This document shows, piece after piece, positions 1 through 64,000 of a DNA stretch of 64,000 nucleotides. The notes beneath the pieces are model-generated. The model searched no databases. It worked only from the letters and a program-made list of their open reading frames with translations, and was not told the DNA's origin. Made by a program: the position numbers and the translations under genes. The stretch lies in assembly GCF_017094505.1 (NCBI RefSeq), contig NZ_CP064787.1, positions 2,170,001-2,234,000 on the forward strand. The letters are read 5' to 3'. The DNA comes from Halapricum desulfuricans. Lineage in GTDB: Archaea; Halobacteriota; Halobacteria; Halobacteriales; Haloarculaceae. The stretch's first letter is position 1. Every line of letters starts with the position of its first letter.

Positions 1-290
1 GTGGGATGGCGACGACTGCCGCCAACGAGAAACGCTCGGACAAGGACACCGACGCGGTCGCACCGGACGCCGACGAGGGCGTCGAGGGGCTGACCGAATA
101 CAAGGGTCCGCTGGCCGACGTCGTCGAGGAGTTCGCCGCCGGGATACGGTCGGGGCTCTCCTACGTCGGCGGTCACACGATCGAAGACGCGCGCGAACGC
201 GCCGAGTTCATCCGAGTCGCACCCAGCGCGCAGGACCGCGAGGGCGCGCACGGCGATCACGACTGGGAAACCGTCTCCGCCGACGACTAG
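1..290 (+). CDS. guaB: IMP dehydrogenase, C-terminal end (5' end outside window)
   Basis: Reading frame enters at base 3 without a start and ends in TAG at 290, giving the last ~96 codons. The block EYKGPLADVVEEF, then GIRSGLSYVGG, then ARERAEFIRV matches the C-terminal end of IMP dehydrogenase, which oxidises IMP to XMP in guanine nucleotide synthesis. The catalytic loop cysteine and CBS domains lie upstream of the window. The in-frame ATG at base 6 is internal, following the family's R-G-M-G-type segment, and is not a start. The following gene converges on it from the other strand. Confidence 0.9.
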   Translation, partial: GMATTAANEKRSDKDTDAVAPDADEGVEGLTEYKGPLADVVEEFAAGIRSGLSYVGGHTIEDARERAEFIRVAPSAQDREGAHGDHDWETVSADD

Positions 291-352
291 CGTCTCCGGT
301 CCTCTCCACCCGTGTTGCTGTCACCGATTTACCGCTCCGCGGACTGTCTCGC

Positions 353-1855
353 TCACACGAAATCAGATAGTCCGGTCTGTCCGTCGTCCTCCGACTGCTG
401 ATCGTCACCGTCGGACTTGCCCTGTTCGGAACTGGATGACGTCCCTTCGTCGGACGCTTTCCGGTCCGTCGATCCGGGTTCGCCGGCGATCGACTGCTGG
501 CCGTCCGTGTCATCGGACGCCACGTCGCTGTCATCGTCGCCGCTGGCGCGTCCGGCGAACGCCTCGCCGCCGGCCTCTGCCGTCCGCTCCTCGCGGAGTT
601 TTTGCGCGTCCTCGACGATCGACTGGACCTTGTTGGTGTTCTCGCCGCTTCCGGTGACGAAGGAGACGTGGCCGGCGTCGAGGTCGTAGGCGGCGGCCAT
701 CGCGACGGTCAGTTCGCGGTTCTTGCAGTGGTGGGTCATCGTCGCCAGGAACGGCACGATCTCTCGGCGGGCCGTCGCGATGCTGGTCCCGTTCCTGGTC
801 GCGATCTGTCGGGCGACGTAATCGCGGGTCTTGCGTGCCCCTTTCGTGCGGCCGAGCTTCGACCAGTACGACGGCGGCCCGTACCGCGTCCATCCGCCTT
901 TCTGTCCGCCGCGTGCGGCCGCGACGCCAGCCGTCATGTTGTCGCCGGCGTACTTCCAGAAACTGTAGTTCTGGGTGGCCCGGACCCGGCCGAGCCACTG
1001 GTCTGCACGAGCGAGCGCGTCGTAGGCGCGAGCCAGCTCCGGCCCCTCGAAGTCCTTCGGGACGTTGTCCGCGATCCAGTTGATCAGGTCGTCGGGCGTC
1101 TCGTCGACGTCGTAGGACGACTTGAGCGCGGTCTCGGCGTCGCCTTCCTTGATGACTACGTCGAGATACTCGAAGATTCCCTGTGTCGTGTCTCGCTCGC
1201 CGGTGATCACGTCCTCGGCTTCGATCGAATCGCGCCCTTCGGTCAGCGCCTGCAGGTCCTTGATCGCCCCGCGGAGGTCGCCGCTGTTCATCTCGGCGAT
1301 CCGCTCGAGCGCCGCGTCCTCGAACTCGATGTCCTCCTTGCGACAGACGTCCCTGAGCACGGGTACGATCGAGCGCTTGCTCACCTCGCGGAACTCGATC
1401 TCCCGGCAGGCGTTGCGCAGGCCCTTGGACATCTCGTAGAAGTCGTTGGCGATGAGAATCACCGGCTGGTCGGCATCTTTGACCAGCGACGTGACCGCCC
1501 GCGTTCCGCCGCGGTCGGCGTTACCGTGGATGTTGTCGGCCTCGTCCATGATCACCAGCCGCCGGCCGGCGCCACCTTGCGCGAGCGTCCCCGAGCGGGC
1601 CGCCTCGCCGGCGACGCGTTCGATTACGTCCTTCGTGCGCGCGTCGCTCGCGTTGAGTTCGATCGTCGGCCAGCCCTTGTCGCTTGCCAGCGCGTGCGCG
1701 GCCGAGGTCTTTCCGACCCCCGGGGAGCCGTGGAGGACGACCGCCTCGCGGTGGTCTTCCCAGGTGTCGGCCCACTCCTCGAGGGCGTCGCGGGCCTTGT
1801 CGTTACCCCGGACTTCCGCGAGCGTCGACGGCCGGTACTTCTCCGTCCAGTCCAT
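353..1855 (-). CDS. rfcL: Replication factor C large subunit
   Basis: 500 aa clamp-loader subunit that helps open and load PCNA at primer-template junctions. The start MDWTEKYRP is the classic RFC opening and is preferred over an in-frame ATG 37 codons upstream. Visible motifs: Walker A GSPGVGKTSAA (about residues 44-54), Walker B VIMDEADNI, and the SRC-like box around RNACREIEF. The last ~90 residues are a low-complexity Asp/Ser/Glu tail ending in GQTGLSDFV, which fits a C-terminal PCNA-binding (PIP) peptide. The small subunit gene is not in the window. Convergent with guaB, 62 bp apart. Confidence 0.95.
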   Translation of the reverse strand: MDWTEKYRPSTLAEVRGNDKARDALEEWADTWEDHREAVVLHGSPGVGKTSAAHALASDKGWPTIELNASDARTKDVIERVAGEAARSGTLAQGGAGRRLVIMDEADNIHGNADRGGTRAVTSLVKDADQPVILIANDFYEMSKGLRNACREIEFREVSKRSIVPVLRDVCRKEDIEFEDAALERIAEMNSGDLRGAIKDLQALTEGRDSIEAEDVITGERDTTQGIFEYLDVVIKEGDAETALKSSYDVDETPDDLINWIADNVPKDFEGPELARAYDALARADQWLGRVRATQNYSFWKYAGDNMTAGVAAARGGQKGGWTRYGPPSYWSKLGRTKGARKTRDYVARQIATRNGTSIATARREIVPFLATMTHHCKNRELTVAMAAAYDLDAGHVSFVTGSGENTNKVQSIVEDAQKLREERTAEAGGEAFAGRASGDDDSDVASDDTDGQQSIAGEPGSTDRKASDEGTSSSSEQGKSDGDDQQSEDDGQTGLSDFV

Positions 1856-2095
1856 TAGAAGGCGAAAGGCGGGTGACGGGGTTAGTGGTTTCGGAGCGTG
1901 GGCCGAGACCGGCGCGGACGCCACACCCGAGGACGGTATCGGGGCGATGGAATCACACCTACCCACAGACGTCCTGTCCTACTCGCTGTCATCGACGTCG
2001 GGATTTTCGAGTTCGGTTTCGAGTCGCTCGACGCGCTCTTCGAGTTCCGCCAGACCCTCGCTGTCGTTAAGTCCCGACCCGTGCAACGATCGCAT

Positions 2096-2482
2096 ATGAG
2101 CGTCGTCTGTGAGTTCGAACTCCTGTCGGCCGAGTTGCCGCTGACTGGCGTCGCGGCGGCCCTCGAGACGATCCTCACGATCGACGACGTGGTCTCGGGG
2201 ACGGCAGGCGCGCCTGCGGTGGTGTTCTCGACGACCGGCGTCGATCCGGACCGCCTCGAGGAAGCGATGGACGACGCCGATCCGGTCCTGGAGCACGTGC
2301 CCCTCGAGTCGACTGTCGTCGAGTCGCGCTATCGAGTTACTCTCGACACGGCGCACGCCGACGTCTACACGCGGCTCGTCGACCTGCAGACCCATCCCAT
2401 GGGCGCGGTCGTGACCGGTCGCGGCTGGAGTTCGATCACAGCCTCGAGTACTCCGTCCGGCAGCGATGGCCGTCGTCTATGA
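2096..2482 (+). pseudogene. N-terminal fragment of a bacterio-opsin-activator-like (HTH-10 family) regulator
   Basis: 128 aa from an ATG at 2096. The opening MSVVCEFELLSAELPL, the VFSTTGVDPDRLEEAM stretch and the later MGAVVTGRGWSS segment resemble the N-terminal sensor part of haloarchaeal Bat-like activators. Those proteins normally continue to about 210 aa and end in an HTH-10 domain, which is missing here. After the stop the sequence is open in another frame to 2640 (containing VVYELLDLDQEIPP), which suggests a frameshift and decay. A short functional sensor-only protein is possible but less likely. It lies directly upstream of the rRNA operon promoters. Confidence 0.5.
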
Positions 2483-2740
2483 GTTGCTCGACCTCGATCA
2501 GGAGATTCCGCCCGTGAGCAAACACTACCGCAACCGGGGGTCCCCGCCGACGCGGTCTCGGCGTCGTTCGAGTAGTCGCGGCGTCGCCAAGGGCGTATCA
2601 ATCTCCGATCACCGCATTTCGAACACCGCTGGTGGGCCATAGAGAACAGACCCCGAAGTGACGTCTCGCACCACAATGAACAACGCTGCCGCGGCAACGG
2701 CGGAGTCTCGGCCGGCCAGAGCACCCCTGCGAGGAGCCCG

Positions 2741-2785
2741 AAAAGTCAAATGGAGTACTATAAACCAAGAATGATAATTCCGTCA
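2741..2785 (+). promoter_or_regulatory. Candidate upstream rRNA promoter
   Basis: A purine-rich stretch (GAAAAGTCAAATGGAG) precedes ACTATAAAC, whose TATA-like core is at 2758-2764. It lies about 390 bp before mature 16S and in the same orientation. Haloarchaeal rRNA operons commonly have several tandem promoters, so this fits an upstream member. The start site is inferred only. Confidence 0.5.
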
Positions 2786-2820
2786 CAGAGTCGTGGTCTC
2801 GCGTCTCACACGGCCGACCT

Positions 2821-2852
2821 CTTCGACGGGTTTTTGTATACCCCTCTCCTCG
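2821..2852 (+). promoter_or_regulatory. rRNA operon promoter
   Basis: CTTCGACGGG followed by TTTTTGTATACCCC matches the conserved haloarchaeal rRNA promoter pattern: a TTCGACGG upstream block, a T-rich/TATA stretch and CCCC. Transcription would start roughly 25 bp downstream of the TATA-like TGTATA, leaving a leader of about 300 nt before 16S. Confidence 0.7.
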
Positions 2853-3047
2853 GATGGAATGCACACGGCAGGTGGCGGACGGCGGCCTCGGTCGCCACGC
2901 CACCGGAACTCTAGACGGGGTTTCTCCCGTCGATGATGACGATGTCGGGGGCGTTGCTCTGCAACGCCCTGGATCGCCGCTGTGGCGATCCGCGAAAGAT
3001 GAGGAGTCCACACCTGCGGGTCGCACCGTACAGATGGGTTCTGATGT

Positions 3048-3059
3048 GAGCCCTGACAG
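3048..3059 (+). other. 16S pre-rRNA processing stem, 5' arm
   Basis: GAGCCCTGACAG is an exact reverse complement of CTGTCAGGGCTC at 4713-4724, so the two would pair across the whole 16S. The adjacent inner bases TTCGG and CCGAG can extend the helix. This is the position of the archaeal processing stem cut by the splicing endonuclease at a bulge-helix-bulge. The leader between the promoter and this arm (2853-3047) shows no gene. Confidence 0.8.
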
Positions 3060-3153
3060 TTCGGTGATGAATCGTCGATCGTATCGACGTCGCATCATCG
3101 AATGACGGACAGAGACATAGCGTGTCTCCGCCAGACCCAACCGATTGGGAAAC

Positions 3154-4622
<1,469 letters not shown>

Positions 4623-4712
4623 AACGATCGGGACTGGGACGACGTCCCAGCCCACATTTCCTGCCACCGCGGCAGGGCCTGGTGATCGGCGGCCGTTTCG
4701 GTCGCCGCCGAG

Positions 4713-4724
4713 CTGTCAGGGCTC
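4713..4724 (+). other. 16S pre-rRNA processing stem, 3' arm
   Basis: CTGTCAGGGCTC pairs perfectly over 12 bp with 3048-3059. A separate local hairpin (GGGACTGGGACG...CGTCCCAGCCC) lies between the mature 16S end and this arm. Confidence 0.8.
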
Positions 4725-4739
4725 GCACCCCTCGCGAGA

Positions 4740-4813
4740 GGGAGACCGATAGCTCAGTGGCAGAGCACCACCTCGTGTGGTTGCCCCGGTTCGATTCCGG
4801 GTCGGTCACTCCC
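4740..4813 (+). ncRNA. tRNA-like element in the 16S-23S spacer, anticodon arm shortened
   Basis: Most haloarchaeal spacers carry tRNA-Ala(TGC) here. This sequence has a normal D arm (GCTC-AGTGGCA-GAGC) and T arm (CCCGG-TTCGATT-CCGGG), but only 18 nt instead of 23 between them. That allows a 5-bp anticodon-like stem (ACCAC/GTGGT) with a 5-nt loop CTCGT, so no anticodon can be placed. Position 1-72 would be A-A, and the end helix instead extends past a 2-nt AC bulge (GGGA/TCCC). The elbow motifs (GG in the D loop, TTCRA in the T loop) remain. It is either a decayed tRNA or a tRNA mimic used in pre-rRNA processing. Confidence 0.65.
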
Positions 4814-4914
4814 GCGGGCGATCGCCGCCCGCACCGACCGATGCACCACCCCGCGGCAAGCGCGGGTGGGAAGGGTTGATGCACGCACCATCCACCTCGG
4901 GCGTGTATATGACA

Positions 4915-4954
4915 CCGCGTGTACGTGCAATCCAGACGTCAACTGGACCCGTTT
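4915..4954 (+). other. 23S pre-rRNA processing stem, 5' arm
   Basis: 4915-4935 pairs perfectly (21 bp) with 7989-8009, and 4943-4954 pairs perfectly (12 bp) with 7970-7981. Between the two helices are 7 unpaired bases on each side (ACGTCAA and GCGGAAA), the size expected for a bulge-helix-bulge (3-nt bulge plus a weak 4-bp centre on each strand). This is the expected splicing-endonuclease site for releasing pre-23S. Confidence 0.85.
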
Positions 4955-5009
4955 CATCAGAAACGTGTGTCCGACTATCCGGAGCTGGGCTCCGCTCAGC
5001 TCCGCATCG

Positions 5010-7949
<2,940 letters not shown>

Positions 7950-7969
7950 ATACTGGACGCACGATCCGG

Positions 7970-8009
7970 AAACGGGTCCAGGCGGAAACTGGATTGCACG
8001 TACACGCGG
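7970..8009 (+). other. 23S pre-rRNA processing stem, 3' arm
   Basis: Partner of 4915-4954: AAACGGGTCCAG pairs inside and a 21-nt run starting CTGGATTGCACG pairs outside, separated by GCGGAAA. Confidence 0.85.
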
Positions 8010-8019
8010 TGGAAATCGA

Positions 8020-8060
8020 CCGACTATGGTACGATGTCGCGGTTCGAGTCCGCGAGTCGG
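8020..8060 (+). ncRNA. tRNA-like minihelix preceding 5S rRNA
   Basis: CCGACT (8020-8025) pairs with AGTCGG (8055-8060). Inside is a perfect T arm, CGCGG-TTCGAGT-CCGCG, joined by a short linker. The result is an acceptor stem stacked on a T arm with no D or anticodon arm, ending 2 nt before mature 5S. In Haloferax volcanii a tRNA-like structure before 5S has been reported as a tRNase Z target, so this is very likely the 5S 5'-maturation signal and not a broken tRNA. Confidence 0.75.
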
Positions 8061-8062
8061 CG

Positions 8063-8184
8063 TTAAGGCGGCCACAGCGGCGGGGCAACTCCCGTACCCA
8101 TCCCGAACACGGAAGATAAGCCCGCCTGCGTTCCGGCGAGTACTGGAGTGGGCGACCCTCTGGGAAACCCGGTTCGCCGCCTCC
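8063..8184 (+). rRNA. rrf: 5S ribosomal RNA
   Basis: 122-nt 5S rRNA, from TTAAGGCGGCC to GGTTCGCCGCCTCC, with the typical CCCGTACCCATCCCGAACAC core. The termini are complementary as expected for helix I. The tRNA-Cys found after 5S in many haloarchaeal operons is absent: a terminator follows within 15 bp. Confidence 0.97.
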
Positions 8185-8197
8185 CATTCATCTTTAA

Positions 8198-8230
8198 CCC
8201 TCACACAGCAGCAGCTGTGTGGGGGTTTTT
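8198..8230 (+). terminator. Terminator hairpin of the rRNA operon
   Basis: CACACAGC (8202-8209), loop AGCA, GCTGTGTG (8214-8221), with flanking CCC/GGGG pairing and a T5 run at 8226-8230. A strong stem plus T-tract immediately after 5S marks the end of the operon. Confidence 0.8.
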
Positions 8231-8266
8231 GTCATTATACGCAGCGATCAAATAACGCCAGCCGTC

Positions 8267-9133
8267 CTATTCGGCCGCAGTGTTCCGGAGCAACGCGGCC
8301 AGATCGTCCCAGAACCCGTCTTCGTATTTCGTCGCGCTGTCGATCGTCGGTCGCGCGTTCGTTTCGTTGACTACTGCTCGATCCTCGGTCACAAGCAGAT
8401 CCACACCCAGGTAGTCGATCTCGAGTACGTCAGCAGCCCGCTCGGCCAACTCCCGGAGCTCGGGATCGAGATCGACGCCCTTCGCCTCGGCGCCGCGGTG
8501 GACGTTGTGCTTCCACTGGCCGCGCTCGCGCGCGTCGGTCGGCAGGCGACGCTCGACCGCGCCGACGTACTCGCCGTCGAGGACCATCACACGGTAGTCT
8601 CGGGCGTCGGGCAGGTACTCCTGCAGGAGATACGAGCGGTCGCCGGTCGCCCGGTAGTCCTGCACGAGATCGAGATAGTCGGTCACGCCGAGCAGCGAGT
8701 CGAGATCGGACACCTTCGCGACGCCGGTCCCGCGCGTCGTGGAGTTGGGTTTGACGACAACCGGCAGGTCGAACCGTTCGGCGGCGGCCGCGACGGCCTC
8801 GTCGTCGAGCGGGTTCGAGACCATTGTCGTCTCCGGGACCGGGACGCCGGCCTGCGAGAGTCGGGCGAGCACGGCGGCCTTGTTTCGCGAACGCAGGATC
8901 GCTTCGCGTCCGTTAACCCAGGGGATCGAGAGCGCGGCGTCGACGACACCGCCTTCCATGAGTCGCGACGGGTAGACGAAACCCACGTCGACTTCGGGGA
9001 GTGCGGGATCGGACAGGTCGAACGTCCGCTCGCTCGGCTGGAGTGGGATGACCTCGATCCCGCGTTCGGCAAGCGGGTCGAGCAGTCGCTCGTATGTCTC
9101 TGCTTGCGTGGCGACAGCGAGCCGGAGGCCCAT
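8267..9133 (-). CDS. RimK-type ATP-grasp ligase
   Basis: 288 aa. After an N-terminal alpha/beta pre-ATP-grasp region, it shows the ATP-grasp core: LPVVVKPNSTTRGTGVAKV (ATP-binding lysine), LLQEYLPDARDYRVMVLDG, and the metal-binding end GVDLLVTEDRAVVNETNARP. Closest families are RimK/LysX-like enzymes that join a carboxylate to an amine by way of an acyl-phosphate. The substrate is not evident. It starts 6 bp after the SAMP1 stop and is probably co-transcribed with it, which makes a link to SAMP1 tempting but unproven. Confidence 0.85.
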   Translation of the reverse strand: MGLRLAVATQAETYERLLDPLAERGIEVIPLQPSERTFDLSDPALPEVDVGFVYPSRLMEGGVVDAALSIPWVNGREAILRSRNKAAVLARLSQAGVPVPETTMVSNPLDDEAVAAAAERFDLPVVVKPNSTTRGTGVAKVSDLDSLLGVTDYLDLVQDYRATGDRSYLLQEYLPDARDYRVMVLDGEYVGAVERRLPTDARERGQWKHNVHRGAEAKGVDLDPELRELAERAADVLEIDYLGVDLLVTEDRAVVNETNARPTIDSATKYEDGFWDDLAALLRNTAAE

Positions 9134-9139
9134 CGCGGT

Positions 9140-9415
9140 TCACCCGCCGCTGACCGGCGGGAACAGCGCGAGTTCGGCGTCGCTCTCCAGCGTCGTCTCG
9201 TAGCCGTCGGCCGTCTCGAAGGGGTCTTCGCCGTCGACGAGCAGACGGATGTGCTCGGCCAGCTCGCCGTTCTCGTGTACTTCTGCTTTTACTTCGGGAT
9301 GGCGCTCGAACAGCACCGCTAGCGCGTCCTCGACGGTTGCGCCGTCCTCGAGGTCGACCTCGACCTCTTTCTGTCCGGCGGCTTCGGCGAGGTTGGCGAA
9401 CAGCTTCCACTCCAT
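9140..9415 (-). CDS. samp1: Ubiquitin-like small archaeal modifier protein SAMP1 (MoaD family)
   Basis: 91 aa beta-grasp protein opening MEWKLFANLAEAAG and ending ELALFPPVSGG. The C-terminal diglycine is the activation/conjugation site. SAMP1 is adenylated by the E1-like UbaA and is then either conjugated to lysines of target proteins or used as MoaD-type sulfur carrier for molybdopterin. The start at 9415 matches known SAMP1; the 25-codon upstream extension is rejected. It lies between two membrane RCK-C proteins upstream and an ATP-grasp enzyme downstream on the same strand. Confidence 0.93.
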   Translation of the reverse strand: MEWKLFANLAEAAGQKEVEVDLEDGATVEDALAVLFERHPEVKAEVHENGELAEHIRLLVDGEDPFETADGYETTLESDAELALFPPVSGG

Positions 9416-9486
9416 GTCCGGGTAGGGGGGAGCCGACGCAATGATACTGACGGTCGGGGACACGAGGCGGGAAATCGAAAGGAGCC

Positions 9487-10647
9487 TCACGACGACTCGG
9501 AATCCGGCGTCGATCGGGCAGCCGCCGCGGTCTCGACGGTTCGGAGTTCGTCGGGCGCGGCGATGACGTAGATAGATTCGCCGCCGGAGAGCACTCGCTC
9601 GCCTGCGGGAAGTGTCTCGATCCCGCTGTCGTGACTGGCCGAAACCACGGCGACGACCGTCACATCGAGCGCGCCGACCGACGCCCCCGCCAACGCGCTT
9701 TCGGGGTTGATGTCGACAACACCCATTGTCTCGTCGGCCGCCCGCAGCAGCGAGACGAACTCTCGGTCGGGGCGGGCGTCAGTCGCGAGCGTCACCAGCC
9801 GGTAGCGTTCGTCGGGACCGAGTTTCTTCGCGTCGGCGGCGTCGATCGCGACTGTTACGACTTCGCCGGCAGTCGCCCGGAGTTCTGCGTTACAGCGGCG
9901 CTGTGTGCCGCCTTCGGACCAGATCTGGACGAGGTCGCCGGGACCGGCCGCGTACGACGGGTCCGCACGGATCGCCACCGCGACGCTCTCGGGTGGCAAC
10001 GTCGGACCGAGGCCCGCGATCCGACGGCCGACTGCGAGATGCGTTACTGTCCCGTCGGCGTCGAGTTCGAGATCGACGTGGCCGACGCCGTAGTCGTCTT
10101 TGAGACGGGACCCCAGTCGCTCGCGGAGTTGCGCGACCGTGAGTCCGCGCGGGAACAGCAGCGACTGTCCCGCGAGTGCCTCTTTCGTCTCCGGATCGAC
10201 CGGATCGTAGCCGACGACGTCGCCGATTTCCGCCGGGAGTTCGACCCTGATGACACGACCGCCCGCGCGAACGACACGCGTCAGGTCGTCGAACGTGTCC
10301 ATCCCGCTTCTTGAGAGCAGTGCTACCCCCACGCGATCGCCCGTCCGATGGCCGACGGCACTGGAGCCAGCGCCGGCGAGGACGGCACCGATGTTGAACG
10401 CCGCGGCCTCGATGCTGATTGTCGACGCACCCTCGATCACCTGTCCGAGTGCCGTCTGCGTGTTGAGATACGCCGCGACGACACCGAGGCCCACGAGAAC
10501 GATCGCCCCTGTCGGGGCGCGCTGGGTGGCGTACCACCGATACGCGAGCGCGGAGACCGCAGCGGCTAGCCCGGCGGCGACCGCGATTCCCGCAATGTTC
10601 CCGATGGGGGCGGCCGATTCGGCGACTCCGAACTGGAGTGCGATCAC
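9487..10647 (-). CDS. Membrane protein with TrkA-C (RCK-C) domains
   Basis: 386 aa. About three membrane segments in residues 15-100 are followed by soluble domains. The region near DVVGYDPVDPETKEAL and the end near DVTVVAVVSASHDSGIETLPAGERVLSGGESIYVI look like TrkA-C/RCK-C ligand-binding folds, which gate or sense K+ transport and in some cases bind cyclic dinucleotides. No pore-loop TVGYG is present, so it is not itself a K+ channel. Its ATG overlaps the stop of the upstream paralogue by 4 bp (ATGA), indicating translational coupling. Confidence 0.75.
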   Translation of the reverse strand: MIALQFGVAESAAPIGNIAGIAVAAGLAAAVSALAYRWYATQRAPTGAIVLVGLGVVAAYLNTQTALGQVIEGASTISIEAAAFNIGAVLAGAGSSAVGHRTGDRVGVALLSRSGMDTFDDLTRVVRAGGRVIRVELPAEIGDVVGYDPVDPETKEALAGQSLLFPRGLTVAQLRERLGSRLKDDYGVGHVDLELDADGTVTHLAVGRRIAGLGPTLPPESVAVAIRADPSYAAGPGDLVQIWSEGGTQRRCNAELRATAGEVVTVAIDAADAKKLGPDERYRLVTLATDARPDREFVSLLRAADETMGVVDINPESALAGASVGALDVTVVAVVSASHDSGIETLPAGERVLSGGESIYVIAAPDELRTVETAAAARSTPDSESS

Positions 10648-11873
10648 GCGATCACCGCCTCGAACTCCGCAAGCGCGTCTTTCGAGCCCACGGCGAACAG
10701 CTCGTCCCCGGCCGCAATCCGGGACGTACCGTTCGGCGCGAACCGCCAGCCGTCGTCCGTTCGAACGGCCAGTACCGCGACCTCGTAACGGCCCCTGACG
10801 TCTGCCTCCCCGAGCGCGACGCCGTCGAGGTCGCTGTCGGCACGGACTGTCAGCCGGCGGAACCGCTTGCCGGCCCGCCGAAGCAGCGAGAGGACCTCGT
10901 ACTCCCGGCGGACGCCGCGCGATTCGACGACCAGCGTCGCTTCCTCGGTACCCAGGAGTGTCCCCACGTCAGAGCGATCGACCGCGAGCGTCACCTGTCC
11001 GTCCCCGCCGCTGGTCGTCGGCGCGCGTGCCGGTTCGACGCCGGCTGACGCCGCTGTGTCAGTCGCTGTACCGTCCGTCGGCGGCGTTACTCCATCATCA
11101 GTCCCGGGTCGCCTCGATCTGGCGCTGACGACCTCGCCGCGAACCCGTCCGTCCGCCGTTACTGCAACCGCCCGGTCGCCACGGGCCAGCCCGGTCGGCA
11201 CGAGCGCGTTCACCGAGACCGCTCGCTGCCTGTCGAGTCGTCGGGACAGCCCCGAGAACGGCGGGGCGGCCGCGACGCGCGCCTCGCCGCCTTCGCCGAT
11301 CGAAACCGATACATCGCCCAGTTCGAACTCGGTCCGGAGGCGCTCGGCGAGACGTGTCTCCAGCTCCGAGACCTGCAGGTCCGCGGGCAGTCGCCACTCG
11401 CTGTCTCGGATCGCTGCCCGGAGCGGATCCGACAACGGCGGGTAGCCTTCGACGTCGCCGACCTCGCCGGCTACGTGGATCCGGACCGCGTTTCGTCCGC
11501 CGACGACCTCGACGAGATCGGCCGAGAGCGTCCGTTCGCCGAGCGCGCGCAGCGAGAGGCGGCGCGGGGTCGACACCCCGAGCTGGTCGCCCTTGGCGTG
11601 GGCGTACAGCGACATCATCATCACGATCACCAATCCGGTCGTGATCGTCGGCGCGTTCGCCGAATCGAGGATCGTCGGGTCCGCAAGCGCGAGCAGGCCG
11701 CCGTTGATACCCGCGAGCGCGACTGCCAGCACGACGACACCGAACCCGGGCAGCGTGACACCGGTCACGTACTTGAACAGGAATCCGAGTACGCCCGAGA
11801 CTAGCGCCGGGATAATCCCCGTCAACACCCCCAGATAGAGTCCGTAAACGATCGCGATCGGGAGCGATTCCAT
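10644..11873 (-). CDS. Membrane protein with TrkA-C (RCK-C) domains, first of a pair
   Basis: 409 aa. N-terminal hydrophobic segments (about residues 5-95, including LVIVMMMSLYAHAKG) precede two RCK-C-like modules. One is near HVAGEVGDVEGYPPL; the other, at the C-terminus, contains VRGRYEVAVLAVRTDDGWRF and SRIAAGDELFAVGS. Between them is a Ser/Thr/Asp-rich linker of about 50 residues. Same architecture as the downstream gene, with which it overlaps by 4 bp, so the products probably form a heteromer. Role in K+ homeostasis or signal sensing is inferred from the domain. Confidence 0.75.
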   Translation of the reverse strand: MESLPIAIVYGLYLGVLTGIIPALVSGVLGFLFKYVTGVTLPGFGVVVLAVALAGINGGLLALADPTILDSANAPTITTGLVIVMMMSLYAHAKGDQLGVSTPRRLSLRALGERTLSADLVEVVGGRNAVRIHVAGEVGDVEGYPPLSDPLRAAIRDSEWRLPADLQVSELETRLAERLRTEFELGDVSVSIGEGGEARVAAAPPFSGLSRRLDRQRAVSVNALVPTGLARGDRAVAVTADGRVRGEVVSARSRRPGTDDGVTPPTDGTATDTAASAGVEPARAPTTSGGDGQVTLAVDRSDVGTLLGTEEATLVVESRGVRREYEVLSLLRRAGKRFRRLTVRADSDLDGVALGEADVRGRYEVAVLAVRTDDGWRFAPNGTSRIAAGDELFAVGSKDALAEFEAVIA

Positions 11874-12025
11874 ATGCAGTAGGGACGGGCCCGTCAGTTA
11901 GTGTTACCGGCGAAGCAGACACAGCGCCACGGCGTCTAGCTGATGAGAGGCAGCCGACACTTGGCCCGTTCTTCGGATAGATCGAGTGAGACACCGTTTT
12001 GATCGTCGAGCCCGAACGACGACCG

Positions 12026-13735
12026 ATGACTGACCCCGCGACGCTCGAGGTGACCATCGTCGACGGCTACGTCGACGAGCCGGCTCATTTCGGCGTGCCG
12101 CCGTACATTTCTACCTATCCGCGGTACGTCGCCGGCGCGCTGGTCGACGCCGGCGTCCCTCGCGAGCGAATCACCTACCACACCATCGACGCGTTACGTG
12201 AGGAGAACAGCCGCTGGCGGGCGGTCGCCGACGCCGACCTGACCGTCTACGTCGGCGGGATGACCGTCCCCGGCAACTACGTCGGCGGGACGCCCGCCGA
12301 ACCGGACGAGGTCCGGAGGATCGCCTGGACGGCCGAGGGCACGTCGATCATGGGCGGTCCGATCAGGTTCGGCGTCGGCGAGGAGAACGTCGGCGCGAGC
12401 GAGACCAGCCGCGAGGACCTCGATTTCGATTTCGTCGCCGGCGCGGACGTCGAGGCCGCGGTCTTCGATCTCGTCGAGAACGGCCTGGAAGGGTTCGAAC
12501 CCCGCTATCGCGGCGTCCCTGAGGAGACCAGATGGGCGCGACAGGGGGCCTTCATCGTCGAACAGCATCCCAACCACCCCGACTATCTGCTCGCCGAACT
12601 GGAAACCTCACGGGGCTGCCCGTACCGGTGTTCGTTCTGCACGGAGCCGATGTACGGCGACCCCGACTTTCGACCCCCCGAGAGCGTCGTTGAGGAGGTC
12701 GCTGCCCTCTCCGAGCACGGCGTCAGACACTTCCGACTCGGCAGGCAGGCGGACATCCTCGCCTACGGGGGTGACGGCGAGAAGCCAAATCCCGACGCGC
12801 TTCGATCGCTCTATCGGGGGATTCGGGAGGTCGCACCGGACCTGGAGACGCTACATCTGGACAATATGAACCCCATCACGGTCGTCAAATGGCCGGAAAA
12901 GGCACGTGAGGGGATCCGGATCATCGCCGAGCACAACACGCCCGGGGACACGGCGGCGTTCGGACTCGAGTCCGCGGACCCGCAGGTCCAGAGCGACAAC
13001 AACCTCAACGTCACCGCCGAGGAGTGTCTGGAGGCCGTCCGAATCGTCAACGAGGAAGCGGGGTGGCGACCGGGCGAGGATCCCGCCGACGCGCCCACCT
13101 TCGGTGAGGAGGCCGCGCCGCGCCTGCCGAAGCTGTTGCCGGGGATCAACCTCGTCCACGGGCTCAAGGGCGAACGCGAAGAGACCTTCGAGCACAACAA
13201 GCGGTTTCTCCGGCGTGTCTACGACGAGGGACTGCTGCTCCGTCGGGTCAACATCCGGCAGGTCATGGCTTTCGAGGGGACGGAGATGGCCGACACCGGC
13301 GCGGAGATCGCCGCCGACCACAAGCAGCTGTTCAAACAGTACAAACGGGACGTCCGCGAGGAGATCGACAACCCGATGTTACAGCGTCTCGCACCGCCGG
13401 GGACGGTCCTCGAGGACGTCCACCTCGAATACCATCAGGACGGCAAGACCTTCGGTCGGCAACTGGGGACCTATCCCCTGCTGGTCGCTGTCCCGGGCGA
13501 GCGCCAGCTCGGCGCGACGATCGATATCGCGGTGACCGACCACGGGTACCGCTCGGTGACCGGCGTCCCACACCCACTAGACGTGAACTCGGCGTCGATG
13601 GACGAATTGCAGGCGTTGCCGGGATTAGGTCGCCAGCGAGCGGGCAACATCGTTGTCGATCGCCCGTACGATAGCGTCGAAGAGATCACGGCCGGCGACC
13701 TCTCGAAGTTCGCGGTCGCACGGCGATCCGAGTGA
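12026..13735 (+). CDS. Radical SAM protein with C-terminal helix-hairpin-helix
   Basis: 569 aa. Residues 1-180 are an unassigned, possibly cobalamin-binding-like alpha/beta region. The radical SAM cluster motif GCPYRCSFC is at C198/C202/C205, followed by a barrel that includes ADILAYGGDGEKPNP and HLDNMNP. The C-terminal ~50 residues, DVNSASMDELQALPGLGRQRA, are a helix-hairpin-helix as in DNA-binding/ComEA-like proteins, so the enzyme may act on nucleic acid. Start chosen at MTDPATLEVTIVDGY; the 9-codon extension upstream lacks support. Substrate unknown. Confidence 0.8.
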   Translation: MTDPATLEVTIVDGYVDEPAHFGVPPYISTYPRYVAGALVDAGVPRERITYHTIDALREENSRWRAVADADLTVYVGGMTVPGNYVGGTPAEPDEVRRIAWTAEGTSIMGGPIRFGVGEENVGASETSREDLDFDFVAGADVEAAVFDLVENGLEGFEPRYRGVPEETRWARQGAFIVEQHPNHPDYLLAELETSRGCPYRCSFCTEPMYGDPDFRPPESVVEEVAALSEHGVRHFRLGRQADILAYGGDGEKPNPDALRSLYRGIREVAPDLETLHLDNMNPITVVKWPEKAREGIRIIAEHNTPGDTAAFGLESADPQVQSDNNLNVTAEECLEAVRIVNEEAGWRPGEDPADAPTFGEEAAPRLPKLLPGINLVHGLKGEREETFEHNKRFLRRVYDEGLLLRRVNIRQVMAFEGTEMADTGAEIAADHKQLFKQYKRDVREEIDNPMLQRLAPPGTVLEDVHLEYHQDGKTFGRQLGTYPLLVAVPGERQLGATIDIAVTDHGYRSVTGVPHPLDVNSASMDELQALPGLGRQRAGNIVVDRPYDSVEEITAGDLSKFAVARRSE

Positions 13736-13793
13736 TCGCAACGGATCTGATCGGCCTGTATCGAGCCGTCGGAAACGCCGTGACGCGCCAGGC

Positions 13794-14150
13794 CTACGCT
13801 GCAGTGATGTTTTTGCCCTGGATGAAGACGTCCGCGCCTTCGTCCAGCGGACTCTGCACGACGGAACCTTCAACGGTGACACAGTCCCCTTCCTCGATGT
13901 CCTCCGCAGCGGCCATCACGAACGCTGTGCCGGTCCCATCGTCGATGTTGAACGCCCCGTCTTCCGACGCGTTCGTGACTTCGCCCGTGAGCGACACTTC
14001 TCCGTCGCCAGTTTCGACGTCTTCGATTTTCGTGTCCCCCGGACCACACGTGTCCGAACTGCCCCCACCGAGCGCAGAGCAGCCCGCAAACGCGGAGAGG
14101 ACGACCAGTGCTGCGACGATTCCAATCGTTCGTTTCGTCTGGAGTCGCAT
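13794..14150 (-). CDS. Lipoprotein with OB-fold domain
   Basis: 118 aa. N-terminal MRLQTKRTIG, a hydrophobic stretch and the lipobox FAGC indicate an exported, lipid-anchored protein. The body SLTGEVTNASEDGAFNIDD, FVMAAAEDIEEGDCVTVEG and ADVFIQGKNI is a compact OB-fold, a fold used for binding nucleic acid or sugars. The start at 14150 is supported by a TATA-like box on the minus strand (ATTTATATG, about 14178-14187) that would put transcription within a few bases of the ATG. Two upstream in-frame ATGs overlap or precede that box. Convergent with the radical SAM gene. Confidence 0.7.
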   Translation of the reverse strand: MRLQTKRTIGIVAALVVLSAFAGCSALGGGSSDTCGPGDTKIEDVETGDGEVSLTGEVTNASEDGAFNIDDGTGTAFVMAAAEDIEEGDCVTVEGSVVQSPLDEGADVFIQGKNITAA

Positions 14151-14274
14151 CTCCACGAGGCGGTTGCTTCGGTTTAACATATAAATATTCGTCCCGACAC
14201 TCAGCGTCGTCCCCGACGGCGGCGGAATCGATTCGAAATCCTTTTTCCTTGGTCGCACTCACCTTAGAGTGCGC

Positions 14275-14348
14275 GCCGCCTTAGCTCAGACTGGGAGAGC
14301 ACTCGACTGAAGATCGAGCTGTCCCCCGTTCAAATCGGGGAGGCGGCA
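14275..14348 (+). tRNA. tRNA-Phe (anticodon GAA)
   Basis: 74-nt cloverleaf: acceptor GCCGCCT/AGGCGGC plus A73, anticodon arm CTCGA-CTGAAGA-TCGAG with GAA, and T arm CCCCG-TTCAAAT-CGGGG. CCA is not encoded. Its last 22 bp are repeated at 14492-14513, the hallmark of integration at a tRNA 3' end. Confidence 0.97.
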
Positions 14349-14349
14349 T
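14328..14349 (+). repeat. Attachment-site copy inside tRNA-Phe
   Basis: The 22-bp T-arm and acceptor tail of tRNA-Phe (starting GTTCAAATCGGGGAGG). An exact direct copy lies 164 bp downstream at 14492. Integrases commonly use this part of tRNA genes as attB. Confidence 0.75.
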
Positions 14350-14491
14350 GTTTCTGCGGCCGACAATACATCGAGCGGAGCGAGTGAGCCGTCAGCCGCG
14401 AAACTCCGTCCGATCCGATTTGAACACGACAGTCGCAGCCCCGGAACGGTCGAGCGATAGCGAGAGCGCATGCCCGGAACGTCTGTCATCT

Positions 14492-14513
14492 GTTCAAATC
14501 GGGGAGGCGGCAT
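14492..14513 (+). repeat. Second attachment-site copy (tRNA-Phe tail)
   Basis: Perfect 22/22 match to 14328-14349 in direct orientation. The 142 bp between the copies contain no gene, so the inserted element is nearly gone or was displaced downstream. Confidence 0.75.
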
Positions 14514-15143
14514 TAGACTCAGAGTTCAATGCCTGCGTAGCCGCGATGGGTTTGTTGGCCGATTCACCCAGTCCGAACGCGATTCTATGGTCGAGTATAC
14601 AGTGGAAGGTACGCGCGTTGTATGCAGCACGACGGCTGAAAAATATCATCAGCTGAGGATTTCAACTCGCCCTGAAGTCGGGGACTGTGAAGCCGAACCG
14701 AGGATTTGTCTCGTACTCTGCTCCAGAGTCAGAGGCGGAGTCCACCGACAAGCCCCACCGTTCCAATTTTCAGCAGCAAACAGCAGTATCTCGCACGAAG
14801 CGAGAGTAACTGTGTGTCGCTGGGCTTGACACAGAACTTTTGCTGCCATTGTTTTTCATCCCTGTCGGAGTGACAGCGGGCGCGATAAACGCCGACCCGC
14901 CACCAGCAGTCACTCTCGACTGTCCAGTATACGCTACGGGGGCGTTGCCGGGCACGGCAGTGCCGACCAACGCCGTGAACTGCTGGCGACACTTGATTTG
15001 CCCCCGGTCGTCATCGATGAAATCCGACGCCGATTCTGAAGGACCTCACTCTATGCTGGGTGCTCTCTTGGCCGCAGATTGCTCTCGGTGCTCGTCGTCC
15101 TCTCACGCATCTGTGGTCAGCAGCCTTACTGCCCACGTTTGTG
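14514..15143. other. Accessory debris after tRNA-Phe, no confident gene
   Basis: About 630 bp without a supported gene. A 57-nt segment at 14610-14666 is related to 47368-47424, in the second tRNA scar. On the minus strand, 14770-14970 has a short open frame with a protein-like Ser/Ala/Gly composition (GGGSAFIAPAVTPTG) but no recognised family. Lower GC and frequent stops compared with neighbouring genes suggest degraded foreign DNA. Confidence 0.5.
14610..14666 (+). repeat. Shared 57-nt element, copy 1 (tRNA-Phe scar)
   Basis: Aligns without gaps to 47368-47424 at 43 of 57 positions. Conserved blocks are TACGCGC, TATGCAGCAC, GCTGAAA, TGAGG and TTTCAAC. Read in one frame both copies give a related peptide, T-R-x-x-C-S-T-x-A-E-x-Y followed by L-R-x-S-T, so it may be a gene remnant. 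Both copies lie on the plus strand downstream of a tRNA whose tail is duplicated. Confidence 0.6.
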
Positions 15144-15863
15144 CTACGACTGGATTGCAGAACCAGCTTCAATTTCGAAATCACAGTCGGCGGCAACGGT
15201 GTACAGCGGTCGTTCATCGACTGCGACGTTGGCGAGTCGCTGTCCGATCGGGTGTTCGCCGAACGCAAGCTCAGCGTGACCTCGGGGCCAAATCCCGACG
15301 CTGCCGGAGAGTCGCGTCTTCTCTCGGAGTAGTTGATCGCCTTTGACGGTGTAGTTGTAGCCGGACAGCTGTGCTGGTATCGTCGGTGGTCGCCAGCCGT
15401 CGAAGGAGAGAATCCGTTGTCCATCGGCGGTGACAGTCGCGTGTCGTGTGCGGCCCGCGTCTCGCAGGTCGATGTCGGCGACGAGTTTCGGATACCCCCA
15501 GATGTCTACGCCGAATGCTCGCGCTGGTTCGGTCGAAACCGGGAGCGTGTAGACGTACCCACTGACACCGCGGCGAAGTCCGGACAGATACGGCCACGTC
15601 CGTGTGTCCGTCTCGACCGCTGGAATGAGTACGCCGACCTCGTCGTATGGATCGATCGTGTCTTCGCCGACGCGGTCATACGCGACGGCCAGAACCGTCA
15701 GCACCGCCCGCGTTCGTGTCGCTCGAATCGGTTCGAGTCCTGCGGGCAGCAGCGTCGCGACATCATCACGGGCCGCGGGGAAGACAGCGCCGACAATCGA
15801 TGCCGACAGCTGCGCCGGTAGCCGAAACGTGTGTCCGGCCGAAGTGGTCTCTTGTGACGTCAT
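15144..15863 (-). CDS. Acetoacetate decarboxylase-like protein
   Basis: 239 aa. The motif FGVDIWGYPKLVADI (K126) matches the acetoacetate decarboxylase superfamily, in which the lysine after W-G-(F/Y)-P forms the Schiff base. The preceding YLSGLRRGVSGYVYTLPVSTEPA fits the family's strand order. Members decarboxylate beta-keto acids or act as aldolase/dehydratases on similar substrates, and the substrate here is open. It is next to tRNA-scar debris on one side and an aldo/keto reductase, also on the minus strand, on the other. The stop lies only a few hundred bases from degraded DNA, but the gene looks full length. Confidence 0.75.
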   Translation of the reverse strand: MTSQETTSAGHTFRLPAQLSASIVGAVFPAARDDVATLLPAGLEPIRATRTRAVLTVLAVAYDRVGEDTIDPYDEVGVLIPAVETDTRTWPYLSGLRRGVSGYVYTLPVSTEPARAFGVDIWGYPKLVADIDLRDAGRTRHATVTADGQRILSFDGWRPPTIPAQLSGYNYTVKGDQLLREKTRLSGSVGIWPRGHAELAFGEHPIGQRLANVAVDERPLYTVAADCDFEIEAGSAIQS

Positions 15864-16077
15864 CGGACGTAGGTTTGGAGACGGCCCGACACAGCAAAGG
15901 CGTTGCTGGCTGTTCGGTATTCGGGCGACTGCACGGGGTTAGAAAGCCAGCGCGCCGCGAGGATCAGCCTGACCGGCCAGCCGACAGGATGTCGTAGGGC
16001 AGTGTCTCCTGTCGTCGCGAAGGTGCCTTCGTTTGACAGGGCTCGGAGTGTGTTTCGAAGCGGCGTACGCGTCCGTC

Positions 16078-16848
16078 CTACAACGCAAAGACGCGTTCCA
16101 TATCCGCGTCTGTGAGTTCGAAGTCGAACACAGACAGGTTCTGTTCGAGATGCGATCGACGGGCGGCCTTTGGAATCGCGGCCACCATTTCTTGTTGGAG
16201 CAACCAGCGCAGTGCGACCTGTGCAGCGGACTTCCCGTATCGCTCGCCGATCGTCGCCAGCGTCTCGTTGTCGACGACGTCGCCTTTCGCCAATGGACTA
16301 TATGCGGTGAGTAGCACGTCGTGTTCGATGCAGAACTCGACGAGTTCGGCCTGGCCGTGGAACGGATGATACTGCACCTGGTTGGTCAAAATCGGGCTCT
16401 CGGCCACCTGCATTGCCTCCCGCAATTGCTCGACTGAGAAGTTGCTGACGCCGATCTGGCGTACCTTGTCTTCCGACTGCAATTGCTCCATTGCCGCAAG
16501 TGTCTCTCCGACGGGCACTGTCTGACTCGGCCAGTGAATCAACAGGAGATCGACGGTCTCCACCCCGAGTGTGTCGAGGCTCTCTCGGACAGACTGCAGT
16601 ACGTCGTCGTGAGCCAGGTTCGACCGCCACACCTTCGTCGTGAGAAAGATCTCCTCTCGATCGACATCGGCGGCCGCGATACCCTGCCCGACCTCGCGCT
16701 GGTTGTTGTAGTATTCGGCTGTGTCGATATGGCGATACCCCATCTCGATAGCCTCGCGTACCGTCTGGACACACGCGTCGCCTCGGAGCTGGTACGTACC
16801 GAGGCCTAACTTCGGGACTTCCGTCTCTTGCACGGTTACAGAGTTCAT
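16078..16848 (-). CDS. Aldo/keto reductase
   Basis: 256 aa, the usual size for a short AKR. The catalytic tetrad is visible: D42 and Y47 in IDTAEYYNN, K72 in TTKVW and H105 in LLLIHWPS. The NADPH-binding end IPKAARRSHLEQN is also present. It reduces aldehydes or ketones to alcohols in the cytoplasm; specificity cannot be read. Same strand as the acetoacetate-decarboxylase-like gene but 214 bp apart, so co-transcription is uncertain. Divergent from the ABC exporter genes. Confidence 0.92.
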   Translation of the reverse strand: MNSVTVQETEVPKLGLGTYQLRGDACVQTVREAIEMGYRHIDTAEYYNNQREVGQGIAAADVDREEIFLTTKVWRSNLAHDDVLQSVRESLDTLGVETVDLLLIHWPSQTVPVGETLAAMEQLQSEDKVRQIGVSNFSVEQLREAMQVAESPILTNQVQYHPFHGQAELVEFCIEHDVLLTAYSPLAKGDVVDNETLATIGERYGKSAAQVALRWLLQQEMVAAIPKAARRSHLEQNLSVFDFELTDADMERVFAL

Positions 16849-16948
16849 ATCCAGTAGTCATGTCTGTAGCATCAAAGAAGGAAGGCACAAGCCGACACCG
16901 CCGCGTGCCGAGTGTCGCTTATCCCCATCGAGAGTATAAGACACGGCA

Positions 16949-18055
16949 ATGGGTGACGCTACGTCGACCGGCCAGAAATCAGGCGATCGAAGCCGCAAGG
17001 AGACGACGCTGGCAGGGCAGACCGGAGACGACACTCCCGACGTTCTCGGGGACGCAGACACCGTGCCGGTCGGCGAGCCGGCGCTGGTCGTCGACGGCGT
17101 CTCCAAGCGGTTCGGGGACGGAGAAAACGAGGTTATCGCCGTTGACGACGTGAGTTTTACCGTCGAACAGGGCGCTGTCGTCGGGCTACTCGGCCCCAAC
17201 GGTGCGGGAAAAACGACGCTGATTAAATCCATCCTCGGGATGGTGCTACCGGACGAGGGATCGGTGGAGACTTTCGGGGTTGACGCGAGCGACGGGCGGC
17301 GCGGGGCCTACGTCGACGTGGACGCGATGCTCGAAGGGGCACGCAACGACTACTGGCGACTCACTGTCAGAGAGAATCTGCGGTACTTTGCGACGATCAG
17401 CGGGGTCGATCCCGATTCGGTCACGGGCCGACACGACCGACTTCTGAATCGACTCGGGCTTGGCGACTATGCCGACACCGCTGTCCGGAACCTCTCACGG
17501 GGGATGAAGCAAAAGGTGTCGCTGGCGAGTGTGCTTGCGGGTGGCGCGAAACTCATCTTTCTCGACGAGCCGACGCTCGGCCTGGACGTCGAGAGTTCTC
17601 GCACGCTTCGGGCCGAACTGACGCGACTCGCCCGCGAGGAAGGGCTGACGATCTTCGTCAGCAGCCACAATATGGCCGCCATCGAGGACGTCTGTGACCG
17701 CGTGATCGTGATGTCGGCGGGCCAGATCGTCGCTGACGGGACTGTCGAGGAGTTATTGGGCAGTGCCGACCGCAACGCGATCCGAATCACCAGCGCAGAC
17801 ATCGACGATCACGTCGTGGGTCGGCTCGAAGACAGATTCACGCTGCTGAGTGTCGAGACGGTCGATGGGAGCCGTCGCGTCGAACTGAAAGCGGCCGGTG
17901 AAGAACTGTACACACTGATGGATACACTCCGCGATGCGGGAGTCACGGTCGAACAGCTCCACACCGTCGAGCCCGATCTTGAGGACGTGTTCGTCAATCT
18001 GACCGGTGACACGCAGGGACTTCGTGGGCCGGGTGAGGGCAAGGGATCGCCATGA
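16949..18055 (+). CDS. ABC-2 type exporter, ATP-binding protein
   Basis: 368 aa. A ~40-residue acidic/polar N-terminal extension precedes a complete nucleotide-binding domain: Walker A GPNGAGKTTLIKS (about residues 80-95), signature LSRGMKQKVSLA, Walker B LIFLDEPTLGLD and the H-loop SSHNMAA. The C-terminal ~90 residues are the accessory domain of drug/lipid exporters. It overlaps the permease gene by 4 bp, so the two are translationally coupled and form one transporter. Substrate unknown. TATA-like GTATAAGAC lies just upstream of the ATG. Confidence 0.93.
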   Translation: MGDATSTGQKSGDRSRKETTLAGQTGDDTPDVLGDADTVPVGEPALVVDGVSKRFGDGENEVIAVDDVSFTVEQGAVVGLLGPNGAGKTTLIKSILGMVLPDEGSVETFGVDASDGRRGAYVDVDAMLEGARNDYWRLTVRENLRYFATISGVDPDSVTGRHDRLLNRLGLGDYADTAVRNLSRGMKQKVSLASVLAGGAKLIFLDEPTLGLDVESSRTLRAELTRLAREEGLTIFVSSHNMAAIEDVCDRVIVMSAGQIVADGTVEELLGSADRNAIRITSADIDDHVVGRLEDRFTLLSVETVDGSRRVELKAAGEELYTLMDTLRDAGVTVEQLHTVEPDLEDVFVNLTGDTQGLRGPGEGKGSP

Positions 18056-18867
18056 CAGATGCCGCTGACCCCGAGTCGATCGAACAGCCCCGCCCGGCAA
18101 CGTACTACCACCTCGCACGAGCGGTCCTGTACCGTGAGTTTCTCATCTTTGTCCGGTATCCGGCCAACGCGATCGGGGGGATCGTCGTCTCGCTGTTCTT
18201 CTTCGGCGTGCTATTCTATGGCGGCCAGCAGTTGGCCGGGCAATCCCTCACCGAGTCACTCGAAGGCATCATCGTTGGCTACTTCCTCTGGACGCTGTCT
18301 GTCGGCGCGTACTCGTCGGTGTCGAACGACATCAGCAGCGAGGTACAATGGGGGACGCTCGAGCGGCACATCACCACGCCGTTCGGGTTCGCACCAGTCG
18401 CGTTATTGAAAGGCGTTGCAAAGATCGTCCGGACGTTCCTGACATCACTGATCGTGCTGGTCGCGATGCTCCTGATGACGGGGACGACACTCCGGATCGA
18501 ACCGGTGACGACAGTCACTGTCGCGGGGTTGGCGATCACGTCAGTGCTCGGGCTCGGGTTCGCGGCTGGCGGGGTCACAGTCCTCTACAAGCGGATCGGG
18601 AACTGGCTCAACCTCCTCCAGTTCGGGTTCATCGTGTTGATCTCTGCCCCGGTGTTCGACGCCCCGTGGACCCGACTGCTCCCGCTTGCACACGGGAGTG
18701 CCCTGCTCCAGCGGGCGATGGTTGACGGGACCCGGCTCTGGCAGTTCAGCCCGTTCGATCTCGCCTTACTCTTGGGCGTTGCAGTGGGTTATCTGGCGGG
18801 TGGCTACCTGGTGTTTCACTACGCGACACGGCGAGCCCGACGGCTCGGCGTTCTCGGTGACTATTGA
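18052..18867 (+). CDS. ABC-2 type exporter, permease
   Basis: 271 aa integral membrane protein with about six hydrophobic segments, starting near FPYPANAIGG-type sequence (residues 30-50) and ending with a basic tail ATRRARRLGVLGDY. The pattern of six helices with an amphipathic N-terminal helix fits ABC-2 permeases. Start ATG overlaps the ATPase stop (ATGA). Together they form a half-size exporter pair that would act as a dimer. Confidence 0.88.
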   Translation: MTDAADPESIEQPRPATYYHLARAVLYREFLIFVRYPANAIGGIVVSLFFFGVLFYGGQQLAGQSLTESLEGIIVGYFLWTLSVGAYSSVSNDISSEVQWGTLERHITTPFGFAPVALLKGVAKIVRTFLTSLIVLVAMLLMTGTTLRIEPVTTVTVAGLAITSVLGLGFAAGGVTVLYKRIGNWLNLLQFGFIVLISAPVFDAPWTRLLPLAHGSALLQRAMVDGTRLWQFSPFDLALLLGVAVGYLAGGYLVFHYATRRARRLGVLGDY

Positions 18868-18931
18868 ACGTGCGATCCGAAAACTCACAGATTGAGCGTG
18901 AGGTGAAGACGCGAACTGTGGGCTGAATGAC

Positions 18932-19007
18932 AGTGATTACTGCAACTTTACCGGTACGACCGTACTACTTCGTGCGGTCGACTCGGAACAGACGTACAGT
19001 GATCACT
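18932..19007 (+). repeat. 76-bp inverted-repeat (MITE-like) element, copy 1
   Basis: Ends in imperfect inverted repeats: AGTGATTACTG (18932-18942) against CAGTGATCACT (18997-19007), 10 of 11 complementary. Its middle shares GTGCGGTCGAC and the following CGGAA with a 77-bp element at 58791-58867, which has its own terminal inverted repeats. An internal CGACCG/CGGTCG stem could form. It is non-coding and sits between the ABC permease and the YccF-like gene. It may be a MITE or a regulatory/transcript-ending hairpin. Confidence 0.6.
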
Positions 19008-19069
19008 ATGAGTCGAGGAACGCCGGGAGCAACGACATAGGTTTCCCTCTTGGAAGCCTGGTATAACTG

Positions 19070-19447
19070 ATGGCACAACGGTCCTTCTGGGTTCGTGCGC
19101 TGTGGTTCGTGTTCGTCGGCTGGTGGGCGACACCGATCGTCGTGAATACTGCGTGGCTACTCAACGTCACGGTCGTCCTGCTCCCGATCGGGATCAAACT
19201 GATCAACCTCGTGCCGACGGTTCTCACTCTCGCTGAGCCGCGGTCGCTTTCGGCGCCCGAGTCGGCCCGGGGGCAACGCTCGCTCGCCGTCCGGGCGATC
19301 TATTTCGTCTTCGTCGGATGGTGGTTGAGCCTGCTGTGGGCGAACGTGGCGTCGTTCCTCGCGATCACGATCGTGGGGATCCCGGTCGCAATCTGGATGC
19401 TCAACCGACTGCCGTACGTCACGTCACTGTACCGGTTTCACGGGTGA
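19070..19447 (+). CDS. YccF-domain (DUF307) membrane protein
   Basis: 125 aa with two internal repeats, each opening R-A-(L/I)-(W/Y)-F-V-F-V-G-W-W (residues 9-20 and 72-82) followed by a hydrophobic pair. This duplication is typical of YccF-domain inner-membrane proteins of unknown function. About four membrane segments. Monocistronic, with the inverted-repeat element 63 bp upstream. Confidence 0.8.
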   Translation: MAQRSFWVRALWFVFVGWWATPIVVNTAWLLNVTVVLLPIGIKLINLVPTVLTLAEPRSLSAPESARGQRSLAVRAIYFVFVGWWLSLLWANVASFLAITIVGIPVAIWMLNRLPYVTSLYRFHG

Positions 19448-19558
19448 CGCTGACGGTCACTGCTCTGCTGGCGTTGTTCGAGGGCCGGGCCTGACGGTGC
19501 ACCGGAACTTTCTGCTCGTTCCCTGACCACTATGTCGCTTTTATTTTCATTGGAGATT

Positions 19559-20983
19559 ATGAGTGGTGACTCATCACCGAACGAGTCGATCAGTGCGATC
19601 CCACACGCAGCGGTCGAAGCGTTCGACGAGCGGCTCGACGGCGACCTGATCCTTCCGAATCACGAGGCGTACGACGACGCCCGTGACGTGTGGAACGGAC
19701 TCGTCGACAAGCGTCCGGCAGTCATCGTCCGGGTCCGACACGCCGAGGACGTCTCGGCCGGCCTCGAATTCGCGGGTCGACACGACCTCGAGCTCTCGAT
19801 CCGGGGAAACGCCCACCACCAGGCCGGGAGCGCCCTCGTGGAGGACGGGCTCGTCGTCGACCTCGCGGACCTCACTGCCGTGGACGTCGACAGCGACGCG
19901 CGGCGCGTCACCGTCGGTGCCGGCGCGACTGCCGGGGCGGCTCTCGAACGGACGCTCGAACACGGACTCGCGTTCCCCACGGGGAGCGCGTCCGTGGTCG
20001 GGATATCCGGATCGACACTCGGTGGCGGACTCGGCTGGATGCGACGCAAGCGCGGGGCCGGATTCGACGCTCTCCGGGAAGTCGAACTCGTCACTGCCGA
20101 CGGCACGGTTCGCACTGTCAACCCGGAGGACGATCCGGACCTGTTCTGGGCAATCTGCGGCGCTGGCGCGAACTTCGGCGTCGTCACCGAACTCACGTTC
20201 GAGCTGTACGAGACACCGCCGGTCGTCCCGGCGCTCGGCGTCTTCTATCCACGCGACGACGCCGAGGCGGTGCTCGAAGGCTTCCGCGAGCTGACGACCG
20301 AGGCCCCGGACGCGCTCAGCACCATGTTGCTGAACACGCACGTCCCGCCGTTGCCGGACGTCCCGGAGGACCTGCAGGGGACGCCGTCGATCGCGATCAT
20401 GGGGGCGTATCTCGGTGACTCCGACGCCGCCTCGCAGGTACTCGATCCGTACCGGGCGCTCGGCGATCCCCTCCTGGACATGTCCGGGGAGATGCCCTAC
20501 GTTGCGTTGCACGAACTCGGCGCGGAGCTGTTCCCCGACGGGCACCTGTACAGTCAGCGGTCAGTCTTCCTCGAGGAGTTGACCGACGAGCACCTTGAAC
20601 TCGTCCGGACCGGCACGGACGACGCGCCGTCGCCACTCGACGGGATCGGTCTCTGGCCGATGGGCGGCGCGATCGGGGACAGCGACCACGACACGGCCGC
20701 GCCCTGGACCGACAAAGAGTACTTGCTCGTCATCGAGGGGCAGTGGGTCGATCCCGAGACGACCGACCAGAACCTCGAGTGGGTGCGACGACGTGAGCGA
20801 AAAGCCCGCGATATTGGGGGCGAGTACGCGTATCCGGGCTACGTCGGGTACGAACAGCAGGACGACGAGGACTGGGCGAAGCTGGTCTACGGCGAGAGCT
20901 ACGATCGACTCGCCGAGCTGAAGGCGATCTACGATCCGGACAATCGGTTCCGGACGAACGTCAACGTCGTCCCCCGAACGTGA
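19559..20983 (+). CDS. FAD-linked (berberine-bridge type) oxidoreductase
   Basis: 474 aa. N-terminal FAD-binding domain: RPAVIVRVRHAEDVSAGLEF, SIRGNAHHQAGSALVEDGLV (the H after RGN aligns with the flavin-linking histidine) and FPTGSASVVGISGSTLGGG. The usual second flavin-linking cysteine (G-x-C) is replaced by Ser/Ala. The C-terminal berberine-bridge block ends YGESYDRLAELKAIYDPDNRF. It oxidises alcohol, sugar or hydroxyacid substrates with O2 or another acceptor. Start at 19559 is preferred over an in-frame ATG at 19532: GGAG precedes it by a few bases, and a TATA-like CTTTTATTTT lies ~20 bp upstream. Confidence 0.85.
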   Translation: MSGDSSPNESISAIPHAAVEAFDERLDGDLILPNHEAYDDARDVWNGLVDKRPAVIVRVRHAEDVSAGLEFAGRHDLELSIRGNAHHQAGSALVEDGLVVDLADLTAVDVDSDARRVTVGAGATAGAALERTLEHGLAFPTGSASVVGISGSTLGGGLGWMRRKRGAGFDALREVELVTADGTVRTVNPEDDPDLFWAICGAGANFGVVTELTFELYETPPVVPALGVFYPRDDAEAVLEGFRELTTEAPDALSTMLLNTHVPPLPDVPEDLQGTPSIAIMGAYLGDSDAASQVLDPYRALGDPLLDMSGEMPYVALHELGAELFPDGHLYSQRSVFLEELTDEHLELVRTGTDDAPSPLDGIGLWPMGGAIGDSDHDTAAPWTDKEYLLVIEGQWVDPETTDQNLEWVRRRERKARDIGGEYAYPGYVGYEQQDDEDWAKLVYGESYDRLAELKAIYDPDNRFRTNVNVVPRT

Positions 20984-21077
20984 GGGCAAGACAGCGCCAC
21001 CCCCTCTCGGACTGCAGTTCTCACGAGGTGGAAATCCTCGGACGGTTTTGGGCGTGCAGTGTCCTACCGGTCGGTAG

Positions 21078-21392
21078 ATGAACGAGGAGTACTTCGAGCA
21101 ACTCGGACGACTCGTCGGGCCGTTACCCGAACGACAGGCGGCGTTCGGTTGCGATTCCTGTCAGGCTGTCTGGTACGGCTTCGAGGAGGCTGCCCCGGAC
21201 GGTCGCCACCCGAGACCGGACCGGTACTGTCCGCGCTGCGGGAGTGAGGACGTCAGCGAACTCCCGGACGTTCCGGGCGCGCTCGTGCTCAAGTCGTGGA
21301 TCGACTGGCCCAGTGACTGTCCGTCGATGGAAACCGAGACCGAACCGGCGAAACCAGATCAGACAGGCGGACGGCGTCCCCCACCGCCGTAG
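21078..21392 (+). CDS. Small zinc-ribbon-like protein
   Basis: 104 aa. Two Cys pairs, CDSC (residues 25-28) and CPRC (about 51-54), form a rubredoxin-type zinc ribbon. An acidic/hydrophobic segment and a Pro-rich tail (RRPPPP) follow. No enzyme motif. Similar short zinc-finger proteins are abundant in haloarchaea with few known roles. It precedes nikR by 51 bp on the same strand and could be co-transcribed. Confidence 0.65.
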   Translation: MNEEYFEQLGRLVGPLPERQAAFGCDSCQAVWYGFEEAAPDGRHPRPDRYCPRCGSEDVSELPDVPGALVLKSWIDWPSDCPSMETETEPAKPDQTGGRRPPPP

Positions 21393-21443
21393 TGGCGGGC
21401 TGGCAGCATCAACGCTTTGTAGGCCAGCGCGCAACTGTCAGGT

Positions 21444-22040
21444 ATGGCCGACGAGCTGGACCGGGTGAGTCTGACGCTACCGCCGGAGATGACCGACCGT
21501 CTCGACGAGATCGTGCGCGACTGGGAGTATGCGAGCCGATCGGAAGCCGTGCGAGACGCGCTCCGGGACTTCTTTACGACTTACGACTGGGAGGCGGGCG
21601 ATCGAGGTCGCCACCACGGTACGATCGTCGTGGTCCACGAGCACGAACACGACAGCGATCTGCCGGGCCAGTTGCAGTCGATCCAGCACGACCACGCCGA
21701 CGTCGTCACGTCCGTCCAGCACATCCACCTCTCACACGACCGGTGTATGGAGACGCTCGTCGTCGACGGGACGGCCGGCGAAATCGACGCGCTGGCCAAC
21801 CAGATCCGTGCGCTCGGCGGCGTCCGACAGGTGAAGGTCGTGGTCGTCGGCGGTGCCGATCCCGGTCACGGCCACGAACACGGTCACGAGCACGGGTCGG
21901 TCCACGGCGACCACAGCCATCCCGGCGCCGACGGCCACAGCTATCCCGGCGACGACGGCCACAGCTATCCCGGCGACGACGGCCACGGCGATCACAGCCA
22001 GCCCGGTCACGACCACGACGCGGCTGCTGGCGACCAGTGA
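21444..22040 (+). CDS. nikR: NikR-family nickel-responsive regulator with His-rich tail
   Basis: 198 aa. Residues 1-45 are a ribbon-helix-helix (RVSLTLPPEMTDRLDEIVRD, SRSEAVRDALRDFF). Residues 60-137 are the ACT-like metal domain with nickel ligands H82 (QHDHAD), H93, H95 and C101 (VQHIHLSHDRC). NikR represses nickel uptake genes when Ni is bound. The remaining ~60 residues are unusual: 14 histidines with Gly/Asp and a perfectly duplicated 8-residue unit DGHSYPGD, encoded by two adjacent 24-bp repeats. The tail could store or sense metal. No nik transport genes are nearby. Convergent with rtcB. Confidence 0.88.
   Translation: MADELDRVSLTLPPEMTDRLDEIVRDWEYASRSEAVRDALRDFFTTYDWEAGDRGRHHGTIVVVHEHEHDSDLPGQLQSIQHDHADVVTSVQHIHLSHDRCMETLVVDGTAGEIDALANQIRALGGVRQVKVVVVGGADPGHGHEHGHEHGSVHGDHSHPGADGHSYPGDDGHSYPGDDGHGDHSQPGHDHDAAAGDQ
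21930..21977 (+). repeat. Tandem 24-bp repeat within nikR
   Basis: Two adjacent, identical 24-bp units (each starting GACGGCCACAGC) encode DGHSYPGD twice, and a third unit begins (GACGGCCAC). The identity at wobble positions points to recent slippage or duplication. Confidence 0.85.
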
Positions 22041-22049
22041 TACAGCACG

Positions 22050-23519
22050 CTACTTGAGGGCCTTGATGTTGTGAACCGGGTCCAGCCAGTCGACGATTTC
22101 GGCGGTCGGTTCGATCGCCGCAGCGATCCGTTCGGCGTCCTTGTACGCGATCGGTGCTTCGTCGAGCACCGAGTCGACGATCGACTCAGAGTAGACGCCG
22201 TCCATCCGCTCGCGAAGCGACTCGACGGAGGCGCGTTCGCTGGCCTCGCGGCGACTCATCGTCCGGCCCGCGCCGTGGGGCGCCGTCCGGTTCCAGGTCT
22301 CGTTGCCCTTGCCGCGAGCCAGAATCGAGCCGTCGGCCATGTTGAACGGGACGACCAGTCGCTGCCCTTCGCGGGCCGGAGTCGCACCCTTCCTGATCGT
22401 CAGATCGCGGAAGTCCACGTAGTTGTGGACCGACTGGAACCGGTCGACGGGATCGACACCGAGCGCCTCACAGATGGCGTCGCTCATCAGCTCGCGGTTC
22501 CAGCGGGCGTACTGCTGGGCGAACAGCATGTCGACGTAGTAGCCGTGGGCCTCACAGCCGTCGAGGTAATCCAGGTCCGTGTTGCGGGCTTGCGGTTCCG
22601 GTTCGATGTCGTTCAGCCGGTCGAACGTCCGCTCGATGGCCTCGCCGTCCTTGTCCTCGAGGACGGCCTCGCGGTCGATGTGAGACTGACCCTTCCCGCC
22701 GGTCACCCAGGCGTACAGGTCGGCGTCGCTGACTGTCTCCGGATCGAATTCGAGATACCGATAGTCAGTCTCGGGGATCGCCTCGCGAATCGCGTCGGCG
22801 TTGCGGAGGTCGGTCGCGCGCTCCTGCCAGTATTCGGCGACGGCAAGCCCCAGATAGCGCGACCCGCTGTGGATCACCAGCCAGTGCTCGCCGGACTCGC
22901 GGGCGCGGGCGAACTCGACGAAGTGGTTGCCGCCCCCGAGCGTCCCGGCGCTTTTGATGACGTGGCCGATGCCCTGGCGCTTGCGCGAGAGGACGCGATC
23001 ACACAGGTCCTTGAAGTACTGTCCGTCGTATCCCGAGAAGTCGAACGAGACGGGATCGATCGGCCGGCCGAACCGCTGGCGATAGGTTTCCTCGAACCGC
23101 CGGAAAACCTCGTTGGCGCGCTCGAAGGGGAACTGTTCGACGAGGTGCGGGGCGTCGTCGTACGCGTGGACGTCCCGCCCCATCGGCACGGCCTCGCGGA
23201 CTCGCCGTTCGCGTTCCGGGTCCGAGAGCGGGAGCGTGTCGCCGAGGTTCGTCGCGGCCATCCCACAGCCGACATCGACGCCGACGACGTTCGGGACGAT
23301 CCGATCGGGCAACGGCATCGTGAAACCGACGGGCGCGCCGGCACCCCAGTGGGTGTCCGGCATGATCACGACCGGTTCGGTGAACGCCTCGTGGTCGATC
23401 AGCGTCTGGATCTGCTCGCGGGCGGACGTCTCGAGCAGCGATTCGTCCTCGACCATAACCGTCGCAGTCGTGTGTGCACCGTCGAGATCGATAGGCATCG
23501 CCAATCGCCGCTTGGCCAC
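22050..23519 (-). CDS. rtcB: RtcB-family RNA ligase
   Basis: 489 aa. Motifs of the 3'-phosphate RNA ligase: VGVDVGCGMAA (metal-binding Asp/Cys), GTLGGGNHFVEF, HSGSRYLG, and the guanylylation-site histidine in TAPHGAGRTMSR near the C-terminus. RtcB joins 2',3'-cyclic phosphate and 5'-OH ends in tRNA splicing and RNA repair. The N-terminal opening (AHTTATVMVEDESLLETSAREQ) is shorter than in the main tRNA-splicing RtcB as I know it, so this may be a paralogue for RNA repair. Residue 8 is an alternative Met. Convergent with nikR; no archease gene nearby. Confidence 0.9.
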   Translation of the reverse strand: MAKRRLAMPIDLDGAHTTATVMVEDESLLETSAREQIQTLIDHEAFTEPVVIMPDTHWGAGAPVGFTMPLPDRIVPNVVGVDVGCGMAATNLGDTLPLSDPERERRVREAVPMGRDVHAYDDAPHLVEQFPFERANEVFRRFEETYRQRFGRPIDPVSFDFSGYDGQYFKDLCDRVLSRKRQGIGHVIKSAGTLGGGNHFVEFARARESGEHWLVIHSGSRYLGLAVAEYWQERATDLRNADAIREAIPETDYRYLEFDPETVSDADLYAWVTGGKGQSHIDREAVLEDKDGEAIERTFDRLNDIEPEPQARNTDLDYLDGCEAHGYYVDMLFAQQYARWNRELMSDAICEALGVDPVDRFQSVHNYVDFRDLTIRKGATPAREGQRLVVPFNMADGSILARGKGNETWNRTAPHGAGRTMSRREASERASVESLRERMDGVYSESIVDSVLDEAPIAYKDAERIAAAIEPTAEIVDWLDPVHNIKALK

Positions 23520-23663
23520 CGGCCCCTAATAGGATACCGGTCGCGTCGACCGCGTGAAACGAGTCGACAGTTTCATACGTCATCGATGGGATGTTTTATA
23601 TACGCAAACGTAGACTGCTGTCCGGTTGGTCCCCGGATGAGTGGAAACCAGTGGTGGCTACAA

Positions 23664-25427
23664 ATGGACGATACGAGCGACAGTCAAGATTCGTTCACGC
23701 GGCGACAGATAGCCGCAGGTGGGGCTGTCGGGCTGGCCGGACTCGCGGGTGGGTGTCTAGGCTCGATTCAGAACGTTCTCGGCCTCGCATCGGCAAGTCA
23801 AGTGTCCCTCCGGGTCGTCGCACCGCCAGTCGACTGGGATCGGCGGGCGAACGCGATTGCGGGGCGGCTCGTCAGTCGGCTCGAAGACGTGGGAATCGAC
23901 ACGCGGTTCCCCTTGCTCCCGCCGAAGCAGTTCCGCGAACAGGTCCTCTACCGGCGGGACTTCGACGTGTACGTCGGGACGATGCCCGTCGGACGGGACC
24001 CGGACTTCCTGCGGCCGCTCCTTCGCTCGACACACACCAACGACATCGGGTGGCAGAACCCCTTCGGGTTCACGGACAAGACGCTCGACGAGCGGTTCGG
24101 CGACCAGCGCAGACAGTCCGCGAGCCGGCGAACCGAGACGGTCCGCGATATTCTGCGGACGATCGCGAACGAACAGCCGTTCGTCCCGATCGCGACCGAC
24201 AGCGCGATCGCGGCCGTCAGATCGGACGTTGCCGACGCGTTCGACGGCTGGCAACGGGGCCCGCTCCGGGATCCGCTCTGGTTGCTCGGGATCGATCCGG
24301 TCGGAGGGGCTGAACCCCGACAGGCGCTTCGCGTGACGACGAAAAACGATCTACCGACCGAACAGTTGAACCCGCTCGTCCCCTGGATCAGCGAATTCGA
24401 TCCGACGACATCGCTTTTGTACGATCCGCTGGCTCGCCGGTACGACGGCGCGATCCGTCCCTGGCTGGCCCGCGAGTGGTCGACCGACGGGGACGAGCTG
24501 ACGGTCACCCTGCGGCCCGGTCTGCGCTGGCACGACGACGAACCGCTGACAGCTGAGGACGTCCGGTTCACCTACCGGTTCGTTTCGGACACGTCGCTCG
24601 GGTCTTCGGACGCCGACTATCCCGCACCTCGTTTCAGACGCCAGGCGAGTCTCGTCGACGAGGTCGATGTGCTCGGTCCACGCCGGGCCCGGATGCATAT
24701 CGATTCGTCCGCTGCAGTCGCACCGACGGCTCTCACGGTCCCGCTGTTGCCGAAACACGTCTGGGAATCGCGAACGGGCGTCACCGATACGCGTGCCGGA
24801 CTGACGCGAGCGGTCACACACGCCAATACGAACCCCGTTGGATCGGGGCCGCTGACACTCCGGAGTCAACAGCGGGAACGTTCGCTCCGATTCGGCCGGT
24901 TCGATCAGCATCCGATAAATCGCGACGACGGCTCCGAATTGGCGGATCGGTTCGGCCCGCTCGCGTTCTCCGAACTCGAGGTGCTGGTGACGCCGTCGGA
25001 CCTGAACATGGTCGAGTTCCTCGAGGCCGGAGAGGCCGACGTCACGGTGCCACACCTCGACAACGAACTCGTCTCTCGGATCGAATCCCAGGAGTCGCTG
25101 TCGCTGGCTACCAGTCCGTCCCGGACGCTGTACCACGTCGGTTTCAACGCACGCCGTCGGCCGCTCCATACGCCGGACTTCCGGCGCGCCGTCGCGCACC
25201 TGCTCAACAAGGCACACATCGCCGAAACGATATTCGGTGGCTACGCCCGGCCCCGAACGGTACCAGTACACGACGAGTCGTGGATCCCGGACGACCTCAA
25301 ATGGAACGGGGGCGACCCCGAAGTGCCGTTTGCGGGCGTCGAAGACGATCTCAACCACGAACGCGCTCGCGAACACTTCCGGTCGGCAGGGTACTCCTAC
25401 GCGGACGGCGGACAACTGGTGTATTGA
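23664..25427 (+). CDS. Circularly permuted peptide/oligosaccharide-type substrate-binding lipoprotein (SBP_bac_5)
   Basis: 587 aa. Tat signal TRRQIAAGG with lipobox LAGGC (C31). Residues 220-587 follow the first two thirds of family-5 binding proteins in order: LLYDPLARRY, PWLAREWSTDGDELTVTLRPG with LRWHDDEPLTAEDV, LPKHVWE, NPVGSGPLTL, VGFNARRRPLHTPDFRRAV, AREHFRSAGYSY. They stop exactly at DGGQLVY, where other members continue. That missing continuation (IAGRLVSRLEDVGIDT, FDVYVGTMPVGRDPDF, ILRTIANEQPFVPIA) lies at residues 47-200, before the rest. The protein is thus circularly permuted, not truncated. TATA TTTTATATA at 23594 supports the region; ATG 23637 is an alternative start. No permease or ATPase genes are adjacent. 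Confidence 0.85.
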   Translation: MDDTSDSQDSFTRRQIAAGGAVGLAGLAGGCLGSIQNVLGLASASQVSLRVVAPPVDWDRRANAIAGRLVSRLEDVGIDTRFPLLPPKQFREQVLYRRDFDVYVGTMPVGRDPDFLRPLLRSTHTNDIGWQNPFGFTDKTLDERFGDQRRQSASRRTETVRDILRTIANEQPFVPIATDSAIAAVRSDVADAFDGWQRGPLRDPLWLLGIDPVGGAEPRQALRVTTKNDLPTEQLNPLVPWISEFDPTTSLLYDPLARRYDGAIRPWLAREWSTDGDELTVTLRPGLRWHDDEPLTAEDVRFTYRFVSDTSLGSSDADYPAPRFRRQASLVDEVDVLGPRRARMHIDSSAAVAPTALTVPLLPKHVWESRTGVTDTRAGLTRAVTHANTNPVGSGPLTLRSQQRERSLRFGRFDQHPINRDDGSELADRFGPLAFSELEVLVTPSDLNMVEFLEAGEADVTVPHLDNELVSRIESQESLSLATSPSRTLYHVGFNARRRPLHTPDFRRAVAHLLNKAHIAETIFGGYARPRTVPVHDESWIPDDLKWNGGDPEVPFAGVEDDLNHERAREHFRSAGYSYADGGQLVY

Positions 25428-25454
25428 TAACCGCGGGCGCTACATGAGACAACT

Positions 25455-26309
25455 ATGGCATTGCTCGATGTCCTGTTGAGCGTGACAGCGGTGACGGCGA
25501 TACTGCTGGCGCTGTCTCTCCCCTCTGTCGTCGGTGCGGACCGTCTCCGCTCGATCTATCGGTACGGGATCAGAAAGCGCATCGCGGACGTACTCCCGTA
25601 CTTCGTCTTTCTGGGGATCGTGATCGGCGTCATGGGAACGCTTCGGAACCTCGGTGCCGATCTCTCGTGGGTCGTCGGCGTCGAAATCAGTTCCTACATT
25701 CTCGATTTCGAGGGCGGGACAGTCATCCGCTGGCTGCAGTCGTTCGAATCGCCGCTCGCGACGTCGTATTTCTCCGGCGTGTACATCTACGGGTACGTGT
25801 ACCTGCTGATTTTCCCGTTTCTCGCGTATCTCCTCGCTGACGATCTCCGGCCGTTTCGGACGCTGACGATAGCGTACGCGTTCAATTACGTCGTCGGTAT
25901 CCTGCTGTACGTGACGTTCATCGCGTACGGGCCGCGAAACTACCCCATCGGCGTCGAGCAGCTGCTGTACGACACCTGGCCACAGTCACAACTGCTCACC
26001 TCGGAGGTGAACGTCAACACGAACGTCTTCCCCTCGCTGCACTCGTCGGTCGCGACGACGATCGCGATCCTCGCAGTCAAGACCCGCGATCGCTATCCGC
26101 TGTGGACGCTGATCGCGGTTCCGCTCGCCGTCTCGGTCTGTCTCTCGACGATGTACCTCGCGATCCACTGGGCGACTGATGTCGTCGCCGGGATCGCGCT
26201 GGCGGTCGTCGCCGTCACGTTCGCCGAACGGTATCACGACCGGTTCACCGCGTTCATCGAGCGGGCCAGAGACCGCACGCGCGGCGCGTATCGGGATCTG
26301 CGGTCGTGA
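25455..26309 (+). CDS. PAP2-superfamily membrane phosphatase/transferase
   Basis: 284 aa with six or so membrane helices. NTNVFPSLHSSVATT carries the PSxH-type motif, and STMYLAIHWATDVVAGI carries the catalytic His and Asp of the third motif. The family dephosphorylates lipid phosphates or transfers headgroups (inositol-phosphorylceramide synthase-like members have the same layout). The Arg usually preceding the third motif is replaced (S-T-M), so activity should not be assumed. Only 27 bp after the binding protein on the same strand; co-transcription likely. Confidence 0.8.
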   Translation: MALLDVLLSVTAVTAILLALSLPSVVGADRLRSIYRYGIRKRIADVLPYFVFLGIVIGVMGTLRNLGADLSWVVGVEISSYILDFEGGTVIRWLQSFESPLATSYFSGVYIYGYVYLLIFPFLAYLLADDLRPFRTLTIAYAFNYVVGILLYVTFIAYGPRNYPIGVEQLLYDTWPQSQLLTSEVNVNTNVFPSLHSSVATTIAILAVKTRDRYPLWTLIAVPLAVSVCLSTMYLAIHWATDVVAGIALAVVAVTFAERYHDRFTAFIERARDRTRGAYRDLRS

Positions 26310-26354
26310 TCGCGTGACCACAGGTTCTTGGTGGCGGATCTCCCAGGGCAGGTA

Positions 26355-27320
26355 ATGGCACGAGTCACGGTCGGGGGACGGATCCACTTCGGGTTCCAGA
26401 ACCTCTCGCTGGCACACGATCGGCTGTACGGCGGCGTCGGCGTCGGGCTGTCAGAGCCGCGGCTGGTGCTTGCGGCCGAACCGGCCGAGGAAGTCGCCTG
26501 TGACTGGCCGGCCGCGACCTCGTACGTCGAGCGCGCCGTCGAGGTCCTCGGTGCCCCGGGGGCGAACGTGACAGTCGAACGGCGGCTCCCGCGTCACGTC
26601 GGTCTGGGCAGCGGGACGCGACTCGCACTGGCGAGTCTGGTGGCCGTCGCACGTGCGCACGGCCGCCCGGTCGACCTCCGGGAGGTGGCCCCCGACCTCG
26701 GTCGGGGCGGCCGGAGCGGCGTCGGGGTCGCGACCTTCGAGGGCGGCGGGTTCGTCGTCGACGCCGGTCATCCGACGGAGCTGTTCACGAGCGCGCCCCC
26801 CGATGAGGGCGAGTGGACCGTCCCGCCGGTGGTCGCCCGCCACGACGTGCCCGACGACTGGCGCTTCCTGCTGGTGACACCCGAGGTCGAACGCGGCCGG
26901 AGCGGCGACCCCGAAGACGCGAGCATTCGGTCGGTCGTCGAGCGGGCCGATCCCGGGATCGCCGACGACGTCGCGCTCGTTCTCACTCGGCAGTTGCTCC
27001 CGGCGGTCGCGACCGGCGACCACGAGACGTTCGGGCACGCCGTCGCCCGGCTGAGCCGGCTCAACGGGGCGTGGTACGCCGACGAACAGGGCGGCGTCTA
27101 CCGACCGCCGGCCGGCCGGCTGATCGACGCGCTCGACTCGATTCCCGGCGTCTCGGGGGCCGGACAGTCCTCGTGGGGACCGACCGTCTACGGCGTCACC
27201 CACGCGTCGGTGGCCGAAACCGCGACGCGAGCGGCCCGCGACGCGCTCGACGACCTCGGGCTCGACGGGACGGTTCGCCTCGTCGAGGCCGCGGCGGCCG
27301 GCGCGTCCGTCGACCCGTGA
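26355..27320 (+). CDS. Beta-ribofuranosylaminobenzene 5'-phosphate synthase-like protein (GHMP fold)
   Basis: 321 aa. The opening ARVTVGGRIHFGFQNLSLAHDRLYGGVGVGL and the GHMP ATP-loop-like ERRLPRHVGLGSGTRLAL match beta-RFAP synthase, which condenses PRPP with 4-hydroxybenzoate or p-aminobenzoate in the early steps of methanopterin-type cofactor synthesis. Haloarchaea use folate-like C1 carriers, so the product here is uncertain. The ATG at 26355 is preferred: GGCAGGT precedes it closely. Follows the PAP2 gene by 45 bp. Confidence 0.82.
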   Translation: MARVTVGGRIHFGFQNLSLAHDRLYGGVGVGLSEPRLVLAAEPAEEVACDWPAATSYVERAVEVLGAPGANVTVERRLPRHVGLGSGTRLALASLVAVARAHGRPVDLREVAPDLGRGGRSGVGVATFEGGGFVVDAGHPTELFTSAPPDEGEWTVPPVVARHDVPDDWRFLLVTPEVERGRSGDPEDASIRSVVERADPGIADDVALVLTRQLLPAVATGDHETFGHAVARLSRLNGAWYADEQGGVYRPPAGRLIDALDSIPGVSGAGQSSWGPTVYGVTHASVAETATRAARDALDDLGLDGTVRLVEAAAAGASVDP

Positions 27321-27373
27321 TCGTGTGAGACACTTCCGGATGAGGATACCTTCTACTCCGCACTATCTTAAAT

Positions 27374-27393
27374 AACCCCATATATAGTGGGTT
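27374..27393 (+). promoter_or_regulatory. Dyad-symmetric TATA region upstream of coxA
   Basis: AACCCCATATATAGTGGGTT is an imperfect palindrome (8 of 10 pairs) centred on TATATA, 66 bp before the coxA ATG. A second AT-rich box, CTTAAATAA, lies just before it. A repressor or activator bound here would overlap the TBP site. Function is inferred from symmetry only. Confidence 0.45.
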
Positions 27394-27458
27394 AGCATTC
27401 ATATCAAGCCGTCAAATCACCCTAACATTTCTTTACCCCCCGGGCCCGATTGGCGCAC

Positions 27459-29216
27459 ATGGCAAGCGGACAGATCGCGATCACTGTGCTGATGGGGGTG
27501 CTGCTCGTCGTCGTCGCGTCGCTGCTCACCCGCATCGAGAACTGGCGGTCGTACGCGCCGACGGCGGGCGCGGCCGGCAGTCTCGCCGGCGAAGAGACCA
27601 GTTACGGCCACAGCGAGAAGCCGAGCGGAGTCGTCCGCTGGCTCACGACGGTCGATCACAAGGACATCGGCATCCTCTACGGCGCGTACGCGCTCGTCGC
27701 GTTCGCCGTCGGCGGGATCATGGTCGTCCTGATGCGCACCGAGTTGCTGTGGCCCGCCGAGGACATCATGTCCACGTCGATGTACAACTCGCTTCTGACC
27801 AGTCACGGCATCACGATGCTGTTCCTGTTCGGGACGCCGGTCATCGCGGCGTTCGGCAACTACTTCGTCCCGCTTTTGATCGGGGCCGACGACATGGCGT
27901 TCCCGCGGATCAACGCCATCGCCTTCTGGCTGTTGCCGCCCGGGGCGCTGCTGATCTGGGGCGGCTTTTTCATCCCGGGGATCGAGGCCGCACAGACCTC
28001 CTGGACGATGTACACGCCGCTGTCGGCGGAACAGCCGATGATCGGCGCGGACCTGATGATCCTCGGACTTCATCTCACCGGCGTCTCCGCGACGATGGGT
28101 GCGATCAACTTCATCGCGACTATCTTCACCGAGCGCGACGAGGAGGTCACCTGGGCGAACCTCGATATCTTCTCCTGGACGATGCTCACCCAGTCCGGGC
28201 TAATCCTGTTCGCGTTCCCGCTCCTGGGCAGCGCGCTCGTGATGTTGCTGCTGGATCGCAACGTCGGGACGACCTTCTTTGCGACCGAAGGCGGAGGCGC
28301 GATCCTCTGGCAGCACCTGTTCTGGTTCTTCGGCCACCCCGAGGTGTACATCCTCGTGTTGCCGCCGATGGGGCTGATCAGCTACATCATCCCGCGCTTT
28401 TCCGGCCGGAAACTGTTCGGGTTCAAGTTCGTCGTCTACTCGACGCTTGCCATCGGCGTCCTCTCTTTCGGGGTGTGGGCACATCATATGTTCTCGACGG
28501 GTATCGACCCGCGCCTGCAGGTCTCGTTCATGGCGGTCTCTTTAGCGATCGCGATACCGAGCGCCGTCAAGACCTTCAACTGGATCACGACCATGTGGAA
28601 CGGCAAGGTGAGACTGACGACGCCGATGCTGTTCTCGATCGGCTTCGTCGCGAACTTCATCATCGGCGGCGTCACCGGGGTGTTCCTGGCGACGATCCCC
28701 GTCGACTACCTGCTGCACGACACCTACTACGTCGTCGGGCACTTCCACTACGTGATCATGGGCGCGATCGCGTTCGCGGTCTTCGCCGGGATCTACTACT
28801 GGTTCCCGATCTACACCGGCAAGATGTACCAGAAGACGCTCGGGAAGTGGCACTTCTGGCTGACGATGATCGGCACGAACCTGACGTTTTTCGGCATGCT
28901 GATTCTCGGGTATCTGGGGATGCCGCGCCGGTATGCGACCTACAACCTGGTCTCGGTCGGCCCGATAGACCTCTTTACCGTGCTCCATCAGTCGGCAACG
29001 ATCGGGGCGTTCATCCTGCTCGCCGGCCAGCTCATCTTCGTCTGGAACGTCGTCTCTTCGTGGCTGTACGGCCGGCGTGTCACCGACGGCGATCCCTGGG
29101 ACCTCAAGGACGACGACCTCTACAGCCGTGAGTTCCGCTGGCACGAACGCCGGATGGACGACGAGCTCGTGCTCGCGGACGGCGGCGAATCCGAGGATAG
29201 CTCCGAGCGAGCGTAG
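27459..29216 (+). CDS. coxA: Cytochrome c oxidase subunit I (heme-copper, A-type)
   Basis: 585 aa integral membrane protein with 12 or more helices. Heme and copper ligands are in place: low-spin heme H in TSHGITMLFLF, CuB H and the cross-linked Tyr in FFGHPEVYILVLP (the E before V marks the A family), CuB HH in WAHHMFSTG, and heme ligands in YYVVGHFHYV. It reduces O2 to water and pumps protons. The extra N-terminal helix (residues 1-25) is common in haloarchaeal versions. ATG at 27459 is used; the frame opens 3 codons earlier at a TTG. Subunit II is not adjacent, which is unusual for a cox cluster. Confidence 0.95.
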   Translation: MASGQIAITVLMGVLLVVVASLLTRIENWRSYAPTAGAAGSLAGEETSYGHSEKPSGVVRWLTTVDHKDIGILYGAYALVAFAVGGIMVVLMRTELLWPAEDIMSTSMYNSLLTSHGITMLFLFGTPVIAAFGNYFVPLLIGADDMAFPRINAIAFWLLPPGALLIWGGFFIPGIEAAQTSWTMYTPLSAEQPMIGADLMILGLHLTGVSATMGAINFIATIFTERDEEVTWANLDIFSWTMLTQSGLILFAFPLLGSALVMLLLDRNVGTTFFATEGGGAILWQHLFWFFGHPEVYILVLPPMGLISYIIPRFSGRKLFGFKFVVYSTLAIGVLSFGVWAHHMFSTGIDPRLQVSFMAVSLAIAIPSAVKTFNWITTMWNGKVRLTTPMLFSIGFVANFIIGGVTGVFLATIPVDYLLHDTYYVVGHFHYVIMGAIAFAVFAGIYYWFPIYTGKMYQKTLGKWHFWLTMIGTNLTFFGMLILGYLGMPRRYATYNLVSVGPIDLFTVLHQSATIGAFILLAGQLIFVWNVVSSWLYGRRVTDGDPWDLKDDDLYSREFRWHERRMDDELVLADGGESEDSSERA

Positions 29217-29267
29217 CGGACCGCTGTTGACGTGGTTTTTTCCGGCCGACAACTGTAGACACGAGCC

Positions 29268-30278
29268 ATGGCCGAGCGACCTGGAGACACGATGCGCGAG
29301 CGGGCCGACGAGAGCTCGCGGGTTCTCTGGCTGTTACTGAACGCCGACCGCTGGCTCGTCACCGCTGTCCTCTCGGCGGTCCTGTTCTGTTCGATCGTCC
29401 TCGTCGGGTTACTCGTCCCCGAACCGGGGCTCCGGGCCGGCGACCCGATCGAGACGCTCTATCAGGCGCTGATCACGTCGACGGTGACTGGCGTGACGCT
29501 CGTGCTGACGCTGAGCCAGCTGGTGCTCTCACAGGAACTCGGGTCGGCCGGCGACCAGCGCGAGCGGATGCAGGGCGCGCTCTCGTTTCGTCGGGACGTG
29601 GCCGACGCGGTCGATACCGCGGTCAGTCCGGCCGAGCCGTCGGCGTTTCTCCGCGCGCTCGTTGGGGCGACCCGCGACCGTGCCGAGGCGATCGACGACG
29701 CGCTCGCCGACCTCGAACCGGACGCACGCGACCGCGTGACGCCGTATCTCGACGCCGTGATCGAGAACGCCGACAGCGTGACAGAGCAACTCGACGGCGC
29801 CACCTTCGGCGAGTTCGACGTCGTCCGTGCGGCGCTGAACTACAACTACTCCTGGAAGCTCTACGAGGGACGATCGATCCGCGAGACGAGCGAGACCGAC
29901 CTCCCCGAAGCCGCCGTGACGGAACTGGAATCGTTGCTCGATCTCCTGGAACTGTTCGGCCCGGCTCGAGAGCACTTCAAGACGCTGTACTTCCAGTGGG
30001 AGCTGTCGAACCTCTCGCGAACGTTGCTGTACACCGCTGTTCCGGCACTGGCGGTCGCCGTCTCCTCGTTGCTGTTTCTCGATCCGTCGGCGATCGACGG
30101 CGCGACCGTCGGCGTCGACCACGCGCTCGTTCTCGTCGCCGCGACGACAACGGTCTCGCTGGTGCCGTTCACGATTCTGCTCGCGTACGTGCTTCGGATC
30201 GTGACAGTCACGAAACGGACGCTCTCGATCGGGCCGTTCGTCCTCCGGGAGACCGATCGATCCGGAGACATCTCCTAA
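29268..30278 (+). CDS. Haloarchaeal four-helix membrane protein of unknown function
   Basis: 336 aa. Two N-terminal membrane helices (about residues 28-50 and 62-85), a ~170-residue soluble helical region rich in Asp/Glu with the sequence DVVRAALNYNYSWKLYEGR, and two C-terminal helices (about 250-320, including LVPFTILLAYVLRIVTVTKR). I recognise it as a conserved haloarchaeal type but not a named family. The position 51 bp after coxA suggests a respiratory or membrane role, which is an inference. Confidence 0.75.
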   Translation: MAERPGDTMRERADESSRVLWLLLNADRWLVTAVLSAVLFCSIVLVGLLVPEPGLRAGDPIETLYQALITSTVTGVTLVLTLSQLVLSQELGSAGDQRERMQGALSFRRDVADAVDTAVSPAEPSAFLRALVGATRDRAEAIDDALADLEPDARDRVTPYLDAVIENADSVTEQLDGATFGEFDVVRAALNYNYSWKLYEGRSIRETSETDLPEAAVTELESLLDLLELFGPAREHFKTLYFQWELSNLSRTLLYTAVPALAVAVSSLLFLDPSAIDGATVGVDHALVLVAATTTVSLVPFTILLAYVLRIVTVTKRTLSIGPFVLRETDRSGDIS

Positions 30279-30283
30279 CAGAC

Positions 30284-30370
30284 CTAGCCGATCACGAGCG
30301 CGAACCCGGCGGCGAACATCATGATCGCGACCGCCGCCAGCACGACCAATAGCAGTTCCTTCTCTGACAT
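30284..30370 (-). CDS. 28-residue single-helix membrane microprotein
   Basis: ATG at 30370, stop TAG ending at 30284, 28 codons. The product MSEKELLLVVLAAVAIM then MFAAGFALVIG is a charged N-terminus followed by one clean membrane helix and nothing else. Good wobble-GC bias and absence of an overlapping alternative make it credible. It lies between the membrane gene after coxA and a divergent 85-aa membrane gene. Tiny one-helix subunits are known in heme-copper oxidases, so a small accessory subunit is one possibility; this is not shown. Confidence 0.6.
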   Translation of the reverse strand: MSEKELLLVVLAAVAIMMFAAGFALVIG

Positions 30371-30429
30371 TGTTCGACGTTATCGCCGGAAGTGAAAAGC
30401 CTAATCGCTCCCGGCACCAATCGGGGGTT

Positions 30430-30687
30430 GTGCCACGACGTCTGTCCGGGCGGCGGGTGATCTACGCCGTCTACGCCGCCATCGTCTCGATCGCCGGGCT
30501 CCTGGGGTTCATCCTCGGGGCGATCAACCCGGAGGGGATGGATCCGACGCTGTTTTTCGTCGTCGATCTACCCGCGACGCCGGTCGGGATGGTGATCTTC
30601 GGCGTCTCGACGGTCGGCGTTGGTCTGGGCGTGCTGCTGTTGCTCGTCGCGTTCGTCGCTGACCGGTACGACGACGCCGCAGTGTAA
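30430..30687 (+). CDS. Small two-helix membrane protein
   Basis: 85 aa from a GTG start giving MPRRLSGRRVIYAVYAAIV. Basic N-terminus, helix at about 10-33 (VYAAIVSIAGLLGFILGAI), a short loop with NPEGMDPTLFFVVDLPATP, then a second helix (about 50-77) and the acidic end DRYDDAAV. Resembles an uncharacterised haloarchaeal family often found near cytochrome oxidase genes. Divergent from the microprotein, with 59 bp between the starts. Confidence 0.65.
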   Translation: MPRRLSGRRVIYAVYAAIVSIAGLLGFILGAINPEGMDPTLFFVVDLPATPVGMVIFGVSTVGVGLGVLLLLVAFVADRYDDAAV

Positions 30688-30690
30688 CGG

Positions 30691-31515
30691 TCACCAACCG
30701 TCGGCCTCGTCCGCATCGTTTTCCCCCATTCGCTCGGTCGTCTCGACGAGCGGGTGGCGGGCGTAATCGACGATGGTGATGTCGTCGACCGACTGCAGGT
30801 CCTCTTCTTCGGCGGTCTTGGCCATCTCGAGTTCGACGGCGCGGTCGACGCGGATGACGTACGCCTCCATTTCCTCGATGCCGAGTTCGCTGGCCGCGGT
30901 CGTCCGGTGATGGCCGTCGACGAGCAGGAGTTCGCCGTCGTTGTCGACGACGACCAGCGGTTCGGCCAGCCCCCGTTCCAGCTCGTAACTCCGTCCCTCG
31001 AGCTCGTCGGCATAGACGCGAGTCTGTGTCGGCCGGAGCGCGGCAAGCGAGACCTGGCGGCGCTCCTGGTCGGCCTCGACACCGTGGACCTCCTCGATCG
31101 TCTCCTGGAGTTCCTCGACTTTGTCGGGTGTCGCGCGCTCGATCTGGCTGCGAATGACGTCGGTGTTCGAGATGATCCCGACCAGATCGCCGTCGTCGTC
31201 GACGACCGGCAACCGCTGGATGCCCGATCGCAGGATGACCCGTGCGGCGTCGTCCAGGTCCATCTCGGGGTGGGCGACGAGCAGGTCCGTGCTCATGACC
31301 TCGCTGATCTCCGTGTCGTCGTCGGCCAGCAGGAGGTCGCTCGCGCTGACGAACCCCTCGACGTGGCTGTCGTCGGTGACCGGAAGTCCGCTGTGGTCGT
31401 CGCTGTCTGCGATTCGTCTGGCGACCTCGCCGACCGTCGACGTCGGCGTAACTGTCGAGACCTCCCGGGTCATGTACTCTTCGACCGTCAGCGACCCATC
31501 GGAACTGTCCATCAT
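30691..31515 (-). CDS. CBS-pair protein fused to a ParB-like nuclease domain
   Basis: 274 aa. Residues ~8-125 form two CBS repeats (VEEYMTREVSTVTPTSTVGE and ISEVMSTDLLVAHPEMDLDD, each ending in an LPV-type strand), which typically bind adenine nucleotides. Residues ~150-235 are ParB/sulfiredoxin-like, with the signature VVVDNDGELLLVDGHHRTTAASELG. The fusion suggests a nucleotide-sensing switch on a ParB-fold CTPase/nuclease-like unit. No chromosome-partition genes are adjacent. Convergent with the small membrane protein, 3 bp apart. Confidence 0.85.
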   Translation of the reverse strand: MMDSSDGSLTVEEYMTREVSTVTPTSTVGEVARRIADSDDHSGLPVTDDSHVEGFVSASDLLLADDDTEISEVMSTDLLVAHPEMDLDDAARVILRSGIQRLPVVDDDGDLVGIISNTDVIRSQIERATPDKVEELQETIEEVHGVEADQERRQVSLAALRPTQTRVYADELEGRSYELERGLAEPLVVVDNDGELLLVDGHHRTTAASELGIEEMEAYVIRVDRAVELEMAKTAEEEDLQSVDDITIVDYARHPLVETTERMGENDADEADGW

Positions 31516-31628
31516 CGAACGTAACGGCGCCGTGATTCAAAAACCCCACGTCAGACGGGCCGACATCGATGCGTCCGTGACTGTCGACCGCTGGCCCCTC
31601 GCTCGATGTCCGGTTTCACAAAACCAAA

Positions 31629-31934
31629 GTGGACGTGACGCGCGCGATCGGTCAGGAGTGGACCGACGAGGACAGCTACGGCGCGCCGGGCCACGACTCG
31701 CCCGGCCACGGCTCGATGTGGGTCGTGGAGAGCGAAGGCGCAGTCGTCGAACACACGAGCCTGGCCCACGACGGCCTGATCGTCACCGGGATGGCGACCG
31801 CGACGACCTACGGCCTCCCGCAGATGGGGGCGATCTTCGGCGCGATGCTGGTCTCGGGCAAGCGCGCGGCGCAGGTCGCGCTCGAGGAACTCGGGGTCGA
31901 TCTGACCAGTCAGACCGTCGCGCCCGACGACTAG
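31629..31934 (+). pseudogene. thi4: C-terminal fragment of thiazole synthase Thi4
   Basis: About 101 codons. [38 protein letters not shown] and [23 protein letters not shown] match the last third of archaeal Thi4 (adenosine thiazole synthase of thiamine synthesis; intact proteins ~300 aa). The N-terminal FAD/NAD-binding two thirds, including the active-site Cys/His region, are missing. The only available starts are internal (GTG 31629). The sequence keeps normal coding bias and has no internal stop, so the deletion looks recent or the fragment is retained. Divergent from the CBS-ParB gene. Confidence 0.8.
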
Positions 31935-31963
31935 AAGCGAGGTGAATCGAAGCGAGGTGAATC
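31934..31963 (+). repeat. Two 15-bp tandem repeats
   Basis: GAAGCGAGGTGAATC occurs twice back to back directly after the thi4 fragment's stop. The remaining gap to porA (31964-32169) holds an AT-rich promoter stretch and no gene. Confidence 0.8.
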
Positions 31964-32084
31964 GCTGTCAACACCACTAGCAACCCCGGCAGGGTTCGAC
32001 CTACCTCTCGCAACCGCAGCGGCCCAGAGTCGGCAACAAGTTCCGATAAATTTCCCAACCAGACACGACTGAATCATAACAATC

Positions 32085-32100
32085 ATTATCGTATAAGTCA
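32085..32100 (+). promoter_or_regulatory. Candidate porAB promoter
   Basis: CATTATCGTATAAGTC, with a TATA-like GTATAA, is the only AT-rich box in the porA upstream region, about 75 bp before the ATG at 32170. A leader of ~45 nt is implied. Confidence 0.45.
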
Positions 32101-32169
32101 GTGACAACGCTTTTGTCTGGGGGAATCCTGGTTCGTATACGGCGCCCGCAGGGGGCCGATGATTTACCC

Positions 32170-34077
32170 ATGCCAGAGCCAGAAGACCTCATTTGGCGAA
32201 TCGCAGGCGGTTCCGGCGACGGGATCGACTCGACGAGCCAGAACTTCGCGAAGGCCCTGATGCGTTCGGGACTTAACGTATTCACACATCGACACTATCC
32301 GTCGCGGATCCGCGGTGGTCACACGTACGTCGAGGTACGTGCCGGCAACGGGCCGGTCGACTCGCGCGGCGACGGATACAACTTCCTCCTCACGCTCGGG
32401 GACAGCTTCGCTCGGAACCCGAGCGAGGACGCCTACTACGGCAACGAGGAGGCCAAGCCGCTGACGGAGAACCTCGACGACCTCAACGAGGGCGGCATCG
32501 TCGTCTACGACGAGGGGCTGCTCGACGAGGAAGACGTCGAGGCGATCAACCTCGAGGAGCGCGCCGAGGAGAACGGCTGGCACGTCTATCCCGTCGATCT
32601 TCGGGGCATCGCCCGCGAGCACGGTCGCGACGTGATGCGAAACACCGCCGGCGTCGGGTTCACGGCGGCGCTTTTGGACATCGATCCGGCGTACTTCGAG
32701 GAGATCATCTCCAACGGGATGTCCGGGGAGATGAAGGAGGCGAACCTCAAGGTCCTCGAAGACGCCTACGAGCTCGGCCAGGGAGTCGAGCACGCCCACG
32801 ACTGGACCGCGCCGGAAGGCGAGGGCCACGACGAGGATCAGGTCCTGCTGTCGGGCAGTGACGCGATCTCCTACGGGGCGATCGACGAGGGCTGTCGGTT
32901 CATCTCGGGCTATCCGATGACCCCGTGGACCGACGTGTTCACGATCATGTCCCAGAACCTGCCGAAGTTCGGCGGAATCTCCGAGCAGGTCGAAGACGAG
33001 ATCGCCGCCGCGGCGCTGGCGATCGGTGCCTCCCACGCCGGCGTGAAGGCCATGTCCGGCTCCTCGGGCGGTGGCTTCGCGCTGATGTCCGAGCCGCTCG
33101 GGCTCGCGGAGATGACCGAGACGCCGCTCGTGCTCGTCGAGGCGATGCGTGCCGGTCCCTCGACCGGGATGCCGACTAAGCCCGAGCAGGGCGACCTCGA
33201 GCACATCCTCTATACGAGCCAGGGCGATTCGACGCGGGTCGTGTTCGCACCGGCCAACGTCGAGGAGTGTTACACCCAGACCCGCAAGGCCTTCGAGCTG
33301 GCCTACGAGTACCAGATTCCGGCGATCGTCGCCTACGACCAGAAGCTCCAGGGCGAGCTTCGCAACGTCCCCGAGAGCTTCTTCGACGAGGAACCCAACG
33401 CCGACCCCGGCTCGGTACTGACCGAGGAGGAGATCGCCGAGGCCGCCCACCACGCGTCGGACAAGTTCAAGCGGTTCCTCCACGAGCCCGAGGACGGCTC
33501 GAACGTCAGTCCGCGCTCGGTGCCCGGCCAGGAGGGCGGACGCTTCCTCGCGACCGGCAACGAGCACAACGAGGTCGGCCACATCAGCGAGGACCCCGAG
33601 AACCGCGTGATTCAGATGGACCGCCGGATGGGCAAGCTTGACGACATCCGCGAGGAGCTTGACGCCACCGAGCAATCCCACCAGACCTACCACGGTCCGG
33701 AAGACGCCGAGTACGGCATCGTCACCTGGGGCAGCCAGCAGGACACGGTCTTCGAGGCCGTCGACGAACTCAACGAGATGGGACACTCGGTGAAGGCCGT
33801 CGGCGTCTCGGACCTGATGCCGTTCCCCGAAGCGGAGATGACGGAGTTCCTCGAGTCGGTCGAGCACGCCGTCGTGGCGGAGATGAACGCCAGCGGCCAG
33901 CTCCGCGGCCACATCCAGAAGGAGCTTGGCAAGTACGGCGACAAGCTCTCTAGCCTTCTGAAGTACAACGGCAACCCCTTCGAACCGCGCGACATCGTCG
34001 AGGGGTTCGAGACGAGCAATGAGGATGGGGAACTGCCCCACCAGCGAATGACCTACGTCCCCGCGGCAGGTGACTAA
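32170..34077 (+). CDS. porA: 2-oxoacid:ferredoxin oxidoreductase alpha subunit (probably pyruvate)
   Basis: 635 aa. Opens with the fused gamma-like domain (IAGGSGDGIDSTSQNFAKAL, then RGGHTYVEVR), followed by the alpha pyrimidine-binding domain (SGYPMTPWTDVFTIM, GASHAGVKAMSGSSGGGF) and transketolase C-like region (LMPFPEAEMTEFLE). With the beta subunit it oxidatively decarboxylates a 2-oxoacid to acyl-CoA, passing electrons to ferredoxin. Subunit lengths (635 and 311 aa) fit haloarchaeal PorAB better than KorAB, but the two cannot be separated with certainty here. Start MPEPEDLIW is chosen over an upstream in-frame ATG. Three bp separate it from porB. Confidence 0.88.
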   Translation: MPEPEDLIWRIAGGSGDGIDSTSQNFAKALMRSGLNVFTHRHYPSRIRGGHTYVEVRAGNGPVDSRGDGYNFLLTLGDSFARNPSEDAYYGNEEAKPLTENLDDLNEGGIVVYDEGLLDEEDVEAINLEERAEENGWHVYPVDLRGIAREHGRDVMRNTAGVGFTAALLDIDPAYFEEIISNGMSGEMKEANLKVLEDAYELGQGVEHAHDWTAPEGEGHDEDQVLLSGSDAISYGAIDEGCRFISGYPMTPWTDVFTIMSQNLPKFGGISEQVEDEIAAAALAIGASHAGVKAMSGSSGGGFALMSEPLGLAEMTETPLVLVEAMRAGPSTGMPTKPEQGDLEHILYTSQGDSTRVVFAPANVEECYTQTRKAFELAYEYQIPAIVAYDQKLQGELRNVPESFFDEEPNADPGSVLTEEEIAEAAHHASDKFKRFLHEPEDGSNVSPRSVPGQEGGRFLATGNEHNEVGHISEDPENRVIQMDRRMGKLDDIREELDATEQSHQTYHGPEDAEYGIVTWGSQQDTVFEAVDELNEMGHSVKAVGVSDLMPFPEAEMTEFLESVEHAVVAEMNASGQLRGHIQKELGKYGDKLSSLLKYNGNPFEPRDIVEGFETSNEDGELPHQRMTYVPAAGD

Positions 34078-34080
34078 CCA

Positions 34081-35016
34081 ATGAGTGCATTCAGCGCAAT
34101 CGGAGCGGACAGCGAGACAGACGACGAAGCGTTCACGCCGGGAATCGAGCCCCAGCCCACGTGGTGTCCGGGCTGTGGCGACTTCGGCGTGCTCAACGCA
34201 CTGAAAAAGGCGATGCCGGAAGTCGGCCGCAATCCCGACGAGGTGGCCGTGTTCACCGGGATCGGCTGTTCCGGCAAACTGAACAGCTACTTCGAGAGCT
34301 ACGGCTTCCACACGATCCACGGCCGTTCGCTGCCGGTCGCACGTGCGACCAAGCTCGCCAACCCCGGCATCGAAGTGATCGCCGCCGGCGGCGACGGCGA
34401 CGGCTACGGGATCGGGGGCAACCACTTCATCCACACGGCCCGCGAGAACCACGACATGACCTATATCGTGTTCAACAACGAGATCTTCGGGCTGACGAAG
34501 GGCCAGACCTCCCCGACCTCGCCGAAGGGCCACAAGTCCAAGACCCAGCCCTCGGGCAGCGCGAAGGACCCGCTCCGGCCGCTCAGCCTCTCGCTTTCGG
34601 CCGGCGCGTCCTACATCGCTCGCACGGCTGCGGTCAACCCCAATCAGGCCGCGGAGATCCTCGCGGAAGCCATCCAGCACGACGGGTTCGCACACGTCGA
34701 CTTCCTGACCCAGTGTCCGACCTGGAACAAGGACGCCAAGCAGTACGTCCCCTACACGGACATCCAGGAGTCCGACGAGTACGGCCACGACATCAACGAC
34801 CGCGCCGAGGCCGCTCAGGCCATGTACGACGCCGAGTCGAAACTCCACGAGGGCGAGATCCTCACCGGTCGCTTCTACGTCGACGACGAGCGCCCCTCCT
34901 ACACCGCAGAAAAGCAGGCGATCGGCGAGATGCCCGAACAGCCCCTTGCCGAGCGGTACTTCGACGAGGACGCCGAGTGGGACCGATCCTACGAACTCCT
35001 CGAAAAGCACAAATAA
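34081..35016 (+). CDS. porB: 2-oxoacid:ferredoxin oxidoreductase beta subunit (probably pyruvate)
   Basis: 311 aa thiamine-diphosphate subunit. PTWCPGCGDFGVLNAL and GIGCSGKL supply cluster-binding cysteines. GGDGDGYGIGGNHF and the following NNEIFGLTKGQTSPTS form the ThDP/Mg motif (GDGD...N). A further Cys in LTQCPTWN completes the set. Translated together with porA. An Lrp-type regulator follows 69 bp later. Confidence 0.9.
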   Translation: MSAFSAIGADSETDDEAFTPGIEPQPTWCPGCGDFGVLNALKKAMPEVGRNPDEVAVFTGIGCSGKLNSYFESYGFHTIHGRSLPVARATKLANPGIEVIAAGGDGDGYGIGGNHFIHTARENHDMTYIVFNNEIFGLTKGQTSPTSPKGHKSKTQPSGSAKDPLRPLSLSLSAGASYIARTAAVNPNQAAEILAEAIQHDGFAHVDFLTQCPTWNKDAKQYVPYTDIQESDEYGHDINDRAEAAQAMYDAESKLHEGEILTGRFYVDDERPSYTAEKQAIGEMPEQPLAERYFDEDAEWDRSYELLEKHK

Positions 35017-35085
35017 GAGTTCGACGGGACGAACCCCGTTTCCCCCTTCGCAAGGTATTTTTTCGAGCACCGGAAAGAAACGTCT

Positions 35086-35514
35086 ATGAGCGCTGAGTCC
35101 ACGGCGGATCGTATCCTCGCCGTCCTCGAGGAGGACGCCCAGGCGTCGTACGCGGAGATCGCCGAGCGGGCGGACGTATCGAAACCCACGGTCAGAAAGT
35201 ACATCGACAAACTCGAAGAGGAAGGCGTCATCGTCGGCTACTCGGCTGACGTCGATCCGAAGAAGCTCTCGAGCCAGTCGATCGCGATGGTCGGCATCGA
35301 CGTCGAGAGCGAACGTTACGTCGAGGCGACACGCAAGCTGCGAGACCTCCCGGAGGTCGAAGCACTGTACACCTCAAGCGGCGATCACATGCTGATGGCC
35401 GAAGTCCGAGGCCGGGACGGCGACGAGCTGGGTGACATAATCGAAGAGTCGATTCTGAGCATCGAGGGCGTGACGGCTGCCCATCCCTCGTTCCTGCAGG
35501 AACGTCTCAAGTAA
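35086..35514 (+). CDS. Lrp/AsnC family transcription regulator
   Basis: 142 aa. Residues 1-50 are the winged helix-turn-helix (QASYAEIAERADVSKPTVRKYI). Residues 60-140 are the RAM/ACT ligand domain (VEALYTSSGDHMLMAEVRG, the glycine-turn region). Lrp proteins bind amino acids or other small effectors and form octamers. Location directly after porAB on the same strand suggests control of 2-oxoacid metabolism, as inferred from synteny. TATA-like GGTATTTTTTC lies ~30 bp before the ATG. Confidence 0.9.
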   Translation: MSAESTADRILAVLEEDAQASYAEIAERADVSKPTVRKYIDKLEEEGVIVGYSADVDPKKLSSQSIAMVGIDVESERYVEATRKLRDLPEVEALYTSSGDHMLMAEVRGRDGDELGDIIEESILSIEGVTAAHPSFLQERLK

Positions 35515-35612
35515 ACGACGGCGGTTTCGTCTCACTCCGACGAGGGCGGTGGCGCGGTCCGGCGAGGACAGCAACGACGCACTTTTGGCGCTGTAGGTGG
35601 CAGTTCCGTTCT

Positions 35613-37136
35613 ATGCGCGCGCGGCTGGTGGCTGGATCCGGGACACTCGCCTACGAACTCCTCACGCGGCTGAGCGAGGGAGATCGACCGGTCGTCGCCG
35701 TCAGCGACGAGGCGGAGTGGCTGGAGGCGGTCACCGAGAACGTCCCAGGGGCGATCGTTCGTCACGGCGATCCGACCGAGCCAGAGACGTTCGAGGCGAT
35801 CGAGGTCGAGATCGAGAGCGTCCTCGCGTTCGCGGACGATCCCTCGAGGACGGCCGGAATCGTACGCGCGACCGCGGATACCTTTCCAGACGCGTTACGG
35901 ATCGCGTATCTCGGAACGGGGGACGCGGACGCGCGAGCGGCGATCGAGCGGGACGCCGATCGGGTCGTCGACCCGGCGACAGCCACGAAAGCGGCGATCA
36001 CGGATCGGCTGAGCGAGGCCGGGAGTCGCTTTCGAAACTTGCGGCGCGTGTTCGCCGGGATCGAGAGCCCGCTTTCGATTGTCATGCACGACAATCCCGA
36101 CCCGGACGCGATCGCGAGCGCGCTCGCCCTCGCGCGGCTCGCGAACCTGGCCGGGCTCTCGGCGGAGCTGTGTTACTACGGGTCGATCGCCCACCAGGAA
36201 AATCGGGCGTTCGTCAACCTGCTCGATATCGAGCTGACCAACCTCGAGGCCGGCGACGACCTCTCGGCGTTCGGCGGGTTCGCACTGGTCGATCACTCCC
36301 GACCGGGCGTCAACGACCAGTTACCGGTCGAGACGCCAGTCGACGTCGTGATCGATCACCATCCACCCCGGGAGCCGGTCGAGGCGGCGCACGTCGACCT
36401 GCGAAGCGACGTCGGTGCGACGAGCACGCTTCTCGTCGAGTACCTCCAACAGTCGGCGATCGAAATCGACGAGACAGTCGCGACGGCACTGCTGTTCGGG
36501 ATCAGGGTCGATACCGACGAGTTCCGGCGCGAAGTGTGTCGGGCCGACTTCGAAGCGGCCGCGGCCCTGCTCCCGGCGGCGAATCTGGGGACGCTCCAGC
36601 GCATCGAGAATCCGAGCATGTCGCCGGAGACCGTCGAGACGATCGGTCGCGCGATCCGCAACCGGGTCCGTCACGGGCCAGTCGTGATCACCGGTGTCGA
36701 CGATATTCAGGACCGCGACGCGCTGGCCCAGGCCGCCGATCGACTCCTGAACATCGAAGACGTGACCACGACGCTCGTCTACGGGATCGCGAACGGGACG
36801 ATCCACGTCTCGGCACGAACGCGCGGTGCCGACCTGGATATCGGCGAAGCGCTGCGGGACGCGTTCGGGGCTATCGGCAGTGCGGGCGGCCACGCCGACA
36901 TGGCCGGCGCACAGATCGAGACCGGGAGCTTCGAGGCGGCGGGCTTCGAAGCCGACGAACGACCGCTCGTCGAGATCGTCGACGAAATCGTCACGGACCG
37001 GTTTCTCGACGTGCTGGAGGCACGCTGGAACAGGCCGATCCGGACCGGGGCCGGCGAGCAGTATCACGTGGAGGGCGAGGACGACGGGCGTGACGTGTTC
37101 GTCCTCCCGCCCGAGACCGAGTCGATCGACGACTGA
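35613..37136 (+). CDS. DHH-family phosphoesterase with N-terminal TrkA-N-like domain
   Basis: 507 aa. Residues 1-130 resemble a nucleotide-binding (TrkA-N) fold (RARLVAGSGTLAYELL, LRIAYLGTGDADARAAI), although the Gly-rich loop is unusual. Then the DHH core: SIVMHDNPDPDAIASALAL, FALVDHSRPG, DVVIDHHPPRE, and the DHHA1 end GSAGGHADMAGAQIETG. The metal-binding Asp/His set is complete, so it should be an active Mn-dependent phosphodiesterase of the RecJ/nanoRNase/c-di-AMP phosphodiesterase type. Substrate is not determined. Fusion with a K+-transport-type domain hints at a second-messenger role. Confidence 0.88.
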   Translation: MRARLVAGSGTLAYELLTRLSEGDRPVVAVSDEAEWLEAVTENVPGAIVRHGDPTEPETFEAIEVEIESVLAFADDPSRTAGIVRATADTFPDALRIAYLGTGDADARAAIERDADRVVDPATATKAAITDRLSEAGSRFRNLRRVFAGIESPLSIVMHDNPDPDAIASALALARLANLAGLSAELCYYGSIAHQENRAFVNLLDIELTNLEAGDDLSAFGGFALVDHSRPGVNDQLPVETPVDVVIDHHPPREPVEAAHVDLRSDVGATSTLLVEYLQQSAIEIDETVATALLFGIRVDTDEFRREVCRADFEAAAALLPAANLGTLQRIENPSMSPETVETIGRAIRNRVRHGPVVITGVDDIQDRDALAQAADRLLNIEDVTTTLVYGIANGTIHVSARTRGADLDIGEALRDAFGAIGSAGGHADMAGAQIETGSFEAAGFEADERPLVEIVDEIVTDRFLDVLEARWNRPIRTGAGEQYHVEGEDDGRDVFVLPPETESIDD

Positions 37137-37138
37137 TC

Positions 37139-37609
37139 CTACGAGAGCCCGAACAGGTTCGCCAGTGCGATCCCCAGCACGGCGGCGAACGCGAAGTGAA
37201 GCAGCGTCAGAATCGCCGTCGGAACCGCGTCGAGATCGTAGACGCGACTGATCACAAATGCGTCGGCCGACAGCGTCGTGACGACGACTATCAGCACGCC
37301 GAGCTCCTGACTGATGAACGCCACGCGTTCGAGACCGTACCGGCCGAGCAACACCGAGACGAGCGCCGGGGCGGGAGCGACGGTCGCAGCTTTCTGTGTC
37401 GGTACCGTCCCGAGGAAAAACGTCGCCGCGAGATGTAACGTGACGGCGTAGAACAGCGTTGCCACCACGAACGCCGCAAGCAGGGCGACGAGACCGCGAC
37501 CGGGAGACGCCTGGAGAACGGACGCATCCACCGGCGAGGCCGAGGCGACTGTACTCGACAGTTCCGTCAGCGCGGACGCGGCGACTGCGTTCGACACGAG
37601 TACCCGCAT
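37139..37609 (-). CDS. Four-helix membrane protein, uncharacterised
   Basis: 156 aa. A small N-terminal region is followed by four hydrophobic segments (about residues 40-65, 75-90, 103-125, 130-153), including FVVATLFYAVTLHLAATFF and LLHFAFAAVLGIALANLFGL. No motif identifies a function. Haloarchaeal proteins of this type are often next to tbp. Ends 2 bp from the DHH gene (convergent); starts 18 bp after the tbp stop on the same strand. Confidence 0.65.
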   Translation of the reverse strand: MRVLVSNAVAASALTELSSTVASASPVDASVLQASPGRGLVALLAAFVVATLFYAVTLHLAATFFLGTVPTQKAATVAPAPALVSVLLGRYGLERVAFISQELGVLIVVVTTLSADAFVISRVYDLDAVPTAILTLLHFAFAAVLGIALANLFGLS

Positions 37610-37627
37610 GTAGTGGCGGCGGCGAAG

Positions 37628-38188
37628 TTACTCGAGCAGACCGAGCTCTTCGAGCCGGGAGACGATCTTGTCGACGGCTTCTTCGGCGTCTTTGGGTTCT
37701 TTGCCGCCGGTGATGACGAGCTTCCCGGAGCCGAACAGCAGCGCGACGACGTCAGGGTCTTCGAGGCGGTAGACGAGACCGGGGAACTGCTCGGGCTCGT
37801 ATTCGATGTTCTCAAGCCCCAGCCCGATCGCGATCGCGTTGAGGTTGAGGTTCCGACCGAGGTCGGCCGACGTGACGATGTTCTGGACGACGATCTCGGG
37901 GTCTTCGTCGACCTGGATCTCCAGATCGCGCAGCTTGTCGAAGACGATCCGCAGACTCTCGTGGACGTCGTCCGTACTCTTCGCACCGGTACAGACGATC
38001 TTGCCGGACCGGAAGATCAGCGCCGCGGACTTGGGTTCCTGCGTTCGGTAGACGAGCCCCGGGAACTGCTCGGGATCGTAATCCGCCCCCTCGAGGTCCA
38101 TGGCCACGCTCTGGAGGTCGAGTTCCTGACCGATACCCGTCGAGGCAACGACGTTTTCGATGTTGATGGTTTCCTTGGGGTCAACCAT
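37628..38188 (-). CDS. tbp: TATA-binding protein
   Basis: 186 aa of two ~90-residue saddle repeats: INIENVVASTGIGQELDLQ with FPGLVYRTQEPKSAALIF and KIVCTGAKS, then VVQNIVTSADLGRNLNLNAI with FPGLVYRLEDPDVVALLF and LVITGGKE. It binds TATA boxes and recruits TFB, whose gene is at 60.9 kb in this window. The short acidic tail and acidic surface are typical of haloarchaeal TBPs. Three AT-rich boxes precede it. Confidence 0.97.
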   Translation of the reverse strand: MVDPKETINIENVVASTGIGQELDLQSVAMDLEGADYDPEQFPGLVYRTQEPKSAALIFRSGKIVCTGAKSTDDVHESLRIVFDKLRDLEIQVDEDPEIVVQNIVTSADLGRNLNLNAIAIGLGLENIEYEPEQFPGLVYRLEDPDVVALLFGSGKLVITGGKEPKDAEEAVDKIVSRLEELGLLE

Positions 38189-38205
38189 TGTCTCGGGCTA
38201 ACAGT

Positions 38206-38247
38206 CGTATTTAAGGCTTATAAAGGTTAGTACTTAATGTTTATAAG
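38206..38247 (-). promoter_or_regulatory. tbp promoter with three AT-rich boxes
   Basis: On the minus strand, CTTATAAAC (38239-38247), CTTTATAAG (38217-38225) and CTTAAATACG (38206-38215) lie in succession before the tbp ATG at 38188. The middle box is at the best distance for a near-leaderless transcript. Several TBP-binding boxes in front of the TBP gene would allow self-adjusting expression; that is inference. Confidence 0.5.
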
Positions 38248-38347
38248 ATGGGGTCGGCGGGCCGGGTGACGTGCAACGTGCCACGCCGATGAAGGGAGCC
38301 CGGGACGTATCGGTCGGTTTATACGCGCCTCGGGCGGTTGTCCCGGT

Positions 38348-39376
38348 GTGTACGTCCTCGAACTCGCGGGACAGGACGACAGGTTCGCCGCCGCCGAGGC
38401 AGCCACGGCAGCGAGCGACGTCACCCCGTTCGCCGCGGGGCTGGCCACGGCACGCGGACTCGAGGAGGGCTTCGAGACGCTTTCGTTCACCCATCGGGCT
38501 GCCGAAGCTATCGGCCGAACTGACGCCAGCGTCGAGAGCGCGGTCGCGCTGCTGGAGGCGGCAACCGTCGATCGGAGCGGGACTGTCGCGGTTCGCGCGC
38601 GAGACGTTCGATCGACGACCGGGATCGACACGCAGGCCGCCGAGCGCGCGCTCGGGGACGTGCTGGTCGAGCGCGGCTTCGCGGTCGATCTGGACGACCC
38701 AGATCACGTCCTGCAGGCGCTGTTCGCCGGCCGCGACGAGGCGAGCGCCGTCGGATCGGACGACGATACTGGTCCCGAGCACCCGGCCGATCCGGACGCC
38801 GGCGTCTGCGCGCTGGGGTGGCTCGCCGCCGAGACCGATCGCGACTTCGCCGACCGCCAGCCGACCGACCGACCGTTCTTCCAGCCCGGCAGCATGGACC
38901 CGGCGCTCGCCCGCGCGCTCGTCAACCTCGCCGGCGGGAAGCCGGGCGCGACGGTCCTCGACCCGATGTGCGGGACCGGGGGACTTCTGCTCGAGGCAGG
39001 ACGCGTCGGGGCGACGCCGATCGGCGGCGACGTGCAGGCGAAGATGGTCCGCGGAACCAGAGAGAACCTGCGGGCGCTGCTCGCGGGCCCGTGGCACCTC
39101 TATCGGGGTGACGCGAGGCGGATCCCGCTGGCCGACGACAGCGTCGACGGCGTGGCCTTCGACGCACCGTACGGTCGCCAGTCGAGGATCGAGGGTGATC
39201 TGGAGGGACTCGTCGCCGACGCGCTCACAGAGGCGCGCCGGGTCGCCGATCGCGGGGTCGTCGTCGGCGACCGGTCGTGGGCGGCGGCCGCCGAAGCCGC
39301 CGGCTGGACGGTCGAGGCGACGTTCGAGCGACGGGTTCACCGGTCGCTCGTCAGACACGTGGCAGTGCTTCGGTAG
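38348..39376 (+). CDS. trmG10: tRNA (guanine-N2)-methyltransferase, TrmG10/Trm11 family
   Basis: 342 aa from a GTG start (MYVLELAGQDDRF). The N-terminal THUMP domain (about 1-150) binds tRNA. The C-terminal Rossmann methyltransferase has the SAM motif LDPMCGTGGLLLEAG (about 200-214) and catalytic motif FDAPYGRQSRIEG. The family methylates G10 of tRNA to m2G/m2,2G. TATA-like TTTATA at 38318-38323 would place transcription within 1-3 nt of the GTG, supporting a leaderless start. Divergent from tbp. Confidence 0.9.
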   Translation: MYVLELAGQDDRFAAAEAATAASDVTPFAAGLATARGLEEGFETLSFTHRAAEAIGRTDASVESAVALLEAATVDRSGTVAVRARDVRSTTGIDTQAAERALGDVLVERGFAVDLDDPDHVLQALFAGRDEASAVGSDDDTGPEHPADPDAGVCALGWLAAETDRDFADRQPTDRPFFQPGSMDPALARALVNLAGGKPGATVLDPMCGTGGLLLEAGRVGATPIGGDVQAKMVRGTRENLRALLAGPWHLYRGDARRIPLADDSVDGVAFDAPYGRQSRIEGDLEGLVADALTEARRVADRGVVVGDRSWAAAAEAAGWTVEATFERRVHRSLVRHVAVLR

Positions 39377-39390
39377 CGGATAGCAGCCGC

Positions 39391-39957
39391 CTACAATTCT
39401 AGCGCGAGCGCGCTCCGAGCGCGACTGTACTCTCCTGTCATCCGTTCCAGCAGCGAGCGGGCGTGATCGCGGACCTCCGGGCCGGTCGTGACGAGTACCA
39501 TTCCCTCGCCGGGCTGGCCGTACACGACGCTCGCGCCGTCCGGGACGGCCAGAATCGCCGGCAGCGCCGCCAGGTCCTCCTCGCCGTCGACGACGACGAG
39601 CGTCGACTCGCCGGCATCGACCGCGCGCCGGAGCGTCGACAGCAACTCGGCGGTGAGCGTTCCGGCGGGGTTGGACACCGAACGGCGAACGTCGAACGCC
39701 GTCGGCCCGTTGTCGCCGACGACCGCCGTCTTGACCTCCCGGTCGACGGCCTCCCGTTCGGTTCGCTCGTCGACGAGCGCGACGGCCGGCGTGTGACCGG
39801 CGTCCAGCAGATGATACGTGACGATGTCGCCGACCGCGACGATCGGCTCGGTCGCATCGTCGAGCAATCGATCGGCGTCGGTGTAGACGGGGCCCAGCGG
39901 CGGTTTCAGTTCGGACCGAAGCGCCGCCGGGAGCTCGAGCACGACGTCCCCGGGCAC
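39391..39957 (-). CDS. GTP-dependent dephospho-CoA kinase (DUF359)
   Basis: 188 aa. PIVAVGDIVTYHLLDAG carries the substrate-binding Asp of the family; VDERTEREAV, VSNPAGTLTAELL and VVVDGEEDLAALPAIL are further conserved blocks. It performs the last step of archaeal coenzyme A synthesis using GTP. It is the last gene of the aIF2-gamma/PIN/Rpo7/Spt4 cluster; the gap to spt4 is 1 bp. Confidence 0.92.
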   Translation of the reverse strand: MPGDVVLELPAALRSELKPPLGPVYTDADRLLDDATEPIVAVGDIVTYHLLDAGHTPAVALVDERTEREAVDREVKTAVVGDNGPTAFDVRRSVSNPAGTLTAELLSTLRRAVDAGESTLVVVDGEEDLAALPAILAVPDGASVVYGQPGEGMVLVTTGPEVRDHARSLLERMTGEYSRARSALALEL

Positions 39958-39958
39958 G

Positions 39959-40162
39959 CTAGCGGACCTTCAGTGCGTACCGCCCGGGCTCGGTGACTTC
40001 CATCTCGCTGGCGATCTCGGACTTCTCCGGATGGGCGATGACGACGTAGCCGGCCCAGTCTTCGGTCAGCGAGGTCGAGCCGCACGCCTGACAGGCGTCT
40101 TCCTCGGAGATGTCCGAGTCCTGCACGCGATGGCACTCCCGACAGACCAGCCGATCCGCCAT
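39959..40162 (-). CDS. spt4: Transcription elongation factor Spt4
   Basis: 67 aa with a zinc ribbon CREC...CQACG (residues 7-10 and 23-26), then SLTEDWAGYVVIAHPEKSEI, the Spt5-contact region. Spt4 with Spt5 keeps RNA polymerase processive. Its start codon overlaps the stop of rpo7 by one base (40162 shared), indicating coupled translation. Confidence 0.93.
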   Translation of the reverse strand: MADRLVCRECHRVQDSDISEEDACQACGSTSLTEDWAGYVVIAHPEKSEIASEMEVTEPGRYALKVR

Positions 40163-40734
40163 CAGTCCTCACCTGCCTGGGCCTCGCGTGCCTTCCGTTC
40201 CTCTTCGAGCCAGCCGTGCTTGCCCAGTCCGACCTGCTTTGCCGTCAGTCCGATCTTGCTGTCCCGGGGGTTGCGCTCGTCGATCGACTTCGTGACGATC
40301 CGCGCACGGACCGCGTCGCCGACCCCCAGCGTCCGGTTCGAGTCGCGGGAAGCCAGCATCTGCCCCTCCTCGTCGTAGGCCAGGTATTCGTCGGAGATCT
40401 GGGAGACGTGCAGCAGGCCGTCGACGGGGCCGATCCCGACGAACGCGCCGAAGTTGACGACCTCGACGACCTCGCCGTCGACGATCTCCTGCATCTGGGG
40501 ATCGAAGGTCAGCGCGTCGAACTCGGCCTCGTAGTAGACGCCGGGCTGGTTGGGCAGCACCGACCCCTCGCCGATGTCGTGGACCTCGATGACCGAGACG
40601 ACCGAGCCGACGTCCTCGTCCATGCGGCCCTCGAGTTTGTCTTGCAGTAGCTTCTTGACCAGTTCCGGGGACACGTCCGCGAGGTATTCCGGGGGCACCT
40701 CGACCGTGTCGCGAAGTCGTACACGTTTGTACAT
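40162..40734 (-). CDS. rpo7: RNA polymerase subunit Rpo7 (RpoE')
   Basis: 190 aa. N-terminal RNP-like domain (MYKRVRLRDTVEVPPEYLAD) and C-terminal S1/OB domain (VDGEVVEVVNFGAFVGIGPV, LLHVSQISDEYL). With Rpo4 it forms the polymerase stalk that assists open-complex formation and binds exiting RNA. Located 3 bp after the PIN gene in the conserved archaeal cluster. Confidence 0.96.
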   Translation of the reverse strand: MYKRVRLRDTVEVPPEYLADVSPELVKKLLQDKLEGRMDEDVGSVVSVIEVHDIGEGSVLPNQPGVYYEAEFDALTFDPQMQEIVDGEVVEVVNFGAFVGIGPVDGLLHVSQISDEYLAYDEEGQMLASRDSNRTLGVGDAVRARIVTKSIDERNPRDSKIGLTAKQVGLGKHGWLEEERKAREAQAGED

Positions 40735-40737
40735 AGA

Positions 40738-41115
40738 TTATGGGTGAGTGATAGCGAGTTTGTGCTCGCCGCGTAAACTAATTACCGGAACGCCCGCCGC
40801 GAGCAGACGTTCCCGAAGTGGTTTGTCGTTCGTCAGTGCGTACTCGACACCGTCGCGCCCTGCGACCGCCAGCACGGCGTCGTCGGCGTAGTCCGGTTCG
40901 GCCTCGACGACCCGACAGCGCTCGGCCAGATCGAGGCCGACGCTCGCGGCCGTCGCCGCCTCGCTCGCGCCGTCGGACAGCGAGTCGAGTTCCGCGAGCA
41001 CCTGCTCGGGAACGATCGAGTCGACAGTTCCGAGCAGTCGCTGGAGTTCCTCGAACACGCGGATATCGCATTCGACGGGCATCATCAGCGCGTTGGTGTC
41101 GAGGACGACCGTCAT
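40738..41115 (-). CDS. PIN-domain protein
   Basis: 125 aa. [15 protein letters not shown] provides the first acidic residue of the PIN nuclease site; [20 protein letters not shown] and [14 protein letters not shown] provide the others. Unlike VapC toxins it has no antitoxin partner. Its fixed place between aIF2-gamma and Rpo7 in archaea points to an RNA-processing role of the Fcf1/Nob1-like type, rather than toxin-antitoxin activity. The ATG overlaps the aIF2-gamma stop by 4 bp. Confidence 0.9.
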
Positions 41116-42344
41116 TCCCGCAGGGTTCCGATGCCGATCAGCCGCCAGCGCGTGCCGACGCGCCGGTTGATCGCGATCTTGGCACCCTCGCGGGCACAGA
41201 CCGGCCGCTTGAGCGCGACCTCGGCCTCCTGATCGCGGGCGCTGGTGACCGTCCCGACGGTCGTGGCCGTCCCGACGGTCAACATGAGCGGCTCGTTCGT
41301 CGAGATCGGGTCGACCTCGTCGGCCTCGTCGCCGACGATCCGGTCGAGCAACTGGACGTCCATCGTGAACTGCTGGTGGACGGGCGGGAGCGTCCCGGGC
41401 GGACCGGCGATCTGTCCGGCGAGTCCGTCGCCTTTCGTCAGCGACGGATCGAGACCGGTACCGACGCCGAGCAGGCCGCCGGGCGTCGCCTCCTCGACGC
41501 TCTGGCCGCCGGCCTGCAGCGATCGGATCGTCGTCGTGACCGGCTCCCACTCGCTCTGGCCGCCTTCCTCGACCTCGCGGCCGGGACGGAGCTCGATCTC
41601 GTCGTCGGGCTCGAGCCGTCCCTGTGCGAGACTGCCGCCAAGCACGCCGCCCAGAAGCGATTCCCAGGTCGTCCCCGGCCGGTTGATGTCGAAACTCCGC
41701 GCGACCAGCATCTCGGGGTCGGCGTCGGGATCGCGTTCCGGGGTCGGAATGTGTTCCTCGACGGTCTCGATCAGCAGGTCGACGTTCGCGCCGGCCTGTG
41801 CGCTGATCGGGACGATCGGCGCGCCCTCCGCGACGGTCCCCTCGACGAACTCCCGGATCTGCTCGTAGTTCTCGCGCGCCTGTTCGGTGTCGACGAGGTC
41901 GATCTTGTTCTGGGCGATGACGATGTTCTCGATCCCGATGATGTCAAGCGCCATCAGGTGCTCCTCGGTCTGGGCCTGCGGGACGTCCTCGGTCGCGGAG
42001 ATGACCAGGACCGCGCCGTCCATGATCGCCGCGCCCGACAGCATCGTCGCCATCAGCGTCTCGTGGCCCGGCGCGTCGACGAACGACACCGTCCGTAGAT
42101 GCTCTGTTTCGACGCCGTGTTCGTCACATTCCTCGGCGACCGTGTAGGCCGACTGGTCGTCACATTCGGGGCACTTCCGGAACGTCGCGTCGGCGTAGCC
42201 AAGTCGAATGGAGATGCCGCGTTTCATCTCCTCGGAGTGCTGGTCCGTCCACTCTCCTGAGAGGGCCTCGACCAGGGTCGTCTTCCCGTGGTCGACGTGG
42301 CCGACGAGTCCGATGTTCACCTCCGGTTGATTGTTCGATGTCAT
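41112..42344 (-). CDS. aif2g: Translation initiation factor aIF2, gamma subunit
   Basis: 410 aa GTPase. G1 [10 protein letters not shown] (residues ~14-23), G3 DAPGHE, G4 AQNKID and SAQ near [14 protein letters not shown]; a zinc knuckle with KCPECDDQ and CDEHG. It forms the ternary complex with GTP and initiator Met-tRNA. Start at [20 protein letters not shown]; a 38-codon in-frame extension upstream is not family-like. First gene of the cluster that continues with PIN, rpo7, spt4 and DUF359. Confidence 0.96.
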
Positions 42345-42412
42345 CTCGAGAGTAATCTTGCTGGATCTTCGCTCCGTGCGCCTGATAAACCTACTGTTCT
42401 CGCCGCCTGTCG

Positions 42413-42556
42413 TCACTGGTCTGTCGACGCTTTCGCCGACGAGGACAGCCGGGTCCACCGCGACTCGACGGTGCGGTTCGCGAGCACGACCAGTTCACCG
42501 CTATCGAGCCGGGGCCTGCTCTTGCGCAGGCCGATCGACTCGACGGTCCCGGTCAT
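42413..42556 (-). pseudogene. Possible MscS-type channel fragment
   Basis: 47-codon frame. MTGTVESIGLRKSRPRLDSG then [10 protein letters not shown] resembles the beta-domain signature of small-conductance mechanosensitive channels (G-T-V-E-x-I-G-L-R ... D-G-x-x-V-x-x-P-N). All membrane helices and the rest of the soluble domain are missing on both sides. Either a deletion remnant or a chance resemblance over ~30 residues. It lies in the 350-bp gap between aIF2-gamma and the DUF502 gene, where no other gene is seen. Confidence 0.4.
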
Positions 42557-42623
42557 CGCTCACTCAGAGACGTGCTAACGGTAGCGAGAGCCGATAACGG
42601 ACACACACAGGCAGACGGCCTCG

Positions 42624-42666
42624 CGAACACACAGTAGGCGACACGAACACACACAGTAGGCGACAG
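42624..42666 (+). repeat. Two ~21-bp tandem repeats upstream of the DUF502 gene
   Basis: CGAACACACAGTAGGCGACA is followed by a second copy with an extra CA dinucleotide. Both lie 33-75 bp before the start at 42699 and just upstream of the AT-containing GTATCATTACG box, a position where an activator site could sit. Confidence 0.6.
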
Positions 42667-42698
42667 TATCATTACGCGCACGCCCGTGGCTGGACGTA

Positions 42699-43307
42699 AT
42701 GTCGGCAACGTGGAAACGAGATTTCGCCAGCGGACTGATCGTTCTGTTTCCGTTGCTGGTAACGATATTCGTCCTCACCTGGCTGTACAACCAGATACGA
42801 CAGGTCCCCCTGAACGTCGTCGATTCGGATCCGCTGCAGGTGCTGTTGACGATCGTCGTGTTCATACTGCTTGTGTTTGCGATCGGGTATCTCATGCGGA
42901 CCGCCGCCGGGTCGCTACTCGAAGCCGGACTGGACGACATAATGAACCGGCTGCCGGGGTTGCGCATCATCTACAACGCCTCGAAGATGGCCGTCGAGAC
43001 GGCCGTCGGCGGAACGGACGAACTCCAGGCCCCGGTCAAGGTCGAGACCTGGAATGGGATGCGAATGACGGCGTTCAAAACCGGCCAGCAAGCATCTGAC
43101 GGGCGTGAGCTCCTGTTTCTGCCGACCGCACCGAACATCACGACCGGGTTCGTCATCGAGGTCGAACCCGACGACTACGAAGAACTCGACGAGAGCGTCG
43201 AAGACGCGCTGACCCGCGTTCTCAGCGCCGGGTTCGGCGAGGCCAACGACAGCGAAGTCTCGCTCAATATCCCCGTTGAAAAGGCTGACGACCGAACGGA
43301 CGAGTGA
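42699..43307 (+). CDS. DUF502 family membrane protein
   Basis: 202 aa. Two N-terminal membrane helices (about 9-30 and 48-70), then a soluble domain with the family signatures GLDDIMNRLPGLRIIYNASK and FLPTAPNITTGFVIEVEPDD. DUF502 proteins occur in bacteria and archaea without an assigned biochemical role. The acidic C-terminal 40 residues are typical of halophiles. Confidence 0.88.
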   Translation: MSATWKRDFASGLIVLFPLLVTIFVLTWLYNQIRQVPLNVVDSDPLQVLLTIVVFILLVFAIGYLMRTAAGSLLEAGLDDIMNRLPGLRIIYNASKMAVETAVGGTDELQAPVKVETWNGMRMTAFKTGQQASDGRELLFLPTAPNITTGFVIEVEPDDYEELDESVEDALTRVLSAGFGEANDSEVSLNIPVEKADDRTDE

Positions 43308-43320
43308 CCGCGAAATCGGA

Positions 43321-44253
43321 TCAGACGGGCGTGAACCACGCCTCGGGTTGCCCTTCCTCGACCACCTCGAAGAAGCGCTGCTGGATCTCGTCGGTGACCG
43401 GCCCCTTGGTTCCCGTGCCGATCTCGTTGTCGTCGACTGTCCGGATCGGCGTGATCTCCGCCGCAGTCCCCGAGAAGAACAGCTCGTCGGCGGTGTACAG
43501 TTCGCCGCGGGAGATCGTCGCGTCGTCGTGGACGGTGTAGCCCAGCTCCTCGGCGAGTTCGATCACGGTCCGGCGGGTGATCCCGTCGAGGATCGACTCC
43601 GCCAGTCCGGTCGTGTACAGTTCGCCGTCCCGGACCAGAAAGAGGTTCTCGCCCGGCCCTTCGGCGACGTTGCCCTCCTTGTTGAGGACGATCGCTTCCT
43701 CGTACCCGTTGCCCTTGGCCTCGAGGCTTGCCAGCACGCTGTTGACGTAGGTTCCCGTCGTCTTGGCGTTGGTCGGGATCTGGCTCGATGAGTACTTGCG
43801 CCACGAGGAGACCGCGACGTCGACGCCCTCCTCGAGGGCCTCGTCGCCGAGGTACGCGCCCCACGGCCAGACCGCGAGCGCGACCTGAACGGGCGACTGC
43901 TGTGGATTGAGTCCCAGCGGTCCGTACCCGTAGAAGGCGATCGGCCGGATGTACCCCGAATCGAGGTCCTCCCGGTCGATGAGTTCGCGCGTGGCCTCGT
44001 CGAGTTCGGCTTTCGTGTACGGGATGTCGATGTCGTAGACCTCCGCGGAGTTATACAGGCGATCGAGGTGTTCGTCCCAGCGGAAGATCGCCGGCCCGCG
44101 GTCGGTGTCGTAACAGCGGACGCCCTCGAACACGCCCGTCCCGTAGTGCAGTGCGTGGGTCAGGACGTGGATCTGGGCGTCCTCGAAGTCCACGAACTCG
44201 CCGTCGAGCCAGATCTCCTCGACACCGTCGAACATTTCCGGTCGATCGCTCAT
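43321..44253 (-). CDS. ilvE: Branched-chain amino acid aminotransferase
   Basis: 310 aa fold-type IV PLP enzyme. HALHYGTGVFEGVRCYD at the N-terminus, TNAKTTGTYVNSVLAS with the PLP lysine (TNAK), EAIVLNKEGNVAEGPGENLF and FFSGTAAEITPI are diagnostic. It interconverts Leu/Ile/Val and their 2-oxoacids with glutamate/2-oxoglutarate. Start at MSDRPEMFDGVEEIWLDGEF; 29 in-frame codons upstream lack similarity. Convergent with DUF502, 13 bp apart. Confidence 0.95.
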   Translation of the reverse strand: MSDRPEMFDGVEEIWLDGEFVDFEDAQIHVLTHALHYGTGVFEGVRCYDTDRGPAIFRWDEHLDRLYNSAEVYDIDIPYTKAELDEATRELIDREDLDSGYIRPIAFYGYGPLGLNPQQSPVQVALAVWPWGAYLGDEALEEGVDVAVSSWRKYSSSQIPTNAKTTGTYVNSVLASLEAKGNGYEEAIVLNKEGNVAEGPGENLFLVRDGELYTTGLAESILDGITRRTVIELAEELGYTVHDDATISRGELYTADELFFSGTAAEITPIRTVDDNEIGTGTKGPVTDEIQQRFFEVVEEGQPEAWFTPV

Positions 44254-44474
44254 CGATCGACCCTCCGACTGTGCGTCCCGAGTCGCGTCGTCTCGGCGTG
44301 CATGTCTCACCCAATGCGTGGGAGTGTTAAGAACGTTCACGGTCTCCGTCCGAAATGACCTTCAGTTCACATCACCGCCAGGCGAGGAGCGTCAGCCGGT
44401 CGCAGTCGGCTTCGAGGAGATTGCGGTGCTTGTCGCGTGGCGCTCGGAGATGGCGTTGGGCGGGGCATCGCCTG

Positions 44475-44551
44475 TAAGAGTTAAGGCCGCGCCACCCCGA
44501 GCCATGGTCATGAACGTAGTCGTCGACGCCTCGGGGGTGGCGAATCCGTGA
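44475..44551 (+). promoter_or_regulatory. Leader with short ORF and hairpin before the ferritin-like/DtxR operon
   Basis: TAAGAGTTAA (44475-44484) is a plausible TATA box placed ~25 bp before ATG 44504, which opens a 15-codon frame (MVMNVVVDASGVANP). Its TGA overlaps the GTG start of the next gene. CGCCACCCCGAG (44490-44501) and CTCGGGGGTGGCG (44530-44542) are complementary apart from one extra G, so a hairpin would end just before the start codon. Could be a translational control element. The rest of 44254-44547 shows no gene. Confidence 0.4.
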
Positions 44552-45021
44552 GCGTCAGCGAGTCGCTGGAATCGGACCATCAGCTCGCGCGATTGTTACA
44601 GATCGGGATCGTTCTCGAGGAGGTCGTCGAAGCGCGGGCGTCGAAACACGTCGAGACGGTGGCCGAGGAGACGGCAGTCGCGGAGTACATGCAGGCGGCG
44701 GCAGAGGAGTCGTTCCGCCATCGTGACCAGCTCGAAGAGCTGATCGCGGAGCTGGACGCCGAGACGGTGTCATTCGAGGAGATCAAGCGGCTGGTCGAGG
44801 CGACCTACGAGGCGGACAGCGACTTCGACGACGTGCTCTACGACCAGCTGTGTAACGAGGAGACGACCTACAAGTTCTACGACGACCTGATCGCGGCGAT
44901 CGAGGCGAGCGACACCGAGTTTACCGTCAGCCGCGACCGGCTGGTCTCGGTGCTCGAGGCGATCCGCGAGGAGGAGGCCGAAGGCGTCGAAGCAGTGACC
45001 CGGCTCATGGAGGAACGATGA
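44548..45021 (+). CDS. Ferritin-like helical protein
   Basis: 157 aa, GTG start. All-helical; helices carry E-E-x-x-E/H patterns: LEEVVEARASKHVETVAEET, MQAAAEESFRHRDQLEEL, NEETTYKFYDDLIAAIE, EAIREEEAEGVEAVTRLMEE. Two such Glu/His sets resemble a di-iron rubrerythrin-type site. There is no rubredoxin domain. Overlaps the DtxR-like gene by 4 bp. Probable role in iron handling or oxidative defence, inferred from fold and partner. Confidence 0.72.
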   Translation: MSVSESLESDHQLARLLQIGIVLEEVVEARASKHVETVAEETAVAEYMQAAAEESFRHRDQLEELIAELDAETVSFEEIKRLVEATYEADSDFDDVLYDQLCNEETTYKFYDDLIAAIEASDTEFTVSRDRLVSVLEAIREEEAEGVEAVTRLMEER

Positions 45022-45449
45022 ACACGGGAGACCAGTACCTGAAGGCGATCTATCTGATCCAGCAGCTCGAAGACGGGCCGGCCTCGACGGGCGCAATCGC
45101 CGACCGACTGGACGTCAGTCCCGCGAGCGCCAACGAGATGGTCGGCAAACTCGAAGATCAGGGACTGCTCGAACACGAGAAGTACAAGGGCGTCGACCTG
45201 ACCGACGAGGGGATCCGACAGGCGCGGGACGCGCTGGAGACGTACTGCATCATCGAGCGGTTCCTCTTGCAGGTGCTGGAGGTCGAGGATTTCCGGGCCG
45301 AGGCGCGGACGCTGGAAAGCGTGATCGACGAGACGGTCGCCGAGCGACTCGACACGATCGTCGACCGAAACGATCACTGTCCGGACTGTTTCGATCCCGA
45401 ATCGGACGTCTGTGAGTGTCTCGAGCCCGAGATCGAAGCGTCAGACTGA
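45018..45449 (+). CDS. DtxR/SirR-family metal-dependent regulator
   Basis: 143 aa. N-terminal winged helix (DQYLKAIYLIQQLEDGPAST, LDVSPASANEMVGKLEDQGL, HEKYKGVDLT) and a metal-binding dimerisation domain with ETYCIIERFLLQVLEVE. The C-terminus carries a Cys cluster (HCPDCFDPESDVCECLE) in place of the usual SH3-like domain. It senses Fe2+/Mn2+ and represses uptake or storage genes. Coupled to the ferritin-like gene, which may be its own target. Confidence 0.88.
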   Translation: MNTGDQYLKAIYLIQQLEDGPASTGAIADRLDVSPASANEMVGKLEDQGLLEHEKYKGVDLTDEGIRQARDALETYCIIERFLLQVLEVEDFRAEARTLESVIDETVAERLDTIVDRNDHCPDCFDPESDVCECLEPEIEASD

Positions 45450-45520
45450 TCGCCTGCGAGCGGACAGCGAGAAAAGAAGATATAATTCCCTCCCGGGACG
45501 TACACTCGAACGGGTGTCGC

Positions 45521-45593
45521 AGTCCCGTGGTGTAGCGGCCAATCATAGAGGCCTTTGGAGCCTCTGACGGCGGTTCGAATCCGCCCGGGACTA
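45521..45593 (+). tRNA. tRNA-Gln (anticodon TTG)
   Basis: 73 nt: acceptor AGTCCCG/CGGGACT plus A73, anticodon arm GAGGC-CTTTGGA-GCCTC with TTG, T arm GGCGG-TTCGAAT-CCGCC. No intron, CCA not encoded. Its 3' tail plus three more bases is repeated at 45672. Confidence 0.95.
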
Positions 45594-45596
45594 TCC
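45572..45596 (+). repeat. Attachment-site copy at tRNA-Gln 3' end
   Basis: 25-bp segment (GGTTCGAATCCGCCCGGG onward through CTATCC). It is repeated exactly at 45672-45696, 100 bp downstream. Confidence 0.8.
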
Positions 45597-45671
45597 TGCG
45601 AGGAACGAACGTGACGAGCGGATAGGCCGGCGGATTCCGAGCCCAGAGGACGAGAGGATTCGAGTCCTCGT

Positions 45672-45696
45672 GGTTCGAATCCGCCCGGGACTATCC
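45672..45696 (+). repeat. Second attachment-site copy (tRNA-Gln tail)
   Basis: Perfect 25-bp direct copy of 45572-45596. The 75 bp between the copies contain no gene. The sequence CGCCCGGGACAATTCC at 47593-47608 resembles the same tail less exactly and might be the far boundary of an island of ~2 kb. Confidence 0.75.
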
Positions 45697-45741
45697 ACAT
45701 TTTGTTACTAATCCCGACAGAAACGTCAGCCATGCAACCAA

Positions 45742-47049
45742 TCAATTATCTGTTAGCAACGACGTGACCGAGGTCGAGTGCGCGTTCAGCACAGGGACAC
45801 CTATGAGCCGGTCCTCTACCTCGAAGACGATATACTCCTCAAAGAAGCCGATGACTTGCGGTATGTCTGTAGTTGGGAGTTGTACAGCCCATTGACGGTG
45901 GCCGGTCTCGGAGTTGAACGCTTTTACCACTGATTCTTGGTCAGCCTCTTGCGTGATGAGGATCAGATTCCCATCAGCGATGAACAGCCAACTTGATTCG
46001 TAGTCTGACCCAAGTGAGTACGCCCACCGCCGGTCTCCGTCTACAAGATCGTAACTGGCGATTGCAGTCCCGGAATGCTGAAACAGTGAGTCCGTCCCCA
46101 CGCACATCTCCGGGTATCCGTCGGCGTTCGTCGTTACGACCCATCGTTTCTCACCGGTCGCCGCATTCAGAGCCGTCAGATTTCCGCTATCAGTGGCGAT
46201 ATAGAGATCTGAAGTTTGTGAGGAATTCGATGGCGGATGTCGGGCGTACCCATCACCTGCTATTGACTGCTCCCATTGCTGTGTTCCATCAGGAAGTGAG
46301 TAGCCGTAAACCGTCCCTTCCAAGAACAGACAGAGAGTATCACCTGCGACAGATACTTGCGCACTATAGCCCTCGCCGGGCGTCCGTCTCCACGCCACGT
46401 CACCAGTCGCAATATCAAGTGCGGTGAGGCCGTCCACGATGGAGTAAATCAGACAGAGGCCGTGTGACACCGCCGAACCCATATCAGCGCCTGTCACGGT
46501 CCGCCACCGCTCCTCACCGGTTTCAGTGTCTAAGGCGACTACTGGTGCTGTACCAGGTTCATGGCCCCTGAAGCTGGCCAGCACAGTGTCCTCAGTCACT
46601 GAGATGAGGTTCTGAGTGACTATATCGAGGGTTGTCGCCCATCGCTGCTCGCCAGACGCTGTATCGTACGCACCGACTTGGCCGGTTTGAGGTTCCTCCC
46701 GCGCCGTGTAGTACGCTGTCGAGCCAGCGACAGTGAGATTGTAGGGTTCTTCGACGTCGTAGGAGTCCACGGTGGAGTCATGGGTCCAATTTATCTCCCC
46801 GGCCGGGGAAAGGCAAGTGAAAGCCGCATCCGTAGCAATGTGCACTCCCCCGTCACCGACACCAATGGTCGTGAATTTGCCTGTAAGGTCATATTCCCAT
46901 ATTCCGGAGGAAGAACCTGATTCGAACTCCCCCGGTGGCGAGTCAGTCGGAGCCTCGTACGACTTCCAACTCTCCGGCGTGCTGTTATTCGACAAACAGC
47001 CCGCACCGAGAGCAACTCCAACCGAAGCGAGGTACTGACGACGCTCCAT
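45742..47049 (-). CDS. PQQ-repeat beta-propeller lipoprotein
   Basis: 435 aa. Twin-arginine-like start MERRQYLASVGVALGAGC with a lipobox at C18 indicates export and lipid anchoring. The body has repeated A-x-D-x-x-(T/S)-G-(E/D)-x-x-W strands (VALDTETGEERWRT, TALDIATGDVAWRR, TALNAATGEKRWVV, KAFNSETGHRQWAV), typical of an 8-bladed PQQ-type propeller that may act as a scaffold without the cofactor. It lies between the tRNA-Gln tail copies and debris; its wobble bases are less GC-biased than those of the neighbours, fitting acquired DNA. Confidence 0.85.
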   Translation of the reverse strand: MERRQYLASVGVALGAGCLSNNSTPESWKSYEAPTDSPPGEFESGSSSGIWEYDLTGKFTTIGVGDGGVHIATDAAFTCLSPAGEINWTHDSTVDSYDVEEPYNLTVAGSTAYYTAREEPQTGQVGAYDTASGEQRWATTLDIVTQNLISVTEDTVLASFRGHEPGTAPVVALDTETGEERWRTVTGADMGSAVSHGLCLIYSIVDGLTALDIATGDVAWRRTPGEGYSAQVSVAGDTLCLFLEGTVYGYSLPDGTQQWEQSIAGDGYARHPPSNSSQTSDLYIATDSGNLTALNAATGEKRWVVTTNADGYPEMCVGTDSLFQHSGTAIASYDLVDGDRRWAYSLGSDYESSWLFIADGNLILITQEADQESVVKAFNSETGHRQWAVQLPTTDIPQVIGFFEEYIVFEVEDRLIGVPVLNAHSTSVTSLLTDN

Positions 47050-47670
47050 TAGTGATCTCTTGAATAGTTGGGGATCGATAAAATACCAGCGGTTGTCATA
47101 CTCACTTTTTCACGTGTTCGAGGATTGAGGCGAAGGAGAGCAGGAGCATAGTCCGACAGGTGAAACGTGCACTCAGTTTTCATGCTCCGTCACGAACCTG
47201 ATTCGCTTGGGAGTGGGTGAAAGAAATGAAGCCGGTTGCTGCACTCATCTTCTGTATCTCGCACGGCCGTTCTGGCAAGTTTGAGGTAGTTCTGTGAGGC
47301 GACCGCTATGTGAATCCCTATCTATACCGATCGTCATCTCTCCAATATCCGATATCTCAGTGACCGATACGCGCACTCTATGCAGCACAGTCGCTGAAAC
47401 CTATTACCGGTTGAGGGTTTCAACAAAGACGGGAAGCCGACCACCCAGTACTCGAAATGAAGGGCGGACGCTCCGCAGCTGTAACACATCGGGCCGACGA
47501 GATGGAACAGACAAGCCGCCGGAGATCACGTCTCACACCGTCGTCGACTGGTTTTGACGGACGCTGGACTCCCAACCTCACCCACCCAGTTCGCCCGGGA
47601 CAATTCCGCTGGTCGCTCACGTAGCCGTGATCTCCTGGTACAATATTGACGGACGGCGAGCTGACGGGTC
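47050..47670. other. Accessory debris, no confident gene
   Basis: About 620 bp of lower-GC sequence with frequent stops on all frames. It holds copy 2 of the 57-nt shared element (47368-47424) and a short tRNA-Gln-tail-like string at 47593-47608. A plus-strand frame 47294-47557 (87 codons) covers the shared element but has no family resemblance beyond it. Confidence 0.5.
47368..47424 (+). repeat. Shared 57-nt element, copy 2 (tRNA-Gln scar)
   Basis: Ungapped partner of 14610-14666 (43 of 57 identical). Most differences leave the translated motif C-S-T-x-A-E-x-Y-x-x-L-R-x-S-T intact. Confidence 0.6.
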
Positions 47671-48009
47671 TCAGAACGGGGACTGTGCGCTACCGCCGTC
47701 GTCGTCGAGACCGCTCCAGTTGTCTTCCTCCATCTCGAAGAACCGCTCGCGCGTCTGGTCGTCCATCAGGACGAACTGGACGGTCAACTCGACGTCGAGC
47801 GAGTCGAGCGCGTCCGCGAGGCTGTGTGCGAGCAACTGCTTGATCTGGTCGGGGATGCCCGCCATCGGAATTGCGACGTCGATGGTCACGTCGTCGTCGA
47901 CGCGAACGTCGTCGATCATCCCGAGTTCGACGAGCGTCGCGTCGATCTCCGGGTGGGTGACGTCCGCGATTGCGTCCTCGATACGATCGACTGTGACATC
48001 TTCGGCCAT
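47671..48009 (-). CDS. DUF59/MIP18-family protein (iron-sulfur assembly related)
   Basis: 112 aa. VDRIEDAIADVTHPEIDATLVELGMIDDV is the DUF59 core (I-x-D-P-E-(I/L)-x-x-x-(I/L)-V-x-x-G-(L/M)-I in other members). The conserved SufT/PaaD-type cysteine near the C-terminus is not evident. DUF59 proteins help load Fe-S clusters onto targets. Start at MAEDVTVDRI; 20 in-frame codons upstream are rejected. Confidence 0.8.
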   Translation of the reverse strand: MAEDVTVDRIEDAIADVTHPEIDATLVELGMIDDVRVDDDVTIDVAIPMAGIPDQIKQLLAHSLADALDSLDVELTVQFVLMDDQTRERFFEMEEDNWSGLDDDGGSAQSPF

Positions 48010-48106
48010 AACGCCACTACGTCGTCGTTGCAGGAGCAAAGTCGTTCCGATGGTATTTCGAAACGCCACAAGACTGCGGACGTGATGCTACCTTCGTCAG
48101 CGGCGA

Positions 48107-49057
48107 TCACTCGTCCATGGTTTCGATCGGGCGCAGGTAGAAGGTCTCGTCGCCGAACTCGCGTTTCAGCAGCGACCCTTCCTCGAGGAGTTCCTCGACG
48201 ACCGCCCAGTCGGCCTCATCACGGTCGAGTAGTTCTCTGAGGCCGGTTTCCCGCATCGGGTGGACCGCGGTCACGCCGAGGATGTCCGCCCGGACGTCGC
48301 CGGTCGCCGCGAAGGTCGCCCCCTCGGCCCCGATGAGATACTCGACGTGTTCGAGCCGGTCCTCGAAGATGGAATAGGCGGCGGCCAGCGCCTGCTCGCC
48401 GGCCGGTTCGACCCATTCTTCGGCTGGCGGGCGGGTCGGCACGGCGATGTAGGCAGTGTCGGGGCCGAGCGAGGCCACCAGATCCACGGTCGCCTGCAGG
48501 GACGACTCGTCGTCGTTGCGGCCGTCAACCAGCATCGTCTCGGTCGTCAGCGTCCCCTCGAAGGCGTCGGCAAACGCGCGCATTCCCTCAACCACTGACG
48601 CGAAGGAGAGCGCCTTGTTGGGTCGGTCGACGGCGCGCCACGCCTCGGCAGTCCCTGCGTCGGCTTTCAGCGACACCCAGTCCGCCTTCGCGAGGGCTGC
48701 CCTGACGTCGGCGTCAGCGAGCAGCGACCCGTTCGAGATGACCGCGACGTCGATTTCAAGGTCCTGGAGCCGATCGATCGTCGCACCGAGGTTCACATCG
48801 AGCGTCGGCTCGCCGTCGGGGACGATCGAGAGGTAGTCGATCGACTCGCCGGCTGCGCGGACGGCTTCGACGCGGTCGCTGACGGCCTCGAAGATCTCCT
48901 CGGGCGAGAAGAACTCGTCTCGTTCGACGACTGTGTCAGTCGTCCGACCGAGTTGGCAGTACACGCACGCGTACGAGCAAGTTTTGGGCGGGATCGTGTT
49001 GACCCCGAGACTCTGTCCCAGTCGACGCGACGGGACGGGCCCATATGCGAGTTCCAT
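48107..49057 (-). CDS. Radical SAM protein, wyosine/pyruvate-formate-activase-like
   Basis: 316 aa. The opening AYGPVPSRRLGQSLGVNTIP followed by CSYACVYCQLG (CxxxCxxC cluster) and YLSIVPDGEPTLD (the G-E-P-T motif) places it in the family of short radical SAM enzymes that includes archaeal Fe-S oxidoreductases of unknown substrate. The C-terminal ~80 residues form a winged-helix-like end (LLDRDEADWAVVEELLEEGS). Start MELAYGPVPSRR. Opposite strand to gldA, sharing a 140-bp promoter region. Confidence 0.85.
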   Translation of the reverse strand: MELAYGPVPSRRLGQSLGVNTIPPKTCSYACVYCQLGRTTDTVVERDEFFSPEEIFEAVSDRVEAVRAAGESIDYLSIVPDGEPTLDVNLGATIDRLQDLEIDVAVISNGSLLADADVRAALAKADWVSLKADAGTAEAWRAVDRPNKALSFASVVEGMRAFADAFEGTLTTETMLVDGRNDDESSLQATVDLVASLGPDTAYIAVPTRPPAEEWVEPAGEQALAAAYSIFEDRLEHVEYLIGAEGATFAATGDVRADILGVTAVHPMRETGLRELLDRDEADWAVVEELLEEGSLLKREFGDETFYLRPIETMDE

Positions 49058-49197
49058 CGTCTGAAGTTGAGCAGCAAACACCCTCAATCATACGGATTTT
49101 CGACGGGCGCTGCCAGCCGGTTCGCCACCAGCGGGCACGACAGACTAGAAACTGACAAAAAGGTTATTGCGATTCGAGTAAATACTTTCACGTGGCT

Positions 49198-50292
49198 ATG
49201 TCACAGGTATTCAAGTCGCCAGCGGCGTACGTACAGGGACGCGGCGTTGCCGAGGAGATCGGCACACACGCAGCATCGCTGGGCGAGCACGCGCTGTTGC
49301 TCGCCGACGAGATCGTGCTCGGACTGATCGAAGACGAGGTGCTGGACAGCCTCGAAGACGCGGGGCTGGAGGCCAGTTCCGTCGAGTTCCAGGGAGAGGC
49401 CTCCGAGGCCGAGGTCGACCGGATCTCCGAGATTGTCCGCGATCGCGGTGCCGATATCGTCATCGGCGCTGGTGGGGGAAAGGCCCTCGACACGGCGAAG
49501 GCCGTTCGAGAGAACCTCGAGGACGGCGCGATGGTCTCGATGCCGACCGTCGCTTCGACGGACGCACCGACCAGCGCGCTGTCGGTCATCTACAGCGAAC
49601 ACGGCGAGTTCGAGGAGTACTGGTTCTACAACGAGCACCCGGATCTCGTGCTGGTCGACACCGACGTCGTCTCGGACGCGCCGACGCGGTTCTTCCGCTC
49701 GGGAATCGCCGACGGGCTCGCCACCTGGTTCGAGGCCGACGCGACCTACCGCTCGGACGGCGACAACGTCGTCGGCGGCAAGCCGACACGCGCCGGGCAC
49801 CGTCTTGCGCGGCTCTGTTACGAGACGCTGCGCGAACACGGCCGTTCGGCGGTCGACGCAGTCGAGCGCGACGCCGTCACCGAGAGCGTCGAGGCCGTCA
49901 CCGAGGCGAACACGCTCCTGAGCGGGCTGGGCTTCGAGAGCGGCGGGCTCGCTGCCGCCCACTCGGTCCACAACGGCCTGACCCAACTCGAGGCGACCCA
50001 CGACGCGACACACGGCGAGAAGGTCAACATCGGGACGATCACCCAGCTCGTCCTCGAAGGTCGCGACGACGAGTTCATCGAGGACTACGTCGAGTTCTCC
50101 CGGGAGATCGGCCTGCCGACCGCGCTGTCGGACATCGGGCTGGACGACCCGACCGACGAGCAGCTCGATATCGTCGCTGAAGCCGCCTGCGACCCCGAGG
50201 AGACGATTCACAACCAGCCCTTCGAGGTCACGCCGCCGATGGTCCGCGACGCGCTGAAGACCGTCGACGAGATCGCCGAGCGCGTCCGGTAG
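49198..50292 (+). CDS. gldA: Glycerol dehydrogenase (iron-containing alcohol dehydrogenase family)
   Basis: 364 aa. VIGAGGGKALDTAKAV is the NAD-binding GGGS-type loop; TVASTDAPTSALSVIY, SGIADGLATWFEA (first metal Asp) and AAHSVHNGLTQLEATHDATHGEKV (two metal His) complete the active site. It oxidises glycerol to dihydroxyacetone. Glycerol is a major carbon source for haloarchaea. The TATA-like GTAAATACTTT ~18 bp before the ATG suggests a leaderless message. Confidence 0.9.
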   Translation: MSQVFKSPAAYVQGRGVAEEIGTHAASLGEHALLLADEIVLGLIEDEVLDSLEDAGLEASSVEFQGEASEAEVDRISEIVRDRGADIVIGAGGGKALDTAKAVRENLEDGAMVSMPTVASTDAPTSALSVIYSEHGEFEEYWFYNEHPDLVLVDTDVVSDAPTRFFRSGIADGLATWFEADATYRSDGDNVVGGKPTRAGHRLARLCYETLREHGRSAVDAVERDAVTESVEAVTEANTLLSGLGFESGGLAAAHSVHNGLTQLEATHDATHGEKVNIGTITQLVLEGRDDEFIEDYVEFSREIGLPTALSDIGLDDPTDEQLDIVAEAACDPEETIHNQPFEVTPPMVRDALKTVDEIAERVR

Positions 50293-50351
50293 TCGGAGCC
50301 GTCTCCACTGTTTTCTGCCTGGCCCTCCTGTCAGGTACCTGTCTATATGCA

Positions 50352-50363
50352 CCGGCCTATATA
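50352..50363 (+). promoter_or_regulatory. Promoter of the alcohol dehydrogenase gene
   Basis: GGCCTATATATCATG contains a strong TATATAT box ~35 bp before the ATG at 50393, consistent with a leader of less than 10 nt. Confidence 0.65.
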
Positions 50364-50392
50364 TCATGTTAGATCGTAATAGTTTGTGGATC

Positions 50393-51433
50393 ATGAGAGC
50401 AGCACGACTCCACGAGTACACCGACGACATGAGCGAGGGGCTGACGGTCGAGGAGATCGACCGACCGGAGATCACGCGATCGGACGAGGTGATCGTCGAG
50501 GTAGAGGGCGCGGGATGGTGTCAGACGGACAACCACATCATCGAGGGGATGTGGGAGCAGTACGTTCCCCAGTCGCTGCCGATGACACTCGGCCACGAGA
50601 ACGCGGGGATCGTCGCCGAGACGGGCAATGAGGTCGAAATCGTCGAAGAGGGCGACCCGGTCATCTGCCATCCGGTACAGACCTGTGGGACCTGCCGGGC
50701 CTGCCGGCAGGGCGAGACGATGTACTGTGAGAACCAGTCGTTCAACGGGCTGACGACCGACGGCGGGTTCGCGGATTACTTGCTGACCAACGAGCGAGCG
50801 GTCATCCCGCTGCCGGACGGTGTTGACCCGACCGACATCGCGCCCCACGCCGACGCGGGGATCACGGCCTACCACGCCGCCAAGAAGGCCGTCCGGAAGC
50901 TGAACCCGGGCGATCACGCCGTGATCGTCGGCATCGGCGGGTTGGGTCACATCGGCGTCCAGGTCGTCGACGCGATGAGCGCCGCACAGATCACTGCGGT
51001 CGACATCAAAGACTCCGCGCTGGAGCTGGCCGATGAGGGGGGAGCTGACTACCTCGTCAACCCCGAAAAGGAGGACGTCCGTGAGTTCGTCGACAGCGTC
51101 ACCGACGGGACGGGTGCTGCGCAGGTACTCGATTTCGTCGGCGCGGACGTGACCACCGAGTACGCGCCGGACATCACCGCAGCCGGCGGCGACCATCACA
51201 TCATCGGCTACGGCGGGCACATTCACGAACCCGCGCAGGCGCTGGTCAACGGCGAGTTCTCCTACGTGGGCAACATCGTCGGTCAGTACACCGAACTCCA
51301 GGAACTGGTCGCGCTGGTCGAACAGGGCGACGTGAATCTACACACCAGTCGCTACGAACTCGGAGACGTCAACACGGTCGCCGAGAAACTCGAGCACCGC
51401 GAGATCGACGGGCGCGCGGTCATCACGCCCTAA
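50393..51433 (+). CDS. Zinc-dependent alcohol dehydrogenase (MDR family)
   Basis: 346 aa. Catalytic zinc ligands in GWCQTDNH and TLGHENAG; the structural zinc set CGTCRACRQGETMYC; and the cofactor loop VGIGGLGHIGVQ, followed by the NAD-type acidic residue in AVDIKD. It oxidises alcohols or reduces aldehydes with NAD(H). The ATG at 50393 (MRAARLHEYTDDM) fits the family and TATA position; a 9-codon longer frame starts inside the promoter. Same strand as gldA, 100 bp apart with its own TATA box. Confidence 0.92.
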   Translation: MRAARLHEYTDDMSEGLTVEEIDRPEITRSDEVIVEVEGAGWCQTDNHIIEGMWEQYVPQSLPMTLGHENAGIVAETGNEVEIVEEGDPVICHPVQTCGTCRACRQGETMYCENQSFNGLTTDGGFADYLLTNERAVIPLPDGVDPTDIAPHADAGITAYHAAKKAVRKLNPGDHAVIVGIGGLGHIGVQVVDAMSAAQITAVDIKDSALELADEGGADYLVNPEKEDVREFVDSVTDGTGAAQVLDFVGADVTTEYAPDITAAGGDHHIIGYGGHIHEPAQALVNGEFSYVGNIVGQYTELQELVALVEQGDVNLHTSRYELGDVNTVAEKLEHREIDGRAVITP

Positions 51434-51542
51434 AGCGACCCACGTTTTCGACGGCAATTTGCCGCGGGAGGACGCGGTCCCGATCTGGCCCGAGGACGAC
51501 GCGAACCGACAGATCCGTGTGCCCGGCCACGGTAGCGCCGCC

Positions 51543-52664
51543 ATGGATCTGGTCTGTCCAGACTGCGGCCGGACGTATCCCGGAGACGGCCCCTGGCGAT
51601 GTCAGTGCGGTCTCCCGCTCGAGTTCGCTGATCGGCACGTCCCTGACGGCGAGCCCCCGGCGACGATCGACCGCGACGAGGGACTGTGGGCCTTCTCGGA
51701 GTTTCTCCCCGTCGAGCGACGGGTCACTCTCGGCGAGGGCTGGACGCCGCTGGTCGAGGGTGACGAGTGGGGCGTGCAGTTCAAACTCGAATCGGTCTTC
51801 CCGACGGGAAGCTTCAAGGACCGCGGCGCGGCGACGACGGTTTCGCGCGCGCTCGAACTCGGTGTCGACCGGGTCGTCGAAGACTCCTCGGGCAACGCCG
51901 GCCTGGCGATCGCGACCTACGCCGCCCGCGCCGGGATCGACGCCGAGATCTTCGTGCCCGCCGAGGCCAAGCCCGGAAAGTTGCGAGCGATCGAACGGAC
52001 CGGAGCGACGCTCAGACGGATCGCGGGCACCCGTCAGGACGTCACCGACGCCTGCATCGAGGCCATCGAGTCGGGCGCTGACGAAGGGAGTGAGGAGAAA
52101 ACCCGAGAGCCGGTCGAGGCCTACTACGCGAGCCACGCCTGGGACCCCGCCTTTCTGGCCGGTACCGCGACCGTCGCCTTCGAGATCGCGGCCCAGCGCG
52201 GCTGGTCGGCTCCCGATGCGTTCGTGACGCCGCTGGGCCACGGGACGCTGTTTCTGGGCGCGTACCGCGGCTTTCGCGCTTTGCTGGAGGCGGGCTGGAT
52301 CGACTCGATGCCGCGGCTGCTCGGCGCGCAGGCCGCGGGCGTCGCGCCCATCGTCGAAGCGATCGGCGGCGACCCCGACCCGGCGGGCGAGCGAAACGAC
52401 GCCGCCGACGGGATCCAGATCGCCGAGCCGGCACGGAACGACCAGATCATCAAAGCGATCGAGGCGACGGACGGCGACGCCGTCGCAGTGCCGACGGCGG
52501 CGACCGAGCGCGAACACGACCGGCTCGCCCGGGCCGGCTTCCACGTCGAGCCGACCTGTGCGACGGCGACCGCCGCGCTCGAGCGCTTCCGGGAACGTGG
52601 CGTGATCGAAGACGGCGACGACATCGTGACAGCGCTGACCGGAAGCGGGCTGAAGACCTCGTAG
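51543..52664 (+). CDS. thrC: Threonine synthase-like PLP enzyme
   Basis: 373 aa. An N-terminal zinc-ribbon-like segment (LVCPDCGRTYPGDGPWRCQC) and then fold-type II PLP enzyme motifs: SVFPTGSFKDRGAAT with the PLP lysine, VEDSSGNAGLAIATYAARAG, GHGTLFLGAYRG. Threonine synthase converts O-phosphohomoserine to threonine. A second threonine synthase-like gene ends the window at 63.6 kb, so one of them may have another substrate. Start MDLVCPDCG at 51543 is preferred to a longer frame from 51459. Confidence 0.85.
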   Translation: MDLVCPDCGRTYPGDGPWRCQCGLPLEFADRHVPDGEPPATIDRDEGLWAFSEFLPVERRVTLGEGWTPLVEGDEWGVQFKLESVFPTGSFKDRGAATTVSRALELGVDRVVEDSSGNAGLAIATYAARAGIDAEIFVPAEAKPGKLRAIERTGATLRRIAGTRQDVTDACIEAIESGADEGSEEKTREPVEAYYASHAWDPAFLAGTATVAFEIAAQRGWSAPDAFVTPLGHGTLFLGAYRGFRALLEAGWIDSMPRLLGAQAAGVAPIVEAIGGDPDPAGERNDAADGIQIAEPARNDQIIKAIEATDGDAVAVPTAATEREHDRLARAGFHVEPTCATATAALERFRERGVIEDGDDIVTALTGSGLKTS

Positions 52665-52736
52665 GATCCGCCCGGAGTATATCAGTTCTGATTCTGTCAG
52701 CAGTGTCTTCATGGGGGTGTAGTCACTACCGAAGGT

Positions 52737-55700
52737 ATGTCACAGCGACCCTCCGGCGGCGGGGGATCTTCGACGTATCACGTTCTCTATGCTGATCGTG
52801 ACGGCGACTTTGCGGGGTTTCTGGGGGACCGACTGGAGCGCGAAGACCGTCGACTCGAAGTGCGGACCGTCGACACGGCACAGGAAGCGACCGAGAGTCT
52901 CGACGCTGTCGACTGTGTCGTCGTCGGGTCACGGCTCAGGGGGATCGACCCGATCGAGACGATCGAGCGGGTCCGCGAACGGGCGCCCGATCTTCCGGTC
53001 GTGTTGTTCACGGCGCGGGGCAGCGAGTCGCTTGCGAGCGACGCTATCTCGGCGGGCGTGAGCGACTACGTCGTCCGCGAACCCGGCGTCGAGCAGTACC
53101 GCATCCTGGCGACCCGACTGGTCAACCTCGCGGAAGGATACCGCGCCGAGCGGCGAGCCACGGCAGCGACCGAACGACTCGCAGCCGTCTACGAGCGGAT
53201 CGACGACGCCTTCTACGCTGTCGACGACGAGTGGCGCGTCACCTACTGGAACGAGCGAATGGCAGATCGAACCGGTGTGTCGGCTGCGGATATCGTCGGT
53301 GACGTCGTATGGGACGTGTTTCCCGAAATGGTCGACTCCGAGGCCTACGAGCGGTATCACGAGGCGATGACGACCCAACAGCGGGTCACTTTCCAGACCT
53401 ACGTCGAACCGCTGGAGTACTGGATCGAGGTCCGTGTCTTCCCCGACGAGGACGGCCTCTCGATTTACTCGCGGGAGATCACCGACCGGAAAGACCGCGA
53501 GCGAGCGCTTGAACGACGGTCCGAGCATCTCCGGCGCTTACACGAGATAACGACCGACGAAACGGCGTCTTTCGACGAGCAGCTGCGGGAGCTGCTTGCG
53601 CTCGGTCGGGACCGACTGGCAGCAGACGCCGGAATCGTCGCGGAGTTCGACGACGGATATACCGTCCGCGCGGCCGATGCGCCGGACCTGACCGTTGGGG
53701 CCGGTGAACGATTCGATATGACCGGCACGATCTGTGCAGAGATGTCGGACAGAGCGGTAGATACCGTCAGGACCGCCACGGATGTCATCGCTGACGCGCA
53801 TCCGGTCTACCGTGACCGGTCGGTCGAGACGTTCGTCGGTGTTCCGATCGACGCGTCGGACGGTGTGTACGGCGCGATCAGCTTTGCCGGGTTCGACGAC
53901 GACAGCCCGTCCGTCTCCGAGCACGATCGCACCTTCGTGCGGCTGCTCGCGCAGTGGATCGGCCGGGAAGTAAGTCGACGGGCCGCCAGTCAGAAGGCCC
54001 AGACGAACGAACGCTACCTCCGGGCAGTCATCGACGCCCTGCCCCAGCAGGTGTTCGTCAAGGACAGCGGCGGCCGCTATCTCCTCGCGAACGGAGCTGC
54101 TGCAGATGTCTACGGCATCTCACCAGCAGAGCTCGAGGGATCGACTGACGAAGAGTATGCCAAAGAGAGCGATCATCGAGACTTCCGGGCTGACGACTTG
54201 TCAGTGATCGAGTCGGGCGAGGCGAAGACGATCCCCGAAGACACGTTCGTCGACGCCGACGGCGAGAAACAGACTGTCCGGACGGAGATACAGCCCCTTG
54301 AGACGCCACACGGAGACGAGCGTCGGGCCCTCGTCGTCGCGACTGACATCACCGAGCGCAAGCGGCTGGAGCAACAGTTAGACCGAAGCCGGAAGCGACT
54401 CCGCCAGCTCGTTGACCTGCTCCCGCAACTGGTGTTCGCCAAAGGCGAGTCCGGCGAGTACCTGTTCGCAAACGAGGGCCTCGCGCAAGCCTACGGGACC
54501 ACAGTCGAGGCGATCGAAGGGGCCACCGACGCCGAACTGGCCAACTCCGAGACTGAGGCCGAACAGTTCCGGGCCGACGACCGCGAGGTGATCGAATCGG
54601 GCGAGCCCAAGACGATCCCCGAGGAGACGCTCACGTATCCAGATGGCGAGAAACGCGTCTTGGAGACGCGCAAGATTCCGTTCGAGCCGGTCGAGTCAGA
54701 CGACCGGGCAGTCCTGGGCGTTGCGACTGACATCACGGGGCTGAAAGAGACCGAGCGCGAACTGCGCAAGTTCGAGAAAGCTGTCGAGTCTGCCGGCCAC
54801 GGGATCTACATTACCGATACCGACGCGACGATCGAGTACGTGAACTCGACGTTCGAGGAGATAACCGGCTACAGTGCCGACGAGGCGATCGGTGAGACAC
54901 CGCGGCTGATCCGCTCGGACGTGCTGGGCGAAGCGTACTACGAGGAGATGTGGAACACGATCCTTTCGGGTGAGACGTGGCACGCCGAAATTCAGGACCG
55001 TCGCAAGTCCGGTGAGATCTACTACGCCGACCAGACGATCACGCCCATCGAAGACGATAGCGGCGAAATCGAAGCGTTCGTGGCCATCCAGCGCGACGTG
55101 ACCGAGCGCAAGCGCCTCGAACAGCGACTCCGCGGCCTTCACGTGGCCAGTCAGGAGCTATCCGTCGCGGAGACAGTCCCCGAGATAGCCGAAATCGCAG
55201 TCGATGCAGTCGAAGACGTTCTCGAGTTGCCGGCCGCCACGCTGTGGCGCTACGACGAATCTGCGGACGAACTCGTCCCGACCGCAGTCTCCGAGACCGG
55301 CGAACGCATCGTCGATTCCCCGCCCGCGATCAGCCGGGACGACAGCCTCCCGTGGTGGGTCTTCGAGCACAGGGAGATGCGGGTCGTCGAGGACATCACG
55401 GCGACCGAACACGCCGAAGACGAGCCGTCGCCGCTCCGGTCGAGTATGGCGGTTCCGGTCGGCGATATCGGCGTCATCGCCGCCGGATCGGTGGACGTCG
55501 CCGCTTTCGACGACATCGATATCGATCTCTTTCAGATACTCAGCGGGGCCGTCGAGGCCGCGATGACCCGAGCGGAGCGCGAACAGCAACTCCGCGAGCG
55601 CGAGCGCGAACTGGCTCGTCAGAACGAACGGCTCGACGAGTTCGCCAGCGTCGTCGCCCACGACCTCCGCAATCCGCTTTCGATCGCCATCGGGATGCTC

Positions 55701-56237
55701 GATGTCGCTCACCAGACCGGCGCGGACGAACACTTCCGGAAGGCCGACGACGCGCTGACCCGGATCGAAGAACTGATCGACGACATCCTGACGCTGGCTC
55801 GACAGCCCGGAACGGTAACCCAGACGAGCGCGGTCTCGCTGGCGACCGTCGCTCGCGAGAGCTGGGGGTACGTCCGGACCGGCAACGCCGACCTGATCGT
55901 CGACTGCGAGACCAGCGAGACGATCGAAGCGAACCGCGATCGGCTGGCTCAGTTACTCGAGAATCTCTTCCGCAATGCTGTCGAACACGGCGGCGAAGAC
56001 GTGACCATCCGGATCGGGACCACGGCGGACGGCTTCTACGTCGCCGACGACGGTGTCGGCATCCCCGAAGACGCACGTGACGCCGTCTTCGAACACGGCT
56101 ACACGACCAACGACGGCGGAACTGGGCTCGGCCTCTCTATCGTCTCGGACATCGCGGCGGCCCATGGCTGGACCCCGTCTGTGACCGAGAGCGAGTCCGG
56201 CGGCGCACGCTTCGAATTCCACGAACGACCGACCTGA
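52737..56237 (+). CDS. Multi-PAS/GAF sensor histidine kinase with degenerate receiver
   Basis: 1,166 aa, no membrane segment. Order: receiver-like (13-125), PAS (~150-250), GAF (~280-410), PAS (~425-540), PAS (~545-670), PAS (~675-800), GAF (~810-945), HisKA with FASVVAHDLRNPLS (H-box), HATPase with NLFRNAVEHGG, VADDGVGIP and GGTGLGLSIVSD. The receiver's phospho-acceptor Asp is replaced by Gly64 (CVVVGSRLRG) and the conserved Lys by Arg, so it cannot take phosphate normally. The two PAS copies with DLLPQLVFAKGESG and DALPQQVFVKDSGG look like a recent duplication. Signal unknown. Convergent with ppc. Confidence 0.92.
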   Translation: MSQRPSGGGGSSTYHVLYADRDGDFAGFLGDRLEREDRRLEVRTVDTAQEATESLDAVDCVVVGSRLRGIDPIETIERVRERAPDLPVVLFTARGSESLASDAISAGVSDYVVREPGVEQYRILATRLVNLAEGYRAERRATAATERLAAVYERIDDAFYAVDDEWRVTYWNERMADRTGVSAADIVGDVVWDVFPEMVDSEAYERYHEAMTTQQRVTFQTYVEPLEYWIEVRVFPDEDGLSIYSREITDRKDRERALERRSEHLRRLHEITTDETASFDEQLRELLALGRDRLAADAGIVAEFDDGYTVRAADAPDLTVGAGERFDMTGTICAEMSDRAVDTVRTATDVIADAHPVYRDRSVETFVGVPIDASDGVYGAISFAGFDDDSPSVSEHDRTFVRLLAQWIGREVSRRAASQKAQTNERYLRAVIDALPQQVFVKDSGGRYLLANGAAADVYGISPAELEGSTDEEYAKESDHRDFRADDLSVIESGEAKTIPEDTFVDADGEKQTVRTEIQPLETPHGDERRALVVATDITERKRLEQQLDRSRKRLRQLVDLLPQLVFAKGESGEYLFANEGLAQAYGTTVEAIEGATDAELANSETEAEQFRADDREVIESGEPKTIPEETLTYPDGEKRVLETRKIPFEPVESDDRAVLGVATDITGLKETERELRKFEKAVESAGHGIYITDTDATIEYVNSTFEEITGYSADEAIGETPRLIRSDVLGEAYYEEMWNTILSGETWHAEIQDRRKSGEIYYADQTITPIEDDSGEIEAFVAIQRDVTERKRLEQRLRGLHVASQELSVAETVPEIAEIAVDAVEDVLELPAATLWRYDESADELVPTAVSETGERIVDSPPAISRDDSLPWWVFEHREMRVVEDITATEHAEDEPSPLRSSMAVPVGDIGVIAAGSVDVAAFDDIDIDLFQILSGAVEAAMTRAEREQQLRERERELARQNERLDEFASVVAHDLRNPLSIAIGMLDVAHQTGADEHFRKADDALTRIEELIDDILTLARQPGTVTQTSAVSLATVARESWGYVRTGNADLIVDCETSETIEANRDRLAQLLENLFRNAVEHGGEDVTIRIGTTADGFYVADDGVGIPEDARDAVFEHGYTTNDGGTGLGLSIVSDIAAAHGWTPSVTESESGGARFEFHERPT

Positions 56238-56250
56238 TCGGCGAGGAAAA

Positions 56251-57729
56251 CTACCCGAGGAACTGCCGGATCTGGGCGGCCCGGACGATTCCGGCACGCA
56301 CGGCGTCGGCGTCCTCGCGGTTCAGCGCGTCGATGACGTCGTCGGTCGCCGACCGGTGCTGGGGGTCGGGATCGACGTCGACCAGATCCAGGCCGGCGGT
56401 CGCGCGGTCCTCGTCCAGCGGCAAGACCAGTTGCGACCGGGGGTTATAATATCGGGCCGCGTCCGCAAGCGTCTCGAAGAACCGCGGGAACGCCTCCTCG
56501 ACGAACTCGATGTCTTCCTCCGAGAGGCCGGCAAGCCCCATCAGCGTCGGCGGGAAGCCGATGCTGTACAGCGTCGCAGTGTAGGTAATCGCCCGCGGGA
56601 GCTGGGTCTCGCCGACCTCCCGGGAGTAGCCGAACAGCCCGACGTGGAGCTTGCGGGCCCGCCGCTTGGGCGTGTACTCGGCGATCCGGTTGACCAGCGG
56701 CGCGACCTGCTCGACCTGCTCGGCGTAGACCTCCTCGACGGCGTCGACGACCGCCAGGGCGCGCTCCTCGTCGATGCGCTCCTCGTGTCGGCTCTCCGGG
56801 GCCGACCGCAGCGTCTCGATGGCCCCCTGAACCGTCTCGACCGGGTAATCGTACTTGAACGCCGACTGGACGGTGAACGTCTCGACCTCCGGCCACGCGT
56901 CGAGCGTCGCCTCGACGGTCGTCGGCGAGAGGTTGCCCCGGAACGGTGCCGAACCGGCCCCGAGCATCGGGTAGATGTCGATGCCTTCCTCCTCGGCCAT
57001 GTCGTACAGTCGCTGCATGGAGACCTTGTTGATCAGGTCCGCCGACAGCGACCCGTAGTTGAGCGCCGGGTCGGAACGCGCCAGGAAGACCCGCTGGGCG
57101 TCGACGTCACGACCCTCGACGTAGCCCCGGATAATCTCGTCGGCGGCGAGCATGTGCTCGCGGTCCTCGATCAGCGGGATGACGTTGATCGAGTTCGGCC
57201 GGAAGTCGCCGACCCACTCCGAGACCGTTCGCCCGTCCAGCAGCTCCTCGTCGCCCTTGGCGACGACGAACTGCTCGTAGTAGTCGTGGACGGCGTTGAG
57301 CTGGTCAGCGTCGGTCACCATCGGGATGATGACCTCGAAGATCGGCGGCACGACGCCTTCGTCGTGCTCGTCGTAGAACAGCTCCGCCGCGTCGTACGAC
57401 CGCGGGATGCTCTCGAGGATCTCCAGCAGGACCTTCGCCTCGGCCTTCTCGACGTCCGGATTCGGACCGCGGACCGTCAGGCGGACGTCCTCGCCCAGTT
57501 TCGAGTCCAGAAAGTACTGATCGAACCGCGACAGCAGTTTCTTGACCGCGTACTCGTCGCCCTCCTTCCCCTCGAAGTCCCACATCTGTTCGTCCGCGCC
57601 GAGGTGCGAGTACGCGTAATAGGCCTCCTGAATCTCGTCTTCGCCTTCGATCACTTCGCCCTCCGCGAAGAACGGAACCGTCGCGTTGTCTGGATGTTGC
57701 GTGCTGAGTACGCGCGGTGGGTCCGGCAT
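56251..57729 (-). CDS. ppcA: Phosphoenolpyruvate carboxylase, archaeal type
   Basis: 492 aa, the short archaeal form (bacterial enzymes are ~900). The start RVLSTQHPDNATVPFF, plus RGPNPDVEKAEAKVL, LNYGSLSADLINKVSMQRL, LGAGSAPFRGNLSP and QSAFKYDYP, are typical. It adds bicarbonate to PEP to give oxaloacetate, feeding the TCA cycle alongside PorAB acetyl-CoA. The ATG is followed at once by family sequence. AT-rich TATTCCG/ATTACTTTTATTCC upstream (57770-57785) may hold the promoter. Confidence 0.95.
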   Translation of the reverse strand: MPDPPRVLSTQHPDNATVPFFAEGEVIEGEDEIQEAYYAYSHLGADEQMWDFEGKEGDEYAVKKLLSRFDQYFLDSKLGEDVRLTVRGPNPDVEKAEAKVLLEILESIPRSYDAAELFYDEHDEGVVPPIFEVIIPMVTDADQLNAVHDYYEQFVVAKGDEELLDGRTVSEWVGDFRPNSINVIPLIEDREHMLAADEIIRGYVEGRDVDAQRVFLARSDPALNYGSLSADLINKVSMQRLYDMAEEEGIDIYPMLGAGSAPFRGNLSPTTVEATLDAWPEVETFTVQSAFKYDYPVETVQGAIETLRSAPESRHEERIDEERALAVVDAVEEVYAEQVEQVAPLVNRIAEYTPKRRARKLHVGLFGYSREVGETQLPRAITYTATLYSIGFPPTLMGLAGLSEEDIEFVEEAFPRFFETLADAARYYNPRSQLVLPLDEDRATAGLDLVDVDPDPQHRSATDDVIDALNREDADAVRAGIVRAAQIRQFLG

Positions 57730-57917
57730 ATATTACCGTCTCTTCAACGGTCACATAGGAGTTTCCACTCCCGATTACTTTTATTCCGTCAGTGAGTGGC
57801 CCCTCGGTTCTCCTCGACAACCACCTCGAAACCGAACGATTCGAAACGCGGGGCGAGCCGTCGCTCGAACCGGTGGCGATACAACGCCAAAATATAGTGC
57901 GTAGTCGGAGTGGCCGA

Positions 57918-58361
57918 CTACTCGATCTCGATCGTGCGCGGCTCTTCGACCTCGAGCTTCGGGAGCGTGACCGTCAGGACGCCGTTTTTCATGCGGGCTT
58001 TCACGCTCGTTTTGTCGACTTCGTCGGGCAACTGGATCGACCTGTGCATTGATTCGTGGCGGCGCTCACGGCGCAAGTACTGTGCCGCTTCTTCCTCCGT
58101 GGCTTCCTCGCGTTCGGCATCGATGTGGAGCGTGTGATCCGTGACCTCGATCTCGACATCGTCGCGCTCGAAACCCGGCAGGTCGACCGTTACGGCGAAC
58201 TCGTCGCCGCGCTCGACGAGGTCGATCGCCATTTCTTCGAAGCCCGCCCACCGGCTGAGTGCTCCCTCCGGCTCCCACTTCCGCGACGATTCCTCAAGTT
58301 GCCGGCTCATCCGCTCGAAAAGCCGTTCGAGCTCCTCAAAGGGGTTGCTGCGTGTGCTCAT
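57918..58361 (-). CDS. hsp20: Small heat-shock protein Hsp20
   Basis: 147 aa. An N-terminal helical region (NPFEELERLFERMSRQLEES) precedes an alpha-crystallin domain (MAIDLVERGDEFAVTVDLPG, VTDHTLHIDAEREE, IQLPDEVDKTSVKARMKNGV with the A-x-x-x-N-G-V-L motif). The C-terminal I-E-I motif anchors oligomers. ATP-independent holdase. On the minus strand TTTCATTATAG (about 58392-58402) is a likely TATA region 25-40 bp before the start, with the short leader common for heat-shock genes. Confidence 0.94.
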   Translation of the reverse strand: MSTRSNPFEELERLFERMSRQLEESSRKWEPEGALSRWAGFEEMAIDLVERGDEFAVTVDLPGFERDDVEIEVTDHTLHIDAEREEATEEEAAQYLRRERRHESMHRSIQLPDEVDKTSVKARMKNGVLTVTLPKLEVEEPRTIEIE

Positions 58362-58452
58362 GTTCTACACCAATACATGATACTACGCCAACTATAATGA
58401 AATGCTAGGTGGTTTTCGGGCCGTCTGCGGAACCACACTTGCTCCAGTGGAG

Positions 58453-58529
58453 GCGCACCCGTAGGCGTGCGCTTGCATAGCGCGGGACCTTGGTCCCGCG
58501 GACCACGCGAGCGGGCGCGTAACGCCCGT
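58453..58529. ncRNA. Three consecutive GC hairpins, possible structured RNA
   Basis: Perfect inverted repeats follow one another: GCGCAC/GTGCGC (58453-58472, 8-nt loop), CGCGGGACC/GGTCCCGCG (58481-58500, 2-nt loop) and CGGGCG/CGCCCG (58512-58528, 5-nt loop). No T-tract follows them, so they are not ordinary terminators. A frame from GTG 58528 (SEVANAMLEHLIRHVPVVEG, then QKVTTFDLATYLRR) looks coding for ~40 codons and then loses bias. Could be a small RNA or the end of a lost mobile element. Confidence 0.4.
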
Positions 58530-58790
58530 GAGCGAAGTCGCCAACGCGATGCTCGAACACCTGATCCGTCACGTCCCGGTCGTCGAGGGACAGAAGGTCA
58601 CGACCTTCGACCTGGCGACGTACTTGAGACGGTCGCTCGATCCCTCATTGTCGCCGACGGTCCGTTCCGGATCGCCCGCTCTCCGTTGCGGTCGGATCAG
58701 CATCTCGTTGCAGCCATCCGTATCAGTGGCCGTCTTCCGCTTTTCACCCCGTCTTCCGGGAAGATCCCTGCGACCGTGTCGGGGTATCAT

Positions 58791-58867
58791 AGTGGCCGTT
58801 GTAACGATTTGCCGTGTGACCACACGCGGCCGTGCGGTCGACCCGGAAGGGACCTACAACGGTCACT
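58791..58867 (+). repeat. 77-bp inverted-repeat (MITE-like) element, copy 2
   Basis: Terminal inverted repeats AGTGGCCGTTGTA and TACAACGGTCACT are complementary at 12 of 13 positions. It shares length, layout and the internal GTGCGGTCGAC...CGGAA with 18932-19007. It lies in the 560-bp gap between hsp20 and the PUA gene (58362-58922), which otherwise holds only the hairpins described at 58453. Confidence 0.6.
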
Positions 58868-58922
58868 GTGGGTCGAAAATCCGGCCCTGTTCGGTCGACT
58901 TGTTACCCCTGATAAGACAGCC

Positions 58923-59435
58923 CTACGCCACGAACTCGTACAGTTCGTCGCCGACGTGATGGATCGAGTCGACGACCTTGCCCTCGTCGCCGAGCATCTC
59001 CTCGCTGTCGACCCGGGCGCGCCCGATCGCCAGCACCTTCCCGTGGGTCTCCTCGGCGATCACGACCAGATCGCCCGCCTCGATGGAGTCGTCGGCCTCG
59101 ACGATCCCGGGGCGCATCACGTCGGCCCCGTCCGAGACGAACGAGACCGCGCCGGCGTCGACGGTGACGACGTTCCGTTCCGGCGGGTACTCGTTTGCCC
59201 CCCTGACCGTGAGGAACGGTGCCGGTTTTGCGGCATCGCTCTCTCCCTGCGTCTCGCTGTCCAGATACAGGACGGCCGGTTCGCCGTCCACGAGGACGAC
59301 GTCCCAGTCGCTGTCCTCGAACTCGACCTTCTCGAAGCTGTCCGCGTCGATTTCGACCCCCAGCGTCTCCCGGACGGCCTCGACGATCTCGTCGATGGCG
59401 TCCGCCCGGAGGTGGTGTCGGGACTTGACGTTCAT
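58923..59435 (-). CDS. PUA-domain RNA-binding protein
   Basis: 170 aa. The N-terminal ~80 residues (KSRHHLRADAIDEIVEAVRE) are the pre-PUA domain of the MCT-1/DUF1947 group. The C-terminal PUA domain carries VVTVDAGAVSFVSDGADVMRPGI and DLVVIAEETHGKVLAIGRA. Eukaryotic relatives act in translation re-initiation and ribosome recycling; the archaeal protein probably binds tRNA or rRNA. Divergent from the RNB nuclease gene. Confidence 0.88.
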   Translation of the reverse strand: MNVKSRHHLRADAIDEIVEAVRETLGVEIDADSFEKVEFEDSDWDVVLVDGEPAVLYLDSETQGESDAAKPAPFLTVRGANEYPPERNVVTVDAGAVSFVSDGADVMRPGIVEADDSIEAGDLVVIAEETHGKVLAIGRARVDSEEMLGDEGKVVDSIHHVGDELYEFVA

Positions 59436-59548
59436 ACGTGGCGATTGCCGCCGACGAGGTTAAAACGACCGTTTGTCCGCGCTGAGGTTGCCGACAGCGC
59501 GACCGGCCTGTCGAAACGCCTACCTACAGGGTGGGCCTATCGAAAGCC

Positions 59549-60829
59549 ATGACCGACGAGTCCGCCCAGGCCGAGGCCGGGACCGCCGAGGGGCAGGGCC
59601 CCGTGGAGATCGACGAGGAACTGGCCCGCCATCTGGAGAACAAGCGCGAGGAGCTGTTCGAGAAGTTCGACATCCGCGACGCGTTCCCGCCGGAGGTCCT
59701 TGAGGAGGCCGAACAACGGACGACCGACGTCCAGGAAGAGATCCAGAGCGAAGTCGACGAGCGCCGCGACCTGCGCGAGAAGACCGCCTTCACTGTCGAC
59801 CCGATCGACGCACAGGACTTCGACGACGCCCTCTCGATCGACGTGCGCGACGACGAGATCGTCCTGTGGGTCCACATCGCCGACGTGACCCATTACGTCA
59901 ATCCCGAGACGGCGATGTGGAGCGAGGCCGTCGAGCGCGGGAACACGGTCTATCTGCCCGCCTACACGGTCCACATGCTGCCGCCGATCCTCGCCGAGAC
60001 CGTCTGCTCGCTGGTGCCCGAGGAGGATCGACTCGCCCACACCGTCGAGATGCACCTCGATCCCGAGACCCTCTCCTACGAGACCATCGAGATCTACAAG
60101 TCGGTCATCCGGAGCGACGAGCGGCTGACCTACACGCAGGCCGAGAACCGACTCGACGACCCCGACGCGCCGCTGCACGACGAACTCTCGGCGGTGTGGG
60201 AGCTGGCCGACAGCATGCACGAACAGCGCAAGGAAGACGGTTCGCTCGTGTTGAACCCCAAGCGCGACCGCGCCCACACCATCATCGAGGAGTGCATGCT
60301 CAAGGCCAACAAGGCCGTCACGCACGAACTCATGTGGGACCGCGGCGTCGAGGCGATGTACCGCGTTCACCCCCAGCCCGCGCCAGAGGAGTGGGACGAG
60401 GCGCTCCAGGAAATCCAGGAACTGGACGGCGTCTCGATCCCCGGCAGCGCGTGGGACGACCCCCGGAAGGCCGTCAACGCCACCCTCGAACAGGCCCCGG
60501 CGCGCCAGCTGGACAAGATCCAGTGGGCCGTGATGAAAGTCATGCCCCGCGCCAAGTACATGAACGACCCCTTCGGCGGCCACCACGCGCTGAACTTCGA
60601 GATCTACGGGCACTTCACCTCGCCGATCCGCCGCCTCTCGGATCTGATCAACCACTGGATCGTCTACACCAACGACGTGCCCGAGGATCTGGTCGCGCTG
60701 TGTGACCGCGCCTCCGAGCGCCAGCAAAAGGCAGAGAAGTGCGAACGCGAGTACAAGCAGTTCCTCGAGGAAGTCGGGCTCGACCCCGCCGCCGTGAACA
60801 ACCGCGGGATCGAAGTCGTCGAGGAGTAG
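59549..60829 (+). CDS. rnr: RNB-domain ribonuclease (RNase R/II family)
   Basis: 426 aa. Catalytic aspartates in FTVDPIDAQDFDDALSID; then VWVHIADVTHYVNPETAMWS-like HIADVTHYV, LPAYTVHMLPPILAETVCSL, and the C-terminal HFTSPIRRLSDLINHW. It degrades RNA 3' to 5' processively. It lacks the cold-shock and S1 domains of bacterial RNase R and is about half the length, as in other haloarchaea. Start MTDESAQAEAG is preferred to a six-codon longer frame. Convergent with tfb. Confidence 0.93.
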   Translation: MTDESAQAEAGTAEGQGPVEIDEELARHLENKREELFEKFDIRDAFPPEVLEEAEQRTTDVQEEIQSEVDERRDLREKTAFTVDPIDAQDFDDALSIDVRDDEIVLWVHIADVTHYVNPETAMWSEAVERGNTVYLPAYTVHMLPPILAETVCSLVPEEDRLAHTVEMHLDPETLSYETIEIYKSVIRSDERLTYTQAENRLDDPDAPLHDELSAVWELADSMHEQRKEDGSLVLNPKRDRAHTIIEECMLKANKAVTHELMWDRGVEAMYRVHPQPAPEEWDEALQEIQELDGVSIPGSAWDDPRKAVNATLEQAPARQLDKIQWAVMKVMPRAKYMNDPFGGHHALNFEIYGHFTSPIRRLSDLINHWIVYTNDVPEDLVALCDRASERQQKAEKCEREYKQFLEEVGLDPAAVNNRGIEVVEE

Positions 60830-60873
60830 TCACGGCGATCGCGCCGGTCGGGAGTAGTTTCGCGCCGTTTCGA

Positions 60874-61830
60874 TCACAGTCCCATCGCTTCGATCTGTTC
60901 CTGATAGCGGTTTCGAATGGTGACTTCGGTGACCTGCGCGACGTCGGCGACCTCGCGCTGGGTCTTCTTCTCGTTGCAGAGCAGCGAGGCGGCGTAGATC
61001 GCGGCGGCGGCGTAGCCGGTCGGCGATTTGCCCGAGAGCAGCCCCTGCTCGGCGGTCACGTCGATGATCTCGTTGGCCTTCGACTGGACCTCTTCGGTTA
61101 GTTCGAGCGAGGAGCAAAATCGCGGGACGTACTTCTTGGGATCGACCGGCTTCATCTTCAGCCCGAGCTCCTGTGCGATGTAGCGATACGTCCGGCCGAT
61201 CTCTTTCTGTTCGACCCGCGAGACGTCCGAGACCTCCTCGAGACTGCGCGGGATGTCCTCCTGTCGACAGGCGGCATACAGCGCCGCGGTGGCGACGCCC
61301 TCGATCGACCGGCCGCGGATGAGATCGTCGTCCAGCGCGCGTCGGTAGATCACCGACGCGACCTCCCGGACCGAGCGCGGGACGCCCAGCGCCGAGGCCA
61401 TACGGTCGACTTCAGAGAGGGCAAACTGCAGGTTGCGCTCGCCCGCGTCTTTCGTCCGGATCCGCTCCTGCCAGCGACGCAGTCGGTGCATCTGGCTGCG
61501 CTTTTTCGAGGAGATCGACCGACCGTAGGCGTCCTTGTCTTTCCAGTCGATCGTCGTCGTCAGTCCCTTGTCGTGCATCGTCTTCGTCGTCGGCGCGCCG
61601 ACCCGGGATTTCTCCTGACGCTCGCCGTGATTGAACGCCCGCCACTCGGGCCCCCGATCGATCGTTCCTTCCTCCACCACCAGCCCGCAGTCGTCACACA
61701 CCAGTTCGCCCCCGTCCGCGCTCGCGATCAGCGACGTCGAGCCACACTCCGGACACTGCTCGCGTTCGTCCTGTTCCGTCGTGTCCTCGTCGGTGGCCAC
61801 TCGCTCACGCTGCCGACTGGAACGTTCCAT
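60874..61830 (-). CDS. tfb: Transcription initiation factor TFB
   Basis: 318 aa. Zinc ribbon [11 protein letters not shown]-type (EQCPECGS ... LVCDDCGLV), B-reader/linker ([21 protein letters not shown]), and two cyclin-like repeats ending in the helix-turn-helix [21 protein letters not shown], which reads the BRE. It bridges TBP to RNA polymerase. Haloarchaea carry several TFBs with different promoter preference. Start [10 protein letters not shown] at 61830 is supported by ACTTTATCAC ~25 bp upstream; 43 earlier in-frame codons are not TFB-like. Confidence 0.96.
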
Positions 61831-61989
61831 GTTTTCAACTAGGGATGCACAGCAGTGATAAAGTTTGCCTCGTGACAACCAGTGAAAAATCCCGTCCGGA
61901 AACCGGCTCCCGCCGGCAGTATTAACCGCTCGCGCGCTGTCGGGGTTCTCCATGGCCATATCGATCTTACTGGCCGGACGGCGATCACC

Positions 61990-62553
61990 ATGAGTACTGG
62001 AGACTCCGACGCCCCCGATATCGGGGACGTCTTCGACCGGCTCGAGGAACTGGCCGAGACAGTTGACTCCGAAGCGGAGCGCGAACAGGTCGAGGCGGCG
62101 ATGGCGGTCGCTTCGGAGGCGTCCCGGTCTGACACCGCGTTCGGACGCGTCATCTGGGGATTCGACCGCGCCGACGCAACGGAAGCGCTGCTCGGTGCGC
62201 TGCTGTTCGGGATCCCGATGGCTGTCGAGGGTGGGACAGGCGAGATCGGCGCGTTCCTCGCGACTCGTCCGCTGGTGCTGGTGGGCACTGCCCTGTCCGC
62301 GCTGGCGATCACAGTCGGCGTGTTGTACGTCGCGGAAATCCAGGACGTTCGTGTCAGGCGTCGGCTGTTCGGAATCGTTCCCATTCGACTCGCCGGCGTC
62401 CTCGCGATCTCGTTTCTGCTTGCGGTCGTGTTGCTGACCGCGTGGGGGCGCGTCGACTGGGAGCGGCCGGCCGTCGCGCTCGCGAACGTCGTGGTCGCGT
62501 TCGTCCCGATGTCGATCGGTGCGGCTCTCGGCGATATCCTCCCGGGAAGCTAG
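61990..62553 (+). CDS. DUF2391-like membrane protein
   Basis: 187 aa. An acidic N-terminal ~60 residues ([20 protein letters not shown]) is followed by four hydrophobic segments (about 68-82, 88-112, 130-152, 160-182). The pattern [28 protein letters not shown] is characteristic of DUF2391-type haloarchaeal membrane proteins, whose function is unknown. Start MSTGDSD at 61990 is chosen; the 36-codon longer frame runs into the divergent tfb promoter. Confidence 0.7.
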
Positions 62554-62667
62554 TACGGAGCGAAGGCTCTTCCCCGGGGTCTCGATACACTGGACAACCG
62601 GAGAAAACGGGTGTGAATCGGTGCGCTGTGAGCGCGCGGGAACGGCGCCTTCAGCGCGTGGAGGGCG

Positions 62668-62802
62668 TCATTGCCATTCCGTATAGCCGCACTTCCCACA
62701 GTGAAGCCGATCGCCGTGATCGGCCAGGAACGCGTCGCCGCACCGGGGGCACTGTTCGCGGTCGGTCGTCCCGTCGTCGCTGTAGAGCTCGTAGTGTGCC
62801 AT
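62668..62802 (-). CDS. rps27ae: 30S ribosomal protein S27ae
   Basis: 44 aa. [20 protein letters not shown] begins a zinc-ribbon protein with CPRCG and CGKCG pairs, ending GYTEWQ. The length and spacing match archaeal S27ae, a small-subunit zinc protein. ATG at 62802 directly adjoins the S24e stop at 62803, the usual archaeal gene order. Confidence 0.93.
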
Positions 62803-63114
62803 CTATGCCTCCTCCGCAGCGGTTTCCTCGCCGTCTGCGGCGATCTTGTTCCGCTCGAGCATGTGCTCCTGTTCGACCTCGAGGGCGGCCTCGGCGTCGT
62901 CGTAGACCTTGGCGTAGCCGACGGTCTTTCGCATGCCGAACTTCGTGTCGAGCTTGTGGACGACGACCTCTTCGGCGTCCTTGTTCAGCTTGGCCGCGAG
63001 CGAGTCCCGGACCGACAGCCGCGAGGGCGTCGCGTCCTCGTGGGTCATCTCGAACCGGATATCCGTCCTGTGCAACATGGGGTTTTCCGTCTCTTCGATA
63101 ATGTCGACGTCCAT
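62803..63114 (-). CDS. rps24e: 30S ribosomal protein S24e
   Basis: 103 aa. MDVDIIEETENPMLHRTDIR and KLDTKFGMRKTVGYAKVYDD are the family signatures; the acidic Glu/Ala tail (AADGEETAAEEA) is a halophile feature. Binds the small subunit body. A longer in-frame ATG (63192) lies beyond a typical start. Operon with S27ae. Confidence 0.95.
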   Translation of the reverse strand: MDVDIIEETENPMLHRTDIRFEMTHEDATPSRLSVRDSLAAKLNKDAEEVVVHKLDTKFGMRKTVGYAKVYDDAEAALEVEQEHMLERNKIAADGEETAAEEA

Positions 63115-63221
63115 AGTTCGTTGCTCGTATCTTCCCCCCGAAACGCCTAAAAGGATTTCGAACCGGCAGACGATCGACGCGCGCCCAAACACCCAAGTGT
63201 CATGGCAACGAATAACAACGT

Positions 63222-63494
63222 ATGCCGGGAGCCTGGATCTGGATCCTGGTGTACGTGCTGGCGTTCGCCCTGTTCCAGGTGCTGCTCTATCGCTATCTCC
63301 AGGGTCAGGAGCGCCCGCCGCTCGATCAGGCGACGCCGGACTACGGTGACACCGAACGAGCGCGCCCCCGGACTGCCGTCGCCGGCGTCGAGACCGACGA
63401 CGGGGAGATGATTCGCTGTCCTCGGTGTGGGGCCTACAACGAGCGCGACCCGGCCTACACCTACTGCAAGGAGTGCGTCCAGCGGCTGCAGTGA
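63222..63494 (+). CDS. Membrane-anchored zinc-ribbon protein
   Basis: 90 aa. One N-terminal helix (WIWILVYVLAFALFQVLLYR), a Pro/Arg/Thr linker, then a zinc ribbon (IRCPRCGAYNERDPAYTYCK, ending ECVQRLQ). The ribbon would face the cytoplasm. Widespread haloarchaeal type without known function. Divergent from S24e. Confidence 0.72.
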   Translation: MPGAWIWILVYVLAFALFQVLLYRYLQGQERPPLDQATPDYGDTERARPRTAVAGVETDDGEMIRCPRCGAYNERDPAYTYCKECVQRLQ

Positions 63495-63555
63495 CGAGGC
63501 CTCGCTTCGGCCGTCCGAGAGCCAGTACACGGCGAGTGGACGCGCCGATCCCCCC

Positions 63556-64000
63556 TCAGATTCCCTTGCTCATCAGGTGGCTCCGGAGCACGTCCGACTC
63601 CCGGTTTCCCGCCGCGGGGTTGACGAGCACGACCGTCTCGTCCTCGTCGAAGACGCCTCGCTCGGCCAGTTCGACCGCGCCGCTCGCGGCCGCCCCGCCG
63701 GCCGTTCCGACCTCGACGCCCGCCGTCTGGGCGACCTCGACGGCCGCCTCCAGGATCGACGAATCCGGCATCGAGAGGGCCGAGCCGCCGCTCTCGCGGA
63801 CGGCCTCGAGCACGGGTCGACTCGCCGGGGGGTCCGCGATTTCGAGCCCCCCGCAGATCGTATCGGGGTGTTCGACCGGTTCGTGTTCGGTTCGACCGTC
63901 CTCGAACGCCTCGGCGATCGGCCCACAGCCGTCCGGCTGGACGGCGTGGATCGCCGGGACGGCGTCGATCCAGCCCAGTTCGTCGAGCTCGCTGGCGGCC
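63556..64000 (-). CDS. thrC: Threonine synthase-like PLP enzyme, C-terminal part (5' end outside window)
   Basis: About 147 codons to the stop TGA at 63556-63558. Segments ELDELGWIDAVPAIHAVQPD, ADPPASRPVLEAVRESGG, GVEVGTAGGAAASGAVELAE and VVLVNPAAGNRESDVL match the C-terminal half of threonine synthase/threonine dehydratase-type fold II enzymes. The PLP lysine lies outside the window. It is the second such enzyme here (compare 51543-52664). Confidence 0.82.
   Translation of the reverse strand, partial: AASELDELGWIDAVPAIHAVQPDGCGPIAEAFEDGRTEHEPVEHPDTICGGLEIADPPASRPVLEAVRESGGSALSMPDSSILEAAVEVAQTAGVEVGTAGGAAASGAVELAERGVFDEDETVVLVNPAAGNRESDVLRSHLMSKGI

Follow-up and report, generated by a model that had tools for sequence, protein, structure and literature searches.

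The gene considered here lies on the forward strand of a 64,000-nucleotide stretch of the genome of Halapricum desulfuricans, an archaeon of the class Halobacteria. We refer to the whole of this stretch as 'the window'. The gene encodes a lipoprotein, P0001, that resembles the family-5 solute-binding proteins (SBPs), but with its conserved blocks in swapped order; we term the block that comes first in the chain the 'N-block', and the one that follows it the 'C-block'. The features of the locus, in window coordinates, are these:

23664..25427, + strand: circularly permuted family-5 (SBP_bac_5) binding lipoprotein, 587 aa (P0001)
23664..23756, + strand: Tat signal peptide (R13 R14) and lipobox ending in Cys31
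23802..24299, + strand: N-block, residues 47-212, homologous by profile matches to the C-terminal third of canonical family-5 SBPs
24300..24323, + strand: linker, residues 213-220, joining the ancestral C- and N-termini; 5-41 aa in relatives
24324..25424, + strand: C-block, residues 221-587, corresponding by homology to the N-terminal two thirds of the canonical family-5 proteins
25404..25424, + strand: new C-terminus, DGGQLVY, which is the break point, at PF00496 position ~285
25455..26309, + strand: PAP2_3 membrane enzyme, the conserved partner gene, 27 bases 3' of the SBP gene

Residues 1-31 form a Tat lipoprotein signal, as was predicted from the sequence at the outset, and neither the arginine pair (13-14) nor Cys31 varies among 28 homologues. 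The start of the lipoprotein is uncertain by nine residues, there being an in-frame ATG 27 bases upstream. Transporter genes are absent from the neighbourhood of P0001 and the PAP2 gene comes next, again as first described. Also in the window (21444-22040, + strand) is a gene for a NikR-type regulator with a long, repetitive, His/Gly/Asp-rich C-terminal tail, which possibly binds additional metal.

In its native order, P0001 matches the Pfam profile PF00496 (SBP_bac_5) over residues 264-584, corresponding to profile positions 2-285 of 368, with a score of 140.6 bits (cut-off 32.4). The C-terminus lacks the last 83 positions of the profile, and no annotation is given to residues 47-212. It is because of the permuted order that annotation pipelines report a truncated SBP and leave the N-block blank. 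When the blocks are rotated into the canonical order, coverage extends to positions 2-366 and the score becomes 150.2 bits. An alignment of 28 full-length homologues (A1) was split into N-block (A2) and C-block (A3) profiles, and these were searched against all PDB sequences. The two profiles match opposite ends of the same chains. A2 matches family-5 proteins at residues ~345-510 (5u4o, E 3.9e-7; 4qfk, 7.9e-7; AppA, 4.1e-6; DppA, 0.007), and A3 matches them at ~15-370 (5isu, 1.5e-31; DppA, 7e-19); in DppA, the profile matches place the break between about residues 339 and 345. The original prediction held that residues 47-200 were the family-5 C-terminal third, that residues 220-587 were the N-terminal two thirds and stopped at DGGQLVY, and that nothing was missing, only rotated. 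Each part of this stands: every one of the 28 homologues in the alignment terminates at the DGGQLVY point or only a few residues from it, and both blocks together cover the Pfam model once. The linker at the join of the old termini varies in length and composition across the same alignment. On the strength of sequence comparison, we consider it confirmed that P0001 is a circularly permuted family-5 SBP, its two blocks swapped. A changed order of lobe folding and a changed position of the lipid anchor, both anticipated, are predicted consequences that follow from this topology.

Could the N-block be some other domain that merely resembles the C-terminal third of an SBP? By itself it has no match in Pfam, and it is poorly modelled when folded alone (see below). 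We nevertheless judge this reading very improbable. Every PDB chain listed for A2 below E 0.1 is a family-5-type SBP matched at its C-terminal third, as are nearly all of the 47 chains listed up to E 10; a broader N-block profile, run against canonical archaeal SBPs, matches their C-terminal third at E-values as low as 1e-24; and in a single ORF from another archaeal family (G416, discussed later) Pfam itself finds the end of the PF00496 profile upstream of its beginning. The best 60 PDB chains include no family-5 structure collinear with P0001, that is, with the permuted order.

Structure prediction agrees with the sequence comparisons. For full-length P0001 with the 28-row alignment, AlphaFold2 returned a model with pLDDT 89.3 and pTM 0.87, in which confidence is low only in the signal and anchor (residues 1-41). 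For the N-block alone the figures were 63 and 0.51; this poor stand-alone model indicates that the N-block needs the C-block and is not a free-standing domain. Together with the PDB and archaeal profile matches, it rules out a foreign or free-standing N-block. In Foldseek searches of the PDB, the best 50 matches listed are all family-5-type SBPs, aligned over ~335-440 columns with TM scores of 0.33-0.46 over the query, the alignment being sequential. Matches of this length are expected from a sequential aligner if the C-block alone can be matched in order. From sequence and model together, we are confident that the permuted chain is predicted to form one bilobed SBP body.

Collinear homologues, spanning query residues 1-587 and free of internal stops, were found across the genus, the order and the Halobacteria. 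The GTDB-based collection holds 79 named loci, from Halapricum, Halorussus, Natrinema, Haladaptatus, Halorubrum and others, and at a threshold of 1e-20 the family profile matches 189 of 242 Halobacteria genomes, most of the matches listed being full length. Misassembly of one window alone is conceivable, but an explanation of the permutation as a genome error, or as a fusion of two unrelated genes, can be dismissed: dozens of independent genomes have the same order, both blocks belong to one fold and jointly cover its Pfam model once, and a recent natural example, described below, shows the same event at 85% identity.

The permuted order extends well beyond the close relatives of P0001. The N-block also comes first in each of twelve divergent paralogues from haloarchaea (L116-L127), which share 20-25% identity with P0001. 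Ten of these (L116-L118, L120-L125 and L127) adjoin genes for Dpp/Opp-type permeases (BPD_transp_1) or ATPases; L119 and L126 do not. Across eight haloarchaeal genomes, permuted profile coverage occurs in about 19-20 of 53 family-5 SBPs. A tblastn search of plasmids with L123 gave single-piece collinear matches in Nitratireductor, Roseomonas, Microvirga, Neorhizobium, Ketogulonicigenium and Maritalea. Profile matches bore out the permuted order at six of these plasmid loci, and the four annotated ones adjoin permease and ATPase genes. A restriction of the permutation to haloarchaea is ruled out by these alphaproteobacterial members and by the second archaeal family discussed next. Several individual members deserve mention. 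L173, L174, L177 and L178 are permuted family-5 SBPs on alphaproteobacterial plasmids, with permease and ATPase genes adjacent. M28 peptidase genes adjoin the permuted SBPs of Roseomonas and of Natrialba (L183), which suggests peptide uptake. And a 770-aa permuted SBP (L151:1486-3798, - strand) has a much longer spacer between its N-block (172-311) and its C-block (480-767).

In the C-block tree, the haloarchaeal and alphaproteobacterial permuted proteins, P0001 included, form one group (support 99/97; 100/97 for the haloarchaeal proteins alone). The PAP2-linked members are a sub-clade (100/99), distinct from the transporter-linked ones. The N-block tree, built on 170 columns, fails to unite the members of the main permuted group in a single clade, and its branches are weak. 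We treat this tree as low in signal, yet it weakens the claim of a single origin for the main group, which, the N-block tree being poorly resolved, rests on the C-block.

Elsewhere in the phylum, the matches listed span the C-block only, as canonical order predicts, with the exception of one family, f21. In G416, from this family, one ORF encodes a protein of 580-588 aa in which PF00496 positions 288-367 (E 1.7e-13) lie upstream of positions 1-288 (E 3.4e-81); the gene adjoins a DppBCDF-like cassette. L164-L166, of the same family, are likewise permuted, and the tree nests them within a tight canonical clade. Two genes from one non-halophilic archaeal genus, the break being as in the window, represent the two states:

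L164:1483-3054, + strand: permuted SBP
L168:1378-2931, + strand: canonical SBP

Residues 199-514 of L164 are 86% identical to residues 33-348 of L168, and residues 29-191 are 85% identical to residues 353-515; DNA identity is 78-79%. Dpp cassettes adjoin the L164 and L165 genes and are similar to that found alongside the canonical SBP in G416. Judged by sequence, the same break arose separately in this other archaeal family, and once recently, as the 85% identity of the swapped blocks indicates. A tandem duplication in which the two copies then lost opposite ends would be a plausible route. A single origin of all permuted forms is ruled out by the tree for L164-L166, and probably for L162. The latter (L162:6730-8472, - strand) is another permuted SBP; it is encoded alongside DppBCDF-like genes and has a hydrophobic anchor at its C-terminus instead of a lipobox.

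When the neighbours of the P0001 family were clustered over 80 loci, one proved near-constant: a PAP2_3 membrane protein, encoded downstream on the same strand. It lies directly 3' of the SBP in 78 of the 80 loci (73 by automatic count, and five more in which adjacency was masked by an over-extended start call), and where the locus is duplicated the order is SBP-PAP2-SBP-PAP2. The two genes also come and go together. Among 59 genomes, at thresholds of E<1e-50 for the SBP and E<1e-40 for PAP2, 32 contain both genes, 26 contain neither, one contains the SBP alone (a genome 76% complete) and none contains PAP2 alone (Fisher test 7e-16, not corrected for phylogeny). Genomes within genera g5 and g9, too, contrast with one another in this respect. 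G055 and G058, both among the 32, carry PAP2 at a site not adjacent to the SBP, so physical linkage is not obligatory. Genome G001 has two PAP2 homologues with identical scores (contig C1, 2025342-2026103 and 2254330-2255091), both away from any permuted SBP; these may be a recent duplication or mobile copies.

The PAP2 protein scores 54.9 bits against PF14378 (cut-off 27) and is above the cut-off for PF01569 too. Its catalytic residues R161, H196, H238 and D242 are conserved in 79-80 of the 80 sequences. A minority of loci contain further genes beside the pair. A ~545-aa membrane protein with PMT_2/PTPS-related (GT-C-like) matches occurs in about a dozen (in Halorussus, Halegenticoccus, Halogranum, Halorarius, Haladaptatus and Halolamina), and an arylsulfotransferase-like protein in eight, including some of the same loci. 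In 15 there is a membrane protein of ~430 aa and unknown family, mostly encoded just upstream of the SBP gene. One example of each is:

L089:5534-7168, - strand: GT-C/PMT_2-like protein
L073:6152-7576, - strand: arylsulfotransferase-like protein
L109:6561-7886, + strand: ~430-aa membrane protein

These extra neighbours point to modification of envelope lipids or glycans.

What, then, does P0001 do? Our preferred reading, to which we assign a probability of roughly 0.55, is that this permuted fold includes a PAP2-linked subfamily that is no longer engaged in ABC import, and that acts as the partner of the co-encoded PAP2_3 enzyme. P0001 would be exported in folded form by the Tat system and lipid-anchored at its new N-terminus. 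Its chain starts in the canonical C-terminal third, crosses the linker that joins the ancestral termini, and ends at the old junction. In the PAP2-linked haloarchaeal subfamily the SBP body, having left ABC import, would be held as a lipoprotein at the outer face of the membrane, perhaps in a physical complex with the PAP2_3 enzyme. There, it might take up the polar head group of a substrate, lipid-linked or soluble, or else control access, and the His/His/Asp centre of PAP2 would remove or transfer phosphate, the pair presumably serving the turnover of envelope lipids or glycans. We hypothesize that the shift of the anchor to the former C-terminal third matters for docking. The change of partner cannot be explained by permutation alone, given that some permuted relatives serve transporters.

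The principal alternative is that P0001 is an orphan transport SBP, supplying peptide or some other solute to an ABC transporter whose genes lie elsewhere in the genome, and that PAP2 is an unrelated passenger. Co-transfer could also produce gene pairing of the kind seen here. The genome contains four canonical family-5 SBPs, so transporters of the appropriate type are likely to be present, and the paralogues and alphaproteobacterial members found beside permease or ATPase genes establish a precedent for permuted SBPs in such company. Against this, no transporter gene occurs near P0001 or among the recurrent neighbours identified over the 80 loci, no other neighbour is nearly as conserved as PAP2, which is co-absent with the SBP as well as co-present, and the PAP2-linked group is one clade, apart from the transporter-linked ones. 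We regard this alternative as unlikely, though the most serious of those considered. Less likely again is a signalling role, in which the lipoprotein relays ligand occupancy to a transducer. Some haloarchaeal binding proteins do pass ligand occupancy to transducers in chemotaxis, orphan SBPs without transporters are often receptors, and lipid anchoring is compatible with such a function; but the conserved neighbours identified include no transducer or kinase gene, and the sole constant partner is an enzyme.

Partnership with PAP2 can be set in a broader proposal, which we advance tentatively and hold at somewhat less than an even chance. According to this, permutation at a fixed site would be recurrent in family-5 SBPs (at least three events, one of them recent), and one lineage would have been converted from an ABC-import subunit into a lipoprotein that senses ligand or presents substrate for a PAP2 lipid-phosphate enzyme acting outside the cytoplasm, an undescribed two-protein envelope system. 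The original prediction concerned a single gene. Beyond it, the permutation is a widespread class whose members also serve ABC transporters, the same break recurs independently, and PAP2 is a conserved partner.

We found no report of a permuted family-5 SBP in the literature searched, the coverage of which leaves out most subscription journals. The nearest precedent is TpMglB-2 (Tp0684) of Treponema pallidum, a 'Type Ic' SBP in which a natural circular permutation, found in many species, preserves the fold of a lipid-anchored protein (PMC4990184). Both proteins are natural permutations of lipid-anchored solute-binding proteins. TpMglB-2 belongs to the Type I/cluster B glucose-binding class, however, has a different break, and clusters with its own ABC transporter; all relatives detected for P0001 are family-5 proteins, and it is not a Type I/cluster B sugar-binding protein. 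Natural permutation of SBPs is rarely documented, TpMglB-2 being the sole case found in the literature searched, and here it characterizes a large class. With the L164/L168 pair, folding, export, anchoring and docking to the transporter can be compared directly before and after permutation, and the pairing with PAP2 provides a testable function for a lipoprotein of many haloarchaeal genera.

With the canonical proteins of PF00496 (DppA, OppA, AppA and NikA), P0001 shares the same two blocks, the same predicted bilobed body, export, and a profile score far above cut-off. It differs in the order of the blocks, swapped at profile position ~285, in an anchor on the former C-terminal third, and in having no adjacent transporter. 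Its partner shares the PSLH...H-x3-D motifs and six hydrophobic segments of the PAP2_3, PgpB and undecaprenyl-diphosphate phosphatase families, and differs from them in being gene-paired with a permuted SBP and in resembling named equivalogs weakly, far below their cut-offs. For the partnership itself, the closest parallels are mycobacterial. LpqZ and FecB, lipoproteins homologous to SBPs, bind the membrane arabinosyltransferases AftA and AftB, rather than transporters (PMC12802301), and LpqW (2grv) is matched by our N-block profile (9.1e-6) at its C-terminal third, as in the canonical order. Like P0001, these are SBP-fold lipoproteins without a transporter, and two of them, LpqZ and FecB, bind integral membrane enzymes of the envelope. 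They differ in being bacterial and in having glycosyltransferases, not PAP2 enzymes, as partners, and the link between P0001 and PAP2 is known from gene pairing. By analogy, we infer that P0001 may work with a lipid-phosphate enzyme rather than an ABC importer, much as LpqW, LpqZ and FecB serve the envelope enzymes of mycobacteria.
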